From assembly GCF_003205515.1 (NCBI RefSeq), contig NZ_KZ826481.1:290660-354659 (forward strand): 64,000 nt of DNA. The letters are read 5' to 3'. Under the pieces are notes generated by a model, which was given only the letters and a program-made list of their open reading frames with translations, did not search any database and was not told where the DNA came from. This document shows positions 1 to 64,000 of the stretch, piece by piece; the first letter of the stretch is position 1, and every line of letters begins with the position of its first letter. This DNA comes from Litorivita pollutaquae. Its GTDB lineage: Bacteria; Pseudomonadota; Alphaproteobacteria; Rhodobacterales; Rhodobacteraceae. The position numbers were made by a program, and so were the translations under genes.

Positions 1-831
1 CCGGTGTTGATCCTTGTGGCATTTTCGGCGGTGATCCCGTTGATGACCGTGGTGAATTACGCCTTTCAAGACACGTTCGGGAACAACAAATTCTTCTGGG
101 CGGGTCTGGAATGGTTCGAAGAATTGCTCGACAGCGAACGGATGTGGGGCGCATTGGGGCGGCAATTGGCATTTTCGGGCATCATCCTCGCCATCGAGGT
201 GCCCTTGGGAATTTTTGTGGCGTTGCATATGCCGAAAAAGGGATTTTGGGCGAGCTTTTGCCTCGTGTTGATGTCCCTGCCTTTGTTGATCCCGTGGAAT
301 GTCGTCGGGACGATTTGGCAGGTTTTTGGCCGTGTCGACATTGGCCTTTTGGGTTATACCCTTGATAAATTGGGGATTTCCTACAACTACACGCAAGATT
401 TCTTTGCCGCTTGGGCGACCGTGATCGTCATGGATGTTTGGCATTGGACCTCTTTGGTGGCGCTTTTGGCCTATGCCGGTTTGCAATCCATTCCCGACGC
501 CTATTACCAAGCCGCAAAAATCGATCAGGCCAGTCGTTGGAAGGTGTTCCGCTACATCGAGTTACCCAAGATGCAGGGCGTGTTGATGATCGCCATTCTG
601 CTGCGGTTTATGGACAGTTTCATGATCTATACCGAACCCTTTGTGGTGACCGGTGGCGGTCCGGGCAATTCGACGACCTTCTTGTCAATCGACCTCGTGA
701 AGATGGCATTGGGGCAGTTTGACCTTGGTCCTGCGGCGGCCTTCTCATTGATGTATTTCCTCGTGATCCTGTTGATTTCATGGGTGTTCTACACCGTGAT
801 GACGAACCTCGACAAAAGGGATGGAGTGTAA
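1..831 (+). CDS. glpP: Glycerol ABC transporter permease GlpP (5' end cut by window)
   Basis: This is an inner-membrane permease subunit of a binding-protein-dependent sugar or polyol importer. Codons are open from base 1, so the true start lies upstream; about 276 residues are visible. The visible part has several hydrophobic segments and the cytoplasmic EAA-type loop (AAKIDQASRWKVFRYIELP) that docks on the ATPase, the hallmark of the MalF/UgpA-like family. The assignment to glycerol rests on context: a second permease, a small DUF2160 protein, a periplasmic binding protein and glycerol kinase follow, which is the order known for the rhizobial glpSTPQUV glycerol importer. The two ATPase genes (glpS, glpT) are expected just left of the window. 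The stop codon shares one base with the start of the next gene (TAATG), which suggests translational coupling. Confidence 0.85.
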   Translation, partial: PVLILVAFSAVIPLMTVVNYAFQDTFGNNKFFWAGLEWFEELLDSERMWGALGRQLAFSGIILAIEVPLGIFVALHMPKKGFWASFCLVLMSLPLLIPWNVVGTIWQVFGRVDIGLLGYTLDKLGISYNYTQDFFAAWATVIVMDVWHWTSLVALLAYAGLQSIPDAYYQAAKIDQASRWKVFRYIELPKMQGVLMIAILLRFMDSFMIYTEPFVVTGGGPGNSTTFLSIDLVKMALGQFDLGPAAAFSLMYFLVILLISWVFYTVMTNLDKRDGV

Positions 832-1670
832 TGGCTGATCGTTCTGCACAGCGGCGCAAACCCACCCTGCGGTTCAATAGTTCCGTGGTAGTGATGGGGC
901 TTTATCTGCTGTTCCTGCTCTTGCCGATCTACTGGCTGTTCAACATGAGCCTAAAGAGCAATTCGGAAATTCTGGGACAATTCTCGCTTTGGCCGCGCGA
1001 TCTCACCTTGCGCAATTATGTGGTGATCCTAACCGATGCGAGCTGGTATATGGGCTACGTGAACTCCTTGATCTATGTGGTTATAAACACGGTGATTTCC
1101 ATCGCGGTTGCCCTGCCCGCCGCCTATGCGTTTTCGCGCTACAGCTTCTTGGGCGACAAACATCTGTTTTTCTGGCTGCTGACCAACCGGATGGCCCCGC
1201 CTGCGGTCTTCGCATTGCCGTTTTTCCAACTCTATTCCTCAGTCGGATTGTTCGACACGCATATCGCCGTGGCCCTCGCGCATTGCCTGTTCAACGTGCC
1301 TTTGGCGGTGTGGATTTTGGAAGGATTCATGCGCGGCGTGCCCAAAGAGATCGACGAGACTGCCTATATCGACGGCTACGGGTTCGGGCGGTTTTTTACG
1401 AGAATTTTCATGCCCTTGATCGCCAGCGGTATCGGCGTCGCCGCCTTCTTTTGCTTTATGTTCTCATGGGTTGAATTGCTGTTGTCGCGCACATTGACAT
1501 CGGTCGAGGCCAAACCCATCGCCGCCACGATGACCCGCACAGCAGGCGCGTCAGGCATGGATTGGGGCGTCTTGGCCGCAGCCGGGATTTTAACAATCGT
1601 TCCGGGGGCTTTGGTGATCTATTTCGTACGCAATTACATTGCAAAGGGCTTTGCCCTTGGGCGGGTGTGA
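831..1670 (+). CDS. glpQ: Glycerol ABC transporter permease GlpQ
   Basis: This is the second permease of the importer, 279 residues, resembling the MalG/UgpE side of the heterodimer. The ATG at 831 is preferred over an in-frame start at 780 because it overlaps the glpP stop (TAATG) and has GGAG just upstream. The N-terminus is a short basic segment followed by a transmembrane helix (VVMGLYLLFLLLPIYWLF), and further helices run to the C-terminus. An EAA-like loop is visible around EIDETAYIDGYGFGRFFTRIFMP. With GlpP it should form the glycerol channel in the cytoplasmic membrane, driven by ATPases encoded outside the window. Uptake of a related polyol instead of glycerol cannot be excluded from sequence. 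Confidence 0.87.
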   Translation: MADRSAQRRKPTLRFNSSVVVMGLYLLFLLLPIYWLFNMSLKSNSEILGQFSLWPRDLTLRNYVVILTDASWYMGYVNSLIYVVINTVISIAVALPAAYAFSRYSFLGDKHLFFWLLTNRMAPPAVFALPFFQLYSSVGLFDTHIAVALAHCLFNVPLAVWILEGFMRGVPKEIDETAYIDGYGFGRFFTRIFMPLIASGIGVAAFFCFMFSWVELLLSRTLTSVEAKPIAATMTRTAGASGMDWGVLAAAGILTIVPGALVIYFVRNYIAKGFALGRV

Positions 1671-1710
1671 TCATGGGCTTTGTGATATTTAGCCACAACC
1701 AAGGAGCGGC

Positions 1711-1986
1711 ATGATGGCCTGGATGGCATGGACATGGCCGACGGCGATTTTCTTTTGCGTGATCGCTGCGCTTTTGATCGTTTTTACTGTTTTGGCGATC
1801 AAATTCCCCGAGACCCCGCGCAAAGGCATTTTGCAAATTGAAACCACGCGCGGCGACCGGTTGTTCATCACACTGCTCGGCTCGGCTTTTATCAATCTCG
1901 CATGGCTTGCTATGGGGTTTGGCCCCCAACCCTATGCAATGATTGTCTGCTTTATCTACGCCCTCGCGGTTTTCCGCTGGGTCTAG
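1711..1986 (+). CDS. glpU: Small DUF2160 membrane protein of the glycerol importer (GlpU-like)
   Basis: This is a 91-residue protein with about three hydrophobic helices, including TAIFFCVIAALLIVFTVLAI, FITLLGSAFINLAWLAMGF and YAMIVCFIYALAVF. It matches the DUF2160 type of small integral membrane proteins that sit between the permease and binding-protein genes in glycerol ABC operons (GlpU in rhizobia). Two ATGs lie side by side at 1711 and 1714; AAGGAG at 1701-1706 is better spaced for the second, so the protein may be one residue shorter. It lies 40 bases after glpQ and is transcribed with it. Its exact role is not known; an accessory part of the membrane complex is likely. Confidence 0.78.
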   Translation: MMAWMAWTWPTAIFFCVIAALLIVFTVLAIKFPETPRKGILQIETTRGDRLFITLLGSAFINLAWLAMGFGPQPYAMIVCFIYALAVFRWV

Positions 1987-1997
1987 ATGAGACCACC

Positions 1998-2028
1998 GCA
2001 ACCAACGGGTCGGGAGGGCTCGGGTTGC
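1998..2028 (+). promoter_or_regulatory. Stem-loop between glpU and glpV
   Basis: GCAACC at 1998-2003 and GGTTGC at 2023-2028 can form a six-pair stem with a G-rich loop. No T-run follows, so it is not a classical terminator. Its position directly before the binding-protein gene fits an RNA-processing or mRNA-stabilising element that raises binding-protein dosage, as seen in other ABC operons. That role is inference. Confidence 0.35.
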
Positions 2029-2062
2029 ACGTATGTTAACGGTTCGAAAGGGAGGAAAACCA

Positions 2063-3784
2063 ATGAACCTGAAGTATAAATCCTCAACAGCGCTCGGCAT
2101 GGCGTTGGCCCTCATGGCCAATCCCGCGTTTGCCGACATGGAGGCCGCAAAAAGCTTCCTCGATGCCGAGATTGGCGATCTTTCGGCGCTGACCCGCGCC
2201 GATCAAGAAGCAGAAATGCAATGGTTCATCGATGCCGCCAAACCGATGGCCGGCATGGAAATCAAAGTTGTTTCCGAAACCATCACCACCCATGAATACG
2301 AGAGCAAAGTATTGGCTCCGGCCTTCTCCGCAATCACCGGGATCAAGGTGTCCCATGATCTGATCGGCGAAGGCGATGTTGTCGAAAAGCTGCAAACTCA
2401 GATGCAATCGGGCGAAAACATCTATGATGCGTATATCAACGACAGCGATTTGATCGGCACCCATTGGCGGTATCAACAGGCGCGCAATCTGACCGACTGG
2501 ATGGAAAATGAAGCCGCAGATGTCACCAACCCCGGCCTTGATCTGGCCGATTACATCGGCACCTCCTTTACCACGGCGCCCGATGGCAACCTTTATCAAT
2601 TACCCGACCAGCAATTCGCGAACCTCTATTGGTTCCGCTATGATTGGTTCAACGACGACAAGAACAAAACCGACTTCAAAGAAAAATACGGCTATGACCT
2701 TGGCGTTCCGGTGAATTGGTCTGCCTATGAAGACATCGCGGAATTCTTCACCGGCCGCGATTTGTCGCATATGGGCGTTGATGGCGATGTCTTTGGCAAC
2801 ATGGATTACGGCAAGAAGGATCCCTCGCTTGGCTGGCGGTACACCGATGCGTGGTTGTCGATGGCCGGGGCCGGATCCAAGGGCGAGCCAAACGGTGTGC
2901 CCGTCGATGAATGGGGCATTCGCGTCAATGAAAAATCGCAACCGGTCGGGTCCTGCGTCACCCGCGGCGGCGCCACCAACGGCCCCGCAGCGGTCTATGC
3001 GGTGACCAAGGCGATTGAATGGTTGGAAAAATACACGCCCCCGGCGGCGGCTGGCATGACCTTCTCCGAAGCCGGCCCGATCCCCGCGCAAGGCAACGTG
3101 GCCCAGCAAATGTTCTGGTACACAGCGTTCACGGCCGACACGGTCAAACCCGACCTGCCGGTGATGAACGAGGATGGCTCGCCGAAATGGCGCATGGCCC
3201 CCTCGCCCCACGGCGCATATTGGGAAGAAGGCACCAAGATTGGATATCAGGACGTGGGCTCTTGGACATTGATGAAATCCACGCCCGTGGACCGTGCCAA
3301 AGCGGCATGGCTCTATGCGCAATTCGTCACCTCCAAAACCGTGGACGTGAAGAAAGCCCATGTCGGTCTGACCTTCATTCGCCAATCGACCATCGAGCAT
3401 GAAAGCTTCACCGAGCGCGCGGATAAACTTGGCGGTTTGGTCGAATTCTACCGCTCGCCGGCCCGCGTGGCATGGTCGCCCACCGGCACCAATGTCCCCG
3501 ATTATCCGAAGTTGGCGCAGCTGTGGTGGCAGAACATCGGCGACGCCATGTCTGGCGCCAAAACCCCGCAAGAGGCATTGGATAGCCTCTGCGCTGATCA
3601 GGAAAAGGTCATGGCCCGTTTGGAACGTGCAGGCGTTCAAGGCGAAATCGGCCCCAAGCTGAACGAGGAGAAAGACGCCGAATATTGGTTGTCGCAGCCC
3701 GGTTCGCCCAAAGCGAAATTGGCCAATGAGGACGAAGAACCCAAGACCGTCGCTTATGACGAGCTGATCAAGTCCTGGCAGTAA
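2063..3784 (+). CDS. glpV: Glycerol ABC transporter periplasmic binding protein GlpV
   Basis: This is a large extracellular solute-binding protein, 573 residues, of the family 1 (MalE/UgpB-like) type. The ATG at 2063 is chosen because GGAGG sits at 2051-2055 with ideal spacing and because a clean signal peptide then starts the protein (MNLKYKSSTALGMALALMAN, cleavage after PAFA, before DMEA). It should capture the substrate in the periplasm and deliver it to GlpP/GlpQ. The size, larger than most sugar-binding proteins, agrees with binding proteins of rhizobial and rhodobacteral glycerol importers. The gene is last in the transporter block, behind a stem-loop, and is followed by glpK. The substrate assignment comes mainly from glpK. 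Confidence 0.87.
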   Translation: MNLKYKSSTALGMALALMANPAFADMEAAKSFLDAEIGDLSALTRADQEAEMQWFIDAAKPMAGMEIKVVSETITTHEYESKVLAPAFSAITGIKVSHDLIGEGDVVEKLQTQMQSGENIYDAYINDSDLIGTHWRYQQARNLTDWMENEAADVTNPGLDLADYIGTSFTTAPDGNLYQLPDQQFANLYWFRYDWFNDDKNKTDFKEKYGYDLGVPVNWSAYEDIAEFFTGRDLSHMGVDGDVFGNMDYGKKDPSLGWRYTDAWLSMAGAGSKGEPNGVPVDEWGIRVNEKSQPVGSCVTRGGATNGPAAVYAVTKAIEWLEKYTPPAAAGMTFSEAGPIPAQGNVAQQMFWYTAFTADTVKPDLPVMNEDGSPKWRMAPSPHGAYWEEGTKIGYQDVGSWTLMKSTPVDRAKAAWLYAQFVTSKTVDVKKAHVGLTFIRQSTIEHESFTERADKLGGLVEFYRSPARVAWSPTGTNVPDYPKLAQLWWQNIGDAMSGAKTPQEALDSLCADQEKVMARLERAGVQGEIGPKLNEEKDAEYWLSQPGSPKAKLANEDEEPKTVAYDELIKSWQ

Positions 3785-3796
3785 CCACATGGTGGG

Positions 3797-3822
3797 GGCC
3801 GCGCGGCGCGACCTGCGCGGCC
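3797..3822 (+). terminator. GC-rich hairpin after glpV (possible partial terminator)
   Basis: GGCCGCGC at 3797-3804 and GCGCGGCC at 3815-3822 form an eight-pair perfect stem with a ten-base loop. There is no T-run directly after it, so it may only attenuate read-through into glpK or protect the transporter mRNA 3' end. The 140-base gap between glpV and glpK holds nothing else obvious. Confidence 0.45.
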
Positions 3823-3926
3823 TCGATCCGTTTATACCTGATGGTTCGGCCCCGCTTGTCCCATCTTGTACCCGCGCTTGCGGGTCGCCGTAGTCCACAT
3901 GAATTCACGACCGGAGCGCCCATTCC

Positions 3927-5426
3927 ATGAGCCATATCCTCGCCATCGACCAAGGCACCACCTCCAGCCGCGCCATTCTTTTTGACGCGCAGATGAAGAT
4001 CGTCGCCACGGCACAAGAGGAATTCGAACAACATTATCCGGCCTCGGGTTGGGTCGAACATGATCCGTCCGATTTATGGTCAACGACGGCGGGCACCTGC
4101 CGCGCGGTGATCGAGCGCGCAGGCCTGACCGCCGCAGACATCACCGCCATCGGCATCACCAACCAACGCGAGACCACCGTGGTATGGGACAAATCCACCG
4201 GCCAGCCCATTCACAACGCCATCGTGTGGCAAGACCGGCGCACCTCGGACACCTGCGCCGCGCTGCGCGAAGCCGGTCACGAACCGATGGTCACCGACCG
4301 CACCGGGCTTTTGCTCGATCCGTATTTTTCCGGCACCAAATTGAAATGGATATTGGATCATGTCGAAGGGGCGCGGGCGCGGGCAGAAGCGGGCGAATTG
4401 CTATTTGGGACGGTCGATAGTTTTCTGATCTGGAAACTCACCGGCGGCGCCGTCCATGCCACAGATGCCACAAATGCCGCGCGCACGCTTCTCTATGACA
4501 TCCGCAAGGGCCGCTGGAGCCGGACGATGTGCGATCTTTTGGAGATCCCCATACAGATGCTGCCCGAGGTGCGCGATTGCGCCGCCGATTATGGCGTCAC
4601 CCGCGCCGACCTCTTTGGGCGCGAAATCCCGATTTCGGGCGTTGCGGGCGATCAACAGGCCGCCACCGTTGGGCAGGCCTGTTTCGCGCCGGGGATGATG
4701 AAATCCACCTATGGCACCGGGTGTTTTGCTTTGCTCAACACGGGCGATGCGCCTGTGGTGTCGCATAATCGCCTGCTGACCACGATTGCCTATCAACTCG
4801 ACGGCAAACCGACCTATGCGCTTGAAGGATCGATCTTTATCGCGGGGGCGGTGGTGCAATGGCTGCGCGATGGTTTGAAAATCATCCGCGACGCCAAGGA
4901 AACACAGCCCCTCGCCGAAGCCGCCGATCCACAGCAGGATGTCATTCTTGTGCCCGCCTTCACGGGGCTTGGCGCACCGTATTGGAACGCCGATTGCCGC
5001 GGCGCGATCTATGGATTGTCGCGCAATTCCGGCCCCGCCGAATTTGCCCGCGCAGCATTGGAAAGTGTCGGCTTTCAAACGCTTGACCTTTTGGAAGCGA
5101 TGCGTGCCGATTGGGCCGATGCCACATCCGGACAGACCGCAGAAGGCGTTTTGCGGGTCGACGGAGGTATGAGCGCATCAGATTGGGCGATGCAGTTTTT
5201 GTCCGATATCATCGGCGCGCCAGTGGACCGGCCAGAGGTTCTGGAGACGACGGCGCTTGGTGCGGCATGGCTGGCCGGGATGCAGGCGGGGCTTTATCCG
5301 GACATGGACGGATTTGCCAAAGAATGGGCGCTTGAACGGCGGTTCGCCCCCGCGATGGACGACACCACCCGCAACGCCAAAACCGCGCGGTGGAAATCCG
5401 CCGTTCAGGCGACGATGTCGGTATGA
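3927..5426 (+). CDS. glpK: Glycerol kinase
   Basis: Glycerol kinase phosphorylates imported glycerol to sn-glycerol 3-phosphate in the cytoplasm. The 499-residue protein has the usual family length and the FGGY-kinase phosphate-1 motif at the N-terminus ([15 protein letters not shown]). Other family signatures are [16 protein letters not shown], the [14 protein letters not shown] segment, [25 protein letters not shown], and the C-terminal [20 protein letters not shown]. The start at 3927 gives the classical [11 protein letters not shown] beginning. It follows the glycerol importer and its last four bases overlap the next gene, so it is probably coupled to that dehydrogenase. Family members are often feedback-controlled by fructose 1,6-bisphosphate; nothing here shows whether that applies. 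Confidence 0.97.
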
Positions 5427-6559
5427 TCGCGCCCTTCGGATTTTCCGCGCCCGTGATCCGGTTTGGCCGCGGCGTTGCGCATGAAGCCGTGCCTGCGGCA
5501 ATTGCCTATAACGGGCCGGTGATCGTCGTGCATGGCAAACGCCCCGGCCCTGCGGCATGGTTGGTGGAGGCCCTGACCACGGCGGGGCGCGCACCGATCT
5601 GCCTTCCCTGCCCGCGCGAGCCGGACCTGCCGATGGTTGAATCGGCCCGACGCGAATTAAGCGGCGCAAACGCGGCAGTGATCATTGGCTTGGGAGGCGG
5701 CGCAGTGATCGATTTTGGCAAGGCTTTGGCGGCTCTGATCCCTGCTTCGCGCCCCGCAATCGATCACCTCGAAATCGTCGGCAAGGGCCTGCCGCTTTAT
5801 GCCGCGCCGCTGCCGTTCATCGCGATTCCGACCACGGCGGGCACCGGCGCAGAGGTCACCAAAAATGCAGTGATTGGCGTGCCGGATCATGGCCGCAAAG
5901 TGTCGTTGCGCGATGCGCGGACGCTGGCCGATCTGGCTTTGGTCGATCCGGCCTTGACCGATGGATGCCCCAATTCGGTGACGCTGGCCTCGGGGCTTGA
6001 TGCGATCACGCAGGTGATCGAGCCTTATTTGTGCACCCGCGCCACTCCGATGACCGATGCGCTGTGTCGGGCGGCTCTGCCGCGCGGGCTGTCCGGATTG
6101 GCACGGCTAATGGAGGGGGAAGATCCCGCAGCCCGCGACGATCTGGCCTTCTGCGCTCTGTCGGGCGGATTGGCCTTGGCCAATTCCGGCCTTGGCGCAG
6201 TGCATGGATTGGCCGGACCGATTGGCGGCATGGCCCCCGCCGCCGCCCATGGCGCGGTTTGCGGCGCGCTTTTACCGCATGTCTTCATAGCCAACACATC
6301 CGCCCTCCCCGCGCGGCGCCGTTTCCGCGAGGTCGAAGCGATGATCTGCTCCGCGCTCGAGCTGCCTGACATCAAAGCCCTTGCCACATGGACCCATGCC
6401 CGCGGGTTGCCCACCCTATCGGACATGGGGCTGACCCGCAGGGATCATCGCGCCGTGGCCGAAGCGGCGCTTGAATCCTCATCTATGAAAGCCAATCCCG
6501 CACCATTGGATCATGAGAGGCTTTGCGCGATCCTAGCAGCCGCCAGCGCCGCCCCTTAA
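5423..6559 (+). CDS. Iron-containing alcohol dehydrogenase family protein
   Basis: This is a 378-residue group III (Fe-type) alcohol dehydrogenase or maleylacetate-reductase-like enzyme. The start at 5423 overlaps the glpK stop by four bases (ATGA), the usual sign of translational coupling; a longer in-frame start at 5390 lies inside glpK and is less likely. Visible motifs are the NAD(P) loop [13 protein letters not shown], the family signature [16 protein letters not shown], the Asp of [12 protein letters not shown], and the His residues of GAVHGLAGP and [13 protein letters not shown]. The second of the four usual metal ligands, the His four residues after that Asp, is Gln here. Linkage to glpK suggests oxidation or reduction of a glycerol-related alcohol or aldehyde; the true substrate is unknown. 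Confidence 0.85.
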
Positions 6560-6657
6560 GTTAAGTCGCCGCCGCAGGGCCGCACGTCGTATATTGGCTT
6601 CGGATACTGCCCGAGACAGGGTAAAATAGGACCACTGCCACAATATTGAGGCCCGCC

Positions 6658-8085
6658 ATGTTCCTAAGTCTATTTGACATTTTCAAGGTTGGAATCGGCC
6701 CGTCGTCTTCGCATACGATGGGCCCGATGAGCGCCGCCGCACGGTTCCTCGATGCACTGCGCGGCGGGGCCGAACGCATCCCCGGCGCAGGGGATCTGAC
6801 ATCGATCAAGGCCTCGCTGCACGGCTCTTTGGCGTTCACCGGCAAAGGCCATGCCACCGACCGCGCGGTGATCTTGGGCCTGTGCGGCTTCGATCCGGCC
6901 ACTTTGGATCCGGATATGGCAGAATCGGCGTTGGCGCGGGTCTACGCCGAAAAGACCCTTACACCAAAAGGATTGCCGGCTCTGGCGTTTGATCCGGACT
7001 CTGATGTGATCTTTGACTACGGCCCGCCCCTGCCCGGTCATGCCAACGGGATGATCCTGCGCGCCTTTGATCCGCGCGGCGCGCCCTATTTGACGCAGAC
7101 CTATTATTCCGTCGGTGGAGGGTTTGTCGTGACCGAGGCCGAACTCTCCGCCACCGCCAAAGGCCAAGACGCGCTGCGCGCCGAAAAAGCCGCGCTCGGA
7201 TATCCCTACCCCTTTGGATCGGCGGCGGAAATGCTCGATATGGCGCGCGCAGCGGGGATCAGCATCGCCCAGATGAAGCGCGCCAATGAGTTGGCCCATA
7301 TGCACCACCCCGGCGGCGCAGACGGAGATCTCAACGCGCGAATTGATGCAATTTTGGGGATTATGGATGCGGTGATCACACGCGGTTTGGCGCAAGACGG
7401 CATTTTGCCGGGTGGGCTGAATGTGCGGCGGCGGGCTGGCGCGATCTACGCACAACTTATGGCCGAAGCCGGTCTCAACCGCGCGCACCCTCATACCGTC
7501 AACGATTACCTGTCCGTCTATGCAATGGCCGTGAACGAGGAAAACGCCGCAGGCGCGCGGGTGGTGACCGCGCCGACCAATGGCGCGGCGGGGGTGATCC
7601 CCTCGGTGCTGCGCTACTACCGCACGCAATGTATCGGTGCGACCGCCACGGGGGCGCGGGATTTCCTGCTGACGGCGGCGGCCCTTGGTGGGGTGATCAA
7701 GCACAACGCGTCGATCTCCGGCGCCGAAGTCGGGTGTCAGGGCGAAGTCGGTTCCGCCGCCGCCATGGCTGCCGGGGGGCTTTGTGCGGCGCTTGGCGGC
7801 AGCAATGAACAAATTGAAAATGCAGCAGAAATCGCATTGGAACATCATCTTGGCATGACCTGCGATCCGGCAGCGGGATTGGTGCAGGTGCCCTGTATCG
7901 AGCGCAACGGGTTGGGCGCGATCAAAGCCGTCTCGGCGGCGTCTCTGGCGCTGCGCGGCGACGGGCAACATTTCATGCCGCTGGACAATTGCATCGAGGC
8001 GATGCGTCAGACCGGGCATGATATGAGTGCCAAATATAAAGAAACCTCGCAAGGAGGCTTGGCCGTAAATCTGCCGGAATGTTGA
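6658..8085 (+). CDS. sdaA: L-serine ammonia-lyase (L-serine dehydratase)
   Basis: This enzyme converts L-serine to pyruvate and ammonia using a [4Fe-4S] cluster. The ATG at 6658 gives the family start [20 protein letters not shown], with GAGG six bases before it; the longer TTG start at 6646 is not needed. The 475-residue length fits the fused one-chain SdaA/SdaB type. The alpha-domain shows [20 protein letters not shown], and the cluster cysteines can be read in [17 protein letters not shown] and VPCIERNG. The gene stands alone, about 100 bases after the alcohol dehydrogenase and before a long sparse stretch, so it is probably its own transcription unit. It may help direct glycine, serine or glycerol carbon to pyruvate. 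Confidence 0.96.
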
Positions 8086-8297
8086 TCCGACGGGTGGGGC
8101 CCTGCGGCTCTAAAGGGGGCAGATTCGCAATTTCCCCAAAAATCGCCTATACTTCGCATGGTATGTTTTGAGCGTCGCACAAGCTGCGGTCCCGAACGTA
8201 TGACCTGCAGTTTGTGGCGCCTGGCCTGCCTGTTCACCTCGCGGCCGGATGTTTGATCCGTGGTCTGCGCGTTCAACGCAACTGCATCGGTGGTGCT

Positions 8298-8372
8298 ATG
8301 ACCCTGTTTTCTTTTATAATTATTCTGGGGGCCGCGTCTATCGCGGCGATTTCCCTGTTGCTTGGCGTTTAA
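8298..8372 (+). CDS. Possible 24-residue hydrophobic peptide
   Basis: An ATG at 8298 opens a 24-codon frame that reads as almost one continuous hydrophobic helix (MTLFSFIIILGAASIAAISL followed by LLGV) and ends at TAA 8370-8372. The composition resembles genuine small single-pass membrane proteins. No good ribosome binding site is present, only GGTGGT upstream. It is a weak candidate and could be a chance frame. Confidence 0.25.
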   Translation: MTLFSFIIILGAASIAAISLLLGV

Positions 8373-8381
8373 GCCGACACT

Positions 8382-8489
8382 GTGCCTGTCAGATTTCCCC
8401 GCATCACGGCGCTGGTGAACCGGCGGCCGGTCTCGCGGATGCCGGAAGACGTGGCCCTGTTTTTGGGAACAGGTTTACGGCTTGGCTAA
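8382..8489 (+). CDS. Possible 35-residue basic peptide
   Basis: A GTG at 8382, nine bases after the preceding hydrophobic mini-ORF, opens 35 codons (VPVRFPRITALVNRRPVSRM at the start) ending at TAA 8487-8489. It is Arg-rich with a mildly hydrophobic end. There is no clear ribosome binding site; coupling to the preceding mini-ORF is the only argument for translation. I do not recognise it. Confidence 0.15.
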   Translation: MPVRFPRITALVNRRPVSRMPEDVALFLGTGLRLG

Positions 8490-8757
8490 GATACATCGGG
8501 GTGGGGTCATGCAGCCTTTTGCCGGCGCTCTACCTCCGCGCGGTCATCGGACTTGAAAAACGGAGTCGCCCAGCACCTGAGCAACAGCTTCCGGAGACCT
8601 GCGGCGGAACCGTTTGCGGCCCCCGCCAAGTTCATCAACGTATTTGGGCTTCATCACAGCACACATGCGAAGTGACCTAAACCGTCCTGTTTTGTGTCTC
8701 AGGAGGGGTGCTAACGTCATGATGTGCTTGAAAAACAATGCCCTCAAGGGGATGTTT

Positions 8758-8844
8758 TGGTGCGGTCGAGAAGACTCGAACTTCCACGGGTGTTACCCCA
8801 CAGCGACCTCAACGCTGCGCGTCTACCAATTCCGCCACGACCGC
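8758..8844 (-). tRNA. tRNA-Leu (anticodon GAG, CCA encoded)
   Basis: Read on the minus strand from 8844, the acceptor stem GCGGTCG pairs with CGACCGC. The D-arm has GGCGGAATTGGTAGACGC, the anticodon arm is CAGCG-TTGAGGT-CGCTG with anticodon GAG, a long class II variable arm follows, and the T-arm carries GTTCGAGTC. The discriminator is A and the CCA tail is encoded at 8760-8758. The GAG anticodon reads CTC (and CTT) leucine codons. It stands alone, without neighbouring tRNAs. Confidence 0.96.
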
Positions 8845-8990
8845 ACAGTCTGACTTGGTGAGGCGCTATCTAACGAAGGCGGCGCACGATGCCAAGAGGC
8901 AAAAGCCGCGCGGCGCAAATTATTTTGGCCTGCGGCGCGCGCAGGCCATGGGGGTGCAGATCATAAGGTCTATGGTGGCGCCCAAAGCAA

Positions 8991-9022
8991 AAACGCCGCC
9001 TTGAAAAATCAGGGCGGCGTTT
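8991..9022 (-). terminator. Intrinsic terminator of the peptidoglycan-binding protein gene
   Basis: AAACGCCGCC at 8991-9000 and GGCGGCGTTT at 9013-9022 form a ten-pair perfect stem with a twelve-base loop. On the minus strand the stem runs directly into GTTTTTGC, a good uridine tract. It lies about 75 bases past the stop of the minus-strand gene ending at 9097. Confidence 0.85.
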
Positions 9023-9096
9023 CTGTCTGATATATCGCCGGTGTGGAGCGAGACACGTGGTGTCCCTCTTCTCCCCCCTCCCCCCGGCTCTTTAGC

Positions 9097-10440
9097 TCAG
9101 TCTGCGACGGTAAAGCTCGGCAGGCTGGCTGCGGTGGGTGTGGGCAAGGACGCATCTGCACCGCCACCAAAAACCGCCGCGCGAATCAATTGGGAGCGCT
9201 CAGGCTGCCCGGGCGCGAAGACGGCGGGCGATCCGGCGTCCAACGCATCAAGCGCCGAAGCATACCATGTTTCGGCCAGATCACTGCGGGTGCTGGCGCC
9301 GAATCCTTGCGAGAGGTGATGGCCCATCAATTCGCCATAGACCGTTTCGCCCAAAGCGTAGAGCAACAACGCCGACCCGACGGCCACATCCATATCATCG
9401 GTGCGGTATCCCGACGACAGGCAGATCGTCGCCGTCCCTGCCAAATGTTCCGGGGCCATGCCGGTGGTCAAAATATATCCCGAAACCCCCTGCACCACCT
9501 CGTCCAGAGGCTTCAAAGAAAGCGACGCAACATGCGGTTTCATCACCGGACCGAAGCTTTTGCACTGTGCTTCGATTTGCGCAGGCGTGGCGCCCTGAAC
9601 TTTGGCGACCATCTCTTCGCCGCGCGAAATCGCATAGGTCCGCGCCAGACAGAATTGCTCACTTAGAGCCACATTCGGATCAGTGATCGCGCCGACTTTG
9701 ACAAATCCGCCGTTAGAGTTGGTCAAAAGCGACACCTTGTTGCAATGCGAGGCCAAGGAGCGGCCGTTCGTCTCCCCCATAAAATTGGGCAAGGCGGGTG
9801 CAGAGGTGGCAGCAGCCATTTGCGGTTCCGGAGCGGCGACAGGCGCCGGTGCAGGCGCGGCGGCGGCGGGCGGTTGTTGGTTGACGACGACCGTGGTCAT
9901 CCCCGGCGTTGTGGCAACCATCGGCACGGCGGCCATTGTGCCACCCGAGATGGCCCCACCGGCCATTTCGCTGCGCCACGTTTTGAGAAGCCCGCGGGTG
10001 CCGTCAGGATTGGAGGCAACAGTTTGCATCACCGCCGGCCCTCCCGCCATGGCCCGATTGTAGGAATTGGTCAGCAATTGTTGCTCGAACGGGCTGAGAT
10101 GTCCCGTGACCGGATAACCAAGATAAGCCTGATACTGCGAAACGGCGCTGCGGGTTTTGCTGCCCAATTGACCGTCGACGCTGCCGGCATTGAAGCCGAA
10201 GTAATTCAGCGAGGCTTGAATCTCGCGTCCCTCTTGGGTCGAGGGCAAACGCGGCGCGGCCTTGCGATAGGTTTTTGTTGTGGTGCGTTTTTGTTTGACC
10301 TGACTGTTGGCCGCCGCGCCGACAATCCCGCCGATGATGGCACCCGCGATAAAATCACCATTGCCCGCCGTGGCCCGCGACACCGGGGCGGTGACCATGG
10401 CGGCCGTGACAGCGACTGTAAGAAATTTGCGTGAAATCAT
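9097..10440 (-). CDS. Exported peptidoglycan-binding domain protein
   Basis: This is a 447-residue exported protein of unknown cellular role. The ATG at 10440 gives a signal peptide ([20 protein letters not shown], cleavage near ATA); a longer frame to 10545 is rejected because it adds a non-signal extension. After the signal comes a glycine-zipper stretch ([18 protein letters not shown]), then a PG_binding_1 domain ([20 protein letters not shown], then [18 protein letters not shown]). An Ala/Pro-rich linker follows ([16 protein letters not shown]) and leads to a C-terminal region with several cysteines that I do not recognise. A role at the cell wall or in the periplasm is likely. It is a single gene with its own terminator, divergent from lipB. 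Confidence 0.75.
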
Positions 10441-10584
10441 AGGACATTCTCCAAAAATACTAATCTTCTGGGGAGGCACTCTAACACGATTCCCCGTCCT
10501 CAGGTCACGCAAATTGGTGGAATTCGCTTCATTTTGCGCGTTCACGGCGCTAAACCGCAGTCAAAGACGGCAGGAGCGGCACAT

Positions 10585-11241
10585 ATGGTCGAATGGATCA
10601 CAACCACGGGATTGACCGACTATCCGCAGGCTCTGAGCCTCATGGAGGCGCGGGCCGACGCGATTGCGGCGGGAACCGCCGAAGAGGCGATCTGGCTGGT
10701 CGAACACCCGCCGCTCTATACTTCTGGCACCTCTGCCAAGCCAGAAGACCTCACCGATCCGGACCGGTTTCCCGTCTATGAGGCGCGGCGCGGCGGGCAA
10801 TATACCTATCATGGCCCGGGGCAACGGGTGGCCTATGTGATGCTCGATCTGGGGCAACGGGGCCGCGATGTGCGGGTGTTTGTGCAGCAATTGGAACAAT
10901 GGGTGATCGCGGCATTGGCCGAATTCAATGTGGTCGGCCATATCCGCGAGGGGCGCGTCGGGGTCTGGGTGGAGCGGCCCGAAAAACCACGCGGCGCCGA
11001 TGGACGCCTGTGCGAGGAGAAAGTCGCCGCCATTGGCATCCGCCTGCGCAAATGGGTGTCCTTCCACGGGATTTCGATAAATGTGGAACCCGATCTTGAG
11101 CATTTCTCCGGCATCGTCCCCTGCGGAATTTCCGAACACGGGGTGACCTCCTTGGTGGACTTGGGATTGCCGGTGGAAATGGCCGATCTGGACATGGCGC
11201 TTCGGCGCAGTTTTGATCAGGTATTCGGCACATCTACATAG
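10585..11241 (+). CDS. lipB: Octanoyl-[acyl-carrier-protein]:protein N-octanoyltransferase LipB
   Basis: LipB moves the octanoyl group from acyl carrier protein to lipoyl domains, the first step of endogenous lipoate synthesis. The protein has 218 residues from the ATG at 10585, which has GGAG eight bases before it; the longer frame from 10534 is not needed. Family signatures are [33 protein letters not shown], the catalytic lysine in [17 protein letters not shown] and the catalytic cysteine in [16 protein letters not shown]. It is monocistronic, reading away from the peptidoglycan-binding gene, and is followed by a 208-base gap before the cytochrome gene. Confidence 0.96.
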
Positions 11242-11332
11242 AGACACCCCCGCCGAACAGATGCGCCCGCCAGAATGCGCGCGGCCCGCGCGAGAACACT
11301 ATGAAGGATCGAATAGGCGCGACTGCGGGGCA

Positions 11333-11361
11333 TTGTCACAGGCGGGCCTGCGACAATTGTC
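11333..11361. promoter_or_regulatory. Inverted repeat upstream of the cytochrome c gene
   Basis: TTGTCACAGGC at 11333-11343 and GCCTGCGACAA at 11346-11356 are inverted with one mismatch in eleven, around a two-base centre. The right arm runs into a second perfect palindrome, GACAATTGTC, at 11352-11361. Three TTGTC half-sites are thus stacked about 90-115 bases before the cytochrome start. This looks like a protein-binding site; no uridine tract follows, so it is unlikely to be a terminator. Confidence 0.45.
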
Positions 11362-11449
11362 TCACGTTGCTTTCTCGCATGGCCGTGCTAGGTATCGAGG
11401 CATATCGAGGGCATTGATCATGCCGAACGAAAAACCACGAGGATACACT

Positions 11450-11923
11450 ATGAAAACCCTTTTGACTGCTGCGGCCGCGATGCTGGCCTTGAGCGCCCCC
11501 GTTTTTGCAGACAGCCACAGCGCCGCAGGCGATGCCGAAGCCGGTGAAAAAGCCATGAAGAAATGCAAGGCATGCCATATGGTGTCCAGCGAAGATGAAG
11601 TGTTCCTGAAAGGCGGTAAAACCGGACCGAACCTTTATGGTGTGGTCGGTCGTGTCGCCGGATCGGTTGAAGATTTCAAATACGGCCCATCCCTGAAGGA
11701 GGCCGGTGAAAAAGGCTTGGTGTGGGACACTGCCAACCTTGCGGAGTATGTCGCAGACCCCAAAGGTTTCCTCGCCGACTATCTTGACGATGGCGCGGCC
11801 AAATCGAAGATGACGTTCAAGCTGAGAAAAGGTGGCGAGGATGTAGCGGCCTATTTGGCCAGCGTGTCACCGGCCGCCGAATCTGATATGGACGCCGATG
11901 GCGAAGAGACCAAAAGCGAATAA
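11450..11923 (+). CDS. Periplasmic class I c-type cytochrome (c2/c550-like)
   Basis: This is a small electron carrier of the periplasm, 157 residues with an N-terminal signal peptide (MKTLLTAAAAMLALSAPVFA, cleavage before DSHS). The single haem site is CKACH (residues 39-43) and the distal axial ligand is probably Met121 in KSKMTFK. The TGPNLYGVVGR segment is typical of cytochromes c2/c550. The C-terminus is acidic (SDMDADGEETKSE). The ATG at 11450 has GAGG upstream and fits the signal peptide; the longer frame from 11213 is discarded. It precedes the oxidase subunit I gene but is separated from it by a strong terminator, so it may be an electron donor to that oxidase while being regulated separately. 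Confidence 0.92.
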   Translation: MKTLLTAAAAMLALSAPVFADSHSAAGDAEAGEKAMKKCKACHMVSSEDEVFLKGGKTGPNLYGVVGRVAGSVEDFKYGPSLKEAGEKGLVWDTANLAEYVADPKGFLADYLDDGAAKSKMTFKLRKGGEDVAAYLASVSPAAESDMDADGEETKSE

Positions 11924-11958
11924 GCCTAACCCGCCCTTTGGGCGATAGAAGAACCGGC

Positions 11959-11994
11959 AAACGCCGCGCAGCCCCACCGGCCGCGCGGCGTTTT
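11959..11994 (+). terminator. Intrinsic terminator of the cytochrome c gene
   Basis: AAACGCCGCGC at 11959-11969 and GCGCGGCGTTT at 11983-11993 form an eleven-pair perfect stem with a thirteen-base loop, followed by TTTTGCGTTT. It closes the cytochrome transcript 36 bases after its stop. Confidence 0.88.
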
Positions 11995-12235
11995 GCGTTT
12001 CTCCCTCATAGCCCCCTCATGCCAAAGCACCCTCTTGCCAGAGCCACCCGAGATACCGGGGGCCGGACGCCCCGGGCCGGCACTCGCACCGGCTCCGCCC
12101 GATGCCGACCGGATCGTCCCATGCCATCGCCATCTCTCAACGCATGGAATCGCCCGCCTGCACGACGCAAATGGGTATGCTATGCGAATAAGACCCTAAA
12201 TTTCGCGGCAAACAGGTGGGGTGCGACAAAATTCT

Positions 12236-12249
12236 TTGATCTGCGTCAA
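12236..12249. promoter_or_regulatory. FNR/FnrL-type box upstream of ctaD
   Basis: TTGATCTGCGTCAA is TTGAT-N4-GTCAA, a close match to the FNR/FnrL half-site pair, and the palindrome extends one base on each side (TTTGAT...GTCAAA). It lies about 107 bases before the ctaD start in a 360-base non-coding stretch. It could repress or activate the oxidase in response to oxygen; the direction depends on the promoter position, which I cannot fix. Confidence 0.6.
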
Positions 12250-12355
12250 AGTCGACATTGCCGCGCGCGGCGTTGCACACTAAAACGTCACCCAGAGACA
12301 TCGGGCGGGCGACATGTGTTTGCGCGCCTATCACCATACCAGCAGGAGGCACCCA

Positions 12356-14026
12356 ATGGCAGACGCAGCCATTCACGGCCACGATCATGAAGACAATCGG
12401 GGATTCTTTACCCGGTGGTTCATGTCGACCAACCACAAAGACATCGGCCTACTTTACCTGATCGTATCGGCATTCGTCGGTCTGATTTCGGTGACGTTCA
12501 CGGTCTATATGCGCTTGGAGCTCATGGAGCCCGGCGTGCAATACATGTGCCTTGAAGGCGCGCGTTTCATCGCGACAGCGGCGGAATGTACCCCCAACGG
12601 ACACCTGTGGAACGTGATGATCACCTATCATGGTGTTTTGATGATGTTCTTCGTTGTGATTCCGGCGCTTTTCGGCGGTTTCGGCAACTATTTCATGCCG
12701 CTGCAAATCGGCGCGCCGGACATGGCCTTCCCGCGGATGAACAACCTGTCATTCTGGATGTATGTGGCCGGCACAGCCTTGGGTGTTGCCTCCTTGCTTA
12801 GCCCAGGCGGCAACGGACAGCTTGGATCAGGCGTGGGTTGGGTTCTATATCCGCCTTTGTCGACCTCTGAGGGCGGCTATTCAATGGATTTGGCGATCTT
12901 CGCGGTTCACGTTTCGGGCGCCAGCTCGATCCTTGGCGCGATCAACATGATCACCACATTCCTCAACATGCGCGCACCGGGCATGACCCTGTTCAAGGTT
13001 CCGCTGTTCTCTTGGTCGATTTTTGTGACCTCGTGGCTGATCCTCTTGTCCTTGCCGGTTCTGGCAGGCGCGATCACCATGCTTCTCACCGACCGTAACT
13101 TTGGCACGACCTTCTTCCAACCGGGTGGCGGCGGGGATCCAGTCCTCTACCAACACATCCTGTGGTTCTTTGGTCACCCTGAAGTTTACATCATCATCCT
13201 GCCGGGCTTTGGCATCATTTCCCACGTCATCGCGACCTTCTCGCGCAAACCGGTCTTTGGCTATCTGCCAATGGTTTGGGCGATCATCGCGATTGGTGTT
13301 CTGGGCTTTGTTGTCTGGGCGCACCACATGTATACCGTGGGTCTGTCGTTAACGCAGCAGAGCTATTTCATGGTCGCGACGATGGTGATTGCGGTGCCAA
13401 CGGGTGTGAAGGTCTTCTCCTGGATTGCCACAATGTGGGGCGGTTCGATTGAATTCAAAGCGCCGATGGTCTGGGCCTTTGGGTTCCTCTTCCTCTTCAC
13501 CGTGGGCGGCGTGACGGGCATCGTGCTCAGCCAGCCGGGCGTGGACCGTGCCTATCACGACACCTATTATGTTGTGGCACACTTTCACTATGTGATGAGC
13601 CTCGGGGCGGTCTTTGCGATCTTTGCCGGTATCTACTTCTACTTCGGCAAAATGACCGGTCGTCATTATCCCGAAGCGGCGGCGAAGCTGCACTTCTGGA
13701 TGATGTTCATCGGTGCGAACCTGACCTTCTTCCCGCAACACTTCTTGGGCCGTCAGGGCATGCCGCGCCGCTATATCGACTATCCCGAGCAGTTCGCTGT
13801 TTGGAACTACTGGTCGTCAATCGGCGCCTTCATCTCCTTCGCCTCGTTCATCTTGTTCTTTGGCATCGTGATTTATTCGCTGCTCAAAGGCAAACGCGTG
13901 ACCGAGAACAACTATTGGAACGAATATGCCGATACGTTGGAATGGACCCTGCCCTGCCCGCCGCCCGAACACACGTTCGAGCAGCTTCCAAAACAGGAAG
14001 ACTGGGACAAAAGCCCCGCCCACTAA
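12356..14026 (+). CDS. ctaD: Cytochrome c oxidase subunit I (aa3 type)
   Basis: This is the catalytic subunit of a haem-copper oxidase that reduces oxygen to water and pumps protons across the inner membrane. The protein has 556 residues and about twelve transmembrane helices. The haem a ligand region is [20 protein letters not shown], the Cu-B/tyrosine crosslink region is [13 protein letters not shown], the Cu-B histidines are in WAHHMYTVG, and haem a/a3 ligands are in [11 protein letters not shown]. The ATG at 12356 has AGGAGG just upstream. Subunits II and III and the assembly genes are not in the window, so the gene stands apart from the rest of its operon, as is common in Rhodobacterales. 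An FNR-type box lies upstream. Confidence 0.97.
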
Positions 14027-14049
14027 GGCGTAGCTTTTAAAGATCAAAG

Positions 14050-14083
14050 CGGGGCCGCAGACATTCCATCTGCGGCCCCGTTT
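14050..14083 (+). terminator. Intrinsic terminator of ctaD
   Basis: CGGGGCCGCAGA at 14050-14061 and TCTGCGGCCCCG at 14069-14080 form a twelve-pair perfect stem with a seven-base loop, followed by TTTCTATTT. It lies 23 bases after the ctaD stop and is among the strongest terminators in the window. Confidence 0.92.
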
Positions 14084-14114
14084 CTATTTGCGACAACCAC
14101 CGAGCCGCCCTCTT

Positions 14115-14633
14115 ATGCCCTATGAATGGACCATCGCCCCTTCTGGCCCTGATCGCCTCCCCCGTCGGGTGCTCTCGGCTTGGCCGCATCGCTCTTTGCC
14201 CAAGGCCGGATTTGCAGCCGTGATTTTGGGCGCGTTTTTGTTCATCACCATTCCTTTGCTCGGGGTTTTGGGCACCAAAGTGCTTTGGGGTTTGTTGCCC
14301 TTTGCCCTGCTCACCATCGGCGCACTGTGGTGGGGGATTGCCCGGTCCTATAAGGACGGCGAGGTGTTGGAGGAGCTGGAGATTGATGCGGACACGGCCC
14401 GCCTCAGCCGCCGCTCGGCCCGCAGCACACCGCAGGTATGGGACTGCAACACCTATTGGCTGCGGCCCGAAATCCATCCCTCGGGCGGACCGGTGCCCAG
14501 CTATATCACCCTCGCAGGTGGCTCACGTGTGGTGGAATTGGGTGCGTTCCTGACCGAAGACGAGCGCAAGAGGCTTTACTCCGAGTTGATCGCGGTGCTC
14601 AAGGACATCAAATCCACCGCGCCTTCGCCTTGA
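14115..14633 (+). CDS. DUF2244 membrane protein
   Basis: This is a 172-residue protein of the DUF2244 type, often found near cytochrome oxidase genes in alphaproteobacteria. Two transmembrane helices lie near the N-terminus (AAVILGAFLFITIPLLGVLG and VLWGLLPFALLTIGALWWGI). A soluble C-terminal part follows with TYWLRPEIHP and SRVVELGAFLTEDERKRLY. The ATG at 14115 is chosen over a TTG at 14088, which falls in the ctaD terminator area. The ribosome binding site is poor. No biochemical role is established; a function with the respiratory oxidase is only suggested by location. Confidence 0.8.
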   Translation: MPYEWTIAPSGPDRLPRRVLSAWPHRSLPKAGFAAVILGAFLFITIPLLGVLGTKVLWGLLPFALLTIGALWWGIARSYKDGEVLEELEIDADTARLSRRSARSTPQVWDCNTYWLRPEIHPSGGPVPSYITLAGGSRVVELGAFLTEDERKRLYSELIAVLKDIKSTAPSP

Positions 14634-14649
14634 ACAGGCGCGAAATGCA

Positions 14650-14679
14650 AAAGGCGCGCCCCCGAGGGAACGCGCCTTT
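14650..14679. terminator. Bidirectional terminator between the DUF2244 gene and yqeY
   Basis: AAAGGCGCG at 14650-14658 and CGCGCCTTT at 14671-14679 form a nine-pair perfect stem. It lies between convergent genes; the minus strand continues with a further T and fits the yqeY-like gene best. Confidence 0.75.
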
Positions 14680-14700
14680 GTGTCTTCCGCTTGCATGCGC

Positions 14701-15168
14701 TCAGCCTTGCTTGGCGAGCCGCTCCTTGATCATCGCACCGGCGGCGCCGAAATCCATCTGTCCGGTATAATCCGCCTTTAGCGCGCCCATGACTTTGCCC
14801 ATATCGCGGATCGACGTCGCACCGGTTTTTTCAACCGCCGCCGCGATCGCCGCCTGCACCTCGTCATCGCTCAACTGTTTGGGCAGGAATTCGATGATCA
14901 CCTCGGTTTCGGCAATCTCGCGCTCAGCCAGATCAAGCCGCCCGCCTTCTTCATACACGCGGGCGCTTTCTTGTCGTTGCTTAACCATTTTTCCAAGGAT
15001 GCCGAGCACTTCATCGTCGCCGATGCCTTGCTCTCCACCTTGACCGCGCAAGGCGATGTCGCGATCTTTGATCGCGGCATTGATCAGCCGCAATGTCGAC
15101 AACCGCGCCGCGTCCTTGTCTTTCATCGCCCGTTTCAGGGCGGTATTAACTCGATCTCTAAGTTCCAT
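14701..15168 (-). CDS. GatB/YqeY domain protein
   Basis: This is a 155-residue stand-alone YqeY-type protein related to the tail domain of the GatB subunit of amidotransferases. The start MELRDRVNTALKRAMKDKD and the DTLRLINAAIK-like segment (here STLRLINAAIKDRDIA), followed by ESARVYEEGGRLDLAEREIA and EVIIEFLPKQLSDDEV, are family features. The length is normal for the family. It may help tRNA-dependent amidation or RNA binding, but no clear reaction is known. It diverges from carA with about 195 bases between the starts and shares a terminator with the DUF2244 gene. Confidence 0.9.
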   Translation of the reverse strand: MELRDRVNTALKRAMKDKDAARLSTLRLINAAIKDRDIALRGQGGEQGIGDDEVLGILGKMVKQRQESARVYEEGGRLDLAEREIAETEVIIEFLPKQLSDDEVQAAIAAAVEKTGATSIRDMGKVMGALKADYTGQMDFGAAGAMIKERLAKQG

Positions 15169-15363
15169 ATTGGTCCCATCCCCATGGTGCCGAAGAAGCC
15201 CTGACCTCTACCCAATCGCGCAGGTGTTGGCAAGCCTTCAGCTTGTAGGGAAATGCCCCTTGTTTTCATGGCTCCCGCCGCGCGATATCGCGCGTTCAAG
15301 GGGTTGACCCCTGCCGATCTCCCCCTTACCTATGCGCAAATTCACCGCATCCGGAGACTGATC

Positions 15364-16521
15364 ATGGCCCAACAGCCTAGCCCCCGCCCGACCGCCTGTT
15401 TAGCACTTGCGGACGGAACGCTTTTCTTTGGCCATGGCTTTGGCGCGACGGGCGAAACCACCGCCGAATTGTGCTTCAATACAGCGATGACCGGCTATCA
15501 GGAAATCATGACCGATCCGTCCTATGCGGGGCAAATCGTAACCTTCACCTTCCCGCATATCGGCAACACCGGCGTGACCCCCGAAGACGACGAAACCGCC
15601 GATCCGGTGGCCGCGGGCATGGTGGTGAAATGGGATCCCACGGTGGCGTCCAGCTGGCGCGCGACGCAAGAATTGGGCGATTGGCTCGCCGCGCGCGGGC
15701 GGATCGCCATTGGCGGCGTTGATACCCGCCGGTTGACCCGTGCGATCCGCCAATCGGGCGCACCGCATGTGGCGCTGTCCCATGACCCCGAAGGTAATTT
15801 CGACGTCGAATCCCTGGTTGCAGCCGCGCGCGGATTTGCTGGCCTCGAAGGGGTCGATCTGGCTAAAGATGTGACCTGCGCTCAAAGCTACCATTGGAAT
15901 GAAATGCGGTGGGCATGGCCCGATGGATATCTGCCGCAGACCGCACCGAAACATAAAGTCGTTGCGATCGACTATGGTGCCAAACGCAACATCCTGCGTT
16001 GCCTTGCCTCGGCGGGCTGCGATGTCACGGTCCTGCCCGCGACCGCCACCGCCGAAGAGGTTTTGGCGCATGATCCGGACGGCGTATTTTTGTCCAACGG
16101 TCCCGGCGACCCGGCGGCCACGGGCAAATATGCGGTGCCGATGATCCAAAAGATCTTGAACACGACCGATCTGCCGATGTTCGGAATTTGCCTCGGGCAT
16201 CAGATGCTTGCCCTCGCGTTGGGCGCCCAGACCATCAAGATGAACCACGGGCATCACGGGGCAAATCATCCGGTGCAAGACAAAGACACCGGAAAAGTCG
16301 AAATCACCTCGATGAACCACGGATTCGCAGTAGACAGTCAAAGTTTGCCAGAAGGCATCTTGGAAACCCATGTGTCGCTGTTTGACGGCTCCAATTGCGG
16401 CATCCGCATGAAAGACCGGCCGGTCTATTCGGTGCAACACCACCCCGAAGCCAGCCCCGGCCCGCAGGACAGTTTTTACCTGTTCGAGCGATTCGCAGCC
16501 CATATGGCCGCCCGCAGCTAA
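15364..16521 (+). CDS. carA: Carbamoyl-phosphate synthase small (glutaminase) subunit
   Basis: CarA releases ammonia from glutamine and passes it to CarB for carbamoyl phosphate, the precursor of arginine and pyrimidines. The protein has 385 residues from the ATG at 15364. The N-terminal CPSase small-chain domain contains CFNTAMTGYQEIMTDPSYAG, and the C-terminal class I glutaminase has the nucleophile in MFGICLGHQMLALALG and the His/Glu pair in VQHHPEASPGP. The long in-frame extension to 15253 is rejected. carB is not nearby, a split arrangement common in alphaproteobacteria. Two CtrA-type sites of the next gene begin about 35 bases after its stop. Confidence 0.97.
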   Translation: MAQQPSPRPTACLALADGTLFFGHGFGATGETTAELCFNTAMTGYQEIMTDPSYAGQIVTFTFPHIGNTGVTPEDDETADPVAAGMVVKWDPTVASSWRATQELGDWLAARGRIAIGGVDTRRLTRAIRQSGAPHVALSHDPEGNFDVESLVAAARGFAGLEGVDLAKDVTCAQSYHWNEMRWAWPDGYLPQTAPKHKVVAIDYGAKRNILRCLASAGCDVTVLPATATAEEVLAHDPDGVFLSNGPGDPAATGKYAVPMIQKILNTTDLPMFGICLGHQMLALALGAQTIKMNHGHHGANHPVQDKDTGKVEITSMNHGFAVDSQSLPEGILETHVSLFDGSNCGIRMKDRPVYSVQHHPEASPGPQDSFYLFERFAAHMAARS

Positions 16522-16556
16522 CCGAACCGGCGCATATGTTCGGCGCGAAGCCACGC

Positions 16557-16571
16557 TTAAGATTCGGTTAA
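16557..16571. promoter_or_regulatory. CtrA-type site (distal) upstream of the glycosyltransferase
   Basis: TTAA at 16557-16560 and TTAA at 16568-16571 are separated by exactly seven bases, the TTAA-N7-TTAA spacing of CtrA sites in alphaproteobacteria. It lies about 200 bases before the glycosyltransferase start. One such match in a 62 percent GC region is unlikely by chance but not decisive alone. Confidence 0.5.
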
Positions 16572-16698
16572 TAGACCTCGTTTTCGACGGCGATATCGGC
16601 CCTTTCTGGCAATAAAATCTCTGCGCCTCGCTATTTATGGCGAGTTGCCATCGGCGGACATCCGCCATAGCCTTAAAAAGCGTATTCCATGCGTCGCG

Positions 16699-16725
16699 TT
16701 AAGCGCATGTTAATACGGTGTTAAC
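16699..16725. promoter_or_regulatory. Overlapping CtrA-type sites upstream of the glycosyltransferase
   Basis: Three half-sites occur in series: TTAA 16699-16702, TTAA 16710-16713 and TTAAC 16721-16725, each separated by exactly seven bases. This makes two overlapping TTAA-N7-TTAA(C) boxes, the full consensus of the cell-cycle regulator CtrA. They lie 46-72 bases before the start codon, where a response regulator could act on the promoter. Confidence 0.7.
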
Positions 16726-16770
16726 TCTCTATGTAGAAACTCCTTGCTGACCATAAGTGAGGCGTTTCGA

Positions 16771-18675
16771 ATGTATTTCCCAGACCTGCGAGAGTTTGAC
16801 GGCACATCAAACGCCGACCTCAAACCCGCATCTCTTGGCTCGGAGTTGGTGCGCACCGGTGCCATCACTTCCGAACAATTGATGGCAGCGCTTTCGGTGC
16901 AGGCACAATGCGACGCAACACTTGACAAAATCCTTACGACCGAGGGCATCATGCGCCCCGCCGACATGCGGTCGGCATTGGCGCGGTACCACGATACCTT
17001 TGTTGTCGATCTCGAAGAGACGCCGCCGGCGGGCACGCTGATCCATATGCTTGATCCTCAATTTTGCATCAAACATTGTATCGTTGCATGGCAGAAGGTG
17101 GATGATGTGACGCATATCGCCACCTCCCGCCCGCATCTGTTCGAGCAAATCGTCGCCGCCCTGCCCGACGAATTGCTACCGGCGCGGATGGTGATTGCCA
17201 GCCAAGAGCAAATTCAAAACACCGTGGCGCGGTTGAACCGGCCTGCGCTGGTTCTGGCGGCGCAAACCCGTGTCCCCGAGGCCGAAAGCTGCCGCACATG
17301 GGGCAAGAACCGCCGCCTGCGCATTGTGCTTTGCCTCGCGGCTCTGACCGCAGTGGCAGTCCTGACCTTTCGCTATCCTACCATTGTTTTCATGGCATTG
17401 GTCGGTTGGGCAATCTTTACCTTAATGGTGTCCTCGGTGATGAAAACCGCCGCCTTTGTCGCGCGGGTCTCGAAGCCGCCAGAGGATTTCCTGACACCCG
17501 ATCTGCCATCGGGAGCACGGCTGCCAAAAGTCTCGGTGTTGGTGCCGCTCTTTAAAGAAAAAGAAATCGCCTCCCATCTCGTTCAACGACTTAAAAAACT
17601 GAATTATCCCAAATCGTTGCTTGATGTTGTGTTGGTTCTCGAAGAGGTCGACACGCTCACTCAGGACACGGTCGCCCGGACATCTTTGCCGCCTTGGCTT
17701 CGGGTGGTGGTCGTGCCCAAAGGAGAGCCGCAAACCAAGCCGCGGGCAATGAACTACGCGTTGGATTTCTGCGATGGGGAAATCATCGGTATCTTTGATG
17801 CCGAAGATGCGCCCGATGCCGATCAAATCACGCGCGTTGCACATCATTTCCTCAACGCGCCACCTGACTTGGTCTGTTTGCAGGGGATCCTCGACTATTA
17901 CAATCCGCGTCAAAACTGGATCGCGCGCTGCTTTACCATCGAATATGCGGCATGGTTCCGGCTGATCCTGCCCGGCATGGCACAGCTTGGCTTTGGCATT
18001 CCGTTGGGGGGCACAACGCTCTATTTTCGCCGCGATGCTTTGGAAGAACTGGGCGGGTGGGATGCGCATAATGTCACCGAAGACGCCGACCTCGGCTTCC
18101 GGTTGGCGCGTCATGGCTACCGCACCGATGTGATCCAAACCGTCACCGGCGAAGAGGCGAACTGCCGGGCGCTGCCGTGGGTGCGCCAACGTTCGAGATG
18201 GCTGAAAGGTTATATGACCACTTACCTGGTCCATATGCGTAAGCCATTGAAATTGTTTAATCAACTTGGCGCATGGCGGTTCATCGGCTTTCAGGCTCAT
18301 TTCGTAACGGCGATGTCGCAATTCTTCCTCGCGCCGCTTCTCTGGTCCTTCTGGCTGGTAATTCTGGGGCTACCGCACCCTCTGGACGGGATTGTGCCGC
18401 ATGAGATGCTTTTGACGATGGGATCGCTGTTTTTGACCGTCGAGATGATCAATGTGGTCGCCAATCTCACCGCCATTGCCAATCCCGGGCACCGACATCT
18501 GCTTCCTTGGGTTGCGACCATGCATGTCTATTATCCGCTGGGGGTTTTCGCGGCGTACAAGGCGCTTTACGAATTGATCGTCATCCCATTTTATTGGGAC
18601 AAAACCCCACACGGGTTGTCGATTGACCACCCCAAGGGCACCGATCAAACCCCCAAGGCACGGCCGCGCGTATAA
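16771..18675 (+). CDS. Membrane glycosyltransferase family 2 with N-terminal MshEN-like domain
   Basis: This 634-residue inner-membrane protein probably makes an exopolysaccharide. Residues 21-44 and 51-73 carry two copies of the MshEN (type II secretion GspE N-domain) pattern with LGxxLxxxGxIxxxxLxxAL spacing; this domain binds c-di-GMP in MshE and in the phage N4 receptor synthase NfrB. Hydrophobic helices follow at about 183-230. The GT2 catalytic part (about 252-490) has KVSVLVPLFKE, the Asp-containing FDAEDAPDAD, the acceptor-site NVTEDADLG and the processive-synthase motif QRSRW (473-477). More helices fill 510-610. The ATG at 16771 is preferred over 16744 because TGAGG sits eight bases before it. 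Three CtrA-type sites precede it and a terminator follows, so it is monocistronic. The first MshEN motif has Ser where Arg is usual, so ligand binding is uncertain. Confidence 0.85.
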   Translation: MYFPDLREFDGTSNADLKPASLGSELVRTGAITSEQLMAALSVQAQCDATLDKILTTEGIMRPADMRSALARYHDTFVVDLEETPPAGTLIHMLDPQFCIKHCIVAWQKVDDVTHIATSRPHLFEQIVAALPDELLPARMVIASQEQIQNTVARLNRPALVLAAQTRVPEAESCRTWGKNRRLRIVLCLAALTAVAVLTFRYPTIVFMALVGWAIFTLMVSSVMKTAAFVARVSKPPEDFLTPDLPSGARLPKVSVLVPLFKEKEIASHLVQRLKKLNYPKSLLDVVLVLEEVDTLTQDTVARTSLPPWLRVVVVPKGEPQTKPRAMNYALDFCDGEIIGIFDAEDAPDADQITRVAHHFLNAPPDLVCLQGILDYYNPRQNWIARCFTIEYAAWFRLILPGMAQLGFGIPLGGTTLYFRRDALEELGGWDAHNVTEDADLGFRLARHGYRTDVIQTVTGEEANCRALPWVRQRSRWLKGYMTTYLVHMRKPLKLFNQLGAWRFIGFQAHFVTAMSQFFLAPLLWSFWLVILGLPHPLDGIVPHEMLLTMGSLFLTVEMINVVANLTAIANPGHRHLLPWVATMHVYYPLGVFAAYKALYELIVIPFYWDKTPHGLSIDHPKGTDQTPKARPRV

Positions 18676-18679
18676 CGCA

Positions 18680-18704
18680 AAACGGCGCCACGCTGGCGCC
18701 GTTT
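18680..18704. terminator. Terminator between the glycosyltransferase and the GntR gene
   Basis: AAACGGCGCCA at 18680-18690 and TGGCGCCGTTT at 18694-18704 form an eleven-pair perfect stem with a three-base loop. It sits five bases after the plus-strand stop and before the 3' end of the convergent regulator gene. Confidence 0.85.
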
Positions 18705-18741
18705 GTCGTTGCGATATGCGGGGGCGCTTTGACGATACCGC

Positions 18742-19386
18742 TCAATGCAACGCATCGTGATTGCGCGCGTCCGATTTTAGCCGCGTCATGAATGCCTTGG
18801 AAATATGGTCTTTCAGGGCTTTCTCGGCCTTTGCCTCGTCGCGGGATTCGATCGCGGCGACAATCACATCATGTTCGGCCAAGGCGTTTTTGTCTCGCCC
18901 CTCGGCCGCCAAAGTCGTGGTCGCCATCAACGCCATCGTGCGGTGGACAAGGTCCAATTGTTGCACCAAATACCGGTTGTGCGACGCCAGATGGATCATC
19001 TTGTGAAAACGCCGGTTCGCTCGCGCCATCGCGGCGGGTTGGCCAAGCAACGCGCGATCCTCTTCCACCATATCCCGCAGCACCCGCACCTCTTCGCTCG
19101 TGGCATGACGGGCGGCCAAACGCGCCGCCAGACCTTCAAGATCGGCCCGCACGACATAGAGTTCGGACAATTGGTTGTGATCCAAAGATGCCACGATCAA
19201 ACTGCGCCCGTCGCGGGCCAAAAGCGATTGCGTCTCAAGCCGCTGCAAAGCTTCGCGGATCGGCGTGCGCGACACGCCAAATCGTTCGGCCAAATCGCTT
19301 TCGACCAACCGGTCACCGGGTTTATACAACCCTGTGTCGATCGCTTCGAGGATCAACATATAGGCATCTTTTTGGGCCGGTTTCAT
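18742..19386 (-). CDS. GntR-family transcriptional regulator (FCD/FadR subfamily)
   Basis: This is a 214-residue DNA-binding regulator. The N-terminal winged helix-turn-helix is typical (KPGDRLVESDLAERFGVSRT followed by PIREALQRLE). The C-terminal FCD ligand domain shows VVRADLEGLAARLAARHAT, NRRFHKMIHLASHNRYLVQQ and EHDVIVAAIESRDE, with the His and Asp residues that usually hold a metal-bound acid. The ATG at 19386 is preferred over a TTG at 19392. It is divergent from the HAD phosphatase gene with about 107 bases between starts, so it may control that gene or itself; the effector, probably a small organic acid, is unknown. Confidence 0.9.
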   Translation of the reverse strand: MKPAQKDAYMLILEAIDTGLYKPGDRLVESDLAERFGVSRTPIREALQRLETQSLLARDGRSLIVASLDHNQLSELYVVRADLEGLAARLAARHATSEEVRVLRDMVEEDRALLGQPAAMARANRRFHKMIHLASHNRYLVQQLDLVHRTMALMATTTLAAEGRDKNALAEHDVIVAAIESRDEAKAEKALKDHISKAFMTRLKSDARNHDALH

Positions 19387-19493
19387 AGGCAATATCCAAA
19401 TCTGGTGTCAGCTGCGCAAACCTTATCCGCCTGCGCCCCCTGCGATCAACCAAAGAGATTGCGCAGGCGCGCCGCGCGCCCTACCCTCATCCC

Positions 19494-20138
19494 ATGCCAA
19501 AATCCGATTTCTCTCATGTCACCACCTGGATCTTTGATCTCGACAATACGTTGTATCCGCCTGCGATGCGCCTGTTTGACCAGATCGAGATCCGCATGAC
19601 CGCTTATGTGATGCAGGCGCTCGGCGTGGACCGCGCCCGCGCCGATTACTTGCGCCGCCATTATTGGCACAGATACGGCACGACTTTGGCCGGATTGATA
19701 CGTGAGCATGATGTTGACCCTGCTCCCTATCTGGAAGAGGTGCACGAAATCGATTTCACACCTCTGACGCCTGATCCCGTGCTTGCGGAGCGCATTCGTG
19801 CCCTCCCCGGGCGCAAAATCATCTACACCAACGGCACCGCGCCATATGCCGAGAAAGTCAGCGCAGCACGCGGGCTTGGCGGGCTGTTCGATGCGATTTA
19901 TGGCGTTGAACATGCTGGTTTTGCCTCAAAACCCGAACGCGCGGCTTTTGAAACCGTCTTCGCCGCCGATGGGCTCTCCCCCACCGCGAGCGCCATGTTC
20001 GAGGATGATTTACGCAACCTGCAAGTCCCGCATGACATGGGGCTGCGCACGGTGCATGTGGCGCAAACCGCCGACCCACACCCGCATGTGCAGCACCATA
20101 CGGACGATCTGGCGGAATTTCTGGGCACAGTCCTCTAA
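19494..20138 (+). CDS. HAD-family hydrolase, pyrimidine 5'-nucleotidase type
   Basis: This is a 214-residue cytoplasmic phosphatase of the HAD superfamily. Motif I is WIFDLDNTLYPP with the nucleophile Asp15 and the acid Asp17, motif II is KIIYTNGTAPYAE, the motif III lysine is in FASKPERAAFE, and motif IV is MFEDDLRNLQVP. The DLDNTLYP version and the overall length match the SDT1/PHM8-like pyrimidine 5'-nucleotidase group widespread in alphaproteobacteria. It would dephosphorylate nucleoside monophosphates or similar small phosphates. It is divergent from a GntR regulator and 80 bases upstream of the UbiH-like gene. Confidence 0.9.
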   Translation: MPKSDFSHVTTWIFDLDNTLYPPAMRLFDQIEIRMTAYVMQALGVDRARADYLRRHYWHRYGTTLAGLIREHDVDPAPYLEEVHEIDFTPLTPDPVLAERIRALPGRKIIYTNGTAPYAEKVSAARGLGGLFDAIYGVEHAGFASKPERAAFETVFAADGLSPTASAMFEDDLRNLQVPHDMGLRTVHVAQTADPHPHVQHHTDDLAEFLGTVL

Positions 20139-20218
20139 AGCGCGGCGGGATCACGCATGGAACCCCGTAGGAAACTGCGCTACTTCATAGGCGACACTAT
20201 CTGGCAGGAGGCCATGCC

Positions 20219-21418
20219 ATGCAGACCGATCTTGATATCGTGATTTCCGGCGGCGGTATTGCCGGTCTGGCGGCGGCTTGCGTGTTCGGGCAGGCAGGGT
20301 TTTCCGTGCTTTGCGTTGATCCGGCACCGCCGGTGACAACACGCGACGGGGCCGGATCGGATTTGCGCACCACCGCTTTTTTGCAGCCCGCACAGGCGCT
20401 TTTGGATCGGGCCGGCGTATGGGATCGCCTCGCCCCGCATGCCGCCGCTTTGCAAATCATGCGCATTGTCGATGCCGGCGGCGTGGACCCACGCCCGCGA
20501 TTGACCCGCGAGTTTAACGCCGCCGATCTGTCCGACCTGCCCTTTGGGTGGAACTTGCCGAACTGGCTGCTGCGGCGCGAATTTTTGGCGCGGATTGACG
20601 AATTGCCGAATGTGGAGTTCCGCGCCGGCACCGCAGCCAAGGGCCTGTTCACCCGCACCGATGAGGCCCGCGTATCGCTTAGCGACGGAGAAACCGCGCG
20701 CGCGCGCTTGGTGATCGCGGCGGACGGACGCAATTCACGCCTGCGCGAGGCGGCCGGGATTCCGGTCAAAACAACGCGTTACGGGCAAAAGGCATTGGCC
20801 TTTGCGGTCACCCATCCGATCCCCCATAACAATGTCTCCACGGAAATTCATCGTTCGGGTGGGCCGTTCACATTGGTGCCATTGCCGGACCATGACGGGC
20901 ACCCCTCCTCTGCGGTGGTCTGGATGGAGGACGGGCCCGAGGTGATGCGCCTTGCCGCCCTATCGGAACCGGAGTTCCAAGAGGAAATGAATCGCCGGTC
21001 CTGCGAATTGTTCGGCCCACTGACGCTTGCCTCGCGCCGCACCACTTGGCCGATTATTTCCCAAGTGGCCGAAAGGATGAGCGGCGAGCGGTTGGCCTTG
21101 ATCGCCGAGGCCGCCCATGTGGTGCCGCCCATCGGCGCGCAAGGATTGAACATGAGCCTTGGTGATCTGCGGGTGCTGCACGATCTTGCCGTTTCCGCGC
21201 CCGATACGCTTGGGTCACGGATGATGCTCGATCAATTCCATGCGGCGCGACACAAGGAAGTCCGCGCGCGGGTGGCAGGAATTGATATGCTCAACCGCGC
21301 GTCACAAATGCATAGCCAGCCTTTGCGCGATTTGCGCGCGGCGGGGCTGTCGGCGATCTACGGCATGGCGCCGGTGCGTAAGATGATGATGCAAATGGGA
21401 TTGGGCACACGCGGATAA
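20219..21418 (+). CDS. UbiH/UbiF/VisC-family FAD-dependent hydroxylase
   Basis: This is a 399-residue flavoprotein of the family that hydroxylates the aromatic ring during ubiquinone synthesis. The FAD Rossmann motif is VISGGGIAGLAAACVFGQAG, the second flavin motif is VIAADGRNSRLREAAG, and the C-terminal FAD contact is PIGAQGLNMSLGDLRVL. The ATG at 20219 has CAGGAGG at optimal spacing. The family cannot be resolved further by eye between UbiH, UbiF/Coq7-type and UbiL functions; alphaproteobacteria carry different sets. It is convergent with the aminotransferase gene and shares a terminator with it. Confidence 0.88.
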   Translation: MQTDLDIVISGGGIAGLAAACVFGQAGFSVLCVDPAPPVTTRDGAGSDLRTTAFLQPAQALLDRAGVWDRLAPHAAALQIMRIVDAGGVDPRPRLTREFNAADLSDLPFGWNLPNWLLRREFLARIDELPNVEFRAGTAAKGLFTRTDEARVSLSDGETARARLVIAADGRNSRLREAAGIPVKTTRYGQKALAFAVTHPIPHNNVSTEIHRSGGPFTLVPLPDHDGHPSSAVVWMEDGPEVMRLAALSEPEFQEEMNRRSCELFGPLTLASRRTTWPIISQVAERMSGERLALIAEAAHVVPPIGAQGLNMSLGDLRVLHDLAVSAPDTLGSRMMLDQFHAARHKEVRARVAGIDMLNRASQMHSQPLRDLRAAGLSAIYGMAPVRKMMMQMGLGTRG

Positions 21419-21433
21419 CCACGCGTGCCCAAT
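21400..21433. terminator. Bidirectional hairpin at the UbiH/aminotransferase junction
   Basis: ATTGGGCAC at 21400-21408 and GTGCCCAAT at 21425-21433 form a nine-pair stem that spans the stop codon region of the UbiH-like gene. It lies between two convergent genes only 18 bases apart. The T-tracts are short, so efficiency is uncertain. Confidence 0.55.
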
Positions 21434-21436
21434 GTC

Positions 21437-22570
21437 TTAACCGTCGAGAACCGTATCCAAAGCGGCCTCGAAACGGCCAAGCGCGCTTGGCACATCATAG
21501 AGTTTATCGAGACCGAACAGGCCGATGCGGAAGGTCATAAACCCCTCTGGCTCATCACAGGCCAATGGCACGCCCGCCGCAATCTGCAATCCCTGCGCGG
21601 CGAATTTGCTGCCGTTCTGGATCATTGGGTCGTCGGTATAGCTGACCACCACGCCGGGCGCGCCAAATCCGTCGGCAGCGACCGAAGAAAACCCGCGCGC
21701 CGCCAACATCGCACGCACCCCGTCGCCCAAGGCCCATTGCGATTCGCGCAGGCGCTCGAAGCCATATTCTTTCGTCTCCTGCATCGTGTCGCGAAAGGCG
21801 CGCAGGGCATCGGTCGGCAGGGTCGCATGATAAGCATGGCCGCCGTTTTCATAGGCCACCATGATCGCGCGCCATTTTTTGAGGTCCAACGCAAAGCTGT
21901 CCGAGGTTGTCTCTTCCAATCGCGCGGCGGCGCGCGCGGACATCATCACCAAACCCGCCGAAGGCGAAGCCGACCACCCTTTTTGCGGCGCGGAAATCAA
22001 CACATCGACGCCGCATTTTTCCATATCCACCCATGCGCAACCGGAGGCAATGCAATCCAGCACAAAAAGCGCCCCCACATCATGGGCGGCCACGGCCAGC
22101 GCCTTGATATAGTCATCGGGCAGGATCAAACCCGCCGATGTTTCCACATGAGGCGCAAAAACCACCTCCGGCTTGGCCGCGCGGATGGCGGCGGTGACCT
22201 CGTCAATCGGCGCGGGCGCAAAGGGCGATTGCGCACCATTGCCGGTTTGGCGGGCCTTGAACACCGTGGTTTCGGCGGCAAAATTACCCGCCTCGAAAAT
22301 CTGGCTCCAGCGATAGGAAAACCATCCGTTGCGGACGATCATCGCATGTTTTCCAGCCGCAAACTGGCGCGCCACGGCCTCCATCCCATAGGTGCCGCCA
22401 CCGGGGATGAGGGCGACGGAATGGGCGTTATACACCTCTTTGAGCATCGATGAGATATCGCGCATAACCTGTTGGAATATTTGCGACATATGGTTGAGCG
22501 AACGGTCAGTGAAGACCACTGAATATTCGAGCAACCCATCGGGATCGACAGTATCAAGCAGGGCGGTCAT
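21437..22570 (-). CDS. Class V PLP-dependent aminotransferase (alanine/serine-glyoxylate type)
   Basis: This 377-residue aminotransferase has the fold-type I class V layout. The PLP lysine is Lys197 in SAPQKGWSASP, preceded by the cofactor-binding ALFVLDCIASGCAWVDME segment. The glycine loop IPGGGTYGMEAVARQF also fits. Related proteins act as alanine-, serine- or aspartate-glyoxylate aminotransferases; the N-terminal MTALLDTVDPDGLLEYSVVF segment is characteristic of a Rhodobacterales subgroup whose substrate I cannot name. GGAG stands seven bases before the ATG at 22570. It lies downstream of the two Lrp genes on the same strand, with an 81-base gap, and could be read from the same promoter. 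Confidence 0.85.
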   Translation of the reverse strand: MTALLDTVDPDGLLEYSVVFTDRSLNHMSQIFQQVMRDISSMLKEVYNAHSVALIPGGGTYGMEAVARQFAAGKHAMIVRNGWFSYRWSQIFEAGNFAAETTVFKARQTGNGAQSPFAPAPIDEVTAAIRAAKPEVVFAPHVETSAGLILPDDYIKALAVAAHDVGALFVLDCIASGCAWVDMEKCGVDVLISAPQKGWSASPSAGLVMMSARAAARLEETTSDSFALDLKKWRAIMVAYENGGHAYHATLPTDALRAFRDTMQETKEYGFERLRESQWALGDGVRAMLAARGFSSVAADGFGAPGVVVSYTDDPMIQNGSKFAAQGLQIAAGVPLACDEPEGFMTFRIGLFGLDKLYDVPSALGRFEAALDTVLDG

Positions 22571-22651
22571 GGACAGTCTCCTTAGGCAACGGGGCGTTGG
22601 CCCGAAGGCTACTCCGGCGGCGCGCCTAGCAAAAGCCGAAAATCGCGCCCG

Positions 22652-23110
22652 CTACCCCAAAGGCCCCGCAACGCGTTCTTCGGACAAGAGCACATTGGCC
22701 TCGACATCGCCCACGCCGGGTAATGTCATGATCCGGCGCCGCAGAACCCGTTCAAAATCCGCGATGTCGCGGGCCACAACCCGCAGGCGATAGTCATACA
22801 TGCCGAGCACATGCTCGACGGTTTGCACCTCGGGGATCGCGCAAACGGCGCGTTCGAAATCATCAAGACTGACGCGACCCTTGGTGGCCAATTTGATTCC
22901 CAAAAAAACCGCTACGCCAAACCCGAGCTTTTCACGATCAAGTTCCAAGCGCCGCCCGGCAATAACGCCAAGGCCTTTGAGCCGTTCAATCCGTCGCCAG
23001 GTCGCAGGCTGTGACAGATCAACCTTGCGCCCTAAGGCCCCCGCAGTTTGCCCGGCATCGCACGCCAATTCGCGCAACAGCATCCGGTCGACATCATCCA
23101 GCTCAATCAT
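22652..23110 (-). CDS. Lrp/AsnC-family regulator (second of a pair)
   Basis: This is a 152-residue leucine-responsive-type regulator. The N-terminal helix-turn-helix is DDVDRMLLRELACDAGQTAG followed by ALGRKVDLSQPATWRRIERL, and the C-terminal RAM (effector/oligomer) domain contains VCAIPEVQTVEHVLGMYDY and RRRIMTLPGVGDVEANVLLS. Its start overlaps the stop of the upstream Lrp gene by four bases (ATGA), so the two are translated together and may form mixed oligomers. The effector, probably an amino acid, is unknown. The next gene downstream is an aminotransferase. Confidence 0.92.
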   Translation of the reverse strand: MIELDDVDRMLLRELACDAGQTAGALGRKVDLSQPATWRRIERLKGLGVIAGRRLELDREKLGFGVAVFLGIKLATKGRVSLDDFERAVCAIPEVQTVEHVLGMYDYRLRVVARDIADFERVLRRRIMTLPGVGDVEANVLLSEERVAGPLG

Positions 23111-23562
23111 AGCGGCAGCGTCTCATCGCTCTTGATCCGCGCCACATGCATCAAGGCTTCGATATCGCTGATATGCGGCAGGGATAGAATTCTCTTACGA
23201 TAGATGTCTTGGTAATGCGCCATGTCGCGGGCAATGACCGAAAGGCGGACATCGACGCGCCCCAAAAAGGTTTGAATTTCAATGACATCGGGAACACTTC
23301 GGGCCTCGGCAATGAATTCGTCGAAGGCACGCGAATTGGTTTTATCGAGGCTGATGCGCAGGCTGACTTCGACCTCATATCCAAGCGCACGCCAATCTAT
23401 CACCGCGCGGTTCCCCCGGATCACGCCATTTTCGATCATCCGCTCCACCCGGCGCCAACAGGTCGCCGTGGCCAAGCCCGCCTGCGCTGCTAATTGTGCC
23501 GCCGTCAGGCCGGGATCCGCTTGATAGAACCTCAGAATGCGGCGATCAGTGTCATCAAGCAT
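23107..23562 (-). CDS. Lrp/AsnC-family regulator (first of a pair), divergent from ilvC
   Basis: This is a 151-residue Lrp-type regulator: winged helix MLDDTDRRILRFYQADPGLT, recognition region ATATCWRRVERMIENGVIRG, and C-terminal RAM domain with SVPDVIEIQTFLGRVDVRLS and KRILSLPHISDIEALMHVAR. It is divergent from ilvC with 158 bases between starts; that gap is AT-rich and has an inverted repeat touching its own start codon, which fits autoregulation and control of ilvC. It overlaps the second Lrp gene by four bases. Confidence 0.92.
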   Translation of the reverse strand: MLDDTDRRILRFYQADPGLTAAQLAAQAGLATATCWRRVERMIENGVIRGNRAVIDWRALGYEVEVSLRISLDKTNSRAFDEFIAEARSVPDVIEIQTFLGRVDVRLSVIARDMAHYQDIYRKRILSLPHISDIEALMHVARIKSDETLPL

Positions 23563-23638
23563 GAAATGGCAATCTTTTCATAATCAAGAGAATAGATATT
23601 TCAAATATACACAAAATATCATGCGATTGCCAAATCAT
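23561..23638. promoter_or_regulatory. Long-range inverted repeat in the lrp-ilvC intergenic region
   Basis: TGGCAATC at 23567-23574 is inverted as GATTGCCA at 23625-23632. The match extends outward over two mismatched bases to ATGA (23561-23564) and TCAT (23635-23638), so twelve of fourteen positions agree. The arms are about 58 bases centre to centre with an AT-rich core, the geometry expected for DNA wrapping by an Lrp-type octamer. The left arm lies at the start codon of the first Lrp gene. Confidence 0.55.
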
Positions 23639-23678
23639 ATCGCGAAAAATGCGCCTATGGTGCGCACAGACGACGACT

Positions 23679-24743
<1,065 letters not shown>

Positions 24744-24759
24744 TTTTGCACCAGACCTT

Positions 24760-24790
24760 AAAAAGGGCGCCTCTTGGGGCGCCCTTTTTT
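24760..24790 (+). terminator. Intrinsic terminator of ilvC
   Basis: AAAAGGGCGCC at 24761-24771 and GGCGCCCTTTT at 24778-24788 form an eleven-pair stem with a six-base loop and run into TTTTTTCG. It lies 17 bases after the ilvC stop. Confidence 0.92.
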
Positions 24791-24794
24791 CGTT

Positions 24795-25298
24795 TCAGTA
24801 TTTGCCGATGGTGATGGTCTTTTCCTCGATCACCTTACCGTCGCTGCTCACCGCTTTCAGCGTGGCGGTATATTGGTTGCCCTTGCCGCCGGAACAGGGT
24901 GGCATATACCCTTTGGAGGCGTATTTGCCCGTGCCGCGCGCCGCGTGTACGACCTTGACACCGCCCGGCAATTCATCCGTCAGCCCCGGAACGGCAGGCA
25001 ATTTGGCCGCCGCCCCGTTGACCGGATACATCAGCGTGCCATGACCGCCATCCGTCGCCATCGGCGGATAGGATTTGTCGTCATATTCAACAATCAGTGA
25101 CGCAGTACCCTCGGGCAGGTTCGAAACCTGCATCGGCGGGGTCGATCCATTGCCCCCAAACAACGTGCATTGCTGCCCGTTCGGCACGGTTTTTCCTGTC
25201 CATGGCGCGTCCAATGCCACGGACATCTCCGCATGGGCTGCCCCCGCAACACAGACCAGTGCGATGACTGCGGGCAACCGCCCAATTCGATATAACAT
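24795..25298 (-). CDS. Exported PEBP-like protein
   Basis: This is a 167-residue protein with a signal peptide (MLYRIGRLPAVIALVCVAGA, cleavage after AHA). The mature part resembles the YbhB/phosphatidylethanolamine-binding protein fold: TASLIVEYDDKSYPP, HGTLMYPVNGAAAKLPA and a GY-PPC-NQYTATLKAV block replace the usual GPCPPxGxHRYxFTLYAL block. The match is by eye and the ligand-site residues differ (NQY for HRY), so binding function is uncertain. The ATG at 25298 is preferred because AGGAG sits seven bases upstream; frames up to 25433 are longer but overlap the glmM 3' end. It lies downstream of glmM on the same strand. Confidence 0.6.
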   Translation of the reverse strand: MLYRIGRLPAVIALVCVAGAAHAEMSVALDAPWTGKTVPNGQQCTLFGGNGSTPPMQVSNLPEGTASLIVEYDDKSYPPMATDGGHGTLMYPVNGAAAKLPAVPGLTDELPGGVKVVHAARGTGKYASKGYMPPCSGGKGNQYTATLKAVSSDGKVIEEKTITIGKY

Positions 25299-25371
25299 AT
25301 GCATTCTCCTATAAGTTACGGGTGACCCTATGCCCTTGCAGGAGCATAGGTCAAGGACGCGCATAGGTTGA

Positions 25372-26715
25372 TTATAAAGCTTTTTGCACCGCCTCGACCA
25401 CTTGCGCCACTGCGGCGTTGAGACGGTCCTCATCCTCGCATTCGGCCATCACGCGGATCAAAGGCTCGGTGCCGGATTTACGAATCAAAAGCCGGCCAGA
25501 GCCAGAGAGATCCGCCTCGGCCTGTTGGATCGCGGCCTGAACTTTGACCTCGTCCAACGGCGCCTGACCGGCCGAAAATCGCACGTTTTTAAGAAGTTGC
25601 GGCACGGTCTCGAACTGTTTGGCAAGCGTCGAGGCACGGTGCCCGGAGCGGACCATTTCGGCCAAAAATTGCAAACCCGCCATCAACCCGTCGCCCGTGG
25701 TGGCGTAATCCGTCATCACGATATGGCCCGATTGTTCGCCGCCCAAATTAAAACCGCCCGCGCGCATCCGCTCAACCACATAGCGATCACCCACGCCGGT
25801 GCGCTCCAACCCGATGTTCTTGCCGGCCAGGAACCGTTCAAGTCCGAGGTTCGACATCACGGTGGCCACCAAGGCATTGCCTTTAAGGCGGCCCTCTTCC
25901 GCCCAACGGCTGGCCAAAAGCGCCATCAACTGATCGCCATCGGCGATTTTTCCTGTCTCATCAATCAAGATGATCCGATCCGCGTCCCCATCCAGACAGA
26001 TCCCGAGATCCGCCCCATGGGCAACCACCGCTTCGGCGGCGGTTTGGGGGGACGTAGACCCGCAGTTTTCATTGATATTCAAACCATTCGGCGACACCCC
26101 GATTTTAACCACCTCGGCGCCCAACTCCCAAAGCACCTCCGGCGCGGCGCGGTAGGCAGCGCCATTGGCGCAATCGACCACCACCTTGATCCCGTCCAAA
26201 CGGCGGCCTTCCGGAAAGGTCGATTTCACCCGTTCTACATAGCGGAACAGACCATCATCGATCCGCTGCGCGCGGCCAATATTGCGCGCTTGCGCCGGTT
26301 CGACACCGGCCTCGACCAAGGCCTCAATCTCCATCTCGGCCTCGTCGGATAATTTGAACCCGTCGGGCCCGAAAAACTTGATGCCGTTGTCATGGGCGGG
26401 ATTATGGCTCGCCGAGATCATCACACCAAGATCGGCGCGCATCGATGGCGTCAACAGCCCCACCGCAGGGGTCGGCACCGGCCCGAGCAAGAGCACATTC
26501 ATCCCCGTCGAAGTCAGCCCCGCCGTCAGTGCATTCTCGAACATATAGCCCGACAATCGCGTGTCTTTGCCGATGACAACACGGTGCACGTTTGATCCGT
26601 CGCGGCGAAAATACCGTCCCACCGCCGCACCAAGCCGCAGCGCCATTTCGGCCGTCATCGGATAGGTATTGGCGGTGCCGCGCACCCCGTCGGTGCCGAA
26701 AAATTTGCGGGTCAT
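25372..26715 (-). CDS. glmM: Phosphoglucosamine mutase
   Basis: GlmM interconverts glucosamine 6-phosphate and glucosamine 1-phosphate on the route to UDP-N-acetylglucosamine for peptidoglycan and lipid A. The 447-residue protein has the family start [20 protein letters not shown], the phosphoserine loop [15 protein letters not shown] (Ser103), the metal loop [14 protein letters not shown], the sugar-specificity loop [20 protein letters not shown], and the phosphate-binding [15 protein letters not shown]. The start at 26715 is the natural one. In many bacteria glmM lies next to folP, and that linkage is kept here with folP 98 bases upstream on the same strand. Confidence 0.98.
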
Positions 26716-26813
26716 TGGGGTGTCCTTGACTGTTTCTATGCGACTTCTATGCGACGCGCCGCGTCATTGAACACAGGTTTATGCAAGAATGGCACAGGCG
26801 TCAAAGCCCGCCA

Positions 26814-27830
26814 TCACAGGTCGGCGCCAAACCCGTGACAGGCGCGCCAAAGCGCAATGGCCGAAGCGGTCTCGCGCACATCATGCACCCGCAACATCTG
26901 CACCCCCTGCGCCAATCCGGCCAATCCCGCTGCGATTGAGCCCGGGGCGCGATCTTTGGGAGCGGGCGCAGCGCCGAGATGGCCAATAAACCCTTTGCGC
27001 GACACCCCCAAAAGCAAGGCACAGCCAATGCCATGAAACAGGGAAACATGCTCTATCAGCCGAAGGTTATGTGGTACTGACTTGCCAAATCCGATGCCCG
27101 GATCAATGAGAATGCGCGCCCGTGCAATGCCGGCCGCCTCGGCCTGCTCAACCGCCTTTTCCAGCGCATCATAAACATCGAGCAACACATCATCATAGTG
27201 CGGATCCTCTTGCATGGTCTCCGGCGTTCCCTGCGCATGCATCAAGCAAACCGGCGCACCAAGCGCTGCGCAAGTGGACTGCATGTCCGCGTCGAAGGCA
27301 AAGGCAGACACATCGTTGATCAAACCCGCGCCCGCCGCATGTGCGGCGCGGGCCACGGCGGATTTGCGCGTGTCGATAGAGATTGCGACATTGCTCTGCT
27401 CCCGCAGCGCCGCGATCACAGGCACGGTGCGGCTAATTTCCTCGGTTTCCGGCACCAGAACCGCGCCGGGCCGCGTGGATTCGCCCCCCACGTCGATGAT
27501 ATCCGCGCCGGCGTCGATCATCGCGCGGGCCGCCGCCACCGCAGCGCCGGGATCGCAATGGTCGCCGCCGTCGGAAAAGCTGTCCGGAGTGGTGTTTAAA
27601 ATGCCCATGATCGCGGGCCGGTCCATCGCCACCCCCGCAAGCGGTGTGCGCGGCGCCGTCAGGCGGGTGCATAAATCCGCAGGAATGGCGGCGGCAGGGA
27701 CCACTTTGGCGGGGCCGCCGCGCATGAAACGGATCGCATGGGTGAACCAAAGCGGCCCCCCCGCCAGCGGCAAGGCATCATCAGGGCGCGGCGTCGCGCT
27801 TTGCACAAGGGGACGGAAATACGCGCGCAT
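26814..27830 (-). CDS. folP: Dihydropteroate synthase
   Basis: FolP joins p-aminobenzoate to the dihydropterin pyrophosphate in folate synthesis and is the sulfonamide target. The catalytic barrel has IMGILNTTPDSFSDGG, DVGGESTRPGA, ISIDTRKSAVARAAHAAGAG and DPGIGFGKSVPHNLRL. From the ATG at 27830 the protein is 338 residues, with about 65 extra N-terminal residues compared with the E. coli enzyme. The longer frame to 27932 is rejected because it overlaps the folB coding end. It follows the folB-like gene by only four bases and precedes glmM, so folB-folP-glmM form one unit. Confidence 0.95.
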   Translation of the reverse strand: MRAYFRPLVQSATPRPDDALPLAGGPLWFTHAIRFMRGGPAKVVPAAAIPADLCTRLTAPRTPLAGVAMDRPAIMGILNTTPDSFSDGGDHCDPGAAVAAARAMIDAGADIIDVGGESTRPGAVLVPETEEISRTVPVIAALREQSNVAISIDTRKSAVARAAHAAGAGLINDVSAFAFDADMQSTCAALGAPVCLMHAQGTPETMQEDPHYDDVLLDVYDALEKAVEQAEAAGIARARILIDPGIGFGKSVPHNLRLIEHVSLFHGIGCALLLGVSRKGFIGHLGAAPAPKDRAPGSIAAGLAGLAQGVQMLRVHDVRETASAIALWRACHGFGADL

Positions 27831-27834
27831 CGGA

Positions 27835-28800
27835 TCAAATATCCGCGTGATCGGCAGGCATATGGCGCAGCGGCAAAAGCCCATCGCCAAAGGCGCTGCC
27901 GGTTGATCCGGCGATATCGCCTCTTTGCGCACCGATGACCAAAATATCGGTCGCGGTCATCTGCATTCCGAGCCAGAGGACAAGCCGTAAAGGATCACCG
28001 GTGCCCAAATCGTTCAACGGGTTCTGCGGCGCGTCCAACAACATTTTTGACGGGGCCCAAACACAAATCTGTTCATGTTTCATCGCCCAATCAAGCTCGG
28101 TCCGGGTCGCAGTGACCACACAGCGCCGATCCCGCGCGGCCAGGGTCCACGCATTCTGTTCCATCGCCAGCAGGTCAATCCGGCGCTGTGCCAGCGGGTT
28201 TGTGGCCCTCGGCACGGCGGCATCATGCGGCCCCACGCAAAGGATCACCGGCTCGGCGCGGGCCTCCAATTGATCAAGCCAGTGGATAAGATGCGGGCTG
28301 CCAATCGCTTCATTGCTCAAAAACACCAGATGCGGGCGTGGTTGCGGGCTGAGTGCGACCGCGTCCGAACGTTCATCCGCCGAGCGCACGATCTCGACAC
28401 CCAACGCACCAGGACCACGATCAAGTTTCTCGATCCGCACGAAGACCCGCTCGGCCTGCGGTTCGGACAAAATGCGATCCGCAATACGTTCAGCCAGCGT
28501 TTCCAACAGGTTGACCCGTTCGGCCGCCAATTCGAAGGCAATCGCCTCGGTGACCTTGTCATACGACAGAATGCGATCCACGTCATCTTCGACCGGCGCC
28601 GCAAGAGCGCGCACTTCGACCACCACGTTAAAACAAATCCTCTGCGTGGTGCCACGTTCAGCTTGAAAGGCGCCTATTTCGACCTCAACCACATGGTCGC
28701 GCAAGGAAATACGATCCAAGGGGGCAGTCCGGGTGGCATGTTCGGTGGCGCGGGCACGGGCCGAAGGGTGCTCAAAAGCGAGGTGAATATCGTGGCTCAT
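27835..28800 (-). CDS. folB: Dihydroneopterin aldolase FolB with C-terminal kinase-like extension
   Basis: Residues about 28-142 are a FolB domain: GAFQAERGTTQRI (family Glu), SYDKVTEAI, NLLETLAERIADRIL and the lysine-bearing RIEKLDRGPGALGVEIVR segment. FolB cleaves dihydroneopterin to glycolaldehyde and hydroxymethyl-dihydropterin. The ordinary enzyme is about 120 residues; this protein has 321. The extra C-terminal part (about 156-290) contains RRIDLLAMEQNAWTLAA and VWAPSKMLLDAPQ followed by GTGDPLRLVLWLGMQMTATD, which recalls the amino-acid-kinase-fold proteins of the COG2054 (MfnE-like) type, apparently degenerate. The gene abuts folP, so the pair acts in folate synthesis. The extension's function is unknown. 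Confidence 0.88.
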   Translation of the reverse strand: MSHDIHLAFEHPSARARATEHATRTAPLDRISLRDHVVEVEIGAFQAERGTTQRICFNVVVEVRALAAPVEDDVDRILSYDKVTEAIAFELAAERVNLLETLAERIADRILSEPQAERVFVRIEKLDRGPGALGVEIVRSADERSDAVALSPQPRPHLVFLSNEAIGSPHLIHWLDQLEARAEPVILCVGPHDAAVPRATNPLAQRRIDLLAMEQNAWTLAARDRRCVVTATRTELDWAMKHEQICVWAPSKMLLDAPQNPLNDLGTGDPLRLVLWLGMQMTATDILVIGAQRGDIAGSTGSAFGDGLLPLRHMPADHADI

Positions 28801-29048
28801 CAGGTGGTTTCTCGCGCATCAGAAGCGATCAGACCGCACCCCATGAGAGGCGCACCGGATCCAAGGAGGTTTATAGCAGGCGCACCAACGCTCTACCAGA
28901 AGCGGGCGACATTCGAAGACCCGCAAGCGACCCATCGCTCGGACGCAAATTGCACAGGGGTTCAGCCGAAACAACATAGAGCATAAGCCGCCTGCCCTGT
29001 ATCGCGGCGACACAGGTCATCACTCAAAAGGCCTCAGCGCCTCCGCGA

Positions 29049-29720
29049 TCAGTTCTGCGACAACCGCGTCGGTTGACGGTAGAAATGATGCACGCCAATT
29101 GTAGCGGTGCGCGGGAACGTGCGGGCCCATTTCGGGCGCACGGCTTTGGTGTGATAATGGGTTGCACCATCGGTCAATTCGCGCGGCGCGCCCTCGACCA
29201 TGAATTTGGCAATCTTACCGACCCGCTCAAAGGCGCGCGGCTCCGCGATCACCTCTTTTTTGCCATCGCAAGTATAGGTGAATTGGCAGGCATATTTGCG
29301 CCCTGTCCCTTGGTTGATCACGGCGCACACCGTGTCGGGGTAGCGGCTGTTCTCCACGCGATTAAGGATCACCTCGGCCACCGCGAATTGCCCCTTTACG
29401 CTTTCGCCGCGCGCCTCAAAATAGAGTGCCTCGGCCAAGCAACGCCATTGCGCCCCGCCCTGCACACGCGGTTGACGGGCCAACCATTCGCGCGAATATT
29501 TGATCTGCGTGCCCGGACGTTCAAGAAGCCCCTGAATCGCGCCATCACTCAGCGCCCCGAGGCCGCGACGTTCTTGCGTCAGGAACTTATCCACCGGAGT
29601 ATCGGCCCGCACAGGGGCCGGATCGATCCCCAGCGCGAAAATTGCCGCGAGGGTCGATATAAAGCATGCGTTCAGCAAAATGGAGCGGGCGGCCGAAACG
29701 GCCGGGGCAAATACGATCAT
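29049..29720 (-). CDS. Exported cell-wall hydrolase (SleB-like, Hydrolase_2)
   Basis: This is a 223-residue exported protein of the Hydrolase_2/SleB type, which cuts peptidoglycan glycan strands. The hydrophobic N-terminus (ILLNACFISTLAAIFALGID) is a signal peptide or anchor. The catalytic domain starts at about residue 92 with RCLAEALYFEARGESVKGQF, including the catalytic Glu in FEARGE. It goes on with EVILNRVENSRYPDTVC, YACQFTYTCDGKK and DGATHYHTKAVRPKWAR. Two cysteine pairs suggest periplasmic disulfides. The gene stands alone on the minus strand, 176 bases downstream of the PPDK-like gene and well separated from folB by about 250 bases in which I see no gene or clear terminator. Confidence 0.88.
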   Translation of the reverse strand: MIVFAPAVSAARSILLNACFISTLAAIFALGIDPAPVRADTPVDKFLTQERRGLGALSDGAIQGLLERPGTQIKYSREWLARQPRVQGGAQWRCLAEALYFEARGESVKGQFAVAEVILNRVENSRYPDTVCAVINQGTGRKYACQFTYTCDGKKEVIAEPRAFERVGKIAKFMVEGAPRELTDGATHYHTKAVRPKWARTFPRTATIGVHHFYRQPTRLSQN

Positions 29721-29896
29721 AGATCAAAGACTTTCTTTTCGTTGGCTCGACCTCGGATCGTCACCCTGTCTCTTTTGCCACCCAATCTTCAAGATTGATT
29801 AACCTTCGGACAGTTGCGCTCCTCCTACAGAAAACGGCACAAAAGGTCCAGACGTTCGGATATTGCCCTCACGCCGCGCATAATTTTGCCGATTGC

Positions 29897-32596
29897 CTAG
29901 GAGTAATATTGCGCCGGAACCGCAGCATATGGACGGTTAGACCCGGCAATCCACCCGATTTTGTCGGCCACCGCAAGCTGTGCCGCAGCAAGCCGCGCGA
30001 CCGGCACACGGAAGGGTGAGCAGGAAACATAATCAAATCCGGCCGCACGGCAAAAGGCGATTGATTCGGGGCTGCCGCCATGTTCGCCGCAAATCGACAC
30101 GGTCAAATCCGGGCGCGCCGCACGGCCGCGCTCCGCCCCGATGGTAAGCAATTCACCCACTCCGTCAGTGTCGAGCGTATGAAAGGGATCTTCGGGGTAA
30201 ACGCCCAAATTTACATATTTCGACATGAAGCGCCCCGCATCATCGCGGCTCAACCCATAGGTCATTTGCGTCAGATCATTGGTGCCAAAGCTCAGGAAGG
30301 CCGAATGTTGCGCAATCTCGCCGGCGCGCAATGCAGCCCGCGGCGTTTCAACCATGACGCCAAGGCGATAGGTGAAATTGCGACCGGTTTCGACGCGCAC
30401 GGCGGCGGCCACCGCATCGATACGGGTTTTCACAAGCTCGACCTCGCGTTTCGCCGACACCAACGGGATCATGATTTCCGGCACCACGGCGGCCCCGTCG
30501 CGGCTGGCTTCGACGGTGGCTTCGAATATCGCGCGGGCCTGCATGTCATAGATTTCGGGCACGGTGATCCCCAAACGCACGCCGCGCATCCCCAGCATCG
30601 GATTATACTCTGACAGAGCCTCGACACGGCGGGTCACATCCGACAACGGCAGATCCAGCGCCTCGGCCAATTCGCGGTGCCCTGCACGGTCATGGGGAAG
30701 AAATTCATGCAGCGGCGGATCAAAAAGCCGGATACAGACCGGCTGCCCCTGCATGATACGGAACAATTCCGCGAAATCGGCGCGTTGCATCGGCAACAAC
30801 CGGTCGATCGCGGCGCGGCGGTCCTGTGGTTCATCGGCAAAAATCATTTCGCGCATCACGGTCAGGCGATCCGCCTCGAAAAACATATGCTCGGTGCGGC
30901 ACAACCCGATGCCTTGGGCGGCAAAATTGCGGGCGGTTTGCGCATCGGCAGGCGTGTCGGCATTGGCGCGAATGCCGATATCGCACATGTCATCCGCCCA
31001 GCTCATCAAGGTTTGGAACGCCTCATCCAACGAGGCCTCCATCAAATCGGGAGCACCGGCGAGCACCTCGCCATTGGTGCCATCGATGGTCAAAACATCG
31101 CCCTCACGGAACACCCGCCCGTCGGCGGCAGTGAGGGTGTTTTGCCGTGTTTGAAACCGCAGGTCCGACACACCAACCACACAAGGCAACCCCATACCGC
31201 GCCCGATCACCGCCGCATGCGAGGTCATCCCGCCACGTTCGGTCAGCACACCGACAGCAGCATGCATCCCGCGAATATCCTCGGGAGAGGTCTCACGGCG
31301 CACGAGGATACAAGGCTCGTTGCGGGCGGCGGCGGCTTGGGCTTCGGCGGCGGAAAACACCAAAATACCCGTGGCGGCGCCGGGGCTGGCGGCGATGCCT
31401 TTGGCAATACAATCGCGCGGCGCGTCGGGGTCGACCTGCCGGTGCAAAAGTTCATTCAACGCCCGGGGTTCGATCCTGAGCAACGCCTCTTCATGCGGGA
31501 TGATCCCATCTTCGGCAAGGCTCACAGCAATGCGCACGGCCGCCCGCCCCGACCGCGCAACCCGCACCCCGTCAAGGATATGCACGCGCCCGTTCACCAA
31601 TGTAAATTCCGCCTGCATTTCGGCGCGCAGCCGTTTGCGCATCAATTGCGTATGGGCGATCAATTCATCAAAGGCTTCGGGCGCAAGTTCCTGCAACGAC
31701 GGGCCACGCGGATCGTCTTCGAGAAAAATCGCCTCTGCACCTTGCTGCAAGGCATCGCGCCCCTGACTTTGACGCAAATACCGGCCGGTGATTTGCGGAT
31801 GGCCGCTATGTGAATTGACCAATTGGATCACGCCCGATCCGCATTCCCCCTGCCCTAGACCGAGCGCCAGCTCCTGCACCACAAGGCCCAACCCGGCATC
31901 AACCGGCGCGCCTTTGGCCTCGCGCAAAATCCGCGCCGTGGTGCCCTCCCACGCCCGCGCCATGGACCGGAGCACACCGGCCAATTGCACGGCAGGATCT
32001 TGTGGAAAGGGCTCTTCCATCTCGTCCTCAAAGGCGCGCAGCATCGCCTGCAATCCGGCTTCTCCGGTCTCTTCGATTTCCTCGAATTCATCGGGGTCAA
32101 GCCGCGCCACATCGACCGCATAGGATTGAATAAACCGGCGATAGAGCCCGCAAGCCGCCTCTGTGCCGATCCGCGCGCTCAGCTCTGCATAACGCGCATC
32201 ATTCAGGCCAATATTCAAAATCGCCCCCGGACCGCCCCAATCGGCCCCCTCGGACGAGGGCCGCACGCACAAAAGCGGCGCCTCACCAAAGGGTTCAAGC
32301 AACCTCTTCATATCGGGCATCTTGCCGGCGGCAATCCGGTGGACCTCGGCGAAGGACAAGGCCACGGTGCGCGGCACCGGCATATCGAGCCGCACCAGAC
32401 GTTGCAGGCATTTGGCCCGCCCGCCATGGGTCATCGGCGACATCGGCGCCCTCGGTGTGATCAAGGTCACATCCGGATCTCGCGCCAAGGGATGCGTATC
32501 GAGTGCAGCAAAACGCTCCGCACGATCCTGCGGTGTTTCAACGGCCTTATCGGCGGGGGCGATCTTTGGGTCTTGCTGCACTGCGGCACCTTTCAT
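29897..32596 (-). CDS. ppdK: Pyruvate, phosphate dikinase-like protein with divergent ATP-binding half
   Basis: PPDK interconverts pyruvate, ATP and phosphate with PEP, AMP and pyrophosphate. This 899-residue protein keeps the swivelling phosphohistidine domain (TERGGMTSHAAVIGRGMGL, His460) and the PEP/pyruvate barrel (GIGLCRTEHMFFEADRL, GVMVETPRAAL, FGTNDLTQMTYGLSRDD, and catalytic Cys836 in SICGEHGGSP). The N-terminal ATP-grasp half is clearly altered: the usual phosphate-site SGARxSMPGMMDT stretch is VRPSSEGADWGGPGAILNIG, the usual GEFLxNAQGEDVV is GRYLRQSQGRDAL, and the closing LQTR is LDGV. It may use another phosphate donor or be regulatory. It lies 57 bases downstream of glyS on the same strand. 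Confidence 0.85.
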   Translation of the reverse strand: MKGAAVQQDPKIAPADKAVETPQDRAERFAALDTHPLARDPDVTLITPRAPMSPMTHGGRAKCLQRLVRLDMPVPRTVALSFAEVHRIAAGKMPDMKRLLEPFGEAPLLCVRPSSEGADWGGPGAILNIGLNDARYAELSARIGTEAACGLYRRFIQSYAVDVARLDPDEFEEIEETGEAGLQAMLRAFEDEMEEPFPQDPAVQLAGVLRSMARAWEGTTARILREAKGAPVDAGLGLVVQELALGLGQGECGSGVIQLVNSHSGHPQITGRYLRQSQGRDALQQGAEAIFLEDDPRGPSLQELAPEAFDELIAHTQLMRKRLRAEMQAEFTLVNGRVHILDGVRVARSGRAAVRIAVSLAEDGIIPHEEALLRIEPRALNELLHRQVDPDAPRDCIAKGIAASPGAATGILVFSAAEAQAAAARNEPCILVRRETSPEDIRGMHAAVGVLTERGGMTSHAAVIGRGMGLPCVVGVSDLRFQTRQNTLTAADGRVFREGDVLTIDGTNGEVLAGAPDLMEASLDEAFQTLMSWADDMCDIGIRANADTPADAQTARNFAAQGIGLCRTEHMFFEADRLTVMREMIFADEPQDRRAAIDRLLPMQRADFAELFRIMQGQPVCIRLFDPPLHEFLPHDRAGHRELAEALDLPLSDVTRRVEALSEYNPMLGMRGVRLGITVPEIYDMQARAIFEATVEASRDGAAVVPEIMIPLVSAKREVELVKTRIDAVAAAVRVETGRNFTYRLGVMVETPRAALRAGEIAQHSAFLSFGTNDLTQMTYGLSRDDAGRFMSKYVNLGVYPEDPFHTLDTDGVGELLTIGAERGRAARPDLTVSICGEHGGSPESIAFCRAAGFDYVSCSPFRVPVARLAAAQLAVADKIGWIAGSNRPYAAVPAQYYS

Positions 32597-32653
32597 CTTG
32601 CCGTCACACTACGCCCCTCGGGGCGCAGCACGCAAGCGGCAACAGGCACCACA

Positions 32654-34906
32654 TCACCCTTCGATACGTGTGAGATCCGCCACCGACAGGCAGATGGTGC
32701 GAATGCGGCTCAACAGGTTCAGCCGGTTGCGCCGTATCACCTCGTTGTCGGTATTGACCTGCACCGCCTCGAAAAATCCATCGATCGGACCACGCAGCGC
32801 CGCCATGCCTTGCATCGCGGATGCAAAATCTTCGGCCTCGATGGCAGCAGAAATCGACGCCCCCGCCGTGTCGAGCGCTGCAAAGAGATCGCGCTCGGCC
32901 TCGGTTTCGGCAAATTTCACATCCGCCCCGTATTCATAGCTGACGCCGTCTTTGTCTTCGGCTTGGGTGAGAATGTTGTTGGCGCGCTTGAAGCCCTGCA
33001 ACAGGTTCGCCCCATCATCGGTGGCCAAAACGTCGGACAAGGCACCGGCGCGTTTGACCAAAAGCGTCAAATCGTCGTTGCCGGGCATGGCAATGCAAGC
33101 GTCAATCACATCATGGCGCAGGCCCTGATCGCGCAAATAGACCTTCAGCCGGTCGTGGAAAAACGCCAAAAGATCCGCCGACAGATCCGGCATCCGGTTG
33201 CCAAGATCCCCCAAGAGCGATCCTTTGCCAGTGTCCGGCGCATCGTTCTTGCCATCGAGTTTTGCGATCACCGTGCGGAAGGCCGCACCAAAAACGCCGT
33301 GATCGGCAATCGCCTCGAGAACATCCTCAAGCGCCGCCATCTCGGCGCCATCGGCGCCGTCACGGCTAAGGTTGATCTTGTGCTTCATCAACTGGCTGTC
33401 GATGAAGTGATCCAGGTTCAGGCGCAAATCGCCGGTCAGAATGATGCGAATGACGCCAAGCGCGGCGCGGCGCAACGCATAGGGGTCTTTTGATCCGGTG
33501 GGTTTCTCGTCGATCGCCCAAAAGCCGGTCAATGTGTCCAGTTTATCGGCCAAAGCTACGGTGCGCGCGACCGCGCCCTCCGGCACATCGTCCGAAGGAC
33601 CAAGGGGCGAATAATGCTGTTCGCAGGCCTGCGCAACCTCATCGGGCAATCCGGCGGCGGCGGCATAATACCGCCCCATAAGCCCTTGAAGTTCTGGAAA
33701 TTCATAAACCATTTCCGAGCTGAGGTCGGCCTTGGCAACCTCGGCGGCTTGCATCGCCAGATCCGTGTCGGCGCCAACAGAAGGTGCCAATTCGCCGGAC
33801 AGGGATTTGATCCGTGCGATACGGTCCGCTTGGCTGCCCAATTGGTTTTGGAAGGTCACATTGGACAATTGTTCGGTCCATGTCTGCATACCCGTCCGCG
33901 CCACGCGCAGATCATTTTCCCAAAAGAATTTCGCATCCGACAGGCGCGCGAACAAAACCTTCTGGTTGCCCGCCAGAACCGTCGCACCATTGTCCGCCGT
34001 TTCGCGGTTGGCGACGGTGATAAACCGCTCGATCCGGCCGGTCTTGGGGTTTTTCACCGAGAAGAATTTTTGGTGCTCTTTCATCGAGGTGCGCAACACC
34101 TCAGGCGGCAGATCCAGAAAATCCTCGGCGATCTCGCCCATCAAGACCACCGGCCATTCGACCAATCCGGCAACCTCGGCCAAAAGCCCTTTATCTTCCA
34201 CCACTTCAAGACCATTGGCAAAGGCTTGATTGGTCGCATCATGCCAAATATGTTCGGCACGCTCTTTGGCGTCCAACATCACATAGGCGCGTTTGAGCCG
34301 CGCGGCATAATCCTCAAAGGACGTGACGGTAAAGCGGCCCCTGGACATGAAACGATGCCCTTCGGTGGTGTTGCCAGCTTTGATCCCGTCGATCTCCATC
34401 GGCACCACTTCGCTGCCTGCCTCATCCGTTAAAATACATAGGATCGAATGCAAGGGACGCACCCATTTCAGGCTACCGGCCCCCCAACGCATGGATTTCG
34501 GCCAAGGAAAATTGCGGATCGTGTCTTCAAGAACCCCGGCGATGATCTCTGCGGCAGGGCGGCCCTTTTTGGCGATCACGGCATAGAAGACCTTGCCTTT
34601 TTTCTCGTCGCGTTCTTCCAGATCCTCACGTGAGACACCTGCACCGCGCAAGAACCCTTCGATGGCTTTTTGTGGCGCATCAATGCGCGGGCCTTTGCGT
34701 TCTTCGCGGGTGTCGGGGCTTTGTGCAAGCAGGCCCTCGATCGCCAATGTCAAACGGCGCGGCGTCGAAAATGCCGCCGCATGCGCATAGGTCAATCCGG
34801 CCTCGACCAAACCGTCGGTGACCTTTTTGCGCAGATCCTCGGCGGCACGGGCTTGCATACGTGCGGGGATTTCTTCGGAGAAAAGTTCAATCAGAAGATC
34901 AGGCAT
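32654..34906 (-). CDS. glyS: Glycine--tRNA ligase beta subunit
   Basis: This is the beta chain of the bacterial heterotetrameric glycyl-tRNA synthetase, which together with GlyQ charges tRNA-Gly. The 750-residue protein has the family start MPDLLIELFSEEIPARMQAR, and segments such as RRLTLAIEGLLAQSPDTREE, ISLVxEWPVVLMGxF-like LAEVAGLVEWPVVLMGEIAE, and the terminal HD/anticodon-like region ending NRLNLLSRIRTICLSVADLT. Its start shares one base with the stop of the small gene upstream (TAATG), so translation is coupled. It is the third member of the glyQ-small gene-glyS unit. Confidence 0.96.
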   Translation of the reverse strand: MPDLLIELFSEEIPARMQARAAEDLRKKVTDGLVEAGLTYAHAAAFSTPRRLTLAIEGLLAQSPDTREERKGPRIDAPQKAIEGFLRGAGVSREDLEERDEKKGKVFYAVIAKKGRPAAEIIAGVLEDTIRNFPWPKSMRWGAGSLKWVRPLHSILCILTDEAGSEVVPMEIDGIKAGNTTEGHRFMSRGRFTVTSFEDYAARLKRAYVMLDAKERAEHIWHDATNQAFANGLEVVEDKGLLAEVAGLVEWPVVLMGEIAEDFLDLPPEVLRTSMKEHQKFFSVKNPKTGRIERFITVANRETADNGATVLAGNQKVLFARLSDAKFFWENDLRVARTGMQTWTEQLSNVTFQNQLGSQADRIARIKSLSGELAPSVGADTDLAMQAAEVAKADLSSEMVYEFPELQGLMGRYYAAAAGLPDEVAQACEQHYSPLGPSDDVPEGAVARTVALADKLDTLTGFWAIDEKPTGSKDPYALRRAALGVIRIILTGDLRLNLDHFIDSQLMKHKINLSRDGADGAEMAALEDVLEAIADHGVFGAAFRTVIAKLDGKNDAPDTGKGSLLGDLGNRMPDLSADLLAFFHDRLKVYLRDQGLRHDVIDACIAMPGNDDLTLLVKRAGALSDVLATDDGANLLQGFKRANNILTQAEDKDGVSYEYGADVKFAETEAERDLFAALDTAGASISAAIEAEDFASAMQGMAALRGPIDGFFEAVQVNTDNEVIRRNRLNLLSRIRTICLSVADLTRIEG

Positions 34907-35433
34907 TATTTATAGCTTTCCGGAACAGGAGGGCAATCGTCGGGTGCGGCTTTGCCGTTGAACACCGCTTCGCCGCAATGGTTGATCTGTTGCCAGACAT
35001 AGCCGCGGCCATCGGGCAGCACGGCAACCACGCGGTCGATGCCATAGTGGATATTTTCGGTGCCAAGAAAAGCGACCGCGTCGCCGTCCTCGATGGATTT
35101 TCCGATCTCGTCGGCATCAAAGCAATCGAACCACGGCGGCGCGATGTTCGGCTCGGCGCTCTCGTAAATCTCGTAGGTTTCGGTGAGCATGGCCTGGCTT
35201 AACCCGGTGGTGAAGCAGGCGCGATACCGGATCGGCGAGCTGTCACTATCGATGGCTTGGAACCCCTCGTAGAGGATCGGTTCGGCCACGCCGGTCGCAA
35301 CAGAGGTCATCACCACGTCTTCGCTGCCATTGGCGGCGACCTCGTCGTAGTAATGATAGACCTGAAGATAATAAACGGCGGCGCCGGCGGCGAGTGCTGA
35401 AATCACGATAAGACCTGCGAGAAATTTTCCCAT
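34906..35433 (-). CDS. Small membrane-anchored protein between glyQ and glyS
   Basis: This is a 175-residue protein with one N-terminal helix (MGKFLAGLIVISALAAGAAV followed by YYL) and a soluble rest that should face the periplasm. It contains SSPIRYRACFTTGLSQAMLT, PPWFDCFDADEIGKSIEDGD and GYVWQQINHCGEAVFNGKAA, with four cysteines that could pair. I believe it belongs to a Rhodobacterales-specific DUF family that sits at this place, but I cannot name a function. The ATG at 35433 lies one base after the glyQ stop and its stop overlaps the glyS start by one base, so all three are translated as a block. Confidence 0.8.
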   Translation of the reverse strand: MGKFLAGLIVISALAAGAAVYYLQVYHYYDEVAANGSEDVVMTSVATGVAEPILYEGFQAIDSDSSPIRYRACFTTGLSQAMLTETYEIYESAEPNIAPPWFDCFDADEIGKSIEDGDAVAFLGTENIHYGIDRVVAVLPDGRGYVWQQINHCGEAVFNGKAAPDDCPPVPESYK

Positions 35434-35434
35434 G

Positions 35435-36376
35435 TTATGCGCCCTGCTTTGCGGTGAAGCCGCCCGCGTCGGTTTGCACGAAGGCATCGGCGCAGGCTTT
35501 GGCCAATGTGCGCACGCGGCCGATGTAACCTTGGCGTTCAGTGACGGAAATCACGCCGCGCGCATCCAGAAGGTTAAAAATGTGGCTGGCTTTGATACAT
35601 TGATCATAGGCCGGATGCGCCATGATGATGCGTTTACCGGTCTTGGGATCCTCGGCGGGCTGCTCCAGAATGGATTGGCACTCGGCTTCGGCCTCTTCGA
35701 AGTGGCGCAACAAAACATCGGTATTGGCCACGTCGAAATTCCAACGGCTGTATTCGCCTTCGGTTTGGCGGAACACATCCCCGTATGTCAAAGGCGTGGG
35801 CGATTGCGGATCGTTGTAGGGCATGTCCATCACATGATCGACGCCCAAAACATACATCGCAAGGCGCTCTAACCCATAGGTCAATTCGCCCGACACCGGA
35901 TGGCAATCATGGCCGCCGACCTGTTGGAAATAGGTGAATTGCGACACTTCCATCCCGTCGCACCAGACCTCCCATCCAAGGCCCCAAGCGCCCAAAGTCG
36001 GGCTTTCCCAATCGTCCTCGACAAAGCGGATGTCGTGCAGATCCATGTCGATGCCGATGGCTTCAAGGCTGCCCAAGTAGAGGGCTTGCAAATCCGGCGG
36101 GCTTGGTTTGATGACGACTTGATATTGATAGTAATGCTGCATCCGGTTGGGATTTTCGCCGTAACGCCCATCGGTCGGGCGGCGCGAAGGTTGCACATAG
36201 GCGGCGGCCCAAGGACGCGAGCCAAGGCTGCGCAATGTGGTGGCCGGGTGGAAGGTGCCCGCCCCCACTTCCATGTCATAAGGTTGCATCACCGCACATC
36301 CGCGCGCCGCCCAATAGGATTGCAAACGCAGGATAATCTCTTGAAAACTGCGGGGTTTATCGGTGCTGGTTGCCAT
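35435..36376 (-). CDS. glyQ: Glycine--tRNA ligase alpha subunit
   Basis: This is the catalytic class II alpha chain of glycyl-tRNA synthetase, 313 residues. Class II motifs and family blocks are visible: the start [20 protein letters not shown], then [60 protein letters not shown] and [18 protein letters not shown]. The ATG at 36376 is chosen over the long frame to 36460, which adds a Pro/Arg-rich tail foreign to the family. It opens a three-gene unit with the small membrane protein and glyS. Its 288-base upstream gap also holds the divergent promoter of the pseudoprotease gene. Confidence 0.97.
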
Positions 36377-36664
36377 AGGTATCGGTCCCTGCTTCTCATG
36401 ATCCACGGCCCGATCGCGGCGCGGAGGGGCATCTTGCGGGGGCAGGCACGCGCCGGTCATGGCATGCGGTCCTGCCGGTTATAACGGCGCTGGTTGGGGC
36501 ACGAACCGCAGGTCCGGTGCCCTTAAATCGCGCGCCATTCCTACGGCTCCCTCGCGGCGGGGTCAATTGCACGCTCACGCATTATTTGGATGCGCTTGGC
36601 GTCAAATTTGGTATGACACCCGCAGCGAGACCAAAAACACGATTGATAAGGGCGACAGGGCAAG

Positions 36665-38482
36665 ATGATCCGGCAATTTTTGAATACCTCTTTCAAACCT
36701 GCAGCAGTGGTTCTCACGCTGCTGATGACGGGCCCATTTGCGCCCCTGAGCGCCACAGCGCAAAGCAGCCAAAGCCAAAGCGCCAATGTCGCGTGGGTGC
36801 AAATCGAGGCACAACCGAACCTCAACAGCGCGCAAGAAGCAATCCGCGGCTACGCTGGGCGGCTGCCCGATGTGAACGGGTTCTCCTTGGGACAGGGATG
36901 GTACGCCATTGTTCTGGGCCCCTACAGCCGCGAGGATGCGGCGCAAGTCTTGCGCGTATACCGCCGCGAAGCGCAAATCCCCCGCGACAGTTTCATCACC
37001 TTCACCAATCAATTCCGTCAACAATTTTGGCCGGTGGGCACGGATTTCCTGACCAACCCGCCCCGCAGCACTCTCACGGATCAAACCGCCGAGACGCAAG
37101 AAAGTGCGCCCCAGACAGAGATCACAAGCCAAGCGGCCCCCGCGCCGAAACCGCCGGCCCCGGACGAAACCAAAAACGAGGCGCTGCGCAATGAACGTGC
37201 GCTCGACCGCACGGCCCGGATGCAATTGCAATCCATGTTGAAATGGGCCGGTTTCTACGACAGCGGCATCGACGGTGCCTTTGGTCGCGGCACCCGCGCC
37301 TCGATGGCGGCATGGCAAGAGGTCAACGGTTTCGAGGTCACCGGCGTGATGACGACATTGCAACGCGCCGCCCTTCTCAAACAATATAACGCCATCCTCG
37401 ACGGTATGGATTTGCGCATGGTGCGCGACGAAGGCGCGGGCGTGGAAATGATGATACCGCTCGGCGTGGTCAACTTTGATCGCTATGAACCACCCTTTGG
37501 CCATTACACCGCCAAAGGCGACCTCGATGCGCAGGTTCTGACCATCTCGCAGCGCGGCGATCAAGCCACGCTTTGGGGCTTGTATGATATCATGCAGACG
37601 CTTGAAATCGTGCCGACGTCCGGCCCGCGCGAGCGCAAGAAAGACAGCTTTGTCCTGATCGGCGAGGATGGGCATATGGTGTCCCATACCGAAGCCTACC
37701 TGCGCGACGGAATGGTCAAAGGCTTTACCCTGATCTGGCCGGCCGGCGATGAGGAACGCCGTCGCCGCGTGCTCGGCGAGATGAAGGCGAGTTTCACCAC
37801 CTTCGGCGCGGCGCTTGATCCGGCGGCGGGCGACAATGGCACACAGAGCATTGATCTGTTGTCAGGTCTGGAAATCCGTAAACCCAAGCTGGCGCGCTCG
37901 GGGTTCTATATCGACACCAGCGGCACCGTCGTGACAACGGCCGAGGCTGTCGCCGGTTGCGCGCGGATCACGCTTGAAGATGACATCGATGCCAGCGTGG
38001 TCGCCACCGACAGCGAAAACGGTATTGCCATCCTGCGTCCGCACGAACCGCTTGCGCCGATCTCCACCGCCCGCTTTCAACGCGCTGTGCCGCGGTTGCA
38101 ATCGGATGTGGCAGTTTCAGGATACAGCTTTGAAGGCGTATTGAACGGCCCCACCCTGACCTATGGCACATTGGCCGACATTCGCGGTCTGCGCGGCGAA
38201 ACCAGCCTCAAGCGCCTCGCGCTCAACGCCCTGCCCGGCGATGCCGGCGGTCCGGTTTTTGATGCAGGCGGCGCGGTGCTTGGCATGCTGTTGCCGGCGA
38301 CCAACGGCACGCAAAAACTGCCCGAAGGGGTCAGCTTTGTCGCCGATGGCAGCGCGGTTCTGGCGTTGCTTCAACGCGAAGGGATCAATGCACAGACAAC
38401 CGATGCTTTGGGGACGGTCGATCCTGTGGACCTCAGCACCAGCGCCAGCGGCATGACCGTTTTGGTGAGCTGCTGGGAGTAA
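36665..38482 (+). CDS. Exported peptidoglycan-binding protein with inactive trypsin-like domain
   Basis: This 605-residue protein has a signal peptide (MIRQFLNTSFKPAAVVLTLL, cleavage near TAQ), a SPOR-like region (about 41-130, with WVQIEAQPNLNSAQEAI and GWYAIVLGPYSREDA), a Pro-rich linker, and a PG_binding_1 domain (about 186-240, LQSMLKWAGFYDSGIDGAFG). A trypsin-like domain fills about 410-575. That last domain has lost the triad: the His site reads TTAEAVAGC (Glu427), the Asp site SENGIAILR (Gly453), and the Ser site GDAGGPVFD (Ala527), while the GGP turn and fold segments are kept. It is probably a periplasmic binding or scaffold protein at the cell wall. It is monocistronic, with a terminator after it. 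Confidence 0.85.
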   Translation: MIRQFLNTSFKPAAVVLTLLMTGPFAPLSATAQSSQSQSANVAWVQIEAQPNLNSAQEAIRGYAGRLPDVNGFSLGQGWYAIVLGPYSREDAAQVLRVYRREAQIPRDSFITFTNQFRQQFWPVGTDFLTNPPRSTLTDQTAETQESAPQTEITSQAAPAPKPPAPDETKNEALRNERALDRTARMQLQSMLKWAGFYDSGIDGAFGRGTRASMAAWQEVNGFEVTGVMTTLQRAALLKQYNAILDGMDLRMVRDEGAGVEMMIPLGVVNFDRYEPPFGHYTAKGDLDAQVLTISQRGDQATLWGLYDIMQTLEIVPTSGPRERKKDSFVLIGEDGHMVSHTEAYLRDGMVKGFTLIWPAGDEERRRRVLGEMKASFTTFGAALDPAAGDNGTQSIDLLSGLEIRKPKLARSGFYIDTSGTVVTTAEAVAGCARITLEDDIDASVVATDSENGIAILRPHEPLAPISTARFQRAVPRLQSDVAVSGYSFEGVLNGPTLTYGTLADIRGLRGETSLKRLALNALPGDAGGPVFDAGGAVLGMLLPATNGTQKLPEGVSFVADGSAVLALLQREGINAQTTDALGTVDPVDLSTSASGMTVLVSCWE

Positions 38483-38617
38483 GTGTGCCCCCCTCACAGG
38501 GGAAATAAGACACGCACGGGAGCCACGCATCAGCCGCGTCCGTGCCGTCTAAAACCCATTATGGGATGGCTTCAAAACAGATTTTGCAGCCCCATGGCGG
38601 CACCGATAGAATACAGC

Positions 38618-38642
38618 AAAGGCCCCTTTCGAGGGGTCTTTT
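38618..38642 (+). terminator. Terminator after the pseudoprotease gene
   Basis: AAAGGCCCC at 38618-38626 and GGGGTCTTT at 38633-38641 form a nine-pair stem including one G-T pair, loop of six, followed by TTCC. It lies 135 bases after the stop and before the convergent trkH end. Confidence 0.7.
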
Positions 38643-38713
38643 CCGTTTGAGAGATCCAATGGGTCAAAAGGCACCTGGGCGCGTTGAGCGATCCCGCCCC
38701 GGCCAGCCCGCCC

Positions 38714-40162
38714 TCAGGCGCGCCAGAAATTCACAGTCAGGATCGCATAGACCGCCATCAATTCGAGCCGACCGATCAACATGCCCGCCGCCAAAAGCCA
38801 TTTCGCCGTATCATTCAATCCGCCGAAATTCCCCGCAGGCCCGATTTTATCGCCCAGCCCCGGCCCGATATTGGCAAGAGCCGTCGCCGCGCCGGAGACC
38901 GAGGTGGTGAAATCCAACCCCGTCAATCCCAAGGCCACGGCCAGAACCCCGAGCGTCACCACGAAAAATACGAAAAACGACATCACCGAATTGAGCACGT
39001 CCTCGTCGATCACCCGCCCATCATAGCGCGGTGTGAACACCCCGTGGGGCGAATGGATGCGGCGAATTTGCGACCGCACCGAAGCAACCAAAATTTGGTA
39101 GCGGAAGATTTTCACCGAACAGGCCGTCGAGCCCGCACAGCCGCCGATGAGGCCGATGAAGAAAAAGATCGCGATCAAGAAACCGCCCCAGGTCATGTAA
39201 TCGACACTGGCGTATCCGGTGCCGGAAATGATCGATGTGATGTTGAACAAAGCTTCGCGAAAACTTTGCTCCCAATGATGTGGGAAAATGGTCGTCAATA
39301 CGGAGGTGGTGACCACAACCAGCACGCCGATCACCAACAAGAAGCCGCGCACCTGAACATCGCCGAACAACGCCGTGGTGTGGCCGTTCACCATCTGCAC
39401 GTAGCGTACGAACGGCAATGCCGCCAGCACCATAAAAAGCGACGCAACATATTCGGTAGGACCGGAAAACGTGGCAAAGGAGGTGTCATAATTAGAAAAC
39501 CCGCCGGTCGACACCGTGGTCAGCGCATGCACCGTCGCGTCAAAGGCCGTCATCCCGAGGAGGATATATGAGGCCGCGCAGGCCACCGTCAGCCCGACAT
39601 AGATCACCGAAATCTGTGAGGCGATGGCCGAGGCGCGAGGCAGGATTTTACCCATCGTCTCAAAGGCTTCAGAGCGAAAAATCTGCATACCGCCGACGCG
39701 CAATTCCGGTAAGAACACCATGGCGACAACGATGATCCCGACCCCGCCCAGCCATTGCAATATCGCCCGCCACAGTAAAATTCCCTTAGGCATCTCGTCG
39801 AGGCCAGAGAAAACCGTAGATCCTGTGGTGGTCACGCCCGACATGGCCTCAAAAAACGCATCCACCCAACGCGCATCGGTCTCGCCCAAGACAAAGGGCA
39901 AGGCGCCAAAAATCGGCAACATCAACCAAACGCCCGTGGTCAGCAAAAACGTCTGCTGGATCGACAGGCCTTCGCGCAGGCCGTTTCGACATGACAAGGC
40001 GACCAGGCTGCCGATGGTCACGCTGAGCAAGGCAGAGGTTGCGAAGGCGGGCCAATGACCGCGCCCTTCGGCGATATCCACCAGCATCGGCAGGAACATG
40101 GTAAGCCCAAGGGCTGTCACCAAAAGGCCGATCACATATCCAACGGGGCGCAGATCAAACAT
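38714..40162 (-). CDS. trkH: TrkH-family potassium uptake protein
   Basis: TrkH forms the membrane pore of the Trk potassium uptake system. The 482-residue protein has about ten to twelve helices arranged as four pore repeats; filter-like turns are SGVTTTGSTVF, TVSTGGFSNYD, TSIISGTGYASVD and ANIGPGLGDKIGPAG. The start MFDLRPVGYVIGLLVTALGL and the WRAILQWLGGVGIIVVAMVF segment are family features. It works with a cytoplasmic NAD-binding TrkA, not present here. It is monocistronic on the minus strand, 49 bases upstream-side from ureG's 3' end neighbour, and convergent with the pseudoprotease gene. Confidence 0.94.
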   Translation of the reverse strand: MFDLRPVGYVIGLLVTALGLTMFLPMLVDIAEGRGHWPAFATSALLSVTIGSLVALSCRNGLREGLSIQQTFLLTTGVWLMLPIFGALPFVLGETDARWVDAFFEAMSGVTTTGSTVFSGLDEMPKGILLWRAILQWLGGVGIIVVAMVFLPELRVGGMQIFRSEAFETMGKILPRASAIASQISVIYVGLTVACAASYILLGMTAFDATVHALTTVSTGGFSNYDTSFATFSGPTEYVASLFMVLAALPFVRYVQMVNGHTTALFGDVQVRGFLLVIGVLVVVTTSVLTTIFPHHWEQSFREALFNITSIISGTGYASVDYMTWGGFLIAIFFFIGLIGGCAGSTACSVKIFRYQILVASVRSQIRRIHSPHGVFTPRYDGRVIDEDVLNSVMSFFVFFVVTLGVLAVALGLTGLDFTTSVSGAATALANIGPGLGDKIGPAGNFGGLNDTAKWLLAAGMLIGRLELMAVYAILTVNFWRA

Positions 40163-40211
40163 AAGGGCGAGGGTTGGCGCGGCGCGCGCGCGGTGTCAAG
40201 CGCTCACGCAT

Positions 40212-40871
40212 TCAGATCCGCTCGGACGCGGGGTCCGCCGGAGGCACCGGCGCAAGCTCAAGCCCGCCGATCTGCGCGATCAAGGCAATGATCTGCGCCA
40301 CTCCTGTTCCGGTTTTCAGGTTGCTGAAGACGAAAGGCCGCGCCGCGCGCTGTGCCTTCGCATCGCGCTCCATCACCTCAAGCGATGCACCGACATAGGG
40401 CGCGAGATCGGTCTTATTGATCACCAGAATATCGGATTTGGTGATCGCCGGGCCGCCTTTGCGCGGGATTTCCTCGCCTGCGGCCACGTCGATCACATAG
40501 ACCGTTAGATCGACCAATTCGGGCGAGAATGTTGCCGACAGGTTATCACCGCCCGACTCGACCAGCACCACATCCAGATCGGGAAACCGGTCGGTCAGCC
40601 GCGCAATCGCCGCCAGATTGATCGAGGCATCTTCGCGGATCGCCGTATGCGGACAGCCGCCGGTTTCGACGCCCATGATGCGATCCGAGGGTAGAACCTG
40701 CATCCGCACCAAGGCATCGGCATCTTCGCGGGTATAGATATCATTGGTCACAACGGCCATCGACAGGCGCTCGGCCATGGCGCGGCAAAGTGCGGCGGTC
40801 AGCGTGGTTTTTCCCGCGCCGACCGGGCCGCCGAGGCCGATGCGCAAAGGTCCGTTGGGCGACTGGGTCAT
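40212..40871 (-). CDS. ureG: Urease accessory GTPase UreG
   Basis: UreG is a SIMIBI GTPase that, with UreD, UreF and UreE, inserts nickel into urease. The 219-residue protein has the P-loop [18 protein letters not shown], the metal-relay motif [18 protein letters not shown] (Cys-Pro-His), the [17 protein letters not shown] segment and the base-recognition [16 protein letters not shown]. The length is normal. It is the last gene of the ureE-ureF-DUF3995-ureG block; the DUF3995 gene ends nine bases before its start. The block is separated from ureD-ureC by a DUF1127 gene and terminator. Confidence 0.97.
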
Positions 40872-40880
40872 GGTTTATCC

Positions 40881-41312
40881 TCAGATCAGATGGGTCAAAA
40901 GAACAAGCCCGACACTGCCGCCAAGCACAAGGCACAGCGGCGCATAATAGCGCCGGTCAAAGGTGGCAAAGGGCTCTTCGGAACGAGAGCGACGCAAAGC
41001 GGGAACATAAGCGCCCAGACCGCGGGCAAAACATAGGGCGGACATGACGGCCAATCCCAGCGCCACCAATGCCCCGCGCAGGCCGCCGCTGTCCAATGGA
41101 AATTGCAGCCATAGCGCCGCCGCCAAAAGCACCATCACCATGGCCCAACAGGCGGCGGGTGTGGGCATTTTGATGATGCCCGCGCGGCCCACCACGGCCC
41201 GAGCCAGAGCGGTTTCATCCCGCAGCGGCCACCATATGCGCAGCGCCCAAAGCCCATGCAAGGCGGCAATCCCCACCAAAGCCACACTGATCCCGTCCGC
41301 CAGCAACCTCAT
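40881..41312 (-). CDS. DUF3995 membrane protein within the urease cluster
   Basis: This is a 143-residue protein with four hydrophobic helices: SVALVGIAALHGLWALRIW, CWAMVMVLLAAALWLQF, GALVALGLAVMSALCFARG and YAPLCLVLGGSVGLVLLTHL. The pattern WALRIWWPL, then GIIKMPTPAACWAMVM, fits the DUF3995 family. The ATG at 41312 overlaps the ureF stop by four bases (ATGA). A longer frame to 41918 is only the ureF antisense-frame extension and is rejected. Position between ureF and ureG with coupling to both suggests it is made with the nickel-insertion proteins; a part in urea or nickel handling is possible but not shown. Confidence 0.82.
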   Translation of the reverse strand: MRLLADGISVALVGIAALHGLWALRIWWPLRDETALARAVVGRAGIIKMPTPAACWAMVMVLLAAALWLQFPLDSGGLRGALVALGLAVMSALCFARGLGAYVPALRRSRSEEPFATFDRRYYAPLCLVLGGSVGLVLLTHLI

Positions 41313-41998
41313 GAGCGAAACAGCCTTACGTCTTGAACCTCGTGGCGCATCGAGGCGACATCCGCCGCCAAAGCGGTGCTGCCGATGCTGTCCAATTCTG
41401 CCGTCTCTGCCGTCTTTGCAATCGCGGCGCAAAGCGGCAAAAGTGCCATGGTCACCCCCTGCCCTTCCGTCTGTCCCAGCGGCACAAGCCTTACCGCAGC
41501 CGACACCAGATTGGCGGCGAACGCCTGCACCGCCATGCGCAGCAATGCTGCCAAAGGCAGTCCGGCCAGGCGCGCGGCGCGGCCCAGGGCGACCGGATAG
41601 GGCATTGGCCCGATATCGAACCCGTAGAGCGCCGAAACCGTGCGCGCAAAGGCTTCGCCCTGCGCCTCGGTTTCCAATCGCCGCTCGGCAGAAGGCGCGA
41701 GCGCCGCCGCCAGATCGGACAGCTCTGTCAAACCCATCGCATCGCTGCGCCATGCATGTGCCATCAATACCGCATCCAAGCGGCCAGTGCCCTGTGCCAA
41801 CACCCCCGAAAGCCAAAGCTGCAATTCTGCGGCAGAGGTGATCTGCCCGTCGGCAATCACCCGCTCCAACCCGTGCGAATAGGCAAATCCCCCCACCGGA
41901 AACGCCGGCGAGAACCATTGGTGCAAAATCTGCGTCGCTTCAGCTTCGGACGTTTGGGAAATCGGCGGTATCATCGGGTCCGGCAGAGGATCTGTCAT
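41309..41998 (-). CDS. ureF: Urease accessory protein UreF
   Basis: UreF, a 229-residue all-helical protein, forms the UreD-UreF-UreG nickel insertion complex. Family features are HQWFSPAFPVGGFAYSHGLE at the N-terminus, LSGVLAQGTGRLDAVLMAHA, and the C-terminal SAAVRLVPLGQTEGQGVTMA. It starts nine bases after the ureE stop, and its stop overlaps the DUF3995 start by four bases. All signals are those of a normal, intact UreF. Confidence 0.95.
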   Translation of the reverse strand: MTDPLPDPMIPPISQTSEAEATQILHQWFSPAFPVGGFAYSHGLERVIADGQITSAAELQLWLSGVLAQGTGRLDAVLMAHAWRSDAMGLTELSDLAAALAPSAERRLETEAQGEAFARTVSALYGFDIGPMPYPVALGRAARLAGLPLAALLRMAVQAFAANLVSAAVRLVPLGQTEGQGVTMALLPLCAAIAKTAETAELDSIGSTALAADVASMRHEVQDVRLFRS

Positions 41999-42007
41999 GA
42001 GATGGGA

Positions 42008-42718
42008 TCAGTCATGATGAGAGCGCGGGGCATGCCCACCATGATGTCGGGCCGGATGATCATGGCTGTGGTCTTCCGCGCTGTGGCTATGCGCATGACT
42101 GTGGGCCTGAGTGTGGGCATGACCGTGGGCGTGTTGAGGGGCATCTCCGTTGGGGTCGCGCGAGGCATGAGAAGGGCCAGCGGAGTGATCCTCTGCTGCG
42201 AGATCCTTATGCGCGGTGCCGCCCTGCGGAGTGCCATCGATGCCGAAATGCGTATGCCCGTGGGCATGGGCATGGGTGCGGCCCATCCCATAAGCGCCGC
42301 CTTCGGGAGTAAACGGCGCAGTGATCGACTCCATCGCGGCCCCAAGGCCCCGCAGCATATCGGCCAAAACCTTATCATCCTGAATGAGCAGCCGGTCTTC
42401 TTCGATCTGACAAGGGGTATGCCGGTTGCCGATATGCCAAGCCAGTCGCGGCAAGTCGCCGCGCACCGCAAGCAAAGCTTCGGCTTCGGCCAGCACCGTG
42501 ATCACCCGCCCATCCTCAAGCCCAAATCCATCGCCCGCCTCAAGGCTTTCGGCTTTCGGCAAATCCACCAAGAACACCGCGCCGCCCGCAGAGCGAAGCC
42601 GTTTGCGCCGCAAAAACCGTGCCTCGTAGCTGAGCGCGATATGATCTGCGCCCGCATGGGCAACCGGCGGCGCATCCGGCGCGGCGCGATGGATATATGT
42701 GGCGCGAAGTATGGTCAT
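42008..42718 (-). CDS. ureE: Urease nickel metallochaperone UreE with long His-rich tail
   Basis: UreE delivers nickel to the urease apoprotein complex. Residues 1-135 form the two usual UreE domains, including AWHIGNRHTPCQIEEDRLLI, whose His100 is the conserved interface metal ligand. Residues 149-236 are a low-complexity tail with about 24 histidines in runs such as HAHAHGHTH and HAHGHAHTQAHSHAHSHS; similar tails bind several nickel ions in Klebsiella UreE. It is followed closely by ureF. Upstream is a 300-base gap with a DUF1127 gene terminator, so ureE-ureF-DUF3995-ureG must have their own promoter or depend on read-through. Confidence 0.95.
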   Translation of the reverse strand: MTILRATYIHRAAPDAPPVAHAGADHIALSYEARFLRRKRLRSAGGAVFLVDLPKAESLEAGDGFGLEDGRVITVLAEAEALLAVRGDLPRLAWHIGNRHTPCQIEEDRLLIQDDKVLADMLRGLGAAMESITAPFTPEGGAYGMGRTHAHAHGHTHFGIDGTPQGGTAHKDLAAEDHSAGPSHASRDPNGDAPQHAHGHAHTQAHSHAHSHSAEDHSHDHPARHHGGHAPRSHHD

Positions 42719-43017
42719 ATGAGTGCCCTCAAGCCGCAGTCACGCGGCACGCGGGCCGCATTGATGTCACGCGGCCCTATCGCCGCCTTTGGCACATAGT
42801 GGCCGCCGCCGCGATTGGACGCCAGAGCAGAGATACAAAAAGTGGCACATTTTCAACTAGGTGCTGAAAAATGTGGCAAAATAAAAGGGCGCACCCGATG
42901 GGCCGCCCTTCGTGAATTGTCTGGCTGCACTCACCCGGAAATCACACGGGCAATCGACACCCCCGCAGCGATGCGCAAATCTGTTGCGCACCGCCAGAGT
43001 GCCAACCGAGGGGCCGG
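42719..43017. other. Gap between ureE and the DUF1127 gene
   Basis: About 300 bases hold no gene. They contain the DUF1127 terminator (listed) and, next to it, a longer imperfect inverted repeat (CACATTTTCA near 42846, TGAAAAATGTG near 42865). The promoter of ureE should lie here, but I cannot assign -35/-10 boxes with confidence. Confidence 0.4.
42885..42910 (-). terminator. Intrinsic terminator of the DUF1127 gene
   Basis: AAGGGCG at 42885-42891 and CGCCCTT at 42904-42910 form a seven-pair stem. On the minus strand it continues with TTTTATTTTGC, a strong uridine tract. It lies about 110 bases after the DUF1127 stop and separates it from ureE. Confidence 0.8.
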
Positions 43018-43233
43018 TTAGATGTAGTAGATATCGCGGAAGACGTGCAGCGCGATGCCGTCGCGCGTCAAACCCATGGCGGAGAGTTCCGCATCGGATT
43101 TCGCTTCCAGAGCGGCAATTTCACCAGCGCGTGATTTACGCTCGACATACCGTTCAATGCCCCGCCCGATCGCGGCGAAAAAGGCGCGCAGCCCAAGGCT
43201 GCTGTCGGAGATATTTGTGCTGTGAGTGGCCAT
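43018..43233 (-). CDS. DUF1127 small protein inside the urease cluster
   Basis: This is a 71-residue protein ending in the typical DUF1127 pattern: GIERYVERKSRAGEIAALEA then KSDAELSAMGLTRDGIALHV. DUF1127 proteins are small, Arg-rich and RNA- or envelope-associated in alphaproteobacteria; some bind RNA and affect sRNA or phosphate responses. It has its own upstream gap (43234-43514, about 280 bases, no other gene seen) and its own terminator, so it splits the urease genes into two units. Whether it has any link to urease is unclear. Confidence 0.85.
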   Translation of the reverse strand: MATHSTNISDSSLGLRAFFAAIGRGIERYVERKSRAGEIAALEAKSDAELSAMGLTRDGIALHVFRDIYYI

Positions 43234-43514
43234 TTGGAAAACCTCTTGGGTTGGGGGTCAGTTTGCTCCCATGCCTTTTAATTTAGGTCAACAATTGCGC
43301 CCTTACCAGTGCCGGTTTGGTATTGCTGCCATGCGATTTCTGCAATGCAGCAAATTAGTCATAATTACTGTCCCTCATATGAATGATCGGTCACGCTTCT
43401 GGCTGCGGGCGGCAAGGATCGCTTGGAGATATCAGCACAGCGATGCAGTGCCCCCGCACGCGACCTAGACCGCGCGGGATTGGATTTCTCTTGCCCGAAC
43501 GATCAAAGCACGCC

Positions 43515-45224
43515 TCAGAACATGAAATACCGCTGCGCCATTGGCAGCGTTTGCGCAGGCTCACAGGTCAGCAAAACGCCATCCGCCCGGACCTCGTAGG
43601 TTTCTGGGTCCACCTCGATTTTCGGCAAGGCATCGTTGAGCTTGAGATCGGCCTTGCCGATGTTCCGCGTGCCTTTGACCGCCACCACGTCTTTGGACAG
43701 GCCATATTTGCCGCGGATCCCGTCGGCCTCTGCTGCCGCCGATACAAACAAGGCCGCTGAACGTTCTACCGCCCGCCCCATGGTGCCGAACATCGGCCGC
43801 GAATACACCGGTTGCGGCGTCGGGATCGAGGCATTGGGATCGCCCATTTGCGCGCAGGCAATCATGCCGCCCACCATAACCATATCCGGTTTCACCCCGA
43901 AAAATGCCGGGGACCAAAGCACCAGATCGGCACGCTTGCCCAGATCAATCGAACCTATTTCGTGGCTGATCCCATGGGCGATGGCCGGATTTATGGTGTA
44001 TTTGGCGATATAGCGGCGCACACGCAGATTGTCGTTCTCGCCAGTTTCCTCGGGCAGGCGCCCGCGCTGTTTGCGCATCTTGTCAGCGGTCTGCCATGTG
44101 CGGATCAAAACCTCGCCCACGCGGCCCATGGCTTGGCTATCCGAGGCGATGATCGAAAAGGCCCCCATATCGTGCAAGATATCCTCGGCGGCGATGGTTT
44201 CGCGCCGGATGCGGCTTTCGGCGAAGGCGACGTCTTCGGGGATGGATTTGTCGAGGTGATGGCACACCATCAACATGTCGAGATGTTCATCCACCGTATT
44301 GACCGTAAAGGGCCGCGTCGGGTTGGTCGAGGACGGGATCACATTGGCATCGCCGCATATTTTAATAATGTCCGGCGCATGGCCGCCCCCCGCACCTTCG
44401 GTATGAAAGGCATGGATTGTGCGGCCTTTGATGGCCGCGACGGTGTTTTCGACAAAGCCGCTTTCGTTGAGCGTATCGGTGTGGATCATCACCTGCACAT
44501 CCATGTCATCGGCCACCGAGAGGCAGCAATCAATCGCCGCAGGGGTGGTGCCCCAATCCTCATGCAGCTTGAGCGACGAGGCTCCCGCCTTGACCATTTC
44601 CACAAGGGCGGCGGGCTGGCTGGCGTTGCCTTTGCCCGCGAGGCCGATATTGACCGGAACGGCATCCATCGCTTGGAGCATCCGCTCAATATGCCACGGG
44701 CCGGGGGTGCAGGTCGTGGCCAATGTGCCATGCGCGGGGCCGGTGCCGCCGCCCAGCATCGTGGTCACACCCGAATGCAGCGCATCGTCGATTTGCTGCG
44801 GGCAGATAAAATGGATGTGGCTGTCAAAGCCGCCCGCAGTCAGGATCTTGCCTTCGCCCGCGATCGCTTCGGTGCCGGGACCGACGATAATATCAACGCC
44901 GTCTTGCGTATCGGGATTGCCCGCCTTGCCAATGGCGCAAATCCGGCCATCCCGCAATCCGATGTCGGCCTTATAGATACCGTTGTAATCCACCACCAAA
45001 GCATTGGTAATAACGGTGTCCACCGCCCCCTCGGCGCGGGTCGCTTGGGATTGGCCCATGCCATCGCGGATCACCTTACCGCCGCCGAATTTCACTTCTT
45101 CGCCGTAGGTCGTCAGATCCGCCTCGACTTCGATGATGAGATCCGTGTCAGCAAGCCGCAGGCGGTCGCCCACGGTGGGGCCATACATAGCGGCATAATC
45201 AGGGCGAGAGATTTTAACGGGCAT
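43515..45224 (-). CDS. ureC: Urease alpha (catalytic) subunit
   Basis: UreC hydrolyses urea to ammonia and carbamate with two nickel ions. The 569-residue length is normal. The metal site can be read fully: His136 and His138 ([11 protein letters not shown]), the carbamylated Lys219 ([10 protein letters not shown]), histidines of [12 protein letters not shown] and [15 protein letters not shown], the flap Cys/His of [20 protein letters not shown], and the Asp of [13 protein letters not shown]. The protein starts [20 protein letters not shown]. It lies 69 bases after the small gene 45294-45623 and is the end of the ureD-A-B-C unit. Confidence 0.98.
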
Positions 45225-45293
45225 CGGGTCGGTCCTTAAGGCAATTGGTGCACATCCCGGCAGAAGACGGGCGGCACAGTATCGAGCAAAGAG

Positions 45294-45623
45294 TCAGGGC
45301 AATTTTGGGCCGCGTTTGGCAAGACGTTTGGCATTGGATTTCGTCCGTTGCCGCAGGGGTTTCATCCCCGCGCCGGCAATCTGATCGGGACGGGCACCCG
45401 ACAAGGCCGCACGGGTTACCGCCACGCCTGCTTCGGTAAACGCATTGGTTTTCTCTTTCACCATGCGGGTGTTCTCATGCGGGGTGACGGCCCAAAACCC
45501 CGCCATGCCCATGATCCGATACCCGACAACGGCCTGCGCCTCAAAGGCAAGCATCGTCGCCTCGCTGGCCACCCGCCAAATATCCATGGCAGATGCGGGA
45601 GAGAAGGCAATGAAGGGCTTCAT
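45294..45623 (-). CDS. Small phasin-like protein between ureB and ureC
   Basis: This is a 109-residue protein: an Ala-rich helical N-terminal two-thirds (SAMDIWRVASEATMLAFEAQ, then ENTRMVKEKTNAFTEAGVAV) and a basic tail (KPLRQRTKSNAKRLAKRGPK). The pattern recalls short phasins or phasin-like antifreeze domains, but the match is weak. The ATG at 45623 shares one base with the ureB stop (TGATG); a GTG at 45626 would add one residue and four bases of overlap. It is therefore coupled to ureB. Genes of this kind between ureB and ureC occur in Rhodobacterales; no function is established. Confidence 0.7.
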   Translation of the reverse strand: MKPFIAFSPASAMDIWRVASEATMLAFEAQAVVGYRIMGMAGFWAVTPHENTRMVKEKTNAFTEAGVAVTRAALSGARPDQIAGAGMKPLRQRTKSNAKRLAKRGPKLP

Positions 45624-45928
45624 CACAGCGCCCCCATCACGGCTTGGTTGAAACCGAAGATCCGGCGCGTGCCGCCAACGGGGATCAATTGCACCTCGCG
45701 GCGCTGCCCCGGTTCAAACCGCACGGCGGTGCCGGCTGCGATATCGAGCCGCAAACCACGGGCCGCATCGCGGTCAAAATCAAGCGCGCCATTGGCCTCG
45801 GCAAAATGGTAATGGCTTCCGATTTGCACGGGGCGGTCCCCGGTATTGGCGACCATCAATGTGATGGCCTTTGCGCCGTCATTCAACATGATATCGCCAG
45901 AGGCGGGCAACAGTTCACCGGGTATCAT
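45623..45928 (-). CDS. ureB: Urease beta subunit
   Basis: UreB is a structural subunit of the urease trimer core, 101 residues. Family blocks are [40 protein letters not shown], and [20 protein letters not shown]. The ATG at 45928 is the family start; the frame continues to 46033 but the extra residues are not UreB-like. The ribosome binding site is weak (AGAAAGA), and a small ORF with a strong one ends just inside the ureB start, so ureB translation may depend on coupling. Confidence 0.96.
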
Positions 45929-46061
45929 TTGGCGTCTTTCTGCGCGCGTGGCGCTGTTTGTCACAACAGGTCTCCAAATAGATCGAAGACTTTGTACGCG
46001 GGGCTGCAAGATGCAGAACATCGCGGATAACATTTCGGAATTTCGTCATGATTTCAGCCAC
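45915..46061 (-). CDS. Candidate 48-residue ORF between ureA and ureB
   Basis: A GTG at 46061 stands six bases after a perfect GGAGG and opens 48 codons ending with TGA at 45917-45915, fourteen bases inside ureB in another frame. The product starts [20 protein letters not shown], an amphipathic-looking helix, and ends in a basic tail with two adjacent cysteines. It fills the 158-base gap between ureA and ureB, where the other ure genes nearly touch. It could be a real small protein or a leader that couples ureA to ureB translation. I do not recognise it. Confidence 0.4.
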
Positions 46062-46086
46062 TTCAAACCTCCATTCGATATGTTCT

Positions 46087-46389
46087 TCACCTGATCGGAT
46101 TGTGCACAGTCACCAGCTTTGTTCCGTCGGGGAAGGTTGCTTCGACCTGCACTTCATGGATCATTTCGGGGATGCCCTCCATGCAATCAGCCGCGCCGAT
46201 GACCTGCGCCCCTGCCTGCATCAAATCGCCGACCGACCGGCCATCGCGCGCGCCCTCGACAACGAAATCGGTGATGATCGCAATGGCTTCGGGATGGTTC
46301 AATTTCACTCCGCGCGCGTGGCGGTTTCGTGCCACAATCGCGGCCATCGAGATCAGCAGTTTGTCTTTTTCACGGGGGGTCAATTGCAT
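46087..46389 (-). CDS. ureA: Urease gamma subunit
   Basis: UreA is the smallest structural subunit, exactly the usual 100 residues. It starts [20 protein letters not shown] and has [35 protein letters not shown] and [20 protein letters not shown]. The longer open frame to 46653 runs into ureD in another frame and is ignored. It starts four bases after the ureD stop, so it is coupled to ureD; ureB follows after the unexplained 158-base gap. Confidence 0.97.
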
Positions 46390-46393
46390 CGGG

Positions 46394-47203
46394 CTACAGC
46401 ATCCATGTCTTGGGCAAATCAGTCCCGCTGAGCTGCCGGATAGCAGGCAACAGCGGACGGCGAAGGTCAAAAGCGTCGGGGGCGAGCAACCGTGCAAACA
46501 GCAGGTTCTCGCGCAACATAGATGCGCCGCCGAACGGGCCAAGCGCCGCACGCAAAGGCGCAAGCTGCGCTTCGGCATCCGGGCCAACATAGAGCAAACT
46601 CGCAGTGGCCAGATGCCCCGCCAAAAGCGCCGGATGAGCACAGGTTCCAGCAAGATCCCCCTCCAGAAACAGGTTGTCCGCGAAGATCAATCGCCCGTTC
46701 TGACGCACGCGCCAGATGTCATGCAAGAGACCGGATCCGACCCGTTCGCCCATCGCCAAACGGCCAAGCGCCAGAGGCTCGACCGCCAAGAACCGTGCAT
46801 CAGAGGCCAAATCGACGGTGAACTGGCGGCGGGTGCGGGCCCCATCAAACATGATGGTTTCTTGCGGCACCCAATCAAGACGGGCGCCGCTTTCGACGGT
46901 CAAAGTCACGTCGAGACATCCGGTTTCTTCGGCCTTGGCGCGGTAAAGCCGTTCGGCGGCCTGCGAGGTCAATTGCAAATGGCTGTCTTGTCCCGCTGTT
47001 GCAGCGATCGACAACCGGTCGCCCCCGGTCACCCCGCCGGCCGTGTTCAAAAACACCGCTTGCAACATATGGGCGGCGCGCGATTGCGGGAACAAAAGTT
47101 TAAGCGCACCAGACGTGCGCAGATCGTCGATCCGTGCGGCCCCGCGCGCGCGTTTGCTACGCAAAACCGCCTGCCCTACGGCGCGCGGTTGTCGCGCCGC
47201 CAT
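46394..47203 (-). CDS. ureD: Urease accessory protein UreD
   Basis: UreD (UreH) scaffolds nickel insertion into urease with UreF and UreG. The ATG at 47203 gives 269 residues, the usual size, and a start ([20 protein letters not shown]) aligned with family N-termini. An upstream TTG at 47362 would add 53 residues, and neither start has a good ribosome binding site. Family blocks are [60 protein letters not shown] and the C-terminal [20 protein letters not shown]. It opens the first urease unit; folE2 ends 196 bases upstream on the same strand. Confidence 0.93.
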
Positions 47204-47399
47204 GTCCGGTTCAACCCGACGCGCGGGCAAAATATGCGATTGAGCCGTGATGAGCCGATCCCCCGCGTGGCATCCCGTTTGCGACAACTGTGCGGCGAGA
47301 GCGTCGAGGATAAAAGAGCGGGCGGGCGCGCCGTTGACATTCCGGCGCGCAATCTTTTTCAAATGCCTAAAAAAGCATCAATACGCCATTTTTTGCGCC

Positions 47400-48494
47400 T
47401 CAACCGGTATGGTAAAGGCTGGCAAAAAGACGCGGATCATGGCTTTGGGCGGTAAATGTCGGCCCGCTGCACAGGATCGACACCGCATCATGGGAATGCA
47501 GCGATTCTTGGTGGCTGGCCACGACGCGGAAATCCCCGACGCGCGCATCGGATTGTAGCTGCTCGCAAAACAACCGCACCGCATCTTCGACAAAGATCGG
47601 ATTGGCCGCATTCAACTCGGCAAAAGCCTGTTCATCCTCGCGCTTCACCATAACCTGCGTTTCGGTCGGCACGGCGGTGCGGGCCCGATCAATCAGGTCC
47701 TCGAACCAAAGATATTCGCCCTCTTTAATCTCCACGGAAATCCGCGCCACAGAGCGCTGCGAATGTGGCGTCGCCAATTGTCCGCGGGTGGCACGGGCGT
47801 GTTCGGACAACTCCAAAGAGCAGGGGCAGGTCGAACTATAGACATAGTCGAGATGCAGGTATTTGCAGCGAACGCCGCCGGTTTCGACCAGCTCGAGCGC
47901 AAGGTCGTAATATTGATACCCCTCGAGCCCGGAGCGCAAAGACGGGCGTTTCACCGGATAGGAGAGCCGCATCAGAATCCGCGCATCGAAACTGTCGAGA
48001 TCGGACTTATAGTCGTCCAAAGCGGCCTCTATCACTTCGAAACTAAAGGTTTTTTCGGCATGCTTGTAAAACGACCGCATGATCCGGGACATATTGATGC
48101 CCTTCTTTTCGGCCTCAAGGCTGACCGTGCCAGTCACGGAAGTTTCGAGCCGCTGTTCGCCACCATCACGGGAGTGAAAAGCGACCGGCAGGCGAAAATT
48201 GGAAATGCCGACATGTTGGATCTGTGCGGCGGCGCCGCGAATCAAACTGGAGGGACCGTTTTGCAAATCAGGCAACGTGGCACGATAGGCATCATCGACC
48301 GCAAAATCTTGTGGATACTCGCGCGAGAATTCTGGATAGGTCGCCGGGGCGATGACATCGGCGATCTGCTCCGAAAGCGCGGCGCGCTCTGCGTCCGAGG
48401 CCGTGTCTGCAAAGGCACGCAGTGTATCAAGTGCGCGCGCAGCAGCGTTGCTATCCTGCCCGTCTGCGGGTGGAGTCGTGACATATATATTCAT
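47400..48494 (-). CDS. folE2: GTP cyclohydrolase FolE2 (type IB)
   Basis: FolE2 makes dihydroneopterin triphosphate from GTP, the first step of folate synthesis, and replaces zinc-dependent FolE under metal limitation in many bacteria. The 364-residue protein has the metal-site cysteine block YSSTCPCSLELSEHARATRG and HSQRSVARISVEIKE, plus SVTGTVSLEAEKKGINMSRI. The ATG at 48494 (MNIYVTTPPADGQD) is chosen over 48569. It lies between metZ and the urease genes. A short palindrome (GTAA-N4-TTAC at 48533-48544) precedes it; whether it binds a metal regulator such as Zur is not known. Confidence 0.94.
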   Translation of the reverse strand: MNIYVTTPPADGQDSNAAARALDTLRAFADTASDAERAALSEQIADVIAPATYPEFSREYPQDFAVDDAYRATLPDLQNGPSSLIRGAAAQIQHVGISNFRLPVAFHSRDGGEQRLETSVTGTVSLEAEKKGINMSRIMRSFYKHAEKTFSFEVIEAALDDYKSDLDSFDARILMRLSYPVKRPSLRSGLEGYQYYDLALELVETGGVRCKYLHLDYVYSSTCPCSLELSEHARATRGQLATPHSQRSVARISVEIKEGEYLWFEDLIDRARTAVPTETQVMVKREDEQAFAELNAANPIFVEDAVRLFCEQLQSDARVGDFRVVASHQESLHSHDAVSILCSGPTFTAQSHDPRLFASLYHTG

Positions 48495-48641
48495 TCGTAT
48501 TGGCCCCTTCGGTCCCATGGCACAGCCTATATGTAAGGCTTTACGCGGTTCTTTTCCAACCACTTGCATAAAATACGAACGAAAATTGATATCGGATCAC
48601 TCTGTCGCGCCGCGCGGTGCGAGGCGCGATAAGAGCAAAAC

Positions 48642-48679
48642 AAAGAGGCCCACCGCAAATTCTGTGCGGCGGACCCTTT
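48642..48679 (-). terminator. Intrinsic terminator of metZ
   Basis: On the minus strand AAAGGGTCCGCCGCA pairs with TGCGGTGGGCCTCTTT (two G-T pairs and one bulge) and is followed by GTTTTGC. It lies 36 bases after the metZ stop and separates metZ from folE2. Confidence 0.75.
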
Positions 48680-48714
48680 GGCCGCGCGACAACACCGTGA
48701 CCCGTTGTGCCCCC

Positions 48715-49911
48715 TCAGACCTGCGCCAGCGCCTGCATTAGATCGGCAATCAAATCGTCAACATCCTCAAGCCCGACAGACAGACGCACAAGACCATCGG
48801 TGATGCCAAGCATATCCTTTTGCGTTTGCGGAAGGCGTTGATGCGTGGTGGTCGCCGGATGGGTAGCGATGGATTTTGCATCTGCGAAGTTGTTGGAAAT
48901 AATGATGATTTCCAAGGCATCCAGAAAACGGAAGCAGGCGTCTTTGCCGCCTTTCACCTCGATGGTCAGCACGGTGCCGGCAGCCTCGGCCTGCGCCCGT
49001 GCCAGCGCGTGCTGCGGATGGTCCTCATGCGTGGGGTAACGCACCGCAGACAATTTAGGGTGGCCAGACAGAGCCTTGGCAACGCTCAACGTCGCAGCCG
49101 CCTGTGCGCGCACACGCAACTCCAAGGTTTCAAGCGCCTTAAGGTGCGTCCATGCGGTGAAGGGATTCATCGCGCCACCGGTGTGCTTCATATAGGCTTC
49201 GACAGGGCCGCGAATGATGTCGCGCGGCCCGCAGATCACCCCGCCAAGCATCCGCCCCTGCCCGTCCACATGTTTGGTGGTCGAGACAATCGACAGGTCC
49301 GCACCGCAGGCCTGCGCATAAGAAAACACCGGCGTTGCCATCGCATCATCCACAAGAACCAGCGCATCATGCGCATGGGCAACATCGCAAACATGTTTCA
49401 AATCAATAACTTCAAGCGTCGGGTTGGAAATCGCCTCCAAGAAGACCAAGGTGGTATCGTCCGTGATCGCCGCATCCCATGCGGCATTGTCCGTGCCATC
49501 CACAAGGACAATATTGACGCCGAAACGGCCGAGGATATCTTCAAGCACATAGAGGCAGGAGCCAAACAAAGCCCGCGATGCGACAACCGTATCGCCGGAT
49601 TTAAGCAATGCCATCAACGCGCCATTGACCGCCGCCATGCCCGATGCACAGGCGAAGCCGTCTTCATATCCAAGATAGCCGGAGATCCGGTCTTCGAACA
49701 TGCGCATGGTCGGATTACCATATCGGGCATAGATGAATTCGTCTTCGCCCGCCGCCACGAACCGCGCCTCCGCCGCAGCGGCGGTGTCATAAACAAACCC
49801 CTGGGTCAAAAAGACGCTTTCGCTAACCTCGTTATACTGCGACCGGCGGGTGCCGCCATGCACCAATTTGGTGCGATTTTTCCAGCTGCTTTGCTCTGCC
49901 TTATCGGCCAT
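48715..49911 (-). CDS. metZ: O-succinylhomoserine sulfhydrylase
   Basis: MetZ makes homocysteine directly from O-succinylhomoserine and sulfide, a methionine route. The 398-residue PLP enzyme has the cofactor lysine in VSTTKHVDGQGRMLGGVICG, the YARYGNPTMRMFEDRISGYL substrate-loop block, FACASGMAAVNGALMALLKSG and the C-terminal IISNNFADAKSIATHPATTT, then LVRLSVGLEDVDDLIADL. The ATG at 49911 has GGAG upstream. A SAM-II riboswitch starts about 90 bases upstream, which directly ties the gene to S-adenosylmethionine levels and supports the methionine assignment. Confidence 0.95.
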   Translation of the reverse strand: MADKAEQSSWKNRTKLVHGGTRRSQYNEVSESVFLTQGFVYDTAAAAEARFVAAGEDEFIYARYGNPTMRMFEDRISGYLGYEDGFACASGMAAVNGALMALLKSGDTVVASRALFGSCLYVLEDILGRFGVNIVLVDGTDNAAWDAAITDDTTLVFLEAISNPTLEVIDLKHVCDVAHAHDALVLVDDAMATPVFSYAQACGADLSIVSTTKHVDGQGRMLGGVICGPRDIIRGPVEAYMKHTGGAMNPFTAWTHLKALETLELRVRAQAAATLSVAKALSGHPKLSAVRYPTHEDHPQHALARAQAEAAGTVLTIEVKGGKDACFRFLDALEIIIISNNFADAKSIATHPATTTHQRLPQTQKDMLGITDGLVRLSVGLEDVDDLIADLMQALAQV

Positions 49912-49997
49912 GACGCTCTCCATTCGCGGCGGGCCTGTCGAGGGGCGGCCCACAAAAACCCCAAACGCGGGTCAGGAGAAAGGAAAGTCCTCTGGCT

Positions 49998-50068
49998 GAC
50001 CTCTTTAGCGGTGTTTCAAAGGGTCCCTGCCCTCCTGCGGCCCGCAATCCGGTAACAAATCGCCGCGA
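49998..50068 (-). promoter_or_regulatory. SAM-II riboswitch in the metZ leader
   Basis: Read on the minus strand, the leader contains GGCGATTTGTTACCGGATTG and CGGGCCGC, then after a variable part AAACACCGCTAAAGAGG. GATTTnTTACCGGATTGC and GCTAAAGnGG are the conserved cores of the SAM-II aptamer, an alphaproteobacterial pseudoknot class found before methionine genes. High SAM should lower metZ expression. The start codon lies about 90 bases further on, behind a short GGGCC/GGCCC hairpin, which may be the expression platform. Confidence 0.85.
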
Positions 50069-50308
50069 TACGGGTGTCATAAAAGGCTTTGGCCCCTGCG
50101 TCAATTGGCCAAACCGCTGCCGGAAACCCCTGCCCAGCGGGCGATCAATGGCGCGGGTTTTGCCTATTTCCGCACCCGCATCGAAAGAGGATAGGGAGGA
50201 TCCCTAACGACCTATGCCATGGTCCGTCACGGTTCTTTAACTGCCGTTTCATGGCGGCGTCATATGTCTATGGGAAATAAGCGCCACAAGATATAGTGGG
50301 GGCATGGC

Positions 50309-51232
50309 ATGAGCCTATTGCGCATCAACAGCAGCGATCACGGGCTGGAGCTCCATCGCAGCGCCCAGCAGGCAGGCGCCGCTCTTGGCTTTGCGGCGCG
50401 GCAGATGCGCGGCACTGCACCCGTGGTCTTCATGGTCCACGGCTACAAATTCGCCCCTGCCGATCCGCGCCATTGCCCGCATGATCATATCTTCAGCACC
50501 CGGCAGGACCATCCCTGTTGGAAGGCTATGAGTTGGCCGCGCGGATTGGGTGCAACAGCGCCCGAGGCGCAGATGCTTGGCATTGCCTTTGGTTGGCCGG
50601 CGCGCGGCAGCTTGCGCCGTGCCTATGCCCGCGCGCAGGTCGCCGGACAGGATTTGGCCGAAGCGGTGCGGATTGTGCGCCGCGCCGCACCCGAGCGGCC
50701 GGTTCATATCCTGACCCATTCGTTGGGCGCCCGTGTCGCCTTTTCGGCGCTGTCCGCATTGGAGGCGGGCGATATTTGCAGGGTGGTGATGCTCACGGCG
50801 GCGGAATTCACCGGCGCGGCCCGCACTGCGGCGACCACGCCCTGCGGGCGGGCCACCGAAATGTTGCATATCACCAGCCGCGAAAATGCGCTGTTTGATC
50901 ACCTGCTGCGCTGGGGCATGAAGCCGCCTGCACCACGGGATTTGCCGATGGGCTTGGGCGGTAGTGTCGCCCAAAATGTGGCGCAGATCCATTTGCATCA
51001 TGGCGCTGTTTTGCACCGGCTGGCCACGATGGGTTATCCGATCGCGGATCCCGCACGGCGGGTGTGTCATTGGTCGGTCTATCTTCGTGAGGGGGTTTGG
51101 CCGTTTTATCGCGCTCTGGTCGAAACACCGGATCAACTGCCGTTCGGGGTTTTGCGCGGGCTTGAGCATCTTGGCGCTGCCCCTGCGGCCCCGGTGCCCG
51201 GCATCACTGGGCCACATCACCTCCCCGTGTAA
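50309..51232 (+). CDS. Alpha/beta-hydrolase family protein (DUF900-like)
   Basis: This 307-residue protein has an alpha/beta-hydrolase core: the oxyanion strand-turn GTAPVVFMVHGYKFAPADPR and the nucleophile elbow HILTHSLGARVAF (Ser in THSLG). Later His residues could complete a triad (IHLHHGAVL). The layout resembles DUF900/esterase-like proteins of Rhodobacterales. No signal peptide is evident, so it is probably cytoplasmic. The substrate is unknown. GTGGGGG precedes the ATG at 50309. The 200-base gap to the metZ leader has no other gene. Confidence 0.75.
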   Translation: MSLLRINSSDHGLELHRSAQQAGAALGFAARQMRGTAPVVFMVHGYKFAPADPRHCPHDHIFSTRQDHPCWKAMSWPRGLGATAPEAQMLGIAFGWPARGSLRRAYARAQVAGQDLAEAVRIVRRAAPERPVHILTHSLGARVAFSALSALEAGDICRVVMLTAAEFTGAARTAATTPCGRATEMLHITSRENALFDHLLRWGMKPPAPRDLPMGLGGSVAQNVAQIHLHHGAVLHRLATMGYPIADPARRVCHWSVYLREGVWPFYRALVETPDQLPFGVLRGLEHLGAAPAAPVPGITGPHHLPV

Positions 51233-51299
51233 TGTGGAAGCTTCGCATTGAAATCCCCTGAAGATCAGCCATGTTACCCGAGCAGTAGGGAGACATAGC

Positions 51300-52001
51300 A
51301 TGACCATCGAACTTTATTATTGGCCGACGCCGAACGGTTGGAAAATCGCAATCGCTTTGGAGGAAATGGGCCTACCTTATAACGTCAATCTGGTGAACAT
51401 CGGTGCGGGCGAGCAATTCGAGCCAGAGTTTTTGAAGATCTCGCCCAACAACCGGATGCCGGCGCTTGTCGATCCGGACGGGCCAGACGGGGCGCCGATC
51501 TCGGTGTTTGAAAGCGGCGCGATCTTGCAATATCTGGCCCGCAAAACCGGTCAATTCGGCGGCAGCAACGAACGCGAGCGCGTCGCCGTCGAAGAATGGC
51601 TCATGTGGCAGATGGGCGGGCTTGGCCCGATGGCCGGACAGGCGCATCACTTCCTCAAATATGCCCCCGCGATGGAACCGCCGAACGATTTGCCCTATGC
51701 CAAAGACCGCTATCGCAACGAGGTTGGCCGTTTGCACAGTGTCTTGGACAAGAGGTTGGCGGAGAACGAATATGTCGCCGGTGATTTCTACTCTATCGCG
51801 GATATGGCGATCTGGCCCTGGGCGATTTTGTGGGAAGGGCAGCAACAAGATATCACGGACAAACCGCATATGAAACGCTGGCTCGATCAGGTCGGCGCGC
51901 GCAAGGCGGTGCAAACCGGCAAAGAATTGGCAGCAGAGCGGCGCGCCAATATCGAAGACAGCAAGAACGCGCAAAAGGTTCTATTCGGTCAAAAAGGCTG
52001 A
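51300..52001 (+). CDS. Glutathione S-transferase family protein (YfcG/YghU-like)
   Basis: This 233-residue protein has the thioredoxin-like N-terminal GST domain (ELYYWPTPNGWKIAIALEEM, glutathione-site PNNRMPALVDPDGPDGAPIS and ESGAILQYLARKTG) and an all-helical C-terminal domain (YVAGDFYSIADMAIWPWAIL). The TPNGWKI start is typical of the disulfide-reducing YfcG/YghU (Nu-class) group, which uses glutathione with a Thr/Asn rather than Ser/Tyr. GGGAG precedes the ATG at 51300. It is separated by 67 bases from the hydrolase gene and may be cotranscribed. A strong terminator follows. Confidence 0.9.
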   Translation: MTIELYYWPTPNGWKIAIALEEMGLPYNVNLVNIGAGEQFEPEFLKISPNNRMPALVDPDGPDGAPISVFESGAILQYLARKTGQFGGSNERERVAVEEWLMWQMGGLGPMAGQAHHFLKYAPAMEPPNDLPYAKDRYRNEVGRLHSVLDKRLAENEYVAGDFYSIADMAIWPWAILWEGQQQDITDKPHMKRWLDQVGARKAVQTGKELAAERRANIEDSKNAQKVLFGQKG

Positions 52002-52032
52002 CACCGCCGCGCCGCTCCCAATCGCAGATAAC

Positions 52033-52067
52033 ACCAAAGGCCGCCCTCTTATCGGGTGGCCTTTGGT
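52033..52067. terminator. Bidirectional terminator between the GST gene and yciB
   Basis: ACCAAAGGCCGCCC at 52033-52046 and GGGTGGCCTTTGGT at 52054-52067 form a fourteen-pair stem with one G-T pair and a seven-base loop. It sits between convergent genes. Confidence 0.82.
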
Positions 52068-52106
52068 CTGTCTACTCGCCGGGGCTGTGCTGCGGGCCAT
52101 ACCTGC

Positions 52107-52715
52107 TTAGGCGCCGTCGTCTTCCTCGATACCATGGCGGCGCATCACCCCGCCTTGGGTGATGAAGAATATAAACACCGCAGCCGTCAGACCAAATGTT
52201 TTGAAATAAACCCAGTGCTCGGTCGAAAAATTCCGCCAGATCACCTCGTTGAGCAGCGCAAGGCCAAAGAAGAACCCCGTTAAACGCCGCGTCAGGATCA
52301 TCCAGCCCTCATATTCGAGCGGCATCATCTCTTCCATCACCAGTTTCAGGTAACTTTGTCCGCGCAGCAGGCCAAATCCCAAAACCGCCGCGAACAGCAA
52401 ATAGATCATCGTCGGTTTCATTTTGAAGAACCGTTCGTCGTTAAACCACACGGACAGACCGCCCATCACGGTGATCAAGATCGCGGTGATCACCTGCATT
52501 TGCGACAGTTTTCCGGTCAACTTCCACAAGATCGCGGTCGAGGCGAGGATCAGCGGGATGAAGCATGCGGTGACGACGATAAAGCCTTCATACTCGGTGC
52601 CGCCGATGGTGAACATGCGGTCCTTGAGCTTGATATAGGCGGCGAAAAACAACACGATCGGGCCGATGTCGAGGCTCAGTTTGAGAAAAGGGTTGATCTC
52701 GCGGGGGTCTGCCAT
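52107..52715 (-). CDS. YciB-family inner-membrane protein (septation/IspZ)
   Basis: This is a 202-residue polytopic protein with about five or six helices, matching YciB/IspZ: NPFLKLSLDIGPIVLFFAAY at the N-terminus, NDERFFKMKPTMIYLLFAAV and the conserved WRNFSTEHWVYFKTFG segment, and a helical end. YciB is linked to septation and envelope synthesis in enterobacteria. It is on the minus strand just downstream of an EamA-type transporter gene (14 bases), which is an uncommon but close neighbour, so an operon with ftsY-side genes is likely. Function is by family only. Confidence 0.88.
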   Translation of the reverse strand: MADPREINPFLKLSLDIGPIVLFFAAYIKLKDRMFTIGGTEYEGFIVVTACFIPLILASTAILWKLTGKLSQMQVITAILITVMGGLSVWFNDERFFKMKPTMIYLLFAAVLGFGLLRGQSYLKLVMEEMMPLEYEGWMILTRRLTGFFFGLALLNEVIWRNFSTEHWVYFKTFGLTAAVFIFFITQGGVMRRHGIEEDDGA

Positions 52716-52729
52716 GTCGGGTCTCCTGC

Positions 52730-53638
52730 CTATGCGCCCATCTCAACTATCACAGCGCCCACCGCAATCAATGCCATAAGGGCAATGCGGCGGGGGCCAA
52801 CCGTCTCTTTGAGCACAAGCCAGCCGATCAGCGCCGCAAACACCGCCGATGTTTCGCGTAAAACGGCGGCCTCGCCAACCTTATCCAAGCGGGTCGCCAA
52901 CATGATCGAGCCGAAAGAGAAAAACGCCACGATGGCACCGGCAAAGCCCCGCACAAACAACGGGCCAAGTGTCGGGCGCAGGGCCGGCGTCATCGCCCGG
53001 TAGCGCAGCAAAGCCACCGGCGGCATTGCGACGGAATCAACCACAAAATACCACGCAAGGAAGGTGAAAGGATCGGGAGAAAGGCGAATGCCATACGCGT
53101 CATAAGTGGTGTAGAGCGCGACGAAAAATCCGGTTGCCACGGCCAATATAAGCGCCGCGCCGAGCGTGTCGCGCGCCACTTCGAGGTGGCGTAAATTATA
53201 AACCGCAAGGCCGAAGATCGCCGAAACCAGAACCCCGACCCCGAGCCACTGCACCGCTGTGAAAACTTCGCCAAACAAAAAGCCCGCGCCGATCACCGTG
53301 AACAGAGGCCCGGTGCCACGCACCACCGGATAGACCACCGTATAAGCGCCCTTGGTATAGGCCAGCGCCTGCAAAACCTTATAGCCAAGATGTATCAAAA
53401 AGGCGCCTGCCAGAACCGGCCAGAGGTTGGCCTCGGGCCAAGGCACCACAAACAAGGCAAAGGGCAGCGCCATCATCCCGTAGCAAAAATCAATCACCCC
53501 ACGGCTGAGCCACGGATCGTGCCGCCCCTTTTGCAAGGCTCCGAACACGGCATGCAAGAATGCGGCTGACAACGCGAGGACCAATGCAAGGTCATGCCCC
53601 GCCTCAGTCCCTTCCAGCGAAATCAGCCAGTCACTCAT
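52730..53638 (-). CDS. EamA/DMT-family transporter
   Basis: This 302-residue protein has ten hydrophobic helices in two five-helix halves, each of EamA (drug/metabolite transporter) type. Visible are ALSAAFLHAVFGALQKGRHD, FLIHLGYKVLQALAYTKGAY followed by TVVYPVVRGTGPLFTVIGAG, and a second half ending AVFAALIGWLVLKETVGPRR. The PVxRGTGPLFT and ETxxAVFxALxGxLxLKE signatures are the usual ones. It probably exports an amino acid or metabolite; no substrate can be read. It ends 14 bases before yciB and begins 43 bases after the small gene upstream. Confidence 0.88.
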   Translation of the reverse strand: MSDWLISLEGTEAGHDLALVLALSAAFLHAVFGALQKGRHDPWLSRGVIDFCYGMMALPFALFVVPWPEANLWPVLAGAFLIHLGYKVLQALAYTKGAYTVVYPVVRGTGPLFTVIGAGFLFGEVFTAVQWLGVGVLVSAIFGLAVYNLRHLEVARDTLGAALILAVATGFFVALYTTYDAYGIRLSPDPFTFLAWYFVVDSVAMPPVALLRYRAMTPALRPTLGPLFVRGFAGAIVAFFSFGSIMLATRLDKVGEAAVLRETSAVFAALIGWLVLKETVGPRRIALMALIAVGAVIVEMGA

Positions 53639-53681
53639 GCCCGCGCCTGCTCACATCGCGCCGCGCGCATTTTGGCGAGGC

Positions 53682-54119
53682 TCACGCACACAGCCGCAGC
53701 GCCGAAGGATCGCGCAACCGCGCCGCCACGGGCGATATATCCACCCGCCGCCCGTCATGGGTCAGGATTTCTTCGCCTGCTTCGGCCAGATAAGCATATT
53801 GCTCGATCAACTCGGCCTGGATCGCATCAATAAGAAACGCGCTCCGATAAGCACGGCGCAGCGCCAGATCATAGATTTTCGGCAAGGCACCCGCGACGTC
53901 CTGATCCCACACAAGGCGACCAAAACCGACCAATTCCTCGCCGTCCATCAAAGCGCATTCCGAGAACAGGCACCGCTCTTCGGTCCATGTTTCATCGGCC
54001 TCCGACGGCACAAGCCGCGCCTCGTCGATGAGGTCTTGCACCGCATCATACATCGTCAAAGCATCAAGCCCCGCAGGCGTTGTCGCGTGCAGGTTCAAAG
54101 TATCACAGAGTTCAAGCAT
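53682..54119 (-). CDS. Small protein of unknown function overlapping the ftsY end
   Basis: This 145-residue, acidic protein has no recognised motif. It contains MYDAVQDLIDEARLVPSEAD, LMDGEELVGFGRLVWDQDVA, YRSAFLIDAIQAELIEQYAY and ends with RVDISPVAARLRDPSALRLC. The ATG at 54119 overlaps the ftsY stop by eight bases, a sign of coupling (a TTG at 54122 is the alternative start). It sits between ftsY and the EamA gene on the same strand. A link to membrane-protein targeting is possible from the neighbour but not indicated by sequence. Confidence 0.68.
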   Translation of the reverse strand: MLELCDTLNLHATTPAGLDALTMYDAVQDLIDEARLVPSEADETWTEERCLFSECALMDGEELVGFGRLVWDQDVAGALPKIYDLALRRAYRSAFLIDAIQAELIEQYAYLAEAGEEILTHDGRRVDISPVAARLRDPSALRLCA

Positions 54120-55623
54120 CAAGACCAGTCAGCGCCTTTGCAAATTCTTCAGGGTCAAATGGCGCCAGATCATCGATCTGTTCGCCGACGCCGATCGCAT
54201 GGATCGGCAGGCCGAATTTATCGGCCAAAGCCACCAACACGCCGCCTTTGGCCGTGCCGTCAAGTTTCGTCATCACAAGGCCGGTGACATCGGCCAGTTT
54301 TTGGAAGGTTTCCACCTGCCGCAAGGCGTTTTGCCCCGTGGTCGCATCCAGCACCAGCAAGGTGTTATGCGGCGCGGAGGGATCTTTTTTGCGGATCACA
54401 CGAACGATTTTGGCCAATTCTTCCATCAAATCGGCGCGATTTTGCAATCGCCCAGCGGTGTCGATCATCAGCAAATCCGCGCCGTCCGCTTCGGCTTTTG
54501 TCATCGCGTCGAACGCAAGGCTCGCGGGATCCGACCCTTCGGGCGCCGTCAACACCGGCACACCGGCACGCTCGCCCCAGACCTGCAATTGCCCGACGGC
54601 TGCGGCACGGAATGTATCGCCTGCCGCGATCACTACGGATTTTCCGGCAGCTTTAAATTGGCTGGCCAATTTACCAATGGTCGTGGTTTTGCCCGATCCG
54701 TTGACGCCAACCACCAACACAACCTGCGGGCGCTTGGGATAAAGCGGCATCGGCCGGGCCACGGGATCCATGATCCGCGCCACTTCGGCGGCCAAAATCC
54801 GTTTAATTTCATCGGCAGAGAGCTTTTTGCCAAAACGGCCCTCGGCCATATTGGCGGTGACGCGCAGGGCCGTATCGACGCCCATATCGGCGGAGATCAG
54901 CAACTCTTCGAGCTGCTCAAGCATATCATCATCAAGCACGCGGCGTTTGGTCGGACGCAGCGCGGCAGGCACAATTTGCGCGCGCGCAGTGGTCGCGGGA
55001 GCCATTGTCGTGGCTGTCGCGGCGGGTTCCTCTTCGCGGCCACGGCCCAACATCCGGCCCAAAATCCCGGTACGCGGCGGCACCGAGGCATCAGCGGGCG
55101 GCGCGTTCGGCACCGGGGACTGCGGGATCTCTTCGGGCGTCTCGGCGGGGGGCGTTACCGGCAATTCGGGCGTTTCTGCGGGCGGGCGCATCGGCCCCTC
55201 ATCAGGTGCCGGTGCCGGCGTTTCTATCGGGTCCGGCTGCGCCGGCGTCTCGTCGGGCAATTCATCGGGGGTGTCCACAGGCACCTCGACCGGCGGTGTT
55301 GGCGCCGCCACATCAGGCGCCCCCGCCGGGATTTCAACCGGCGCAGGATCGGGAAGGATCTCTGGCTCTGGCGTGAATTCAGGTTCGGGTTCTGGTACAG
55401 TGTCCGGAGCAGGATCCGGCGCGGTTCGCGGGTCCGGTTCGGGCTGTGCAACCGGCTCTGGAACCACGTCCCGCGCCGGCATCTGGTCGCTGGCGCTCTG
55501 GGCTGCTGCATCGCTGCGCATCACGTCGTCTTCGCCGCCCTCCTCCACGATCGCATCCAACCCCTGCTCCAACTTGGATGAGGACTTGAACAACCGATCT
55601 TTGAGTTTCGAGAAAAAGGCCAT
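54112..55623 (-). CDS. ftsY: Signal recognition particle receptor FtsY with acidic Pro/Glu-rich linker
   Basis: FtsY is the membrane-associated SRP receptor GTPase. The start MAFFSKLKDRLFKSSSKLEQ at 55623 has the amphipathic membrane-targeting helix; the longer frame to 55818 is rejected. Residues about 45-210 are a Pro/Glu/Ala-rich low-complexity spacer of about 160 residues (PEPVAQPEPDPRTAPDPAPD and similar), longer than in many homologues. The NG domain begins near 220: GVNGSGKTTTIGKLASQFKA, AAGDTFRAAAVGQLQVW, DTAGRLQNRADLMEELAK, and TKLDGTAKGGVLVALADKFG. Its stop overlaps the small gene by eight bases. Confidence 0.96.
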   Translation of the reverse strand: MAFFSKLKDRLFKSSSKLEQGLDAIVEEGGEDDVMRSDAAAQSASDQMPARDVVPEPVAQPEPDPRTAPDPAPDTVPEPEPEFTPEPEILPDPAPVEIPAGAPDVAAPTPPVEVPVDTPDELPDETPAQPDPIETPAPAPDEGPMRPPAETPELPVTPPAETPEEIPQSPVPNAPPADASVPPRTGILGRMLGRGREEEPAATATTMAPATTARAQIVPAALRPTKRRVLDDDMLEQLEELLISADMGVDTALRVTANMAEGRFGKKLSADEIKRILAAEVARIMDPVARPMPLYPKRPQVVLVVGVNGSGKTTTIGKLASQFKAAGKSVVIAAGDTFRAAAVGQLQVWGERAGVPVLTAPEGSDPASLAFDAMTKAEADGADLLMIDTAGRLQNRADLMEELAKIVRVIRKKDPSAPHNTLLVLDATTGQNALRQVETFQKLADVTGLVMTKLDGTAKGGVLVALADKFGLPIHAIGVGEQIDDLAPFDPEEFAKALTGLDA

Positions 55624-56063
55624 GTGCCGCTCCGCTTTTGTCGCCCCCTCACCTAATGTGATGCGCACCAAGATGGAAGAGCCTGCGTGCAACAGATCGG
55701 CGGCGCAGGCCGCAAATCCCCGCCACAGCACCGCCCGTCGCCCCGCAGTCCGGCGCGGCATTGCTTTGTGCTGACGCATCCCATGGCCGGTGCCATATCT
55801 TCCCTGCGCCCGGCGCAAAGACCAAAGCGATTCGCCCCAAGGGCGCTGCGTAGCAAGCTCCGCCTTGCCGCATCACCCGCCAAACAATCCACCGTTCTCG
55901 CCACCCGCGATGCAAAACAGCAATGCCGCTCCCTATATCTGGCGGTGGGGAAACTGCGGGCTACAATGCCTTGAAAACTCCACGCTTGGGTCCAAAAGGT
56001 TAAGTTTTCCGAAGCTATAATGACCGGGATCGGCTTTAATGACCGCAACCCAACGGAGCCCCG
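55624..56063. other. Divergent intergenic region ftsY/alkB-like gene
   Basis: About 440 bases carry no gene I can support. It holds the promoter regions of ftsY (minus) and of the AlkB-like gene (plus). A consensus -10 (TATAAT, 56016-56021) and two direct repeats of TAATGACCG lie at the right end and are listed separately. No terminator or RNA gene is apparent. Confidence 0.5.
56018..56045 (+). promoter_or_regulatory. -10-like TATAAT and direct repeats before the AlkB-like gene
   Basis: TATAAT occurs at 56016-56021, 43 bases before the start codon, without a good -35. TAATGACCG occurs twice, at 56018-56026 and 56037-56045, 19 bases apart (start to start). The first copy overlaps the -10-like hexamer. 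Such a pair could be a regulator site that blocks or guides initiation. Confidence 0.4.
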
Positions 56064-57251
56064 ATGTTTATCTTCACGCTGGTTACCCTCACGCCCGTGC
56101 TGCTGTTGGCCACCGCCGTCCTTTTTGGCGCGCCGGTGATTTGGGCAGCGCTGCTCTATATGACGGTATTTTCGTTTTTCTGTGACCGGCTCAGCATCGG
56201 CGCAGCGCAAAAGGCCGATCCCGGTGCCGAATTTCCGGCTGGCAAAGGCTTATCGGCGGTGTTGGGTCTGGTGCATCTGCCGTTGCTTGGCCTCGCGGTT
56301 TGGGCGGTTGCCGGCCCATCCGGGTTTGACACCCTGGGCCGGATCGGCGCTTTCGCGGCCTTTGGTCTGTTTTTCGGGCAGGTTTCACACCCCAATGCGC
56401 ATGAGTTGATCCACCGCGCAGGACGGTGGCCGCGCCTGCTTGGAAAACTGGTCTATTGCTCGCTGATGATCGGGCATCACAGCTCGGCACACTCCAAGGT
56501 CCATCACATTTGGGCCGCAACCGACCGCGACCCGTCCTCTGCGCCACTTGGATTGGGGTTTTACCGATATTTCCCAAAGGCTTGCATCGGGTCCTTCACC
56601 GCAGGGCTGCGGGCGGAAAACCGGATGCGCGCCCGCAAAAACACACCGCCACACCGTTTGAGCCACCCTTATCTATTTTATATGCTGGCCTCTGTACTTT
56701 GCTTGATGGCGGCAGCGATTGCCTTGGGCCCAGCGGGGGTATTGGCCCTGATCGGGCTGGGCGGCTATGCGCAGATGCAATTGTTCTTGAGCGATTATGT
56801 ACAACATTACGGCCTACGCCGGGGACGATTGGCAGATGGAAAGTTGGAACCCGTCGGCCCGCAACATTCGTGGAATGCGCCGCAATGGTTCAGCTCTTCC
56901 TTGATGCTCAACGCCCCACGGCATTCCGATCACCACCTCAACCCGCAACGCCCCTACCCCGGGCTGCGGCTTGATCCCGACACCATGCCGATCCTGCCCT
57001 ATTCCTTGCCGGTGATGGTGTTGATGGCGCTGCTGCCGTTTCGGTTTCAGGCACTGATGGACCCGTTGGCAGCCCCATGGCAACCCCATTGGGAAACCCG
57101 TCTTCCCGCTGACGAGGCGGCGGCAAGCAATATTCCGCAAGCCAATTTGCGAGAGACGAAATCCGGTGGCAATGGCAGGCAGGATACGGCTAAACTGCGC
57201 CATGACGTTCCCGTTCTCGACCCCCGCGACATCCCGCCAACCAGCCGCTAA
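56064..57251 (+). CDS. alkB: Alkane 1-monooxygenase (AlkB-like)
   Basis: This is a 395-residue membrane non-haem di-iron hydroxylase that would oxidise medium-chain n-alkanes to 1-alkanols. Its eight-histidine signature is intact: HELIHRAG, HHSSAHSKVHHIWAATDRDP, VQHYGLRRG and the AlkB-specific NAPRHSDHHLNPQRPYPGL, which separates it from ordinary fatty acid desaturases. Helices include FIFTLVTLTPVLLLATAVLF and YLFYMLASVLCLMAAAIALG. The length is normal, with a charged C-terminal tail. The ATG at 56064 has GGAG upstream. The last 50 bases overlap the next gene. No rubredoxin or rubredoxin reductase is nearby, so electron delivery must come from elsewhere. Confidence 0.93.
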   Translation: MFIFTLVTLTPVLLLATAVLFGAPVIWAALLYMTVFSFFCDRLSIGAAQKADPGAEFPAGKGLSAVLGLVHLPLLGLAVWAVAGPSGFDTLGRIGAFAAFGLFFGQVSHPNAHELIHRAGRWPRLLGKLVYCSLMIGHHSSAHSKVHHIWAATDRDPSSAPLGLGFYRYFPKACIGSFTAGLRAENRMRARKNTPPHRLSHPYLFYMLASVLCLMAAAIALGPAGVLALIGLGGYAQMQLFLSDYVQHYGLRRGRLADGKLEPVGPQHSWNAPQWFSSSLMLNAPRHSDHHLNPQRPYPGLRLDPDTMPILPYSLPVMVLMALLPFRFQALMDPLAAPWQPHWETRLPADEAAASNIPQANLRETKSGGNGRQDTAKLRHDVPVLDPRDIPPTSR

Positions 57252-57648
57252 TCTGACTGCGGGTCTGGCGCTTTGCTTTTATCTTGTTGGCGCTGCCGCC
57301 TCGGCGCAGCAGGCAATGACAGGGGCGGAATTCGATGCCTACTCGCGCGGCAAAACCTTCTATTTTGCGGAAGGCGGCACGCCCTACGGCGCCGAGGAGT
57401 ATCTCGACAATCGCCGTGTGCGGTGGTCGTTTCTGGATGGTGAGTGCAAGGAGGGCGAGTGGTATGAAGACGGTAAGATGATTTGCTTTGTCTATGAGGA
57501 CCGCCCCGACCCGCAATGTTGGACTTTTGTGCAAAGCGCGGCAGGATTGATCGCCACGTTCCAAAACGATCCCACGCTGACCGAATTATACGAAGTGCAA
57601 AAAAGCCCCGAGCCGCTCCTTTGCCTCGGACCAAAGGTCGGAGTGTAA
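57202..57648 (+). CDS. Exported protein of unknown function overlapping alkB
   Basis: This 148-residue protein has a signal peptide (TAGLALCFYLVGAAASAQQA, cleavage after ASA). The mature part contains MTGAEFDAYSRGKTFYFAEG, GTPYGAEEYLDNRRVRWSFL, ECKEGEWYEDGKMICFVYED and QCWTFVQSAAGL; four cysteines suggest disulfides. The start ATG at 57202 lies 50 bases inside alkB in another frame. No shorter start gives a signal peptide, so the overlap seems real. I recognise it only as a small Rhodobacterales exported family with a GxxCxxGxW-like core; no function is known. Confidence 0.7.
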   Translation: MTFPFSTPATSRQPAANLTAGLALCFYLVGAAASAQQAMTGAEFDAYSRGKTFYFAEGGTPYGAEEYLDNRRVRWSFLDGECKEGEWYEDGKMICFVYEDRPDPQCWTFVQSAAGLIATFQNDPTLTELYEVQKSPEPLLCLGPKVGV

Positions 57649-57673
57649 AAGCGCCAAAGGTCGGGGTTTAAAA
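57631..57673 (+). repeat. Imperfect 20-base direct repeat at the 3' end of the exported protein gene
   Basis: CCAAAGGTCGGAGTGTAAAA at 57631-57650 and CCAAAGGTCGGGGTTTAAAA at 57654-57673 match at 18 of 20 positions with a three-base spacer. The first copy contains the stop codon. It looks like a small slippage duplication; no function is evident. Confidence 0.8.
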
Positions 57674-57802
57674 CCCGGCCCAATGGCGAATACGCCGGCA
57701 AACGCCCATTCCTAAAATCCTGATGCCATGACCGGGCCAGAGACGCGTGACGCTGCTCCTAGAGCTCGAACGCAAAAAACCGATCCGGCGCGCCGCCCGG
57801 TA

Positions 57803-59347
57803 TTAAAATAGGCTGCCCTGTTCGGGCGAGGACTTTTTCGGCGCAGGTTTCGGCACGGTTTTGGATTTTTTCGGTTTGACCGCTTTGGCGGGAGCGGCAG
57901 AGGCCGCCGCTTTATCCGCGTCGCCCTGCCCGGCAATCATGCGGCCATCAGCAAATTCAATTTCCAAAATGCCCGCAGCGCGGGCGGCACCGACACCGGT
58001 GACCACACCATCCTTCCCGCGCACCACCGCATAACCGCGCGCGAGCGTCGCCTTATAGCTCAGCGTTTCGCGCATCCGATCCGTGGTCTCGACTTGCCCC
58101 CGCCAGCCATCAATCTGTCGTTGGGCCGCCCCCGCCATGCGCGTTTGCAGGGCTGTAAAGTCGGCACGTTTACGGGAAATGTCACGGGTCAGCGCAGTGA
58201 TGTTCAACTTATCGCTGCGGCGGCCCAAGGCTTCGCGTTTGCGCGCGACTGCGCTGTGCAACACCGATGGGCGCAGGCTCGCGCCCGCATCGGCGAGTGT
58301 GACGCGCCGCCCTTGCACCACGCGCAGCAGCGCAGCAGGCAGGCGTTCACCCCATGTATCAAGGCGCTGGCGCGGGCCATCCATAAGCGTATCGGCGCGT
58401 GGCATGGCGCGGCTCAGATCGCGCAGACGTTGACCGCGTTGCGCCAACCGGTCGGACAAGGCACGGCCCATACGGGCCTCTTGGTCGCCAAGCCATGCCA
58501 GCAATTCATGCCGCACCGGCACCGCCATCTCGGCAGCGGCGGTCGGCGTAGGCGCGCGCCTGTCGGAGGTGAAATCAATCAAGGTGGTGTCGGTTTCATG
58601 CCCCACCGCCGAGATCAACGGGATATCTGACGCCGCTGCGGCCCGCGCCACACCCTCGTCGTTAAAGCCCCACAGATCTTCGAGCGAGCCACCGCCGCGC
58701 GCCACGATGATGAGATCGGGCCGCGGCAAAGCCCCGCCGGCGCTCATCGCATTAAACCCTTCGATGGCGCGCACCACATCGGCGGGGCATTTCTCGCCCT
58801 GCACCGCAACGGGCCAGATCAGCACCTTGCGCGGGAACCGGTCGCGCAAACGGTGCAAAATATCGCGGATCACCGCGCCCGAAGGCGATGTCACAACCCC
58901 GATCACTTCGGGCAGATAGGGCAAAGGTTTCTTGCAGCTTTGATCGAACAATCCTTCGCCTGCCAATTTTTCCTTGCGCTTCTCCAACATCGCCATGAGC
59001 GCGCCAACACCCGCCGGCTTGATATCCTCGATCACCAATTGGTATTTCGATTGCCCGCCGAAGGTGGTGATGCGGCCCGTGGCGACGACCTCCATCCCCT
59101 CTTCGGGACGGGTGGCGATGCGGGCGGCCACGCCTTTCCACATCACCGCCGAGATCACCGACTTGTCGTCCTTGAGATCCAAATAGACATGACCCGAGCG
59201 CGGAAAACTACAGCGCCCGATTTCGGCGCGGATGCGCACATGGGCAAACTCGCCCTCAATCACCCGTTTGATCGCGCCGGAAATTTCCGTAACGCTGAAT
59301 TCGGGGGCGTTTTGCCCCGGAGTGGGATCGTCGAGCAGATCGGACAT
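57803..59347 (-). CDS. xseA: Exodeoxyribonuclease VII large subunit
   Basis: XseA is the catalytic subunit of exonuclease VII, which trims single-stranded DNA in mismatch repair and recombination. The 514-residue protein has the N-terminal OB-fold (FSVTEISGAIKRVIEGEFAH and GHVYLDLKDDKSVISAVMWK), the catalytic middle (GVVTSPSGAVIRDILHRLRD, LIIVARGGGSLEDLWGFNDE, then ISAVGHETDTTLIDFTSDRR), and a coiled helical C-terminal part. The end is a Lys/Pro-rich tail (KAVKPKKSKTVPKPAPKKSS). It diverges from purD. The 154-base gap to the exported protein gene holds the direct repeat. Confidence 0.96.
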   Translation of the reverse strand: MSDLLDDPTPGQNAPEFSVTEISGAIKRVIEGEFAHVRIRAEIGRCSFPRSGHVYLDLKDDKSVISAVMWKGVAARIATRPEEGMEVVATGRITTFGGQSKYQLVIEDIKPAGVGALMAMLEKRKEKLAGEGLFDQSCKKPLPYLPEVIGVVTSPSGAVIRDILHRLRDRFPRKVLIWPVAVQGEKCPADVVRAIEGFNAMSAGGALPRPDLIIVARGGGSLEDLWGFNDEGVARAAAASDIPLISAVGHETDTTLIDFTSDRRAPTPTAAAEMAVPVRHELLAWLGDQEARMGRALSDRLAQRGQRLRDLSRAMPRADTLMDGPRQRLDTWGERLPAALLRVVQGRRVTLADAGASLRPSVLHSAVARKREALGRRSDKLNITALTRDISRKRADFTALQTRMAGAAQRQIDGWRGQVETTDRMRETLSYKATLARGYAVVRGKDGVVTGVGAARAAGILEIEFADGRMIAGQGDADKAAASAAPAKAVKPKKSKTVPKPAPKKSSPEQGSLF

Positions 59348-59462
59348 AAGCGGGCCTTCGGTCTTGAGCGGTCATATGGGCGCATAACGGCGGCGCGGCT
59401 TGCGGGTCGCGCGCGTGCAGTCTAGAACGCCGCCAAGCAAAGGCCAAGCAGGAGTGCGCCCG

Positions 59463-60725
59463 ATGAACATCCTTATCCTTGGCGGCGGTGGCCGCGAACA
59501 TGCTCTGGCTTGGGCCGTGATGCAAAACCCCAAATGCGATAAATTGATTGTTGCACCGGGCAATGCCGGGATCGCCGCAATTGCCGATTGCGCCTCGATC
59601 GACATCGAAAACGGCGCAGCCGTGGTCGGGTTTGCCGAAGAAAATGCGATTGATTTTGTTATTATCGGACCAGAGGCCCCTTTGGCCGCCGGGGTTGCTG
59701 ACCGCTTGCGCGATGCGGGGGTTTTGGTCTTTGGCCCGTCCGAAGCGGCCTCGCGGCTTGAAAGCTCGAAAAGCTTCACCAAAGAGATTTGCGATGCGGC
59801 GAACGCGCCCACGGCAGGCTATGGCCATTTCAAAGATGCCGCCGCCGCCAAGGCCCACATCCGCGCCAATGGCGCCCCCATCGTGGTCAAGGCCGACGGT
59901 CTCGCCGCCGGCAAGGGCGTGATCGTGGCAATGGACGAGCAAACCGCATTGGACGCCATCGACGATATGTTCGGCGGTGCCTTTGGCGGCGCGGGCGCAG
60001 AGGTGGTGATTGAGGAATTTATGGAAGGCGAAGAGGCCTCCTATTTCATCCTGTGTGACGGCGAGGACGCGCTGCCCATCGGCACGGCCCAAGACCACAA
60101 ACGCGCCTATGACGGCGACGAAGGCCCCAATACCGGCGGCATGGGGGCCTATAGCCCGGCGCCGGTTCTAACCGATGCGATTGCCGAAAAAGCGATGGAA
60201 GAGATCGTGCGCCCGACCTTGCGCGAAATGGCCGCGCGCGGCACCCCCTATCAAGGCGTGCTTTATGTGGGGTTGATGATCAAAGACGGGCAACCACGGC
60301 TTGTCGAATATAACGTGCGTTTTGGCGATCCCGAATGTCAGGTTTTGATGATGCGCCTTGGCGCGCAGGTGTTGGATCTGTTGCAAGCCGCCGCCGAGAG
60401 CCGTTTGAAGGAAGCGCAGGTCAATTGGGCCGACGACCATGCTTTGACCGTTGTCATGGCCGCAAAGGGTTATCCGGGAGCCTATGAAAAAGGCACCGAA
60501 ATTCGCGGATTGTCTGCTCTGCCCGAAAGCGGTGACCAGATGTGTTTCCACGCCGGCACCGCCAAGAAAGACGGCAAGATCGTCAGCGCCGGCGGACGGG
60601 TGTTGAACATCACAGCGCGCGGCGCGAGCCTCAAGGAAGCACAAAAGGCAGCCTATGACATGATTGACGCGATTGATTGGCCCGAGGGCTTCTGTCGCCG
60701 CGACATTGGATGGCGCGCGCTTTAA
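59463..60725 (+). CDS. purD: Phosphoribosylamine--glycine ligase
   Basis: PurD adds glycine to phosphoribosylamine in purine synthesis. The 420-residue ATP-grasp enzyme has the family start MNILILGGGGREHALAWAVM, FVIIGPEAPLAAGVADRLRD, PIVVKADGLAAGKGVIVAMD, the signature RFGDPECQVLMMRLGAQ, and PNTGGMGAYSPAPVL. The ATG at 59463 has AGGAG nine bases before it; the longer frame to 59400 is discarded. It is monocistronic and convergent with hflC, sharing a terminator with it. Confidence 0.98.
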   Translation: MNILILGGGGREHALAWAVMQNPKCDKLIVAPGNAGIAAIADCASIDIENGAAVVGFAEENAIDFVIIGPEAPLAAGVADRLRDAGVLVFGPSEAASRLESSKSFTKEICDAANAPTAGYGHFKDAAAAKAHIRANGAPIVVKADGLAAGKGVIVAMDEQTALDAIDDMFGGAFGGAGAEVVIEEFMEGEEASYFILCDGEDALPIGTAQDHKRAYDGDEGPNTGGMGAYSPAPVLTDAIAEKAMEEIVRPTLREMAARGTPYQGVLYVGLMIKDGQPRLVEYNVRFGDPECQVLMMRLGAQVLDLLQAAAESRLKEAQVNWADDHALTVVMAAKGYPGAYEKGTEIRGLSALPESGDQMCFHAGTAKKDGKIVSAGGRVLNITARGASLKEAQKAAYDMIDAIDWPEGFCRRDIGWRAL

Positions 60726-60865
60726 CGGTGGCCGAGGCGAAAGCCGCCGGATACTACAACCCGAATTGAACGCTGACGACTGCGCCCCCTCCCCATGCGG
60801 CGGGCCGCCCGGGCAATGCCCATGCAGAACACGGCATGAGAAGCGCTCACTTCCGTTAAAAAAGC

Positions 60866-60898
60866 AAAAGGGGCCGGTCATCTCTGACCAGCCCCTTT
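60866..60898. terminator. Bidirectional terminator between purD and hflC
   Basis: AAAGGGGC at 60867-60874 pairs with GCCCCTTT at 60891-60898, and GGTCA with TGACC further in, with one mismatch between. The plus strand continues ATTTTATT and the minus strand TTTTGCTTTTTT. It closes both convergent transcripts. Confidence 0.85.
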
Positions 60899-60922
60899 AT
60901 TTTATTGTTACTGCGCGGCGGC

Positions 60923-61795
60923 TCAGTCGCCGACGTTCGTCGTCTTCAGGTAGTTGAAGAACTCGCTATCAGGGCTCATCACCATCGAGGAGTTTTGACC
61001 CTGCAGCGCACCGCGGTAGGCTTGCAGCGAGCGGTAGAAGTTGAAGAACTCCGGATCGGCACCATAGGCAGCAGCGAAAATCGCCGAGCGTTTGGCATCC
61101 GCCTCACCGCGAATGATCTCCGACTGGCGCTTCGCGTCCGAAACAATTTCCACCTGCGTCCGGTCCGCTTGGGCCCGGATCCGTTGTGCGGCTTCGTTAC
61201 CGCGCGCGATCTCGTCGGCGGCTTCGCGTTCACGCTCGGCCTCCATCCGCGCGAAGGTGGCATCGAGGTTGGCAGAGGGAAGATCGGTGCGTTTGAGACG
61301 CACATCGATGATCTCGAGCCCCAGATTGCGCGCCTCTGCAATCGCTGCATTGCGAATGCGCAACATCAAAGTCGCCCGATCCGAAGACAGGATTTCATTC
61401 GAGGAGACCGAACCGAGCACTTCGCGTGTTTCGGCACGCAGGATCGAATCGAGGCGGCTCTCGGCAGAGCGGATCCCGCCAGCGCCGACCGCTTGGCGGA
61501 ACTGTTCGACATCGGCGATGCGGTAGCGCGCAAAGGCGTCTACTTCGAGGCGGCGGTCATCAGATGGCGTGATTTGCAAGGTCTCGACATCACGGCTGAG
61601 GATCCGGTCATCATAGCGCACGATCGTCTGCACAAGCGGCAGCTTGAACGCCAAACCGGGGTCTTCCTTAACCGCGACCACGCGCCCGAATTGCAAAACC
61701 AGGGCTTTTTCGCGTTCATCAACGATGAACAGCGACGACAATGCGCCCGCGATCACAAGCACCAGAACAGGTATGAGTAATGTGGTTTTACGCAT
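60923..61795 (-). CDS. hflC: HflC, SPFH/Band 7 regulator of FtsH
   Basis: HflC forms with HflK a large periplasm-side cage around the FtsH protease and limits its action. The 290-residue protein has an N-terminal anchor (TTLLIPVLVLVIAGALSSLF) and a Band 7/SPFH domain (DEREKALVLQFGRVVAVKED, LEVDAFARYRIADVEQFRQA, IIDVRLKRTDLPSANLD), then a coiled-coil region (ARMEAEREREAADEIARGNE). The ATG at 61795 lies one base after the hflK stop, so the two are translated together. The longer frame to 61855 is rejected. Confidence 0.95.
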   Translation of the reverse strand: MRKTTLLIPVLVLVIAGALSSLFIVDEREKALVLQFGRVVAVKEDPGLAFKLPLVQTIVRYDDRILSRDVETLQITPSDDRRLEVDAFARYRIADVEQFRQAVGAGGIRSAESRLDSILRAETREVLGSVSSNEILSSDRATLMLRIRNAAIAEARNLGLEIIDVRLKRTDLPSANLDATFARMEAEREREAADEIARGNEAAQRIRAQADRTQVEIVSDAKRQSEIIRGEADAKRSAIFAAAYGADPEFFNFYRSLQAYRGALQGQNSSMVMSPDSEFFNYLKTTNVGD

Positions 61796-61796
61796 C

Positions 61797-62948
61797 TTAA
61801 TTGCCTCCGCCGGTGTTGGATTTACGCAGCTCGCCAAGCGGCAGATAAGGCACAACGCCCTGACCGCTATCGCTGTCCATGATCACCTTATCAACGTTGC
61901 CAAGCACCTCTTCCATGGTCTCCAAATAAAGCCGTTTACGGGTCACTTCGGGGGCTTTTTGATATTCGGTGAGAACGGCAGTAAAGCGGCTGGCTTCACC
62001 TTCGGCCTCGTTGACCACACGGGCGCGATAACCTTCGGCTTCTTCGAGCACCTGCGCGGCTTCACCGCGGGCGCTGGCAAGAACCTTGTTGGAGTAGGCA
62101 TCGGCTTCTTTTTCCAAACGGTCCCGGTCTTGCTCGGCCGATTGCACCGCGAAGAAGGCTTGCTTCACCTTCTCGGGCGGATCGGCTTTGTCAAAGTTCA
62201 CACGCACCACGTTGACGCCGCTATCATAGCTGTCGAGGGTGTTCTGGATCAGCTCTTTGAGGCGGTCGGCAATGATGCCGCGATCACGGTTGAGGATCGG
62301 CGCGAGTTCCGATTGCGCGATGATCTCGCGCATTGCCGATTCCGACACCGCGCGAATGGTCATCTGCGGATCCCGCAGGTTAAACAACAGTTTCTCGGCG
62401 TTGTTGATATTCCACACGACCTGGAAGTCGATATCGACAATGTTCTCGTCGCCGGTCAACATCAGCCCCGCCTCGGAGCCGCGCGCGCCCACACCGATGT
62501 CTTCGGTGCGTTCGCTGGTGACCGAGATCACTTCGGCGGTGACAACAGGCCACGGCGCAAAGTTCAAACCGGAGTAACCAATGCAGGGCGAATTACATTT
62601 ACCAAGGAACAATTCAACCGACTGCTCTTCGGGCTTTACGGTGTAAAAGCTGGCAAAGGCCCAAAGGCCAACAGCTGCCAGCACGCCAAGCCCAATTGTG
62701 CCACGGGTGATGCCGGGGCCTTGCGGGGATTGCCCGCCGCCGCCGGTGCCACGCCCGCCACCATTGCCGCCGCGTCCGCCCATCAGGACACGCAGCTGCT
62801 CTTGGCCTTTTTTCATCAGCTCTTCGATCTCGGGAATCTGTGGACCCTCCTCAGGGGGGCGTTTGGGGCCGCGATTGTCATTGTCGCCGCCTCCATTACC
62901 ACCCGAATTGCCACTGCCGCCCCAAGGGCCGCCTGAATTTCCAGCCAT
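61797..62948 (-). CDS. hflK: HflK, SPFH/Band 7 regulator of FtsH
   Basis: HflK is the partner of HflC. The 383-residue protein begins with a Gly-rich cytoplasmic segment (MAGNSGGPWGGSGNSGGNGG and a later GGRGGNGGGRGTGGGG run), one transmembrane helix (TIGLGVLAAVGLWAFASFYT), and the Band 7 domain (VKPEEQSVELFLGKCNS, ENIVDIDFQVVWNINNAEKL, VVRVNFDKADPPEKVKQAF) followed by a coiled coil. The ATG at 62948 is chosen over 63029 because GAGG precedes it and the family N-terminus fits. It heads the hflK-hflC unit. Confidence 0.95.
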   Translation of the reverse strand: MAGNSGGPWGGSGNSGGNGGGDNDNRGPKRPPEEGPQIPEIEELMKKGQEQLRVLMGGRGGNGGGRGTGGGGQSPQGPGITRGTIGLGVLAAVGLWAFASFYTVKPEEQSVELFLGKCNSPCIGYSGLNFAPWPVVTAEVISVTSERTEDIGVGARGSEAGLMLTGDENIVDIDFQVVWNINNAEKLLFNLRDPQMTIRAVSESAMREIIAQSELAPILNRDRGIIADRLKELIQNTLDSYDSGVNVVRVNFDKADPPEKVKQAFFAVQSAEQDRDRLEKEADAYSNKVLASARGEAAQVLEEAEGYRARVVNEAEGEASRFTAVLTEYQKAPEVTRKRLYLETMEEVLGNVDKVIMDSDSGQGVVPYLPLGELRKSNTGGGN

Positions 62949-63074
62949 ATACCTCTTCCCTTCTAAAACCTGTCTCGCCCGCGCGTCGCGGATTGCTGTC
63001 AACATGTGCGTGCGAGCGCTAATATTCAACCGTTTACCGGTCTTTGCCGCGCCGCTTTGGCGCCGCTGCTTGGA

Positions 63075-64000
63075 TTATTTATGTGTGCGCGTCGGATTGC
63101 GCATGGTGACCATCTCTTCGGCCATGGTCGGATGCACGGCGCAGGTGCGATCAAAGTCTTCCTTGGTCGCTCCCATTTTTACGGCGATGCCTGCCAATTG
63201 GATCATTTCGCCCGCAGCGGGCGCGACGATATGGCACCCCAAAACGCGGCGCGTATCGGCGCAAACCACCAATTTCATCAACACGCGATCGGCGCGCCCG
63301 GCGAAACTTTGCTGCATCGGCTTGAAGGAGGAGCAATAGACTTCGACCGGCCCCGCATCGCGTGCCTCTTCCTCGCTCAAACCCACGGTGCCCATTTCGG
63401 GTTGGGTAAAGATCGCGGTAGGGATCAAATCGTGGTCCGGCTTGGTCGGATTGCCTTTGAACACGGTTTCGACAAAGGCCATGCCTTCGCGGATCGCCAG
63501 GGGGGTCAAATTGGCGCGGTCGGTGATATCTCCCACGGCATAGATCGACGGCACGGAGGTTTGGCTATAGCCATCGACATCGACCTCGCCTTTGCGCCCC
63601 AATTTCACACCCGCCGCTTCAAGGCCCATATCATCGGTGTTGGGCACGCGGCCGGTGGCAAAGAACACCTGATCAAAGCTGTGCTCGGTGCCGTTGGTCG
63701 CCTTGACGGTGATTTTCTCGCCGTTTTTAGAGAGGCTCAAGATATCGGTGCCAAGGTGCAAATCGATGCCGTTTTGGATCATCTCTTCGCTGACCAATCC
63801 GCGCGCCTCGTCGTCAAAACCGCGCAAAACCTGCGCGCCACGATAGAATTGCGTCACCTTGCTGCCCAGCCCGTTGAGGATACCGGCGAATTCACAGGCG
63901 ATATAGCCGCCGCCGATGATCAAGATGGTTTCGGGCAGTTTGTCCAAATGGAAAATGTCGTTCGAGGTGAGGCCCAATTCCGCTCCCTCGATGTCGGGTT
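63075..64000 (-). CDS. gor: Glutathione-disulfide reductase (N-terminal part beyond window)
   Basis: This is the C-terminal portion of a pyridine nucleotide-disulfide oxidoreductase; codons stay open to the right edge (PDIEGAELGLTSNDIFHL), so the N-terminal FAD domain and redox CxxxxC lie outside. The visible part has the NADPH domain (LIIGGGYIACEFAGILNGLG, then GSKVTQFYRGAQVLRGFDDE), the second FAD contact (YAVGDITDRANLTPLAIREG), and the dimer domain with the active-site His in DRTCAVHPTMAEEMVTMRNP. The C-terminal HPTMAEE form points to glutathione reductase rather than lipoamide dehydrogenase. It protects the cytoplasm against oxidation. It lies 126 bases from the hflK start on the same strand. 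Confidence 0.93.
   Translation of the reverse strand, partial: PDIEGAELGLTSNDIFHLDKLPETILIIGGGYIACEFAGILNGLGSKVTQFYRGAQVLRGFDDEARGLVSEEMIQNGIDLHLGTDILSLSKNGEKITVKATNGTEHSFDQVFFATGRVPNTDDMGLEAAGVKLGRKGEVDVDGYSQTSVPSIYAVGDITDRANLTPLAIREGMAFVETVFKGNPTKPDHDLIPTAIFTQPEMGTVGLSEEEARDAGPVEVYCSSFKPMQQSFAGRADRVLMKLVVCADTRRVLGCHIVAPAAGEMIQLAGIAVKMGATKEDFDRTCAVHPTMAEEMVTMRNPTRTHK

Follow-up and report, generated by a model that had tools for sequence, protein, structure and literature searches.

The 64,000 nucleotides of Litorivita pollutaquae DNA analysed here (the window) include a stand-alone gene whose product, judging from its sequence, is a processive GT2 polysaccharide synthase of the inner membrane with an MshEN domain at its N-terminus. 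Our main reading, to which we assign a probability of about 0.66, is that this protein is a core exopolysaccharide synthase driven by CtrA, that it was ancestrally gated by c-di-GMP, and that the gate has probably been lost here. CtrA most likely controls transcription of the gene by way of at least one full CtrA box in its promoter, and polymer production would thereby follow the CtrA-dependent state of the cell; we infer the occupancy of the boxes by CtrA and the sign of its effect. The enzyme would extrude a polysaccharide, with both the product and its secretion route being putative. In relatives with intact motifs, c-di-GMP bound to MshEN may gate the enzyme allosterically, by analogy with NfrB. 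In the Roseovarius-type clade, to which the protein belongs, the second half-site would have been lost through replacement of Arg38 by Thr, Gly40 by Asp and Gln61 by Tyr, leaving CtrA as the main control and MshEN as a structural or docking part.

The open reading frame encodes 634 amino acids and has an in-frame alternative TTG start at position 16744; residue numbers are counted from the ATG at 16771. Table 1 collects the features of the gene and its promoter. A first-pass annotation of this DNA had placed an MshEN domain ahead of transmembrane and GT2 domains, and profile searches agreed with it. Pfam model PF05157 matched residues 77-159, the MshEN_C half of the domain, with 32.4 bits (gathering cut-off, 23.1), and PF13632 and PF13641 matched from residue 252 with E values of 5e-24 and 2e-22. 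No other MshEN match occurs anywhere in the genome. A phmmer alignment paired residues 9-137 of VcMshE with residues 21-148 of the synthase. The AlphaFold2 model of the full-length protein had a pLDDT of 92.5, and the N-terminal domain modelled alone had a pLDDT of 90.9, indicating with high confidence that the fold is retained. Since a fold search with the whole chain returned only glycosyltransferase folds (hyaluronan, cellulose and chitin synthases), the N-terminal domain was searched alone. Its best PDB match was 5HTL, the structure of MshE with c-di-GMP (TM 0.87 on the target, rmsd 2.1 Å), and this fold, together with the PF05157 score, identifies it as an MshEN domain. The DxD, TED and QxxRW motifs and the membrane helices of the model identify the rest of the chain as a processive GT2 synthase. 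Because the helices at residues 175-234 lie between MshEN and GT2 in the model, both domains are expected on the cytosolic side.

Table 1. Features of the synthase gene and its promoter, with positions numbered from the first letter of the window.
Feature	Position	Strand	Remarks
CtrA box TTAAGATTCGGTTAA	16557..16571	+	Distal; sequence match
CtrA box TTAAGCGCATGTTAA	16699..16713	+	3′ half shared with the next box; sequence match
CtrA box TTAATACGGTGTTAA(C)	16710..16724	+	Lies 46 bp ahead of the ATG; location kept across the family, mostly at -60 to -150
MshEN-TM-GT2 synthase gene	16771..18675	+	634 aa; alternative TTG start at 16744
MshEN_N motif I, SLGSELVRTGAITSEQLMAALSVQ	16831..16902	+	aa 21-44; sole change is the leading Arg (R9) to Ser
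MshEN_N motif II, TLDKILTTEGIMRPADMRSALARY	16918..16989	+	aa 50-73; R38T, G40D, L54M, Q61Y
MshEN_C subdomain (PF05157)	16999..17247	+	aa 77-159
Two long membrane helices, MshEN/GT2 linker	17293..17472	+	aa 175-234; AlphaFold2 model
GT2 catalytic domain	17524..18363	+	aa 252-531
DAED (DxD) metal/UDP motif	17797..17808	+	aa 343-346; 183/184 in the family
TED catalytic motif	18076..18084	+	aa 436-438; 182/184 in the family
QRSRW (QxxRW) processive-GT motif	18187..18201	+	aa 473-477; 182/184 in the family
C-terminal membrane helices	18400..18582	+	aa 544-604; AlphaFold2 model

Fusions of MshEN to glycosyltransferases are already known, having been noted by Wang et al. (PMC5013675), and the characterised case is NfrB, the c-di-GMP-activated GT2 enzyme of the phage N4 receptor system of E. 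coli, in which the enzyme is gated by c-di-GMP on MshEN (PMC8669469). NfrB and the present synthase both combine MshEN and a processive GT2 domain with DxD, TED and QxxRW motifs in one inner-membrane protein. However, the domain order is opposite, as the first-pass annotation had stated, with MshEN located at the C-terminus of NfrB (PMC8669469). Furthermore, there is no nfrA/YbcH neighbour here, where carA and GntR genes flank the synthase, and the NCBIfam NfrB model scored 29.5-30.2 bits against a cut-off of 1170. BcsA, the PilZ-gated cellulose synthase, and hyaluronan synthase share the GT2 catalytic fold and membrane-coupled synthesis, and BcsA is gated by c-di-GMP as well, but the BcsA/CelA model TIGR03030 gave 56 bits (cut-off, 699) and Pfam found no PilZ domain in the synthase. 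The best-scoring NCBIfam model for the glycosyltransferase part was that of the PgaC/IcaA poly-GlcNAc synthases (TIGR03937), although its 59.2 bits are far from the cut-off of 422.3 and there is no pga-type operon at this locus. The MshEN domains of VcMshE and Thermus PilF have the same fold and the same two 24-residue motifs with a five-residue spacer; they differ from this one in being fused to an ATPase instead of a GT2 domain and in having the motif II ligand residues that the Roseovarius-type clade has lost.

The gene order yqeY-carA-synthase-GntR-HAD-ubiH is conserved, with carA present at 77 of the 80 named loci and the GntR gene at 70. This supports the orthology of the synthases and indicates a stand-alone gene, not part of an exopolysaccharide operon. 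No dedicated gene for an outer-membrane partner adjoins the synthase; therefore, secretion of the polymer is assumed. The R. capsulatus gene rcc01932 was dropped as a candidate orthologue for lack of support, its only description being that of a gene for capsule chain initiation.

The c-di-GMP site of MshEN consists of two 24-residue motifs separated by a five-residue spacer (PMC5013675). The ligand half of the domain in the synthase (53 residues, aa 21-73) reads SLGSELVRTGAITSEQLMAALSVQ-AQCDA-TLDKILTTEGIMRPADMRSALARY, and the canonical spacing that the first-pass annotation had recognised in two consecutive repeats holds exactly. Motif I retains L10, G11, G18, L25, L29 and Q32, and motif II retains L39, G47 and L58. 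Among the paired ligand residues, Gly11 and Gln32 are kept, Gly40 is replaced by Asp and Gln61 by Tyr. The annotation had also pointed to the Ser in place of the first Arg as a change that might weaken or abolish binding. The Ser is there, but the changes R38T, G40D and Q61Y matter more. Changes of Arg9, Asp12 or Gln32 in MshE shift the affinity by about fivefold at most (PMC5013675), and for this reason the substitution of Arg9 appears to be minor and the damage to motif II the serious one. Substitutions of the conserved hydrophobic residues of MshE cost more than tenfold in affinity, G11L and G40I abolished the stabilisation by c-di-GMP, and XpsE, which has many motif changes of this kind, has lost c-di-GMP binding (PMC5013675). 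No measurement of G40D was found in the literature examined. With the changes in motif II, the second guanine site is predicted to be lost. The erosion of MshEN_N seems to be partial, since motif I is nearly intact and the region scored 41.9 bits on a profile built from intact orthologues.

These observations bear on whether the synthase still binds c-di-GMP, either weakly or through intermolecular pairs of motif I, in which case it would be activated as NfrB is and both controls would act. The residues retained in both motifs are compatible with this, as are the single changes in MshE and NfrB that often only weaken binding (PMC5013675, PMC8669469) and the nine GGDEF domains encoded in the genome. 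Against it, three ligand residues are changed in combination, G40I in MshE gave no thermal shift, XpsE lost binding with several such changes, Gly40 is missing throughout the clade, and NF053729, the NCBIfam model of the cyclic di-GMP-binding motif, scored 35.0 bits (E = 9e-9), below its cut-off of 38. We regard residual binding as rather improbable. Because Gly40, Arg38 and Gln61 are changed and the loss of Gly40 is clade-wide, our preferred reading is that binding of c-di-GMP in the manner of MshE has probably been lost in this protein and its lineage. The proposal of the first-pass annotation that cell-cycle and second-messenger control meet in this synthase is accordingly weakened on the c-di-GMP side by the damage to motif II, and it stands on the CtrA side, where the boxes are conserved.

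To follow the sensor domain across the family (GTDB Rhodobacteraceae-type), 199 genomes were surveyed, each from a different genus. A synthase match was found in 182 of them, which suggests a core gene of the family. In the alignment of 184 family sequences, Gly11, Gly40 and Gln61 are all retained in 87, Gly40 and Gln61 are both lost in 79, and 18 show an intermediate state; the ligand residues are therefore intact in many orthologues, which, with the clear MshEN hits, upholds the first-pass annotation on the presence of the domain. Gly40 is absent from all 16 members of the Roseovarius-type clade, replaced mostly by Asp, and motif II ends in Tyr, Phe, Arg or Ala in the same 16, never in Gln. 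Mapped on the tree of the glycosyltransferase domain, the two-glycine state changed 20 times, at least 11 of these changes being forced by supported branches. Both glycines are present in most relatives from other alphaproteobacterial families, which are about 34% identical, so the intact motif state is probably ancestral. Outside the class, full-length relatives (E about 1e-150) were observed in 19 genomes (f178/g494 and f197), 18 of them from one genus, and may reflect deep ancestry or transfer.

The groups called intact and lost are partly defined by the residues under discussion, and the comparison of their conservation was repeated without them. For pairs with glycosyltransferase identities of 60-75%, MshEN_N identity outside the key residues was 18-26% in lost pairs versus 28-40% in intact pairs, and MshEN_C identity differed little (26-33% versus 28-37%). 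MshEN_N was undetectable in 27 of the 184 sequences and MshEN_C in four. The DAED, TED and QRSRW motifs are intact in 182-183 of the sequences. Intact catalytic motifs beside an eroded MshEN_N point to strong constraint on the enzyme and repeated release of the ligand site. In one genome (G009), a 414-residue frame with only the glycosyltransferase part was considered as a domain-loss form and rejected, the MshEN part lying upstream in other frames. This orthologue (L252:1280-3310) spans three frames, is 68% identical in its glycosyltransferase part, keeps the carA and GntR flanks and two CtrA boxes, and is probably a frameshifted pseudogene or a mis-assembly.

The survival of the fold raises the alternative that MshEN serves as a docking module, either at present or, in part, from the outset, with MshEN_C and an eroded MshEN_N binding an activating or localising partner. 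The N-terminal domain of Xanthomonas PilB, which binds PilZ (PDB 7LKO), offers a parallel, and the fold search with the N-terminal domain model, itself of high confidence, also returned chains of PilB-PilZ complexes. In addition, MshEN_C is detectable in 180 of 184 sequences versus 157 for MshEN_N. However, no candidate partner was identified, and MshEN_C is also fast-evolving, with an average identity of 23% within the Roseovarius-type clade. We consider the docking module unlikely, if worth keeping in mind. Returning to the lost gate, a wider formulation is that this CtrA-controlled core surface-polysaccharide synthase of the family discarded its c-di-GMP switch many times independently, so that control passed from the second messenger to CtrA, and kept the sensor as a scaffold; we put it forward tentatively, at somewhat less than even odds.

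The first-pass annotation had connected the gene with CtrA sites. Three perfect TTAA-N7-TTAA sites occur in the window, where 0.15 are expected, and all of them lie upstream of the synthase (Table 1). A perfect box is present upstream of 159 of 183 family orthologues (one record with only 71 nt was left out), and spacings of 3-6 and 8-12 gave counts of 1-7. The remaining 24 promoters have a box with one mismatch (23) or two mismatches (1). The bases of the N7 spacer differ between genera, and the conservation of the box is therefore not mere sequence relatedness. The box has the published form found in Rhodobacterales CtrA regulon promoters, such as those of flagellar, gene-transfer-agent and c-di-GMP genes (PMC7232146). 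The genome has a full CtrA gene (432 bits; cut-off, 350), and at the sequence level the conserved upstream box assigns the synthase to the CtrA regulon. Box retention is alike in orthologues with intact motifs (49/58) and with neither glycine (30/36). Overlapping boxes that share one TTAA half, with half-sites repeating every 11 bp, were seen at 16699-16724 and at seven other loci. The open literature searched, with some regulon papers outside its scope, named no MshEN-GT2 synthase as a CtrA target and yielded neither ChIP results for CtrA nor expression data on this gene.

Could the boxes be AT-rich sites that arose by chance, or serve carA or a different regulator? In favour of this, the box is not commoner across the whole genome than a reversed control (29 versus 40 sites). 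The conservation is nonetheless specific to one spacing, and outside the synthase promoters only two sites occur in 1.01 Mb of the 80 named loci. Moreover, 13 genomes have no synthase in a stretch of at least 1.1 kb after carA, and none of these carries the box there, which indicates that the box goes with the synthase rather than with carA. In two genomes the gene and its promoter are both missing between carA and GntR. Chance or foreign boxes are thus highly improbable, and control by CtrA is the reading that we retain. No box was found within 300 bp of the gene in 15 relatives from other families, so the CtrA wiring appears to be specific to this family.

Ten of the 13 genomes that truly lack the synthase are also devoid of CtrA, and in these ten GGDEF domains are absent or limited to one very weak match. 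This is suggestive, and only suggestive, of a functional tie of the synthase to both systems, the CarA tree being poorly resolved, with only two independent pairs on supported branches; lineage effects or genome reduction could also account for the co-loss. The CtrA and c-di-GMP systems appear to have been lost jointly in several lineages. CtrA, GGDEF domains and a synthase orthologue were all not found in 11 genomes, two of which are 4.9-5.6 Mb in size. Apparent absence of the synthase in five other genomes was rejected: in four, a synthase or a fragment adjoins carA, and in G167 the contig stops 130 nt after carA with the CtrA box present. Apparent absence of CtrA in four genomes was distrusted because the candidates were only partly scored.

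The presence of one CtrA box, conserved family-wide, before one stand-alone synthase predicts that roseobacters and relatives of Rhodobacter and Paracoccus commonly make a surface polysaccharide, timed by CtrA, that has apparently gone undescribed. Since motility and gene-transfer-agent functions are likewise under CtrA control in these bacteria, the polymer could affect attachment to surfaces and the adsorption of phages and gene transfer agents. The intact and broken MshEN domains on matched synthases would form a natural series with which to ask whether such synthases require a c-di-GMP gate and what takes its place.

Follow-up and report, generated by a model that had tools for sequence, protein, structure and literature searches.

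Trypsin-like pseudoproteases are already known as a kind of bacterial protein, MamO being an example. In the available text of its report, MamO is presented as an alphaproteobacterial protein with a Trypsin_2 fold and a degenerate triad fixed in its clade, which activates MamE-dependent proteolysis without catalysis of its own and binds metal; its catalytic residues are properly placed save for a Thr substitution, and a Glu occupies position 193 (PMC4794232). The S1C domain of RsgI9 from Clostridium thermocellum is likewise described, in the accessible part of its paper, as protease-like and able to bind cellulose (PMC12203970). Among catalytically competent proteins of related fold, the periplasmic protease MarP processes the hydrolase RipA, according to the available portion of PMC7554673. 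Of the 966 proteins in a survey from 2008, 42 were counted as inactive serine protease homologues; the protein studied here is not described in the available text of that survey (PMC2605481).

The window analysed here is a stretch of 64,000 nucleotides from Litorivita pollutaquae, and the gene under study (36665–38482, + strand) encodes a protein of 605 residues, hereafter the window protein. The sequence-only reading of this DNA had proposed that it is an exported, maintained pseudoprotease in which the His, Asp and Ser of a trypsin-like domain are replaced by Glu427, Gly453 and Ala527. A literature search, with most subscription papers outside its scope, returned no paper on this protein, and none on its domain layout, on its presence in most genera of its family, or on the second group of related proteins presented below.

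Domain architecture of the window protein

The AlphaFold model of the 605-residue protein, built on 53 aligned proteins, displayed a mean pLDDT of 88.7 and four folded parts, namely a SPOR-like, a peptidoglycan-binding, an alpha/beta (residues 246–385) and a trypsin-like part. They are preceded by a putative signal peptide at about residues 1–32 (36665–36760, +), recognised by eye with cleavage after ATA, model confidence being low at residues 1–11 and 18–39. The SPOR-like domain (residues 43–122; 36791–37030, +) is assigned from its Pfam SPOR score, 20.5 bits over residues 43–96 against a cut-off of 21, and from the alternating strands and helices of the model; SPOR is matched in 23 of the 53 members (Pfam, E ≤ 0.01), with a best value of 6.9e-9. 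For the peptidoglycan-binding domain (residues 169–245; 37169–37399, +), PG_binding_1 (PF01471) is matched at residues 183–237 with an E-value of 3.8e-11 and 43.4 bits against a cut-off of 23, and in 53/53 members at the same Pfam threshold. The attachment of the trypsin-like domain to peptidoglycan-binding segments, as first read from the sequence, is supported by these Pfam matches.

The alpha/beta domain at residues 246–385 (37400–37819, +) is an addition to that reading. When predicted alone it reached a pLDDT of 92.9, and it matched 2xb3 in Foldseek with an E-value of 1.7e-5. Structural superposition gave a Z of 11.6 with spinach PsbP 2vu4 (rmsd 3.5, 130 aligned residues), and Z values of 11.2–11.6 for PsbP, 9.7 for yeast Mog1 and 8.4 for LpqN, consistent with a predicted PsbP/Mog1/LpqN-like domain. 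No PsbP-type Pfam model was found, either for the 605-residue protein (E ≤ 10) or among the matched families of the 53 members (E ≤ 0.01).

The trypsin-like domain, of chymotrypsin fold and without a catalytic triad, comprises residues 406–605 (37880–38479, +) and runs to the C-terminus, no PDZ domain being detected in a Pfam scan at E ≤ 10. Trypsin_2 is matched over residues 412–541 with an E-value of 2.1e-13 and 51.7 bits against a cut-off of 27.6, and model residues ~406–575 superpose on DegS, HtrA1 and MarP with Z values of 18.7–20.3, so that the fold landmarks noticed in the letters correspond to a predicted trypsin-like fold. With the DegS/HtrA (S1C) proteins the fold is shared at a Z of about 19–20 over residues 406–575, but the window protein lacks both their triad and a Pfam PDZ domain, and carries wall-binding and PsbP-like domains instead. 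With MarP (Rv3671c), also periplasmic, superposition gives a Z of 18.8, an rmsd of 2.3 and 30% identity over 159 residues; MarP, however, has an active triad. NCBIfam yields weak partial matches only for the window protein, the best trypsin-related one being that to the MarP family (NF033740), 32 bits against a cut-off of 250.

Loss of the catalytic triad

In profile alignments to chains of HtrA1 and MarP, the positions of His, Asp and Ser are taken by Glu427 (37943–37945, +), Gly453 (38021–38023, +) and Ala527 (38243–38245, +), respectively, and the same columns are recovered by alignment with eight relatives that have His, Asp and Ser (H/D/S), in agreement with the assignments of the sequence-only reading. 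Where an active S1 serine protease has its His-Asp-Ser triad, the window protein therefore has E427/G453/A527.

Fixation of these replacements was followed in an alignment of 89 proteins, formed by the window protein and 88 loci above 100 bits that came from best matches, 30 picked low-scoring matched genomes, unmatched genomes, and two named records, Pseudosulfitobacter koreensis and Vannielia litorea, both Rhodobacterales. The trypsin domain is reached in 86 of the 89 rows; the remaining ones run to a contig end (L065), represent the first of two frames (L086) or genuinely lack the domain (L089), and in one further row (L072) the match stops at residue 488, which makes the columns of the Ser and the last Cys unreliable there. 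Over the 86 rows, the His position is occupied by Glu in 44, Asp in 15, Ala in 10, Gln in 10 and others in the rest, and by His in none; the Asp position by Gly in 73 and Asp in 3; and the Ser position by Ala in 53, Val in 14 or 15 depending on the alignment, Ser in 4 and Thr in 4. Chance is not an issue here, since none of the 86 proteins has a His at 427 and none holds two of the three triad residues.

Compensation by other residues was also considered. Within residues 396–605 no column has His in at least half of the 86 rows, the commonest conserved Ser is S412, in an SGF motif common to the active relatives, and an alternative triad is ruled out, since the domain has neither a His that is conserved nor a Ser/Lys/Cys set that would serve. 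That the protein is still an active protease with an unusual catalytic set is consistent with the retention of the oxyanion Gly and of the GD-x-GGP loop around Ala527, G525 (position 193) being Gly in 81/86 rows. Nonetheless, with a His position that is mostly acidic, a Ser position mostly Ala or Val, and neither a conserved His nor a well-placed conserved nucleophile (S412 belonging to the motif of the active relatives too), we consider this extremely improbable. On the alignments, the trypsin-like domain is a pseudoprotease without the residues needed for proteolysis.

Cysteine pair, ancestry and selection

Cys432 (37958–37960, +; 86/86 rows) and Cys603 (38471–38473, +), the latter near the C-terminus, are invariant across the aligned proteins and are the sole cysteines of the window protein. 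Because the protein has only these two and both are invariant, a Cys432–Cys603 disulfide appears likely. MarP also has a C-terminal cysteine, but its other cysteine precedes the catalytic His, while that of the window protein follows the corresponding position.

The same two cysteines, together with H, D and S, are found in 8/8 active relatives (L030, L091, L093, L095, L102, L146, L147, L154), and active cysteine-pair relatives also make up 14 of the 15 inspected loci from outside the family in a class-wide search, one of them (L194) being the same place as L146. These alphaproteobacterial relatives share the cysteine pair and the domain ends with the window protein; on the contrary, their H/D/S set is intact, their loci have no glyQ in the flanks, and no PsbP-like domain is detected in them by profile. 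The active group as a whole (the eight above, L180–L188 and L190–L194) displays a conserved Cys downstream of the catalytic His, an extreme C-terminal Cys and varied N-terminal parts.

In three trees a branch supported at 100/100 separates the dead proteins from the rest. Because the eight related proteases keep the cysteine pair and an intact triad, the ancestor was probably active, and the simplest reading is a single triad loss from an active cysteine-pair protease. Two fixed residues distinguish the dead clade from the active relatives: Arg517 (38213–38215, +), fixed only in the dead clade, is present in 76/86 of its rows and in 0/8 active relatives, and D526 occurs in 81/86 dead-clade rows, compared with N or S in the active relatives.

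Ratios of dN/dS were estimated for 10 pairs among five species of one genus, giving 0.10–0.37 for the trypsin domain versus 0.04–0.14 for the peptidoglycan-binding domain. These values indicate that the trypsin domain is constrained by purifying selection, though less so than the peptidoglycan-binding domain. A decayed copy is ruled out, the orthologues being open, syntenic and under purifying selection. A subtler possibility is that the trypsin fold is an inert remnant which persists only because the protein needs it for folding or stability; in line with this, dN/dS is highest in the trypsin domain among the folded domains for most of the ten pairs, reaching 0.37, and the domain is missing in two genomes of the family (G312 and G023, see below). 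Invariant cysteines, a single clade with full support and residues fixed specifically in that clade, as seen over 86 proteins, nevertheless exceed what a remnant would need, and make such a leftover improbable.

Distribution and gene neighbourhood

A protein search over one genome per genus of the same family (E ≤ 1e-40) recovered orthologues in 335 of 394 genomes. The gene is adjoined by glyQ (glycyl-tRNA synthetase alpha; 35435–36460, −), a divergent neighbour that serves as a synteny anchor and stands outside any mechanism proposed here, in 80 of 88 related loci, or 82 of 90 when the window and a duplicate locus are counted. Of the eight loci without it, one (L008) comes from a single-contig genome and the rest, judged by coordinates only, look cut by contig ends. 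Among the window genes used as queries, the recurring neighbours are glyQ, a 193-residue open reading frame and trkH, and none of them hints at function. The 193-residue protein (34906–35487, −) lies between glyS and glyQ and is present in 56/90 related loci. A region of ~200 bp (36461–36664) lies upstream of both glyQ and the pseudoprotease gene in an arrangement kept family-wide, and is possibly a divergent promoter.

Orthologues with an active triad were sought in the 30 picked low-scoring matched genomes and in 20 of the 59 unmatched ones. No glyQ-linked orthologue with an active triad was found in them, and the H/D/S proteins present are distant relatives placed elsewhere in the genome. 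This result, together with the lack of a conserved alternative triad, upholds the proposal of a maintained pseudoprotease. In a set of 20 genomes (18 unmatched, plus G312 and G143) glyQ was found in 17, and a relative stands beside it only in G312, G143 and G023; 14 glyQ loci were therefore seen without one within 1.5 kb. The G143 copy (L065) extends to the contig end. The copy in G312 (L089) looks complete and stops before the trypsin domain, an unrelated gene following, and that in G023 (L103), beside glyQ and trkH, also misses the domain. Elsewhere in its genome, G023 has a separate H/D/S protease (L030). Considering these two copies without the domain and its faster evolution relative to the peptidoglycan-binding domain, the trypsin domain is dispensable in some lineages.

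The genome of L. pollutaquae encodes five other Trypsin_2 proteins, and the four inspected are all H/D/S. Two Trypsin_2 genes (L137 and L140) are adjacent on contig C6 of this genome, and the one read is H/D/S. Such active proteins, together with the precedent of MamE activation without catalysis in the available text on MamO (PMC4794232), would fit an allosteric partner of MamO type, switching an active periplasmic HtrA/Deg protease on or off. The conserved neighbours are nonetheless glyQ and trkH, with no linked active trypsin gene, and the Trypsin_2 proteins read in the genome are not close sisters of the window protein. The MamO-type di-histidine is missing as well, no column of residues 396–605 having His in half or more of the 86 rows. 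The two proteins do have in common the fold, the Alphaproteobacteria as hosts and a triad whose degeneration is constant throughout a clade; in contrast to MamO, the window protein has lost all three residues, keeps Gly193 and carries wall-binding domains. A MamO-like partnership is accordingly judged unlikely.

A second pseudoprotease group in another family

In a class-wide sample of 385 genomes, one protein from another alphaproteobacterial family (L189) matches the window protein across its peptidoglycan-binding, PsbP-like and trypsin parts, with His and Asp missing and Ser present. Relatives of it occur within its own family in 25 of 60 genomes at E ≤ 1e-20 (L189, L195–L218); 25 loci were returned, and leaving out L219, with no alignment over the trypsin part, gave 24 proteins including L189. 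None of these 24 has a His at the catalytic position, and the PsbP-like profile matches 23 of them at E < 1e-4 and the other one (L196) at 0.0007. Among 289 genomes of the class this profile is confined to the two families (5 genomes matched). The tree relating the two pseudoprotease groups is unsure because of long branches, and a shared origin, with an AU p of 0.526, is neither shown nor rejected.

Degenerate LytM proteins are known as regulators of amidases. The two groups might represent a protease counterpart of them, as an ancient alphaproteobacterial class of wall-tethered peptidoglycan-binding/PsbP-like/dead trypsin proteins fixed in two family-level lineages, whose disulfide-stapled cleft would regulate septal peptidoglycan enzymes; we put this forward as tentative and rather doubtful.

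Proposed role

At the level of sequence and predicted structure, the data establish how the domains are arranged, that the triad is lost clade-wide and that fold and cysteine pair persist, that the dead proteins form a single clade, and that purifying selection acts on them. Because most genera of the family have retained this dead enzyme, it is probably a binding or regulatory module and not a protease. We thus favour, with moderate confidence, an exported, wall-bound pseudoprotease that would derive from an active cysteine-pair protease and would use a non-cutting pocket to recruit or switch an envelope enzyme. The available text of a study on Dinoroseobacter shibae vesicles (PMC7901474) states that denuded peptidoglycan is the target of SPOR domains and links these domains to cell division. 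It also mentions a SPOR protein, Dshi_0924, termed an outer-membrane lipoprotein, for which no link to the pseudoprotease gene was found. In the window protein, (i) the SPOR-like and peptidoglycan-binding domains would anchor the protein to the wall, preferentially where the glycan is denuded, as at division sites, (ii) the trypsin domain, presumably stapled by Cys432–Cys603 and with the Gly193/GD-x-GGP loop intact, would offer a non-cutting binding pocket, (iii) this pocket might capture a peptide or a partner protein, glycan being the next choice, and (iv) capture might recruit or switch an envelope enzyme, peptidoglycan hydrolases and periplasmic proteases being examples.

If glycan were the ligand, the dead trypsin domain would act as a third wall-binding domain docking to peptidoglycan or a polysaccharide. 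The remaining protein already has wall-binding domains, and the cellulose-binding ability described for the RsgI9 S1C domain in the accessible part of PMC12203970 provides a precedent, its structure (7sjy) being among the structure matches, with a Z of 18.5 to the trypsin domain, and being likewise a binding domain of an envelope protein. RsgI9 itself is a membrane anti-sigma factor from another phylum, with NTF2 as partner domain. In the window protein, on the other hand, neither a conserved aromatic platform nor a carbohydrate site was apparent, and conservation is centred on the old GD-x-GGP loop and the new Arg517, which suits peptide or protein binding equally or better. A glycan-binding module is on this balance an unlikely solution.

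By analogy, a wall-tethered recruiter or regulator is favoured because MamO and the RsgI9 S1C domain reuse such folds and MarP has a wall role; the suggestion of a wall-bound sensor or protease regulator, already made from the sequence, thus appears plausible. That most genera of the family retain a dead protease combined with cell-wall-binding domains points to a part in envelope growth, either regulatory or structural, which the label 'serine protease' would mask. It would also provide a testable case of enzyme-to-regulator conversion in bacteria outside the magnetotactic ones, with living active relatives for comparison.
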